Made by a program: the position numbers and the translations under genes. From positions 1 through 20,289 of IMG/VR virus record IMGVR_UViG_3300042731_005608: a stretch of DNA of 20,289 bases. One strand, written 5' to 3'. Shown here in pieces: positions 1-20,289 of this stretch. The notes beneath the pieces are model-generated. The model saw nothing but the letters and a program-made list of their open reading frames with translations, ran no database searches and was not told the origin of the DNA. How positions within the stretch are numbered: position 1 is the first letter of the stretch; each line of letters opens with the position of its first letter. This DNA comes from a virus.

Positions 1-1
1 C

Positions 2-1315
2 AACACGACGACAGCATCGCTACGCGGTGTTATCTATGCAGTGCGGACGGCGACCGCCAACACGATACTCGTGGACAGGCCCCTACCGGCTGCTCCACAG
101 ACTGGAGACACCTTCCAACTATGTCGTGGCTTGCGCTGCAGGACGGGGCAGCGCATAGCCGCGCAACGGATCAATGGTTACAGCCCGGCACACACAGCAG
201 CGCAATGCAGACAGATAAGCGGTGTGACAATATGTGCGGGCCGCGTGGTCGGCACTGATGTGTATTTGCGTTATGATGTTGATGACAAGGTGTTGGCTAT
301 ATCCAGTGACGGTAGTACGTGGTGCGGTAGTTTGGATGTGTCCGGCGATGTATCCGGCGGTTACTTGGAAGCTACCGATGGTAGTTGGCTTAGTTTGGAT
401 GTCTTGCGTATCAGCTTGCCCATCGCGACTACTGAGGAGCGATTGCTGGCTACACCTATCGTTGGTGCGTGGGTGCCGCCGGTTTGGATAGACAGCGAAA
501 ACGAGGATAGCGTGCTGCACCACTGCGCAGTCCTACGCAACGACAGTGAGGAATCTGGCGATGTTGTTGACATCACGCTACAAGCAACGGACACGGTCGG
601 CACGGCATTGGTTGCGGTTAGTTGCATCGGTGCGGCCACGACGCTTACATTATCTAGTGTGGTCGGCTTGCCTGCTCGTGATTTCTGGTTGTATTTGAAC
701 GACAGCAGCGGTGATTTGAGGTACGTGCGGCACCGGGCTGCCAACACGTGTTATCTGGCCGATACCAGCACTTGGCAAGAGGTGCCGTTTGTGACGGGCA
801 GCCAAGCCCCTACAATGGGCGCCACGCTGTCTGCGGGCAGCGCGGGGGCCACGTTGCGGGCTGTGTACGTCACAAGTGGCAGTTGGGCAGGTGGTGACGC
901 TGCAGGCGTTTTGGTAGTCAGCGGGGCGGATGGTCTGTTTGCTGCTACTGAGACCATTTTGGAGGACAGCAGCAGCATTGCGGTGGTCGGCGGTGCGGGC
1001 GGCGCGTGGGCCATAAGGGGGTTTGCTAGGCAGTCTAGTTGGCTGGTTGGCGAGGCGGTGCAATGGTACCCGCCGTTCGACGTGCTGGCGCTGTCTGGTG
1101 ATAGCACGGGTGAATTTGTGCAAGTGGCCAATGCACAAGCTGACGTGCCGGCACAATATGCGGTCTGGTCGCTGGCAAGTGAAGGATATGAGGGACCAAC
1201 GGTGTCGGCTTTTGGTCCCGCTGACGTAGCGGCTTTGGTCCTCCGACGGTATTTGTTGTCCGACTTGGCTGGACACATACAACTGTCTACCCAATTGGGC
1301 ATAGTTTGGGAATAG
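2..1315 (+). CDS. Phage virion (tail-type) protein, 5' end outside window
   Basis: The frame is open from base 2 to the TAG at 1313-1315, so the gene begins left of the window. The GTG at 41 is unlikely to be the true start because the translation before it (ASLRGVIYAVRT) reads as part of the same domain. The early stretch ILVDRPLPAAPQTGDTFQL resembles the 'PLP-x-AP-x2-GD-x-F' segment common in phage tail and baseplate proteins; the rest is beta-rich, with many Ser, Gly, Thr and Val and few Lys. A Cys-rich patch follows (about residues 42-75 of the visible part). I see no signal peptide or membrane segment. It lies four bases before the metallophosphoesterase tail protein and was probably co-transcribed with it. 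The structural role is inferred from composition and neighbours; no exact family is recognised. Confidence 0.7.
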   Translation, partial: NTTTASLRGVIYAVRTATANTILVDRPLPAAPQTGDTFQLCRGLRCRTGQRIAAQRINGYSPAHTAAQCRQISGVTICAGRVVGTDVYLRYDVDDKVLAISSDGSTWCGSLDVSGDVSGGYLEATDGSWLSLDVLRISLPIATTEERLLATPIVGAWVPPVWIDSENEDSVLHHCAVLRNDSEESGDVVDITLQATDTVGTALVAVSCIGAATTLTLSSVVGLPARDFWLYLNDSSGDLRYVRHRAANTCYLADTSTWQEVPFVTGSQAPTMGATLSAGSAGATLRAVYVTSGSWAGGDAAGVLVVSGADGLFAATETILEDSSSIAVVGGAGGAWAIRGFARQSSWLVGEAVQWYPPFDVLALSGDSTGEFVQVANAQADVPAQYAVWSLASEGYEGPTVSAFGPADVAALVLRRYLLSDLAGHIQLSTQLGIVWE

Positions 1316-1319
1316 TGCT

Positions 1320-4300
1320 ATGGCAGTAAGCAACGACAAACCAGCATTGGCGGATTCGGATCACAACCTGTGGATGGAACGACCGGATCGCGTGGTGTGT
1401 GGCCTGTCGCTGAACGATGCAGACAGCGGCGACGCAAGTGATGGCGATTTGGTTAACGGTTGGGGTAGCCGTTATGATGACGGTGCGTGGGGCACAGACA
1501 AGCTCCGCCCCACCGTTTATACGGCTGGCGATGGGCCCACGTGGGTGACGGGCAGCGCCAACGAAGGCGGTGGTTTGTCTTTCGATATGTCGTCCGGCAA
1601 CGCCATCAAATTGTATGAAAGGGCTGGCGCTGATCAACCTATTCCTCGGGGCACGATAGTAATGCGGATGAAAATCAGCACAGCAGGATTGACTGGTGGT
1701 CCTATTCTTTGTTTGGGTGACGGTCAAAGCGGTCTCCGTCTTCGGATTCTTGGCTCTCCTAATATCAAAGTCACTAAGATGGTTGGTGGTGTTCCAACTA
1801 ATATATTGGAATCCCCCACGATAGTAGCTGATACGTTTTATACATTCATACTGTCGTGGGGGGAGGGCGGCATCAAGTTTTATGATGGCGCGACGTGGCA
1901 AACGGACAGTGATACGTTTGAGCCCAGTCTCAAGACTGGTTCGCTGAGTACGTTGTTTGCGATCTATAGTGGTGGGTGGCAAGCATTTTGTGATGGGACA
2001 CTGACCGCCTTCGCTTGGTATGAGTGGCAGTTGCGACAAGACCAGCTAGACGAGCTGGTTGTAGACCCGTATTTGTACATGCGACAAGATCCCGACGAAG
2101 ACTATTTTGAAGCGGCAAGCGGGCCGCTTATCTCCAGGACCAGTACGACCGGGACGACACTTAGCTTCACTACCGGCGCAAGCGTTGCAGACGATGCGGC
2201 ACACCGCGTATATGTGCGGTGTCTGTACAGCACGGATGCTCGGCTGGCTACGTATAGCACTTCATCGACGGCTGCGGGTACCACTGCGCTTGCGCGGCTC
2301 AACCTTACCCTATCGGGTCTCAGTGCTGGCACTACGTACTATGCAGTGACTCAATACAAGATAGGTGATAGTGGTACGTGGATCAACATGCCCGGCGGTA
2401 GGGTTGTGTTCAATACGTTTAGGGCAGCGGGTAGCAGCTTCAGGTTCGCTGTCTACAGCGATACACATTTCAAAGACAGCGGCATTGGTATGTCAGCAGC
2501 GCATACGCAATTCTTGGATTATGATGATGCAAGCAACTATGGTTTGTCTTGCATGTTCAGGGATATGCGCAAGCAATGCGAGGACGAGGATGTCGATTTC
2601 TTTTTGGCGCTAGGTGATAACGTAGCGTCAGCATCAGTGACTTCAGCAACGATACGCGATGATTATCAGCTATGGCGCCGCTTCTTTGGTTGCATCCACA
2701 AGCGCGCCACGCATTACCATGCAATTGGCAATTGGGAATTTACCGCTGGTTGGCGGCAATATAGCGGCTATCAGAAGATGCACCATGAGGAATGGCAGCG
2801 GTTTACGTGCAACCCGGACGACGAGGGCGGGAACAGCTATGGCGATTGGGTGCCGGCAGAGGGGTACGAAAACGACGATGGGGATACAGTAGATGCTACT
2901 TGGCTGGCTACTAAGATACACACCGGCAATCCTGAAAACTACTATGCCATTACGGATGGCGATGTCACGATATTTGTATTAGACCCCTTCCGCTATGCGC
3001 GTGTGGCCCAGCGTGACGCTGATTATGAAGTTCAGGCGCCTTACACGTTGGGCGACACACAATGGGCATGGCTGGAAGCGCAGTTGGCTGCGTGCACCAG
3101 CAAGTACATTATACTTGCTACCCACCACTTACCGGGTGGTTACAAGAGCAACTTTGGCGGCACACCTACTTGGTACGCCCGTGGTTTGTCAACGCATCTT
3201 GGCATGCAGCGTTTGCAACAGGTGAACTATAGCGAAACTGAACAAGAGATGGACGGTGCCGACCAGTTATCGGAGGCTGGTAGCCGCGGTATCAAAGACG
3301 AAATAAGGTTTTTGACGCTGGCCAAGAAGTATGGTGCTACTATCATAACAGCGCATAACCACCAGTTTGGCCATGGCGTATGTGTGGCTCCTTGGGACGG
3401 CGTCAACGTCATTTCCATACCGCAATACACAGACCGGTACAATTTCGATAACAGCGATGGTTATGGTACGCCCGCCTTGTTGGGCAGCGACAAGGCAAGC
3501 GAAGGCGTGGAGCAGGCAGACAAACTAGGTGGGTACGTCATATTCACTGTCACTGATTCGACATTGTCCATCGAGGTGCGTCGTGTGGTCGAGTGTTGCT
3601 CTACTAGCGATTACGAGGCACAAACAACGCCCGGTTTTGTGGGTGACCACGTCAGTGAGGAGATGGATACCGGCGGTGGTGGGACTACGCTGGCGCTAAG
3701 TGAAGTGCCAGACCATGTCTTCTGTGTTGGCACCCCGGACGCTTGCGACTTTGCTACGTATGGATCGCCAGCCATCGAAACTGACCTTGCTGGTGAGAAT
3801 TTGTATGACCCCACCCACCGCGACACGCAATTCACAGATGGATGGGGGTCTACCGCTTACGAGGAGCCCCACCAAAGCGCAACGATAACGCTATCGTCCG
3901 CAACGGGGGACACAGCTTGTGCGGATGCTGTGCCTTGCAGCAGCTACAGCGCTACGCTGACGATACCGGATAGGTATGCGCCGCGGCTAACACCATGGGC
4001 GGGCGGTGGCCGTTTGTTCAGCAGAGACGAAACCATAGCAGCCAAGCGGGACATCTGTGTCGCCATGCAGTTGGACAGCGATACGCCTACCCCGGCCATT
4101 GGTGTGGAACCTGTTGTGTCCATCTGCAAGGCCGGTGCTGGCACCTTCACGACCATTACAGGCAGTGTTGCCGAAGTGACCATTGCAGGCGAGGCCACAG
4201 GCACGTTTAGGATTAGTCTGGCTGCCGCCGATCTGGACACCGAAGGCGCTGCTATCTTGTATGTAGCGGCCCCTGGTGCGGCGACACAACTGATACCCAT

Positions 4301-4640
4301 AGAAGTGGTGTTGTTGCACGATGAAGTGCATAGCGCAAAGGCTACTGTCGAAGGCACTGATACCAAGGTGGATACGGTTGATGGCGTTGTAGACGCCATC
4401 AATGTAGTCACTGCTGCGCTGGCCAATGTAGATAGTACGGGCACAGAAGCCATTACAGCGGCCAAGGCCCTGGAAGTTATGTTAGCAGTGCTTGCCGGCA
4501 AAGCCAGCGTATCACAGGTGGACGGGACTACCAACCGGGTTTCGTTTATCGGCCGTGACGGCACCACTGTCTTAATGCAGGTAGATGTTTCTGCTAACAC
4601 GTCGGGTAGCCGGTTGGTATCTGAAGTAGATCCATCATAA
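1320..4640 (+). CDS. Large tail/fibre-type protein with lectin-like, Fn3-like and metallophosphoesterase domains
   Basis: 1106 residues, starting at ATG four bases after the previous stop. Residues about 20-250 look like a concanavalin/LamG-type beta-sandwich. Residues about 265-375 look like a fibronectin-III or purple-acid-phosphatase N-domain. From about 376 comes a calcineurin-like phosphoesterase: SDTH (D381, H383), GDN (D433), GNWE (N471), THH (H602/H603) and AHNH (H679, H681). The motif normally written GNHE/D has Trp472 in place of the usual His, so the usual proton donor is missing while most metal ligands remain. The section after about 780 is beta-rich, and the last ~75 residues repeat in the next gene. 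Likely role (inference): a virion-borne phosphodiesterase or phosphatase acting on a surface polymer, with the sandwich domain binding glycans. It could instead be a purely structural relic. Confidence 0.8.
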   Translation: MAVSNDKPALADSDHNLWMERPDRVVCGLSLNDADSGDASDGDLVNGWGSRYDDGAWGTDKLRPTVYTAGDGPTWVTGSANEGGGLSFDMSSGNAIKLYERAGADQPIPRGTIVMRMKISTAGLTGGPILCLGDGQSGLRLRILGSPNIKVTKMVGGVPTNILESPTIVADTFYTFILSWGEGGIKFYDGATWQTDSDTFEPSLKTGSLSTLFAIYSGGWQAFCDGTLTAFAWYEWQLRQDQLDELVVDPYLYMRQDPDEDYFEAASGPLISRTSTTGTTLSFTTGASVADDAAHRVYVRCLYSTDARLATYSTSSTAAGTTALARLNLTLSGLSAGTTYYAVTQYKIGDSGTWINMPGGRVVFNTFRAAGSSFRFAVYSDTHFKDSGIGMSAAHTQFLDYDDASNYGLSCMFRDMRKQCEDEDVDFFLALGDNVASASVTSATIRDDYQLWRRFFGCIHKRATHYHAIGNWEFTAGWRQYSGYQKMHHEEWQRFTCNPDDEGGNSYGDWVPAEGYENDDGDTVDATWLATKIHTGNPENYYAITDGDVTIFVLDPFRYARVAQRDADYEVQAPYTLGDTQWAWLEAQLAACTSKYIILATHHLPGGYKSNFGGTPTWYARGLSTHLGMQRLQQVNYSETEQEMDGADQLSEAGSRGIKDEIRFLTLAKKYGATIITAHNHQFGHGVCVAPWDGVNVISIPQYTDRYNFDNSDGYGTPALLGSDKASEGVEQADKLGGYVIFTVTDSTLSIEVRRVVECCSTSDYEAQTTPGFVGDHVSEEMDTGGGGTTLALSEVPDHVFCVGTPDACDFATYGSPAIETDLAGENLYDPTHRDTQFTDGWGSTAYEEPHQSATITLSSATGDTACADAVPCSSYSATLTIPDRYAPRLTPWAGGGRLFSRDETIAAKRDICVAMQLDSDTPTPAIGVEPVVSICKAGAGTFTTITGSVAEVTIAGEATGTFRISLAAADLDTEGAAILYVAAPGAATQLIPIEVVLLHDEVHSAKATVEGTDTKVDTVDGVVDAINVVTAALANVDSTGTEAITAAKALEVMLAVLAGKASVSQVDGTTNRVSFIGRDGTTVLMQVDVSANTSGSRLVSEVDPS

Positions 4641-4651
4641 GGTGGTGTGGC

Positions 4652-5182
4652 ATGTCGAATGAAATACAGTATAGGCACGACACGACGGCAGAGACACTGT
4701 ACGCCACCGCGCGCAGCCTGTCCAACCAGTATTGGAACCCAAGCGCCAGCGATCCGGATTGGGAAACGCTGGTGCCGGCTAATTGGACGGAGTATGCCAT
4801 ATCGTTGACAGAGACGCCAAGTGGCGGATACGTCTATGTAGGCACATTCCCGGCTGCTATTGCTGCTGGTAGGTATGCCGTGGATATCTTCGAGCAAGCG
4901 GCCAGCGATCCGGCCATTACAGACACCGTACTGTCTAGCTATTGGTTGGATTGGGATGGTAGCAGCGAAGTGACGCTTAGCGGTGTGGACAGCACAAGCA
5001 CCGATGCGATATCCGCAACCAAGGCATTGGAAATCATGTTGGCTATACTTGGTGGCAACACGACGTATAACAGCACTACCCGTGTGTTGACGGTGAAGGG
5101 GCGGGACGGGAGTACTACGTTGTGGACAGTAACCATCAGCAATACCGTAGCTGGTACCCGGACTAGCAGCACAAAGGCGTGA
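4652..5182 (+). CDS. Small tail-type protein sharing a C-terminal module with the preceding gene
   Basis: 176 residues; the ATG at 4652 follows a GGTGG ribosome site 11 bases after the previous gene. The N-terminal ~110 residues include paired aromatic and Gly segments (NWTEYAISLTE, GGYVYVGTFPA) and look like one beta-sandwich, of a type seen beside phage tail fibre genes. Residues about 105-176 repeat the C-terminus of the upstream protein: VDSTSTDAISATKALEIMLA here against VDSTGTEAITAAKALEVMLA there, followed by a GRDGSTTL / GRDGTTVL strand pair. A helix-then-beta tail of this type could drive trimerisation or attachment to a common tail part; that is inference. No enzymatic motif is visible. 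Confidence 0.75.
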   Translation: MSNEIQYRHDTTAETLYATARSLSNQYWNPSASDPDWETLVPANWTEYAISLTETPSGGYVYVGTFPAAIAAGRYAVDIFEQAASDPAITDTVLSSYWLDWDGSSEVTLSGVDSTSTDAISATKALEIMLAILGGNTTYNSTTRVLTVKGRDGSTTLWTVTISNTVAGTRTSSTKA

Positions 5183-5183
5183 T

Positions 5184-5858
5184 ATGTGGCCTGATAACTA
5201 TTTCCCTGATTATGGTTGGCCAGTGCGGTACTGGTCGGTGCCGAATGACTGGGCTGCTGGCCAAACCAATGCCACGCGCACGCGCACGTTGCTACAACAG
5301 CGGTGGGCGGTCACGTTAATCAATGCAAGTGGTACGCGGTACGCTTTGGGGCGGTGCGACATAGACGACAGCGGGGGCGTCAGTGCCATCGTGGTGCCAG
5401 ACAGTGTGCCAAACGGCACTTACGATGTTGAAGTGCGTGCAAGTGGTTTGGCATGGGAGGGGCTGATACAAAAGACGTTTAGCACAGTAGTTATAGACCG
5501 CACTGGTAGTGAGCCTATCGAGACCGGGCTGCCTATACTGACTGGCTTGCGGTATGACTACTATGAAGGCTGGGTGCGGATTTTGTGGGAGGGTGACATA
5601 CCGCCAGTCAGTGCGGGTCTGGTCTCCGCCGGCCTCTGGCTTAGCGCAGGTGTGCCGAACTTTTCGGCATCACCTAGTGTCACCCTCCCACTATTCTCGC
5701 ACCAGTCTACACACTGTTACTTGTTGCGTGATGGCAGCTTTGCTACATACATTGGTTTGGCGGCCATTGATGGGGACGGCAACCAGGGCAGCGAGCAATA
5801 CATCGCCTTGCCCGACCTCACTCTCCTTTGTCCTCCAGCGGCGTTGGTCGAGGACTGA
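5184..5858 (+). CDS. Tail-type protein with Tyr/Phe/Pro/Trp-rich N-terminus
   Basis: 224 residues; ATG at 5184, one base after the previous stop, with AAAGG upstream as ribosome site. It begins MWPDNYFPDYGWPVRYW, an aromatic/proline motif of the YFP-x-x-YWP kind found in small phage tail proteins. Residues about 30-110 look Ig-like (AVTLINASGTRYALG, NGTYDVEVRASG) and the second half is another beta-rich domain. It is the last gene of the plus-strand block. Its 3' end overlaps the 3' end of the convergent thyX gene by 41 bases. No catalytic residues are recognised; the virion role is inferred from position and composition. Confidence 0.7.
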   Translation: MWPDNYFPDYGWPVRYWSVPNDWAAGQTNATRTRTLLQQRWAVTLINASGTRYALGRCDIDDSGGVSAIVVPDSVPNGTYDVEVRASGLAWEGLIQKTFSTVVIDRTGSEPIETGLPILTGLRYDYYEGWVRILWEGDIPPVSAGLVSAGLWLSAGVPNFSASPSVTLPLFSHQSTHCYLLRDGSFATYIGLAAIDGDGNQGSEQYIALPDLTLLCPPAALVED

Positions 5859-6591
5859 TGATGGTCTTGTCGCTGCCTATCCGGGCGGCCAAGTCACCAA
5901 AAACCGCCGGCAACCGTAGGGCAAATGCTGATAGGATATTCTGCATCAGATAACGTATCTGCCACTGGGCCCGCGGGTTTAGTGCCCGTTCTGTGAACAC
6001 GTGCCGCCACATGCGCAGGTTGAAGGTGACGGCTAGTTCGGTCTTAGTTGCGTTTGGCAGGACGCTGCGGGCGTCTTCTGGTGGTACCCCGCACCCGCGC
6101 AGGTAGTTGTACGTTTGATACGCTCCAGATACGCAATCCAGCCATTGGGTTAGCAAGTTACCGGGCACGACGTTGCTCTCAAACTGTCGCCAATGGCCAC
6201 TGATCTTGCGCCACAGGCCGCGGGCAGTTTTGCTGATGCTTGGTGGGCACACAGCTTGGAAGCCTAAGCTGCTGTAATCACAAAAACGCTGGCTTTCTTG
6301 GCTGTAGGCAGCAATGCGGTGGCGCACCAGTTGGTGACTGCAGGACCGGTCGCAAATGATACGTATGGTGATGGCAGCGTGCTCCAACACTGATAGGTGC
6401 TCCATGCCGATAAGCATTCGGATAAACCCGTCGGTGTCTTTGCCCAGCTTGGCTTCCGACTTGTGGCAAACGCGACCGCACCGCTCGGTAAGTGCGCGCC
6501 AAGTGTCAATGACTTGTGGCGGCGTTATGAATTCCCAATTGGGTGCTACCACATTGACAGTCTGCTCAGTCATTTTTTCCTGTTGGTCCAT
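5818..6591 (-). CDS. thyX: Flavin-dependent thymidylate synthase
   Basis: ThyX makes dTMP from dUMP using FAD, NADPH and methylene-tetrahydrofolate, leaving tetrahydrofolate rather than dihydrofolate. The family signature RHR-x7-S-x-R is present as RHRIAAYSQESQRF (about residues 90-103). The C-terminal helix region NLRMWRHVFTERA...AQWQIR fits the family's conserved Arg/His and Gln-x-x-x-Arg segment. I chose the ATG at 6591 (257 residues) because GAGGTG lies just upstream. Another ATG at 6573 also has AGGA before it, and a TTG at 6615 is open but less likely. The start overlaps the end of the Rad50 C-terminal gene. It is the last gene of the minus-strand block and should raise thymidylate supply for phage DNA synthesis. 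Confidence 0.93.
   Translation of the reverse strand: MDQQEKMTEQTVNVVAPNWEFITPPQVIDTWRALTERCGRVCHKSEAKLGKDTDGFIRMLIGMEHLSVLEHAAITIRIICDRSCSHQLVRHRIAAYSQESQRFCDYSSLGFQAVCPPSISKTARGLWRKISGHWRQFESNVVPGNLLTQWLDCVSGAYQTYNYLRGCGVPPEDARSVLPNATKTELAVTFNLRMWRHVFTERALNPRAQWQIRYLMQNILSAFALRLPAVFGDLAARIGSDKTIISPRPTPLEDKGE
5830..5855. other. Inverted repeat in the convergent gene overlap
   Basis: GTCCTC (5830-5835) and GAGGAC (5850-5855) form a perfect six-base inverted repeat with a 14-base loop, located exactly where the plus-strand tail genes and the minus-strand thyX overlap tail to tail. A stem here would form in transcripts from either strand, so it could help stop or pause converging transcription. 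There is no T-run after it on either strand, so it is not a standard intrinsic terminator. The repeat is short enough to be chance. Confidence 0.25.
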
Positions 6592-7186
6592 CGCACACCT
6601 CTGTGTTAAGGTCAATGGTCTTGCCTTGTACCAATTCCATTATGTTTGTCACAATGACAAACTGCACGCCCATCTTTTTTGACAGTTCGGCTACCAACGC
6701 GCGCACGCTTTGGCGGTACCGCGGGCTGGGGTTGCGGAAGGGTTCGTCCAGCACCAACACGCGGGCGAGTGGTGGTTTGACCAGCGCCAAGCACGACAGA
6801 CGTAACGCTAATGCTGCCAAGTCTACGGCACCGCCGGCCGCTTCGTCTTGTGGTTCCATGTAGTGCCCGCCGCGCACAAACCATAGTACGGCTTCTGTCT
6901 GCCCACGTTTGCGGACAAATTCAATGTGCAATGTGTAGGGGTTTTCAAAAACGCTGGCTAGGCATTGACTGGCTACGGTTGCGACACGTGCGTGTGCTTG
7001 CTGCTGCACTTCCTGTGCTATTTGTTGTGCAATATCATGGGCGGTGTTGGCCGTATTTTGTTGCGTTACGGCGTCGTTGTACTGCTGCCGTGCTGCCACA
7101 TAAGCATTGATAGCAGTCTGCGCTTGCAGTTCAAGGTTTGCAATACGTTCCCCCCACCGCGTCATTTGTGTTTGTATCTCACACAT
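6566..7186 (-). CDS. Rad50/SbcC C-terminal half (signature motif and Walker B)
   Basis: 206 residues. Residues about 10-75 are a Gln/Ala-rich coiled coil. Then come EAAGGAVDLAALALRL (about 115-130), which aligns with the ABC signature LSGGE-x4-ALALRLA, Walker B VLVLDE (143-148) followed by PFRNPSP, and a distal beta strand QFVIVTN. There is no Walker A: that is in the separate gene at 8325-9356. Together they would make one Rad50-type ATPase head. The signature reads AGGAV instead of SGGE, so the Ser and Glu positions differ. The ATG at 7186 overlaps the upstream coiled-coil gene by eight bases and has little Shine-Dalgarno, so translation is probably coupled. Partner: the SbcD-like nuclease at 7420-8346. 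Confidence 0.85.
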   Translation of the reverse strand: MCEIQTQMTRWGERIANLELQAQTAINAYVAARQQYNDAVTQQNTANTAHDIAQQIAQEVQQQAHARVATVASQCLASVFENPYTLHIEFVRKRGQTEAVLWFVRGGHYMEPQDEAAGGAVDLAALALRLSCLALVKPPLARVLVLDEPFRNPSPRYRQSVRALVAELSKKMGVQFVIVTNIMELVQGKTIDLNTEVCDGPTGKND

Positions 7187-7430
7187 TTAGTATGTCGCCG
7201 TATTCGCTTTCTATGTGGTGTATCTTGTCGCCTAGTTCGTCTTCCAGTCTGCTATCTTTTGCTCTTAGCTTGCGGGATAGCTTTTCGCCCTCTGCTTGCG
7301 TCTCGCAGCCAAACTCCTTGAGCCTTTCTAGCTTTGCTGCGCACACGCCTTCGGCTTTACTGACTTGCTGTTGTAGGTTGGCTGCCGCCTTTAGCAACCT
7401 GTTGAACTCAGCTATTACATCACGCGGCAT
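7179..7430 (-). CDS. Small coiled-coil protein between sbcD and the Rad50 C-terminal half
   Basis: 83 residues, almost all predicted helix with heptad-like spacing and many charged residues (EKLSRKLRAKDSRLEDEL). ATG at 7430 with GGAGG nine bases upstream; it overlaps the end of sbcD by 11 bases and the start of the Rad50 C-terminal gene by eight. It has no catalytic motif. From its position it may supply part of the Rad50 coiled-coil arm or tether the two halves; this is inference. It could also be an independent small helical protein. Confidence 0.75.
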   Translation of the reverse strand: MPRDVIAEFNRLLKAAANLQQQVSKAEGVCAAKLERLKEFGCETQAEGEKLSRKLRAKDSRLEDELGDKIHHIESEYGDILNV

Positions 7431-8346
7431 TTTCTATAGCCTCCAGCAGCACGCGACGCACACCATCGTGTACGTCGGTAGTGTCCAGATAACGGCGTAT
7501 TGCGCCACAGTAGTCTAGCGGGTTGTGTGTTAGATTTCCTAGCGTCGAAAGGAACTCGCCAACGTCTACTGACGTATCGAGCGAATCAGGCGCAGCCAAC
7601 TTGTCGAACCTGTCTTTGCTTGTGTCCAGGTAGTGCGGGGCTATGCTGCCATCGGATAGTAGCAGCCCTAAACGCGGTTTGTAGTCGGCTTCGACAGCAA
7701 GGCGCCGCATTAACGTGCCACAGTTCCATATAGTTGTGTTGCCGAGCTGGTATTCGAAGCCGTGGTGGTTGTCGCCAAACGCAACTATATGGAATGCGGT
7801 TAGTGCCTTGCGTCGTTTGGTGATTTTTGCTGCGGGTGTGGCCCCGCCATGCCCACACCCGGCTATCCAGTTATATTCGTGAGCAATGGCCACACGGTAG
7901 GCGCCTTTGGCGCCCGGTGGCGCTTTGTAAGCGCGGGCAACGGGTGTGCCGTATGCGTGGCCGGTAAACATGAAGTTCTTGAGGTGCAACGGCTTTGTTG
8001 GACTTAGTTGTGTGATTGTCTTGGCGCGGCATAGTGTGGCAAAGGCACTGCGGTGCATTTCTGACATAGCGTGTTGCGGCATGTCGTGCTGGCCGGGGAT
8101 TGCATACATGTGCGGTAGGTTGTCTACTGCCCAATTGATGAGTTCTGGTATTGCTGCGTAGCTATTGAAGATGTCTCCAGCGCAAAAAACAGGGACGTTG
8201 TGTTGTTCGGCCAAGTCGCGCAACTGGTTTACTATGCGCTCCATGGCTGCGTACCAATTAGGCTCACCAGCACGGCATGGCGGGGGCGTGTGGCTGAGGT
8301 GTATGTCTGCACACAGTATGGCTATTATTTCATTACGTTGCCGCAT
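7420..8346 (-). CDS. sbcD: SbcD/Mre11-type DNA exonuclease (metallophosphoesterase)
   Basis: 308 residues. The five phosphoesterase motifs are visible in order: ADIHLS (D-x-H), GDIFN, GQHD (where most family members have GNHD), AHEY and GDNHHG (the G-x-H-H type end motif). This is the nuclease subunit that, with a Rad50/SbcC ATPase, processes DNA ends and hairpins. The start at 8346 is supported by GAGGTG six bases upstream; an ATG at 8367 is also open. The ribosome site and start codon lie inside the zinc-hook codons of the upstream Rad50 half-gene, giving a 22-base overlap. A capping-domain tail follows the catalytic core (residues about 225-308). Confidence 0.92.
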   Translation of the reverse strand: MRQRNEIIAILCADIHLSHTPPPCRAGEPNWYAAMERIVNQLRDLAEQHNVPVFCAGDIFNSYAAIPELINWAVDNLPHMYAIPGQHDMPQHAMSEMHRSAFATLCRAKTITQLSPTKPLHLKNFMFTGHAYGTPVARAYKAPPGAKGAYRVAIAHEYNWIAGCGHGGATPAAKITKRRKALTAFHIVAFGDNHHGFEYQLGNTTIWNCGTLMRRLAVEADYKPRLGLLLSDGSIAPHYLDTSKDRFDKLAAPDSLDTSVDVGEFLSTLGNLTHNPLDYCGAIRRYLDTTDVHDGVRRVLLEAIENAA

Positions 8347-9356
8347 AATGGGCACCTCTTGCCGCACGACGTGCGTAGCTTATCCAGCGCAGCGAGTGTT
8401 TCAGCTAGTAGTGTCTTTTTTTCACTTAGTTGCTGCATGCTGTCGGACACGCCGTCTAAGATGATAGCAAGTTCATTGTGTTGTCTGCGCGTCTTTTGCA
8501 GCCTGTCCGCCAAGGCTTGCAGGCCGCTTAGGTCGGGCACTGGTTGGTTGGCCTCTGCGGTGCTTTTTGCAAGGTCCGATAGGACTTCGTCCAGCTCCCT
8601 GCGTTGTTTGGCCACTTTGGCCGCCCGCCGGGCCACTACAAGGGCCGTCTCGCACGCGCTCGCGGCTGCTGCTGCGTTTTTCACCCGCTTTTGGGCCTCT
8701 GATACCCCCTCAAGGCAGTCTCGTAGCTGTCTGGCCGTTTCTCGCGTTTTTCCCAATGCAGCGGCTAGCCCCTTGGCTTCCTTGTATCTAGCTGCCAGCT
8801 TGGGCACATAGGCATAGGACCGTCTGGCTTTCCTAGCTTCTTCGAGGTCACATGCCCGTTCCTCAGCCACAACACGCGCCCGTTTGGCGTTGGACTGCAA
8901 CGCGGACAGGACTGTGTCGATGGCTCGTAGGTCCACAATGGCGTTCAGTTGTCTTGCGACTTCACCCGGCGTGCTGCTAAACCAGAACGGCCCTTCGTGT
9001 TGCCATTGGAAATTGACATTGTCTAGGCGCAGCGCTGCTTGGATGGGTTCAGGTACGTTGCGGCCAAACGCCTTGTACGGCTGCCCGTCCAGTTTGTACA
9101 CGTGCCCGTGCGGTCCGTAACTTCGCTGGATGACTGTGCCGTCAGTCAGCACCAGCTTTACCGACACTGACTTGGCGCCGTGGCGCAAGAACCGGTTGCC
9201 GGCTGGTTTGTTGAGACATACCCAACGCAGGGCGCGCAGGATGGTGCTTTTGCCTTTGTCGCTGTCCCCGATAATGCTGGTGATGTGTTTATCGAATACA
9301 ACGCGCAGGTTGCCATGCTTTTGGAAGTTGCGTAGGTGTAGGCTGGCAAAAAACAT
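8325..9356 (-). CDS. Rad50/SbcC N-terminal half (Walker A, coiled coil, zinc hook)
   Basis: 343 residues. It starts FFASLHLRNFQKHGN, the usual SbcC/Rad50 first strands, with Walker A GDSDKGKST at 30-38, then a coiled coil over about 150-325, ending in the zinc-hook motif CPLC (Cys335 and Cys338) just five residues before the stop. A full SbcC would continue down a second coil to Walker B; here that part is a separate gene at 6566-7186. The ATG at 9356 is preferred over the GTG at 9359 because AGG lies eight bases upstream; it overlaps the stop of the previous gene (TGATG). Role: ATPase and DNA-tethering subunit of an SbcCD-like complex in end processing and recombination. Confidence 0.9.
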   Translation of the reverse strand: MFFASLHLRNFQKHGNLRVVFDKHITSIIGDSDKGKSTILRALRWVCLNKPAGNRFLRHGAKSVSVKLVLTDGTVIQRSYGPHGHVYKLDGQPYKAFGRNVPEPIQAALRLDNVNFQWQHEGPFWFSSTPGEVARQLNAIVDLRAIDTVLSALQSNAKRARVVAEERACDLEEARKARRSYAYVPKLAARYKEAKGLAAALGKTRETARQLRDCLEGVSEAQKRVKNAAAAASACETALVVARRAAKVAKQRRELDEVLSDLAKSTAEANQPVPDLSGLQALADRLQKTRRQHNELAIILDGVSDSMQQLSEKKTLLAETLAALDKLRTSCGKRCPLCGNVMK

Positions 9357-9565
9357 CACTTGTGCCTAAACTCGCTCCAGATTATATTGTTGTCCTCGTC
9401 AAACAGCAGCACAGCCCATGGCTCGTCGGTACTATTGAATCGGTCTACTGCTATTTCTACGGCACGTCTTTCATGCACGTGCCGTGTTGGTGTGTAGGCT
9501 ATCTTGCCTAGTTCCTTCACGATGACACCCAACCGGTAGTATTGTGGCCCGTCTATCTTACTCAT
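9356..9565 (-). CDS. Small protein of unknown function
   Basis: 69 residues; ATG at 9565 with GGAG six bases upstream, overlapping the preceding nuclease gene by eight bases and the Rad50 half-gene start by one. Sequence features: a mixed alpha/beta pattern (YYRLGVIVKELGKIAY, then ERRAVEIAVDRFNS, then WAVLLFDEDNNIIW), compatible with a small single domain. No Cys or His cluster, membrane segment or catalytic motif. Tight packing between two recombination genes supports it being real. The function is not recognised. Confidence 0.65.
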   Translation of the reverse strand: MSKIDGPQYYRLGVIVKELGKIAYTPTRHVHERRAVEIAVDRFNSTDEPWAVLLFDEDNNIIWSEFRHK

Positions 9566-10121
9566 CAGGCACTCCCGCAGCTACATCCTTTACCACGTGT
9601 GGCAACACATAATGCATCCACATATCAAACCGCATTTGTATGAAGTGTGGTCCTTTGTGTGCGTGGTATACGGCATAGTTGGCAAATCGCGTAGCCCGTC
9701 TCACAAATTGTACGTCCAACGGGATTGTTATCAGGGCGTGCTTTGCATCGCATTTTGATATGATCGCCCACGACATGCTGCCGCTGTTCCTACAATCCCT
9801 TTCTGCTTTGTCTATCCAGTTTAGGAGCTTGGGTCTTGTTTTTGTGTGTTGCGTATGCAGTACGTCAGTCAGCGTAGCAGTTGGGTGTCCGCGTTTGATT
9901 TCGATAGTGAATACATCTAACAACGGTTGGCCTATTGGGTCTGTGGCTTGCACGTCGCCATATTGACCAAACGTTCGTTGTCCCCGTCGGTTACGTTGGG
10001 TTGCGCGGCCGCCACTGCCGGCAGTGCGCCAGAACACGTCGTCCCGCTTACCACCAGTCCACCACACGCTGAGCTGTTTGCAGACAGCCCGCTCGTACTT
10101 ACCGCCTTTGTTTCTCGCCAT
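9558..10121 (-). CDS. PD-(D/E)XK-type nuclease, probable Holliday-junction resolvase
   Basis: 187 residues. The N-terminus NKGGKYERAVCKQLSVWW carries an early Glu on a helix, followed by FWRTAGSGGRAT, then YGDVQATD (the Asp strand) and TIEIKRG (the E-x-K pair, with Lys positioned on the next strand). This order is that of PD-(D/E)XK enzymes such as archaeal-type resolvases and phage junction nucleases. Likely role: cutting branched DNA from recombination before packaging. The start overlaps the end of the MazG-like gene by 23 bases with a weak AGG site, so translation is probably coupled. It could instead be a restriction-type endonuclease, but the neighbours favour recombination. Confidence 0.75.
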   Translation of the reverse strand: MARNKGGKYERAVCKQLSVWWTGGKRDDVFWRTAGSGGRATQRNRRGQRTFGQYGDVQATDPIGQPLLDVFTIEIKRGHPTATLTDVLHTQHTKTRPKLLNWIDKAERDCRNSGSMSWAIISKCDAKHALITIPLDVQFVRRATRFANYAVYHAHKGPHFIQMRFDMWMHYVLPHVVKDVAAGVPDE

Positions 10122-10503
10122 GGTCTTTGCCTATCAATGCTTCCAGTTCGGCCGCCAAGTTACGGTTATTGGCTGCCGCGTTGCTGAAGGCCTCGCCATA
10201 CCGTGCGCGCAGCTTGCGTATGTTGGCCGCTTGGATGTCTTCGAAACTGAGCCCCAGTGTGTTGGCAGCCAGTGCAACGTACCACATTAGGTCACCAAGT
10301 TCTTCTATTAGGTGCAGACGGTTTGGCACAGCATCGTAGAAGGCTGCCTTCTTAACAATCTCCATTATCTCGCCGCTTTCGGTACAAATACCAACTGCGG
10401 CGTGCAGTAAGCGCAGGCGCGCTTCATTGTTGCTTAGCTTTTGCACGATTGCTTTGTAGCTGGTATTCTCAGTCACTGCTGCCAGATTTTGGTAGGTGCC
10501 CAT
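10099..10503 (-). CDS. MazG-like nucleoside triphosphate pyrophosphohydrolase
   Basis: 134 residues from the ATG at 10503, which has a strong GGAGG seven bases upstream; the longer open frame to 10593 lies inside the previous gene. The all-alpha NTP-PPase motif is clear: TESGEIMEIVKKA, a short loop, then EELGDLMWYVALAAN, i.e. the E-x2-E and E-x2-D metal-binding helices. Enzymes of this family hydrolyse (d)NTPs to monophosphates plus pyrophosphate; phage members are thought to tune nucleotide or ppGpp pools. It lies one base after the 5' nuclease gene and overlaps the next gene. The exact substrate cannot be read from the sequence. Confidence 0.88.
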   Translation of the reverse strand: MGTYQNLAAVTENTSYKAIVQKLSNNEARLRLLHAAVGICTESGEIMEIVKKAAFYDAVPNRLHLIEELGDLMWYVALAANTLGLSFEDIQAANIRKLRARYGEAFSNAAANNRNLAAELEALIGKDHGEKQRR

Positions 10504-10504
10504 G

Positions 10505-11386
10505 TTAACGCCTCCGTGTTTGTCGTCTATCGTTCCCGGATAACAGTTCACCAATGCCCCAACGGCGATCGGCCTCGTCACACTGTAGCCCAACTACAGC
10601 GGGCCATGGTGCTCGTTGTAGGTGGCAATCCGGCGTGCCGCTTAGCGGCAGCGACACCAATGACAAATTGCGTAGCCATGTTGCTGCGTTTTTTTCTATG
10701 CGTGTCCTAGTGTTTGCCGGTATCCCATAGCCACGCAAATATTTCACTGCAGTCTTTTCGCCTATGCCCGCAATGCCAGCTACATTATCACCGCTACAGC
10801 CCGCTAACGCCTTTACGTCCGCCCACTTGTGTGGTTGTATGCCGTGTGTTTCAATAAACCACTGATAGGTTAGCAGCTTGCGTGTGTTGGGCGCCCAAAT
10901 AGATACTTGTGGGGCTAGGCATTGGTACAAATCATGGTCGGCGCTGATTATGATCATAGTGTCTGTCGGCCAAGCCGCTGGTATGTCCAGGCAAATGCGG
11001 GCTATCAGATCATCAGCTTCATATCCTGGCACGCGCAGTACGGCTTCGCAGCCTAGCAATGGCAGCACATCGGATATCAAGGTGGCTACTTGTGCGCGGT
11101 ATTCGTGCTCGGCTTGGCGGGCTAGCCGTTGTCCGGTAGCGCTTGTTGGGGGTGCCGGCTTGCGGTTGGCTTTGTATGGTGGGTACAGCTTGGCCCGCTT
11201 GCTAGGCCCCTGGTCCCAGCAGTGAACAACATAGCGGGTACCAAAGTATTCACAGCATCGCAGCACTTCAGCAATGAAGCCGAAGATTACCCCAACCGGG
11301 CGCCCTCGGTGCTGCATGGCACCCATGCTATACTGCGCCCGTCTGCATAGGTAGGGGCAGTCTATTACCAACCAAGTTGCTTCCAT
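10505..11386 (-). CDS. FEN-type 5'-3' exonuclease (Pol I 5'-nuclease family)
   Basis: 293 residues. Motifs in order: VIDCPYL (first metal Asp), CWDQGPSKRAKLYPPYKANR (Asp plus the Arg/Lys arch segment), GYEADDLIA (metal cluster), SADHDLYQCL (where most have S-x-D-K-D-x-x-Q-L), then GCSGDNVAGIAGIGEKTA, the helix-three-turn-helix DNA-binding element. It removes RNA primers and 5' flaps, a job Pol I does with its own 5' domain; this phage encodes it separately. ATG at 11386, two bases beyond the previous stop, with GGGA upstream as a weak ribosome site. The last ~60 residues (rich in Arg at the end) are beyond the core domain. Confidence 0.92.
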   Translation of the reverse strand: MEATWLVIDCPYLCRRAQYSMGAMQHRGRPVGVIFGFIAEVLRCCEYFGTRYVVHCWDQGPSKRAKLYPPYKANRKPAPPTSATGQRLARQAEHEYRAQVATLISDVLPLLGCEAVLRVPGYEADDLIARICLDIPAAWPTDTMIIISADHDLYQCLAPQVSIWAPNTRKLLTYQWFIETHGIQPHKWADVKALAGCSGDNVAGIAGIGEKTAVKYLRGYGIPANTRTRIEKNAATWLRNLSLVSLPLSGTPDCHLQRAPWPAVVGLQCDEADRRWGIGELLSGNDRRQTRRR

Positions 11387-11387
11387 G

Positions 11388-11618
11388 CTATTGTCCCATT
11401 CCGTTGGCTGGTTTGCATGTGCATGGGTCACATATTGGGCATATGTCATACCCATGTTCACATTCTATGCCTATTGGACATAAGCATGCCCGTCTGAACT
11501 GACAATCTTTATCATGTCCAGCAACCACGCCACACACGCAGCCTATTATGCCACACTTATGGCACGCAACGCCTAATGAGTCCGGGTTACTTGTATCGTG
11601 GTTTTCTGTTGCTGGCAC
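11388..11618 (-). CDS. Small Cys-rich, probably zinc-binding protein
   Basis: 76 residues from GTG at 11618, chosen because GAGG lies six bases upstream. A longer form from GTG at 11660 (90 residues) would add a CNKCGTKL knuckle but has poor ribosome-site spacing and overlaps recA more. The protein is dominated by cysteines: CHKCG, GCVCG, then C-x5-C-x-C, ECEHGYDICPICDPCTC. Many paired C-x2-C and some His suggest two or more zinc sites and no catalytic domain. It sits between the RecA-like and 5' nuclease genes, overlapping the first. Possible DNA or protein adaptor of the recombination set (inference); the exact family is not recognised. Confidence 0.7.
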   Translation of the reverse strand: MPATENHDTSNPDSLGVACHKCGIIGCVCGVVAGHDKDCQFRRACLCPIGIECEHGYDICPICDPCTCKPANGMGQ

Positions 11619-12675
11619 AGGCTGCCTCAATTTCGTCCCACACTTGTTGCACGATATCACGTAGCTGTGTTTCCTGTTCGTTGTCTTCTATTAGTCTGGC
11701 CAATCCGCCGATGCTGCCTTTGTAGCCAAATTCAGGTGCTGTTATCGTGGTGCCCTTTTCGCGGGCTTGCCAATGCTTTTCTTCTATTAACCACAGGATG
11801 CAGCTTAGTGTATCGTCTATCCCGCGGTCATAGTAGATGGGCACTGTCACTGTGCGATCACGCCCCGTCTCGCGGTTTTTGCGCACATGCAGGATACAAT
11901 TGACCCCCACCTTGCGCGGCTTGCCACGCACTGTGCGTTTCATGAACTTACCACAGCTAGACCATATTTCTAGTGTGGCATAGAACGACAGTGCTCGCCC
12001 GCCGGCGCGTGTGCGCTTCTCAAAGCCAAAGCCGATATTGTCCCGCGTTTGACTGATCACGATTAGGATGCTATCGGTAGCCCGCAGTTCCGGCAGCAAT
12101 TGGCGTATGCCACTGCTGTTGCTTTTGGCTTTGCCGTCAGTATAGCTGCCTACCGGCGGCTTGCCGCGTCTGTGTGCCGCCTTTTGTTCAGCGAACTTGT
12201 TGCGTTCTGCCTTGCTGCTGAGTGCATCCATGCTATCTAACACATATATGAAAGGTTCGTTGGTTTGTATTGCGTCGTCCACGTTGTAGTAGAAGTCATC
12301 TATTGTCGTGCTTGGTTGCGGTATGCCTTCTTCATCGCTGTTGGGTGGCTCCATGCGTGCCAAGGCTTTGGCACCAAAATACCGTTCGATATCCATCAGC
12401 GCGCCGCCTTCGACATCATCGAAGATAAGTCTGTGTTTGGCGAAGTGGCGGTTGCGGCATGCTTCTGCGAAGCATGTGAGTGACAGCCATGTTTTTCCGC
12501 TCTTGGTGTCTCCTACCAAGTAGTAGTAGCGGCCAGTAACAAACCCTTTGTGCACATTGCCTGTGCACGCCAAGTTCAGCAGCGTAGACCCTGTACTGAG
12601 CCCCTTGCCCGGTGTGGCTATTGCCCGTGGTCTGCGCAGTGCACGCTTTATTGCTGCTGTGGTAGGTTTCGCCAA
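11587..12675 (-). CDS. RecA-like recombinase (phage type)
   Basis: 362 residues with a RecA/UvsX ATPase core: Walker A GDTKSGKT (55-62), a DDVEGGALMDIERYF segment, Walker B FIYVLDSMDAL (about 140-150), LIVISQTRDN (sensor-like), and GGRALSFYATLEIW, which matches RecA's GG-x-AL-x-FYAS segment. It would form filaments on ssDNA and pair homologous strands. TTG at 12675 is the start: AAGG is eight bases upstream, there is no in-frame ATG before Walker A, and the N-terminus AKPTTAAIKRALRRP is a sensible opening. The frame continues upstream to a TGA at 12730. It works with the SSB encoded just upstream and with the SbcCD-like and resolvase genes downstream. Confidence 0.92.
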   Translation of the reverse strand: MAKPTTAAIKRALRRPRAIATPGKGLSTGSTLLNLACTGNVHKGFVTGRYYYLVGDTKSGKTWLSLTCFAEACRNRHFAKHRLIFDDVEGGALMDIERYFGAKALARMEPPNSDEEGIPQPSTTIDDFYYNVDDAIQTNEPFIYVLDSMDALSSKAERNKFAEQKAAHRRGKPPVGSYTDGKAKSNSSGIRQLLPELRATDSILIVISQTRDNIGFGFEKRTRAGGRALSFYATLEIWSSCGKFMKRTVRGKPRKVGVNCILHVRKNRETGRDRTVTVPIYYDRGIDDTLSCILWLIEEKHWQAREKGTTITAPEFGYKGSIGGLARLIEDNEQETQLRDIVQQVWDEIEAACASNRKPRYK

Positions 12676-12735
12676 TGCACGGCCCTTAAAAAACAGGCTG
12701 CGGTGAGCGAAGTAGTCCAGGCGCCTTCTTCACAA

Positions 12736-12769
12736 GTAGGCTTTGCCTACCGCCCCTGTGTTTAGGGGC
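12736..12769 (-). other. Two tandem stem-loops upstream of recA
   Basis: Two six-base-pair perfect stems lie one base apart: 12752-12769 (six-base loop) and 12736-12750 (three-base loop). Neither is followed by a U-run on the minus strand, so they are not typical terminators. They may be protein-binding operators, mRNA-stabilising structures or an attenuation-type element for recA. Confidence 0.4.
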
Positions 12770-12785
12770 CACTGTAGCATTTCAA
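12765..12785 (-). promoter_or_regulatory. Weak copy of the promoter-like element before recA
   Basis: The minus strand reads TTGAAATGCTACAGTGGCCCC, matching the clamp-gene element at about 13 of 21 positions, with TGC-TACAGT as an extended -10-like hexamer (4 of 6 to TATAAT). If used, transcription would start inside the adjacent GCCCCT/AGGGGC palindrome, about 90 bases before the recA TTG. Degenerate, so low confidence. Confidence 0.3.
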
Positions 12786-12900
12786 AACTGGGTGTGGTGT
12801 GCTGCAAGACGGCCTCCTTGCCAGCAAACAGCGCCAAGGAGTCAACACTGTCGTCAGTTCATGACCACCACACCGACCGCGCCACGACCACTAGACACGG

Positions 12901-14079
12901 CTATTCTGGGCGCGGGTGCTTAGCTTCGTCACATTCTGCCCACACGCTGCATTTATCGCAAGCGTCCAGGGTATCGGTGTCCTCACCAAATGTGCCTCCG
13001 CCGGGGCACCTTGTCTTGCCCCCCTGGTTGCTTGGCTTTTTGCCGGCCGCGGTAGGTTTGCCACCACCACTCTTCGAACTGCTGGGGCGTGAGGATTGTG
13101 GACCGCTCGGCCGGTTGCCCGATCGGTTGCCCGGTCGGTTGCCCGGTCGTTTTGGGGGCGGCGCTTCCTCACCACCATTATCCGGGCCGTCCCCATCGTC
13201 CCCGCCAGTATCGTCGGTAGGATCGTGCTCGTCCCCGTTCCCGTCTGTATCGTCGGTGGGTGGTGGGCTTGTCTTGCCTGGTCGGTTGCCCTTGCGTGGC
13301 CCGGCTGGTCTGTTAGTGGGCGCATCTTCGATGTTGTCAACATCCGGTTCGTCTGATTGCAGGAAAATAGCCCGCAGCTCGTCATAGGGCAGGATCACCA
13401 ATAGGTCATCCAGACACGGCGTGTCTTGCAGGCATTCGGGATCGAAATCTTCAGCACGCGCCTTGAAGTCAATGGTGCCTACCTCGAAAAATGTCCTGCC
13501 CGGTATTGTCTTTTCGACGATACCGCAGCGTAACGTGTAGCCCCCTTGTAGGTCGGCAAAACAGTAGTAATCATCCCCGTCTGCAAACAGATCTGCGAGG
13601 CGCTTGTCCAGCGCTTTACCGAACAAGTGGTAACTTATGTCCCACACCTGATAGCCCTTGTCGCTATCTGCATGGTCGTACACGACAAATAGCTGACGCT
13701 CACGCGGTGCTAGATCCTTTATCAGCGCCTCGTCAGCCGTTTTGTTTCTGTCCGCCCTAAGCCGCCACTCACATATCGGGCAACGCTGCCCAATGGTCTT
13801 TGCTGGGCAGACGTAGGCTTTATTGTCGGGTCCGATGTTGCGGTGCACATAGTACGTGCGTTCATAGTAGTCGAGGCCTTCGTCGCACCGTGGGTTACCC
13901 TTACCGACAATGTAGGGCATGATATCAAACCGCTTCACACCGGCCGTCTTGAGTGTGAACAGGTGCATGCCCTCAGGCAGCCGTATGGACGTCATTTCGT
14001 AACCACTACGGTGCGTCTCTGCGCGTCGCCGGGCTGCTTCGGCACAAGCGCTACGTCGTTTCTCGCTTCGTCCTGCCAT
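12901..14079 (-). CDS. Phage ssDNA-binding protein (gp32-like)
   Basis: 392 residues from ATG at 14079 (GGAG nine bases upstream); the frame is also open to a GTG at 14127. A His and three Cys in H-x11-C-x8-C-x2-C (His79, Cys91, Cys100, Cys103; the last two in CPICEW) closely mirror the zinc site of T4 gp32. The core runs to about 265, ending DDLLVILPYDELRAIFLQ. Then a long disordered, acidic and Pro/Gly-rich tail with DDTD/DDTGG runs and RPGN repeats follows, as SSB tails usually are for partner binding. The extreme C-terminus has a second cluster, CPGGGTFGEDTD then CDKCSVWAEC, a possible extra zinc knuckle. Role: coats ssDNA during replication and recombination. It overlaps the upstream membrane-protein gene by 29 bases. 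Confidence 0.87.
   Translation of the reverse strand: MAGRSEKRRSACAEAARRRAETHRSGYEMTSIRLPEGMHLFTLKTAGVKRFDIMPYIVGKGNPRCDEGLDYYERTYYVHRNIGPDNKAYVCPAKTIGQRCPICEWRLRADRNKTADEALIKDLAPRERQLFVVYDHADSDKGYQVWDISYHLFGKALDKRLADLFADGDDYYCFADLQGGYTLRCGIVEKTIPGRTFFEVGTIDFKARAEDFDPECLQDTPCLDDLLVILPYDELRAIFLQSDEPDVDNIEDAPTNRPAGPRKGNRPGKTSPPPTDDTDGNGDEHDPTDDTGGDDGDGPDNGGEEAPPPKRPGNRPGNRSGNRPSGPQSSRPSSSKSGGGKPTAAGKKPSNQGGKTRCPGGGTFGEDTDTLDACDKCSVWAECDEAKHPRPE
13112..13147 (-). repeat. Three tandem 12-base repeats in the SSB tail
   Basis: The plus strand shows three near-identical copies of CGGTTGCCCGGT (first copy ends GAT). On the coding strand they give RPGNRPGNRSGN, part of the disordered linker of the SSB. 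Such in-frame repeats can change copy number by slippage, altering linker length without breaking the frame. Confidence 0.8.
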
Positions 14080-14230
14080 TGTTATGGTCTCCATCAGTTG
14101 AAAATCGTTGCTTGCCACGCAGTGCACCTACAGTTGCTACTGCCGCTACCAGATAGACCAAAACCAGCAAAGCGCAGGCACACACTATTGAAATGCCAAC
14201 CCACACCAGTGCTGGACCTATACTAGCCAT
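14051..14230 (-). CDS. Small single-span membrane protein
   Basis: 59 residues, ATG at 14230 to TAG at 14051. The start overlaps the previous stop as TAATG, and AAGGGCGGGGCGG upstream can serve as ribosome site. Residues about 4-36 are strongly hydrophobic (ALVWVGISIVCACALLVLVY, then LVAAVATVGAL), followed by a basic, polar tail (RGKQRF...RTKRETT), so the C-terminus is expected in the cytoplasm. The 3' end overlaps the SSB start by 29 bases. No family is recognised. It might anchor replication to the membrane or act on the host envelope, but this is only inferred from the neighbours. It fills a gap that would otherwise be unexplained. Confidence 0.65.
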   Translation of the reverse strand: MASIGPALVWVGISIVCACALLVLVYLVAAVATVGALRGKQRFSTDGDHNNGRTKRETT

Positions 14231-14766
14231 TATCCGCCCCGCCCTTCCCTCAGTGGTCGTCTGTGCCCCTTTGTGTGCCCCTCACGTTGTCTGTCTAGGA
14301 CTTCGTAGCCCTCGGCGTCAGTTGTTGGTGCTGCAAAGTACCCTTGTTTGTGCAGCTCCACAAGGTGTTGTAGCGCCCGCTTCTGGTGTTCCAAAGCATT
14401 AAGCGCTGCCTGTATCACGTCTACCCGGTGCTTGTGGCGGTTGTACCGTTCGCGCGCTATCTTCACAAGATCGTGTTTAGCTGCTGCCGCCGCTATGGCA
14501 TCTACCGTTGTCTTTTCTAGATCAAACTCTTCTGGGTTGCGTGCGATTTCCAACTTAGCATCTGCTATGGCCACGTCCAGCGATGCTTTTGCCCGGTCCA
14601 TTACGTCGCGTGCGTCAGCCTGTAACAAACCGGTATTGAAAACAGCTTTGGCTTGTTGCAGCCAATCACGGTCTAGTGTCTCCAGACTGATATCGAACAA
14701 CGGTCCAAACTCAGCCCTCGCTTCGGCTGATAGTGCTTGCTTTGTCTGTCTGTCTTGTACTGCCAT
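14230..14766 (-). CDS. Coiled-coil phage protein next to SSB, possible recombination mediator
   Basis: 178 residues, nearly all alpha-helical: a first helical pair (residues about 45-80, AKASLDVAIADAKLEIARNP), then EEFDLEKTTVDAIAAAAA, then a long helix ending ALNALEHQKRALQHLVELHKQGYFAAP. I recall this layout (acidic helix, 'LEKTT..AI', 'ALEH.K.AL..LV.LH..GYF') from unannotated phage genes beside SSB and RecA. A role like T4 UvsY, loading recombinase onto SSB-coated DNA, is possible but only by position and size. ATG at 14766, directly behind a promoter-like TATAAT (five bases) and AGGG. First gene of its apparent transcription unit. Confidence 0.72.
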   Translation of the reverse strand: MAVQDRQTKQALSAEARAEFGPLFDISLETLDRDWLQQAKAVFNTGLLQADARDVMDRAKASLDVAIADAKLEIARNPEEFDLEKTTVDAIAAAAAKHDLVKIARERYNRHKHRVDVIQAALNALEHQKRALQHLVELHKQGYFAAPTTDAEGYEVLDRQREGHTKGHRRPLREGRGG

Positions 14767-14787
14767 GCCCTATTATAGCAACTTCCA
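14765..14787 (-). promoter_or_regulatory. Promoter-like element (extended -10) before the coiled-coil gene
   Basis: The minus strand reads TGGAAGTTGCTATAATAGGG, continuing CAT. It contains a perfect extended -10, TGC-TATAAT (14772-14777), and is almost identical to the element before the clamp gene. No good -35 is seen. The -10 ends five bases before the ATG at 14766, so the transcript would be leaderless or nearly so, unless AGGG serves as ribosome site for longer read-through mRNA. It lies in the 29-base gap after the clamp-loader stop. Confidence 0.6.
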
Positions 14788-14808
14788 GGCACTGCCTACT
14801 GTGTGCCT
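14787..14808. other. Inverted repeat between clamp loader and promoter-like element
   Basis: AGGCAC (14787-14792) pairs with GTGCCT (14803-14808) across ten bases. Overlapping it is an 11-base palindrome, AGGCA-C-TGCCT (14787-14797). No U-run follows, so an operator next to the promoter-like element is as likely as a weak terminator for the clamp-loader transcript. Confidence 0.35.
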
Positions 14809-15713
14809 ACACAAACCTCGTAGGCTGCCATCGCCAGCCCGGCGGCACCGGTGTTGAATGTCGTGTCTCTGAAACTATCGAGTATGCAAAAAGCCCGCGG
14901 GGCATTGCGGTTGGCTAACAAGGCATTACGCGCACACGCTAATAGCAACCGCCGTACCCTTTCGGGATCTTCATCTATGCCGCGGAGGACGCTAGCTACC
15001 GCTGCCCACTTGGTTTTTGGCACCATAAGCACCTTGAAAAGCTCGATGGCTTGTTTGTTTGCAGTGGGTTGTTCAATTGCGGCAAGTTGCGCTTCCTTGT
15101 CTTGTATGTTGCGCACGGCATCCAGTATGACGAGTGCTAGCCTTGCCGAGCCTTCTGCCGCTGCGACGATAGCCTCGACTACTTCGTCATCCAGTTCGAC
15201 ATGTTCGCGAGCGGCCACACTTTCGACCACATGCGACAAGTCGGTTTCGGATAGCAGCTTGTAGACAAGCTGTGTGCAGCGTGTGTGTATGGTGCGGATG
15301 ATTTTTTGTGGGTCTGTGGTTATGAGTATGAAGTACACATGCGCAGGTGTGTCTTCCAGCAACTTCAGCAAGGCGTTTTGCGCTGCTGTGCTTAGTTGGT
15401 GCGCTTCATCAATGACCCATATCTTGCTGCCCCCTACTGGGGCCAAAGACATTGTAGCCCTGATGTCGCGTACTGTATCAATGCCAGTGAAATCGGCACA
15501 GTTTATCTCCCTGTAATCCATATTATGACAGCGCAACGCTACTTGCAGTATCCGCGCTGTTGTCGTTTTACCGGTGCCGCTCGGACCAGAGAGCAACAAG
15601 GCATGCGGGCATTGGTGTTTGGCTAACAACTTCCCCAATGTTGTGGTGGCTGTTTGCTGACCGCGCAACCTAGGCAGTGCTTGCGGTCTGTGCTTTTTGT
15701 ACAGTTCACTCAT
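14796..15713 (-). CDS. DnaX-like clamp-loader AAA+ ATPase
   Basis: 305 residues. N-terminus LYKKHRPQALPRLRGQ as in DnaX/RFC proteins, Walker A GPSGTGKTT (43-51), Walker B WVIDEAH, LLKLLEDTPAHVYFILITT (sensor 1 strand), and a TRC segment as in the family's SRC arginine-finger motif. The usual Cys4 zinc module of bacterial DnaX between Walker A and B is absent, as in RFC and some phage loaders. Role: opens the sliding clamp and loads it on primed DNA. The ATG at 15713 overlaps the polymerase stop (ATGA), with AAGGAG 11 bases upstream. No delta or delta-prime partner is visible, so it may form a homo-oligomer or use others outside the window. Confidence 0.9.
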   Translation of the reverse strand: MSELYKKHRPQALPRLRGQQTATTTLGKLLAKHQCPHALLLSGPSGTGKTTTARILQVALRCHNMDYREINCADFTGIDTVRDIRATMSLAPVGGSKIWVIDEAHQLSTAAQNALLKLLEDTPAHVYFILITTDPQKIIRTIHTRCTQLVYKLLSETDLSHVVESVAAREHVELDDEVVEAIVAAAEGSARLALVILDAVRNIQDKEAQLAAIEQPTANKQAIELFKVLMVPKTKWAAVASVLRGIDEDPERVRRLLLACARNALLANRNAPRAFCILDSFRDTTFNTGAAGLAMAAYEVCVGTQ

Positions 15714-17104
15714 GGCTTGTATTTCTCCTTATTGTGCCAGCTAGCACCAAGCGGTGACACCTCTGGCTTCATGACAAGTGGTACGATGATCCAACGCCAC
15801 ACATGTGGCAGCATACGGCACATGATCTTATTTGCTTGGTGTATGACAAGGTGCAATTCGTCTTTGTGTATGTACAATAGCAGACTGTCGTGAATTTGCC
15901 CCACAATACGTGAGCGCATGTTGTTTTCCCGCAACCAACGGTGTAGTTGTATCAACGACCATAGCAGGCAATGGAATGCCGGACCTTGTATGCAGTAGTT
16001 AATCACGTCGTTGCGGGCGTACAGGCCTTCGACACGGAAGCCTGTAAGCATGTCGAACCACCCGCGGCGCAAGTATTGTTGCCACCATTCTTCCTTCCAT
16101 GCGTGGTAGACTGCAAAACGCTTGTGCCAGAAGTCATGTTCGACGGTTTGTATGTGGTATTCGAAGGTGCCCGGTTTTGCATCCTGATCGCGCGCACAAA
16201 CACCTAGCGTGTGCATGCCTTGTGCAGCTAAGTGCGCTGCCATGGGAGTGCCGTCAGCCAGTGATAGGTTGAGCGTGTTTATGTTTTCCCACAAGTGGCG
16301 GGCGCATGTCTTGTACCAGTCACCGTAGAATTGTGCGAAAACGAAGTTGCTTTTAGCGCTGTATCTTGTCGGGTCTGTTACTTGGCTTGCTGCACATTGG
16401 TATATTTCACATGCCATGTCACGATGCATGTCACTGTCGGGGTTGCGGCAGTATTCGATGAGCTTTGGGTCATGGTGGTTACAAGCACTGATGCGCACTT
16501 CAATTGACCCGTAGTCTAGCTCTGCAAAATGGAAGCCATCGGGCGCAATGAATAGTGGACGTATTAGTTCTGCTACCCATGGTATTCGCACAGGCATGTT
16601 TTGCACGTTGGGGCTATCGCTGCTGCTGCGGTAGCTACGGGCTAGGTGTAAGCTGAAGAATGGGTGAATGTATTCGTTGACAACAGCACGTTGTATGCCT
16701 AGCAAGTACGTCTTGTATGTCTTTTGTAGGCTTTCCAAGCGTGTGTACCGGCGTATGAATGGGTGGTCTAGTTTGCCTATCGTTGCTGCATCGGCTTTAT
16801 ACCGCCCACTGCGGGTACGTGCATCACCAGGGCAGGCAAAGCCCATGTGATCAAACAGCACAGTGCCTAGTTGCTGACGGCTGCGTAGTTTCGCCTTGTG
16901 TCCATATACCCGCACCCACGTTTTCCATACATCAGTTTCCTTCAGTTGATCTTGCACGGCCTCGATGCGTTCCTTAGTGTCTACAATGGTGGCAGCTAGC
17001 TTGTTGGTGTCTATGCGCAGACCGGCCGCTTCGATATCAGACAGTGCGCGCCAACCATCGTGGAAAAGGCGCAACGCATCGAGTCTAGTTGCTGTTATTG
17101 ACAT
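15710..17104 (-). CDS. Family A DNA polymerase, polymerase domain only
   Basis: 464 residues, covering only the Pol I palm, fingers and thumb. Motif A is ELDYGSIEVR (D197); motif B is R247, K251, then FAQFYG (Y260-G261); motif C is GQIHDS (D406), where cellular enzymes have QVHDE. The K-to-YG spacing is nine rather than the eight of E. coli Pol I. Exonuclease and 5' nuclease domains are absent: the first is in the preceding gene, the second in the gene at 10505-11386. The start ATG at 17104 overlaps the previous stop by ten bases and has no visible ribosome site, so translation likely depends on re-initiation. Role: main phage replicative polymerase, presumably tethered by the clamp encoded upstream. 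Confidence 0.93.
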   Translation of the reverse strand: MSITATRLDALRLFHDGWRALSDIEAAGLRIDTNKLAATIVDTKERIEAVQDQLKETDVWKTWVRVYGHKAKLRSRQQLGTVLFDHMGFACPGDARTRSGRYKADAATIGKLDHPFIRRYTRLESLQKTYKTYLLGIQRAVVNEYIHPFFSLHLARSYRSSSDSPNVQNMPVRIPWVAELIRPLFIAPDGFHFAELDYGSIEVRISACNHHDPKLIEYCRNPDSDMHRDMACEIYQCAASQVTDPTRYSAKSNFVFAQFYGDWYKTCARHLWENINTLNLSLADGTPMAAHLAAQGMHTLGVCARDQDAKPGTFEYHIQTVEHDFWHKRFAVYHAWKEEWWQQYLRRGWFDMLTGFRVEGLYARNDVINYCIQGPAFHCLLWSLIQLHRWLRENNMRSRIVGQIHDSLLLYIHKDELHLVIHQANKIMCRMLPHVWRWIIVPLVMKPEVSPLGASWHNKEKYKP

Positions 17105-18306
17105 TGCGCAAGTACGGTTTCAAAATCTTGTGCTTGCAGCGCGGCAAGTAGCCACGTACACGCACTATCTAAGCCGTTATACATCAGCAAGTCCTGCAAG
17201 TGCAGTTCCATTATCCTATTCAGCCCGTGCCTGTCGGCTTCCAAGTATGGCTTAACATGCTTGCTGTAGTCGGGCACGCCAAGCCGCACAAGTGATTGGA
17301 ACTTTAAGCCAGTTATGCCTTGCCTATTATCTAGTATGTGCGCGGCTACCATTGTGCACCACGCCCACCTGCGCACATGTGTAGCGTGTACGGCCGACCA
17401 CCGGTCTTCGAACTTGGCGTTCGCTGCTACCTTAGCGCACCTCCGGCTGTGTAGCAGCTTACAAGTTTCATCTATGGCTGCGCCTGCCCATGGGTATGCT
17501 ATGTGGTCGTATCCGTTGGATATTGAACAACAGACTATGCGCGCCCCTGGTGTCTCAGGCTTTAAGCAATTGGTCTCGTAATCGAACGCCACCCACCCAC
17601 CGGCCAAGCGCACGCGCCGTATGAGCTTTGCTGCTACACTGGGGCGTGTTTCGCACCGTATGTGTTTGTGCAAGTTGTGGGGCACGCGCCCACTCATTGG
17701 CATGCATGACAAGTGGATGGCTTTTTCTAAGTGCCTTTCAAACAGTGCATCCAGCGCTTTGTTCTCCTCCCGCATGACATAGCTGGGGTGGTAGGTCGGC
17801 ACCACCCACGTGCGTAACGGCGACAACGGTATGTCCCACCCAACCCATGGTTTTATCGCATCCCCTACTTCGTGGTAGTTACCAAGCACGCTTTCAACTG
17901 CCGGGCGCCCTAGCAGTATGATTACACTTGGGTTGCATTGTGCTATCGTGTCGAAGACTAGCGGTCTGCAATAGGCTATTTGTTCACTTGTTGGGGTGGC
18001 GTTGTTGGGTGGGCGGCATGCTAGTGCGTTTGTGCGAAAGCAGTCTTCATCTAAGTCAATATGCAGGTTGGACAACGGGCGGCGCAGGCGGCGCCCGGCC
18101 GGTCCTACAAACTGCGTACCTTCCATATCTTCTTGTTTGCCCGGTGCTTCACCTATGACCAGTATGCGGCGCTTACCATTGCCGCTGTAAGGCATGGCTG
18201 GGCTGTTACATCCCTTGCGCAGCCCACACATGCCGCACAACGGTGCGCGCAGCTTGGCGGGGTCTGCAACCTGTCGCACCAAGTTGGTTGGCAGTAAACC
18301 ACCCAT
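17095..18306 (-). CDS. Uracil-DNA glycosylase fused to DNA polymerase 3'-5' exonuclease
   Basis: 403 residues with two domains. N-terminal (1-200): family 4-type UDG with GEAPGKQED (52-60), GTQFVGPAG (63-71), NALACRPPN, and YHPSY (172-176); Cys24, Cys27, Cys97 and Cys113 fit the four 4Fe-4S ligands. C-terminal (230-403): DnaQ-like proofreading exonuclease, Exo I DYE (D242, E244), Exo II NAKFED (N296, E300/D301) and Exo III Y376-x3-D380. The UDG family was once annotated as 'SPO1 DNA polymerase-related' because that phage polymerase carries such a domain; here UDG-exo is cut from the polymerase, the next gene. Start at 18306 with strong GGAGGAG. Function: excise uracil and proofread at the fork. 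Confidence 0.9.
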   Translation of the reverse strand: MGGLLPTNLVRQVADPAKLRAPLCGMCGLRKGCNSPAMPYSGNGKRRILVIGEAPGKQEDMEGTQFVGPAGRRLRRPLSNLHIDLDEDCFRTNALACRPPNNATPTSEQIAYCRPLVFDTIAQCNPSVIILLGRPAVESVLGNYHEVGDAIKPWVGWDIPLSPLRTWVVPTYHPSYVMREENKALDALFERHLEKAIHLSCMPMSGRVPHNLHKHIRCETRPSVAAKLIRRVRLAGGWVAFDYETNCLKPETPGARIVCCSISNGYDHIAYPWAGAAIDETCKLLHSRRCAKVAANAKFEDRWSAVHATHVRRWAWCTMVAAHILDNRQGITGLKFQSLVRLGVPDYSKHVKPYLEADRHGLNRIMELHLQDLLMYNGLDSACTWLLAALQAQDFETVLAQCQ

Positions 18307-19344
18307 CTACTCCTCCGTGGGCGGTGTTGTTTCTTCTGTGTCTACAAATAGGCTTGTGACATATATGAACTTTTGCGCATCTACCCGCAACCGCTTTGGT
18401 GGTATCTGGCAATCGTTGCCCCTTTCCAGCACGCGCTTGAGCACCTTCGGCGTTATCATGAATGACATATCGGGGCCTGTGTATGCAAAGCGTTTGACTT
18501 CCTTGTACCAACCATGACGCCCTTGGCCGCGAACGACAAGTCGGCCGGTGTGTAGTTCCACACGTATCTTTTCATGCTTGTCGTCATCAGCAGCAAAGAT
18601 GCCGGCCGTTTCTGCTGCAGATAGTATGCCGTCTGGTAGTTTGACAGGCTGTCCGGTAGTTGTGATTATCTCCTCCAATGGCGGATAATCTTCCGTATAT
18701 CGGCGGCAACTGATAATCAGTCCGTTAGCGTCGCCATAGTGTATCCAGCGTTTGGTCTCTGCTACCCTGGTAAGCGGTAGGCTGCTGATGTGCTGCATGG
18801 CACTGCGTCTGATGCACGCCGGTTTGCGCAAACCTGTGGGCGTCGTGGCGCGGCACGCTTGGTGCGTATCGCACCCCTCAACATAGTTTGGTGTGATGTG
18901 TGCGCATGTCATGATGAACATGCTGTCATCTTTGCTGGTGCAGTCATTGGCCAGACCGGCAGCAGTGCAAAACGTATCTGGCAGGGGCCGCCATGCGTTG
19001 TCGGCCGGCATGGTGACTTCGGATAGGTCAATAGCTATGTTCGCTTCCATGCGCACACCAGCGTGTCGCCTAGTGCCGGATATCGACAGCTCTGCTTCGC
19101 TTGGTTCGATACTGACTACTTCGTCCGGTAGCTTTTGCAGCAACTGCAGCAGCTTGCTGGCTTGTACCGCTCCAGACAATTTGGCTATGCTGCTGATAGT
19201 GCAAGCAATTTCGCCATTGAAGGTTGTTACATGACCATCATGGAACAGAAAGCAGTCGCTTTGTTCTACAACGATAAGTGGGCTTAGGCCCGGTTGTAAC
19301 GCCGTCAGTTCCTCTAACCACGCCTTGCGTGCTATTTGCTGCAT
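18307..19344 (-). CDS. Sliding clamp (DnaN/beta-like)
   Basis: 345 residues, close to the length of bacterial beta clamps. Recognisable segments are FLFHDGHVTTFNGEIAC near the N-terminus, RWIHYGDANGLIISCRRYTEDYPPLEEI in the second-third domain region (split here in reading: the 'ISCRR..-EDYP' part is typical of clamps, which cover a YP-x-L loop) and FMITPKVLKRVLERG near the end. The ring encircles DNA and holds the polymerase. ATG at 19344, GGAGG eight bases upstream. The last base touches the next gene's start (TAG then ATG). It is followed by UDG-exo, polymerase and loader, so the four replisome genes form one unit, probably driven by the promoter-like element at 19360-19380. Similarity to DnaN is moderate. 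Confidence 0.8.
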   Translation of the reverse strand: MQQIARKAWLEELTALQPGLSPLIVVEQSDCFLFHDGHVTTFNGEIACTISSIAKLSGAVQASKLLQLLQKLPDEVVSIEPSEAELSISGTRRHAGVRMEANIAIDLSEVTMPADNAWRPLPDTFCTAAGLANDCTSKDDSMFIMTCAHITPNYVEGCDTHQACRATTPTGLRKPACIRRSAMQHISSLPLTRVAETKRWIHYGDANGLIISCRRYTEDYPPLEEIITTTGQPVKLPDGILSAAETAGIFAADDDKHEKIRVELHTGRLVVRGQGRHGWYKEVKRFAYTGPDMSFMITPKVLKRVLERGNDCQIPPKRLRVDAQKFIYVTSLFVDTEETTPPTEE

Positions 19345-19359
19345 GTCGTCGGCCTCCAG

Positions 19360-19380
19360 TGCCCTACTATAGCGCTTCCA
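19360..19380 (-). promoter_or_regulatory. Promoter-like element before the clamp gene
   Basis: The minus strand reads TGGAAGCGCTATAGTAGGGC, then A, giving a TATAGT -10 (19366-19371, five of six to TATAAT). It matches the element at 14765-14787 in TGGAAG and in CTATARTAGGGCA, with one base less between them. It overlaps the methylase stop codon and ends 16 bases before the clamp ATG. No clear -35 box. The TGGAAG part also codes for methylase residues, so it is constrained. Confidence 0.55.
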
Positions 19381-20289
19381 GCGCAGCAGTGGCTTGCTTG
19401 CCGCTTCCCTTGCAAAACACGAGTACGTTTTGGTGTGTCTTGCCCGCCTTGCGGCTGGCTTGGAATTGGTTGGCTGTGCGGATAGGCAGACTACCCACTG
19501 CGGTTACTAGGATGATTTCATTGTAGTATTGCAGGCCCGCCGCTTGCCACGCCTTTACGGTGTCAGCTACAAACCCGACATACGCGCCATCCTTATTGCG
19601 ATATTCACCAATAACCCAACAGGCAAAACGGTTGTTATGCAGCTTGCTTGCTGCGCGCCGTATGATCTTAGCATGCGCTGCTACAAACTGTGGGTAGTCC
19701 ATCGTAGACAGGTCGGCCGGATCGTCGCTGTATCTTTCCAAGTTGCCATAAGGCGGGCAACTGAAAATGAAATCAGCTTTGGGGGCTGCCGATAGCGCAC
19801 GTGTTGCATCGCCTTGCGCCCATGTTACGTTTGCCCCGTTTGGTAGTATGTCCCGTTGTGCTTCGTTGGCGGTTACCTGTACCTGTCGCAGTTCGCAGCC
19901 CCAATAACTGTAGCCCAAACAACCAGCTACTATGCCACGCACGCTGCCGCCGGCAAACGGGTCTACAATGGTGCCACTGTGCGGGCAAAACCACCGATAC
20001 ATCAGTTCGCACAAGACGGGGTCAAAAACACTTGTGCCTGTAGCTATATCGGGGAAATAATCATAGTCCCCGGTGTTACAGCTATAGGCTTTGCCGTAGT
20101 TGGTGGTGCTGGTTGTGCGGGGCCCGCCTAACCAGCAACCGCCACCACCTCCACCGGGGGCTAGCTTTTGGCTTTGGCTGGTTGCGCTAGTGCGTGTTGT
20201 GTCTATCGCGCGGCCAACCTCGCTTTGTATCCCCAGTGCCAGCCACTGTTCCTTGCGGGTCTGCCAATAGCCTTCGCGGGCGTTTAGGA
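19367..20289 (-). CDS. Phage DNA methyltransferase (DNA modification methylase type), 5' end outside window
   Basis: The frame is open from the right edge to the TAG at 19367, so the gene enters from outside. A TTG at 20014 would cut the domain before FDPVLCEL and is not the start. Visible parts: YWQTRKEQWLALGIQSEVGR, a glycine run (GGGGGG) linker, SVFDPVLCELMYRWFCP, SAM-binding motif I VDPFAGGSVRG and catalytic motif IV SCPPYGNLERYSDD. The (N/D/S)-PP-Y motif class modifies an amino group (N6-adenine or N4-cytosine); which one is not determinable here. Order I before IV fits a phage 'modification methylase' family often linked to ParB-like domains, which may lie upstream. Likely protects phage DNA from host restriction. 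It ends 22 bases before the clamp gene. Confidence 0.88.
   Translation of the reverse strand, partial: LNAREGYWQTRKEQWLALGIQSEVGRAIDTTRTSATSQSQKLAPGGGGGGCWLGGPRTTSTTNYGKAYSCNTGDYDYFPDIATGTSVFDPVLCELMYRWFCPHSGTIVDPFAGGSVRGIVAGCLGYSYWGCELRQVQVTANEAQRDILPNGANVTWAQGDATRALSAAPKADFIFSCPPYGNLERYSDDPADLSTMDYPQFVAAHAKIIRRAASKLHNNRFACWVIGEYRNKDGAYVGFVADTVKAWQAAGLQYYNEIILVTAVGSLPIRTANQFQASRKAGKTHQNVLVFCKGSGKQATAALEAL

Follow-up and report, generated by a model that had tools for sequence, protein, structure and literature searches.

In Rad50, part of a universal machine for DNA-break repair, the arm with its zinc hook is held to be a single chain that turns back on itself at the apex. A viral locus in which the two halves of Rad50/SbcC are encoded by separate genes, the first ending at the hook, raises the question of whether it holds a broken gene or a complex built on a different plan. 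The window, by which is meant the whole analysed stretch of 20,289 nucleotides, is the 20-kb metagenomic record IMGVR_UViG_3300042731_005608, and the phage genome is known from this fragment only. Its sequence contains four genes on the minus strand, in the order N-half, nuclease, S and C-half and with overlapping frames. Conservation, structure prediction and inter-gene covariation make it highly probable that they encode a phage Mre11-Rad50 (SbcCD-type) DNA-end-processing complex whose Rad50 is made of three chains.

8325..9356, minus strand: N-half of Rad50/SbcC, with N-terminal ATPase lobe, coil and C-terminal zinc hook (AAA_23, E 5e-13)
Codons 9269-9246, minus strand: Walker A of the N-half, GDSDKGKS (from sequence)
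8343..8354, minus strand: CPLC zinc-hook codons, followed by GNVMK (five codons) and the stop (from sequence)
7420..8346, minus strand: SbcD/Mre11-like nuclease (Metallophos, E 2e-5)
7179..7430, minus strand: S, putative third subunit of 83 aa (AF2 pLDDT 95.7; covariation; kept in loci with all four genes)
6566..7186, minus strand: C-half of Rad50/SbcC (Rad50 C-terminal chain profile matches; phrog_15167, 1e-16)
About residues 1-60 of the C-half: coil
Codons about 6838-6821, minus strand: divergent signature of the C-half
Codons about 6766-6743, minus strand: Walker B of the C-half, LVLDEPF

The initial annotation had described an N-terminal gene with Walker A, a coil and a CPLC hook that stops five residues later, an sbcD-like nuclease and a coiled-coil gene between the halves, and overlapping consecutive frames. 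All of this was borne out at the places given, the nuclease by Metallophos and Mre11 matches and the coiled-coil gene (S) by a helical prediction. The C-terminal gene was said to carry a coil, a signature and Walker B; coil and Walker B are present, but the signature reads AGG and not LSGGE. The nuclease ATG (8346-8344) sits within the hook codons of the N-half, 8 nt downstream of a Shine-Dalgarno-like AAGAGG, and the frame is also readable from a GTG at 8367, while S starts downstream of a GGAGG, within the terminal part of the nuclease gene. Residues of the N-half (N) are numbered here from the in-frame GTG at 9359, and those of the nuclease (D) from the GTG at 8367.

Profile comparison relates the N-half to Rad50 (3aux, 2e-19), and Foldseek matches of its AF2 model (pLDDT 89) are Rad50/SMC N-lobes. 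Residues G31, G36, K37 and Q120 are invariant, giving this half the Walker A and Q-loop of Rad50/SbcC, and its predicted helices (145-181, 185-270 and 278-331) lead to a CxxC hook at the coil end, after the last of them, as in Rad50/SbcC. The hook cysteine pair is invariant in 79 aligned N homologues. CxxC occurs in 199 of 201 N proteins, in 193 of them no more than 25 residues from the C-terminus, and the median distance among the 199 is 6 residues. A scan of IMG/VR with the single N sequence gave no matches, nor did a bacterial genome scan with the C-half. The C-half finds its best PDB profile matches in Rad50 C-terminal chains that were deposited separately (3qkr_B, 2e-10; 1ii8_B, 1e-9; 1f2t_B, 3e-8), and the invariant D147 and E148 supply the Rad50/SbcC Walker B. 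In the P. furiosus Rad50 catalytic crystals (1f2t, 1ii8, 3qkr) separate N and C chains form one ATPase head, as is proposed here, and the PDB matches of both phage halves include exactly these chains. Those constructs, however, are a laboratory design lacking the hook arm, whereas the phage split is natural. The canonical LSGG signature is absent: the segment aligned with the Rad50 signature position reads AGG in the window and GGG in about 90% of the family. With the signature Ser replaced by Gly or Ala, the D-loop Asp mostly by Ser or Gly in the family, and the switch His by Asn in the window, ATPase behaviour may differ.

A decaying or mis-assembled SbcC, its split being a broken gene or a metagenome-assembly artefact, would fit the origin of the window in a 20-kb metagenomic record and the degenerate signature and switch residues. 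Yet all four complete genes are present in 172 of 207 non-redundant related viral loci, 169 of these 172 keep the order nuclease and S between N and C (N-D-S-C), and a fused gene pair was found in none of the 207. Such agreement in gene content, gene order and hook position lies well outside what chance would give. The split is thus seen in 172 independent loci, as well as in two complete cultured-phage genomes with no other SbcC, and in dispersed form in a third, cultured Microbacterium phage Magritte, whose N lacks the CxxC, so that the hook is not universal among the relatives. Bacillus phage vB_BboS-125 and phage Mvi-JY20 are cultured sources of the four genes. For all four genes dN/dS is 0.07-0.17 in one close pair. 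These data uphold the earlier view of a kept arrangement rather than decay, and the search of phage genomes for the same split with a C-terminal hook, which it had suggested, succeeded in the 172 complete loci. It had also named, as grounds for rejection, a missing or extra base that would fuse the frames; this is ruled out, since the halves are separated by a conserved nuclease gene of about 1 kb, which makes N-C fusion by a single-base change impossible. Frameshifting or readthrough joining N to C was considered too, and fails on the same complete intervening gene. A further ground, a complete SbcC elsewhere, did not materialize in 12 relatives (including the two complete cultured-phage genomes), in each of which only one N-lobe of Rad50 type passed the cut-off and only one C-lobe was clear; for the phage of the window, known from a 20-kb fragment, a further SbcC elsewhere in the genome is possible. 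The split Rad50 is neither decay nor sequencing error, and conservation alone leaves the broken-gene reading hardly credible.

Recent fission by a homing endonuclease, with function kept and no structural novelty, as in Aeh1 nrdA, draws on the precedent of split phage genes (PMC2988022), on an HNH/NUMOD-like sequence fused straight after the hook in one locus (L178), and on an AP2-domain gene following N in Bacillus phage vB_BboS-125. An endonuclease also lies next to the hook in locus L002, but there is none at the split in the window or in most loci; moreover, the split is old, being common to very divergent lineages, and S and the stepwise arm growth described below are extra features. The pieces of Aeh1 nrdA, phage 25 gene 43 and T4 gene 60 do reassemble into active enzymes (PMC2988022), but those splits are sporadic and tied to mobile elements, whereas the present one is fixed and widespread, and its module includes an additional subunit and has the partner gene between the halves. 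Endonuclease fission could explain the origin of the arrangement but not its present form, and as a full account it is very unlikely.

How the chains might assemble was addressed by covariation between genes in the 172 loci. Against row permutation, a null that loses phylogeny and so overstates absolute significance, the pair N196-C12 scored 10.5, compared with a maximum of 6.6 in 60 permutations. It is joined by N150-C53, N192-C12, N189-C19 and N171-C32 on antiparallel sums of 203-208, and the diagonal as a whole scored 5.48 against 1.74 for the null. The diagonal recurs in two clades analysed separately, and its charge pairs are E-R with K-E and R-E swaps; this pattern indicates that N142-196 pairs with C64-12 as an antiparallel coil. 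Within the head, N34-C117 and N33-C154 link the Walker A of N to the signature and D-loop of C, and N22-C177 also covaries. Were N and C instead to serve in different complexes, N with the nuclease as a hook-linked tether and C as an independent ATPase, the scattering of all four components over the Magritte genome would be natural. However, each half lacks essential ABC motifs that the other carries, the antiparallel covariation with its charge swaps is specific, and the 12 relatives hold no other lobes, so that separate complexes are extremely improbable.

The nuclease matches Mre11 (4hd0, 4e-12) and has the Mre11-related calcineurin-like fold, with D21, H23, D65, GQHD, H163 and GDNH conserved. 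Nearly all members have GQHD and GDNH in place of the canonical GNHD and GHxH, while L002 has GNHD and GHDH, and the length of about 310 aa is below that of a typical SbcD. Its C-terminus covaries with the base of the coil (D293-C52, D307-C53, D310/311-N150 and D307-N154), from which we infer that its C-terminal helices sit on the Rad50 coil base, as in Mre11/SbcD.

The earlier proposal that two chains could assemble into one arm is thus supported by covariation as to assembly, but not as to a whole arm turning back at the apex, for C extends no further than about 55 residues along the arm. Distal N and the C coil, used as a negative control, show no covariation above the null. The distal arm of N falls into length classes of 103-113, 139-162, 186-205 and 232-262 residues, steps of about 41-47, with many switches between classes on the tree, whereas S (83/83/82/84) and the C coil (57/57/58/64) do not change across them. 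C covers the lower arm only, and the distal hook arm is N alone. As a third chain, S seems to carry the arm on from C. Its AF2 model has two helices of 37 residues (2-38 and 45-81), a predicted helical hairpin with internal covariation at 37-48 and 9-73; Foldseek found no match to this model. The pairs N185-S73, N185-S9, N201-S63 and N205-S61, with C19-S6 and C20-S9, fit a single hairpin geometry, although these contacts are barely above the null and the geometry was read after the fact; S probably runs beside the part of N that follows the segment paired with C. A straight return strand had been tried for S and rejected by a length test and by the two helices of the AF2 model.

A canonical arm, in which S stands in for the missing return strand and the chains stay paired, one residue to another, along the whole length to the hook, would agree with the gene order, which matches the chain order, and with the short-arm class, where N (about 145) nearly equals S plus C coil (about 142). 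It is unlikely nonetheless, given that the N arm varies by class against constant partners, that S comprises two helices with covariation between its ends, and that C shows none with distal N. A tentative elaboration of the three-chain complex is a modular arm, in which the hook-bearing N spine consists of one to four repeats, each about 41-47 residues long, that are clad in turn by S hairpins to give three-helix segments. If true, phages would tune arm length by adding an N repeat while leaving the other chains unchanged, a design without parallel among the known arms of Rad50 and SMC proteins.

In the favoured three-chain complex, the first ATPase lobe would come from N, together with the long arm that ends in the hook; C would add the second lobe, and its short coil would run antiparallel to the first ~55 residues of that arm, restoring the ABC head. 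ATP would close two N-C heads, so that the Walker A of each meets the signature and D-loop of the other, with the nuclease C-terminal helices docked on the N-C coil base like Mre11. The S hairpin would stiffen the arm along the next N stretch, overlapping the end of the C coil, and beyond it N alone would form the distal arm, its hooks pairing via zinc at the tip. The complex may process the ends of phage DNA to serve recombination and replication, in the manner of T4 gp46/gp47, the phage Rad50/Mre11 pair of recombination-dependent replication (PMC3175470).

Compared with Mre11-Rad50/SbcCD of E. coli and archaea, the phage system has the same ABC head of N and C lobes, coil, CxxC hook and Mre11-type partner at the coil base. 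It departs from the one-polypeptide Rad50/SbcC with a mid-chain hook in having three chains, a hook at a free C-terminus and the extra S, together with the GGG/AGG signature, divergent nuclease motifs and a distal arm length set by N. T4 gp46, too, is a single chain, unlike the three-chain phage Rad50. Mimivirus R555 and Bacillus phage 0305phi8-36 encode Mre11-Rad50 fusions (PMC3175470), likewise a non-canonical viral gene architecture, but there the partners are fused, while here Rad50 is fissioned. A literature search, with many subscription journals outside its reach, found no published description of a split Rad50/SbcC. In hundreds of phages, then, the Rad50 chain is interrupted at its apex, which leaves the hook on a free end, and a third protein appears to join. 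Head, proximal coil, distal arm and hook would thereby become separable and individually variable, making the effects of hook, arm length and pairing on the head testable, and a probable DNA-end-processing complex is identified for a large group of uncultured phages. The annotation of these genes in cultured relatives goes no further than hypothetical protein, exonuclease or ATPase.

Four minus-strand ORFs in the window, whose 20,289 bases make up one entire virus record, encode the two halves of a Rad50/SbcC ATPase (N and C), an SbcD/Mre11-like nuclease (D) and an 83-residue third chain (S), each start overlapping the preceding end:

9356-8325, minus strand, N-half of Rad50/SbcC
8346-7420, minus strand, nuclease D
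7430-7179, minus strand, third chain S
7186-6566, minus strand, C-half of Rad50/SbcC

As described in the initial annotation, the nuclease and a coiled-coil gene lie between the halves in overlapping frames, and N stops five residues after its CPLC hook, since the hook codons (TGC CCA TTA TGC GGC AAC GTA ATG AAA TAA) end in TAA after ATG AAA, giving the C-terminus CPLCGNVMK. The nuclease start ATG arises within the hook's L-C codons, with AAGAGG 8 nt before it, and GGAGG precedes the S start inside the 3' end of the nuclease gene. The surrounding genes (thyX, PDDEXK nuclease, 5'-3' exonuclease, PolA, UDG, UvsX-like protein, clamp loader) are consistent with a module for replication and recombination. 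The thyX ORF (5818-6615, minus strand) shares about 50 bases with the end of the C-half, so that the operon appears to run on into thyX, and the PDDEXK gene (9558-10121, minus strand) lies immediately upstream of the operon; a similar gene also precedes N in the related viral locus L007 (2032-2667).

Pfam assigned N to AAA_23 and the nuclease to Metallophos, with no convincing match for S or C, and PHROGs placed C in phrog_15167 ('ATPase') and N in phrog_16465 ('exonuclease'). Homologue profiles matched Rad50 N-lobes for N (3aux, 2e-19), Rad50 C-lobes for C (3qkr_B, 2e-10; also 1ii8_B and 1f2t_B) and Mre11 for the nuclease (4hd0, 4e-12), while Foldseek matches of an AF2 model of N (pLDDT 89) were Rad50 and SMC N-lobes. 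In the nuclease (7420-8346) and its homologues GQHD replaces GNHD and GDNH replaces GHxH, both near-invariantly, and judged from these motifs the metal site may differ from that of Mre11. In the C-half, both in the window and in its nearest relatives, Asn or Asp stands in place of the switch histidine and Ser in place of the D-loop Asp, which may alter ATP hydrolysis. The complex would work in the manner of SbcCD/Mre11-Rad50 but departs from it in three of its usual features: the single chain, the LSGG signature and the GNHD/GHxH nuclease motifs. The division into N and C has parallels in the P. furiosus Rad50 crystals, with their two chains, and in phage enzymes that are split, among them Aeh1 nrdA (PMC2988022); Mre11-Rad50 fusions (PMC3175470) show the opposite arrangement. 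No earlier report of a split Rad50/SbcC was found in the open-access literature.

A search for the same split with a C-terminal hook, as had been proposed, recovered it widely. IMG/VR scans yielded 341 loci, 207 after redundancy removal, and in 172 of these all four genes are complete and share one strand, ordered N-D-S-C in 169, N-S-C-D in two and N-S-D-C in one. No ORF in the IMG/VR loci contains two of the four genes. CxxC is present in 199 of 201 N proteins, at most 25 residues from the C-terminus in 193 (median distance 6), and dN/dS, from one usefully close pair, is 0.07 for N, 0.17 for D, 0.16 for S and 0.13 for C. Twelve relatives, including complete genomes NC_048735.1 and PP438412.1, each hold a single above-cut-off N-lobe and a single clear C-lobe. 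The common order, lack of fusion, low dN/dS and sole lobes establish the locus as a fixed module rather than decay, as first suggested. Cultured Microcystis phage Mvi-JY20 has the gene order of the window, and in cultured Bacillus phage vB_BboS-125 an AP2 gene follows N, before the small coil, C and, last, the nuclease. A bacterial genome scan with the C-half as query found no members, and 50,697 annotated phages held only a handful of distant relatives. In cultured Microbacterium phage Magritte (OR553905.1; loci L004, L116 and L345) all four components are dispersed along the genome:

gp155, 93.8 kb, N, no CxxC hook
gp228, D
gp245, S
gp2, left genome end, C

In another relative, L178 (3230-4822), an HNH/NUMOD-like homing endonuclease sequence is, by eye, fused right after the hook, and in vB_BboS-125 (L002, 6416-6988) the AP2-domain gene directly follows N; both are possible traces of how the gene split.

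The proposal that two chains could rebuild one arm was supported for the proximal coil only. Mean-field direct couplings between genes were computed for the four proteins paired per locus (172 loci), with re-paired loci as the null. Between N140-205 and C1-80 the best pair, N196-C12, scored 10.5 against a null maximum of 6.6 (60 permutations), and the best N-C diagonal 5.48 against 1.74; because permutation ignores phylogeny, the strength of the case for assembly rests on geometry, charge swaps, two-clade replication and a negative control. The pairs N150-C53, N192-C12, N189-C19, N171-C32, N154-C53 and N142-C64 fall on antiparallel diagonals (sums 203-208). N196-C12 is an E-R pair in 107 loci and also occurs swapped to K-E, R-E or K-D; N189-C19 is an E-K pair, swapped to K-E. 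The diagonal reappears in each of two clades run apart, and the control, distal N against the C coil, gave no coupling above null. In the lobes, N34-C117 (Walker A-signature) and N33-C154 (Walker A-D-loop) are coupled, contacts which in ABC dimers form between subunits, and N22-C177 probably reflects contact inside the sheet. Couplings of the nuclease to C (D293-C52, D307-C53, D303-C48) and to N (D310/311-N150, D306/307-N154) place the C-terminal end of the nuclease, with its helices, at the base of the N-C coil, the site occupied by the Rad50-binding domain of Mre11 (PMC7260605).

S was modelled as two 37-residue helices (pLDDT 95.7), and the top couplings within it, 37-48 and 9-73, are compatible with a hairpin. 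Couplings with N follow sums of 258-266 (N185-S73, N201-S63, N205-S61) and differences of 175-186 (N185-S9, N196-S13, N212-S37, N219-S33), and those with C sums of 25-29 (C19-S6, C20-S9, C12-S13, C8-S21); they exceed the null by little, and the placement derives from their consistency with a single geometry, in which the hairpin probably has its open end at the end of the C coil and ascends the second helix of N.

Beyond this point the one-arm proposal needs revision: the C coil reaches only about the first 55 arm residues, and distal N varies in length independently of the other chains. Its classes span 103-113 (30 loci), 139-162 (132), 186-205 (7) and 232-262 residues (3), and are dispersed on the tree with 19 changes by parsimony, at least eight being forced by supported branches for the commonest class. 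In the N-halves of many loci (e.g., L092, L096, L099 and L114) the hook arm contains internal repeats, each about 47 residues long (41 in the window), and its length changes stepwise. An antiparallel N:C or N:S coil reaching the hook would require matched length changes, and was rejected because S and the C coil are constant in size across the classes; the distal arm must therefore pair in some other way: between two N chains, within one N chain, or perhaps between N and several S copies.

The mechanism with the best support is a machine for Mre11-Rad50-type end processing, in which two N-C heads would be closed by ATP, a nuclease dimer would sit on the coil bases, S would bind the lower-middle arm and the tips of N would form zinc hooks. 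Head, proximal coil and nuclease docking are supported computationally by homology, conservation and inter-gene covariation, while we infer the subunit ratios, zinc binding, ATP and nuclease activity, and a part in phage recombination and replication.

DNA polymerase I of the window is likewise split (15710-17104 and 17095-18306, minus strand), UDG and a 3'-5' exonuclease domain forming one fused gene and the polymerase-domain gene coming next with a 10-base overlap; polymerase ORFs in relatives are only 473-549 aa, and 1128 aa in Mvi-JY20. A long structural-looking protein (1320-4640, plus strand) seemingly carries, by eye, a calcineurin-like phosphoesterase domain.
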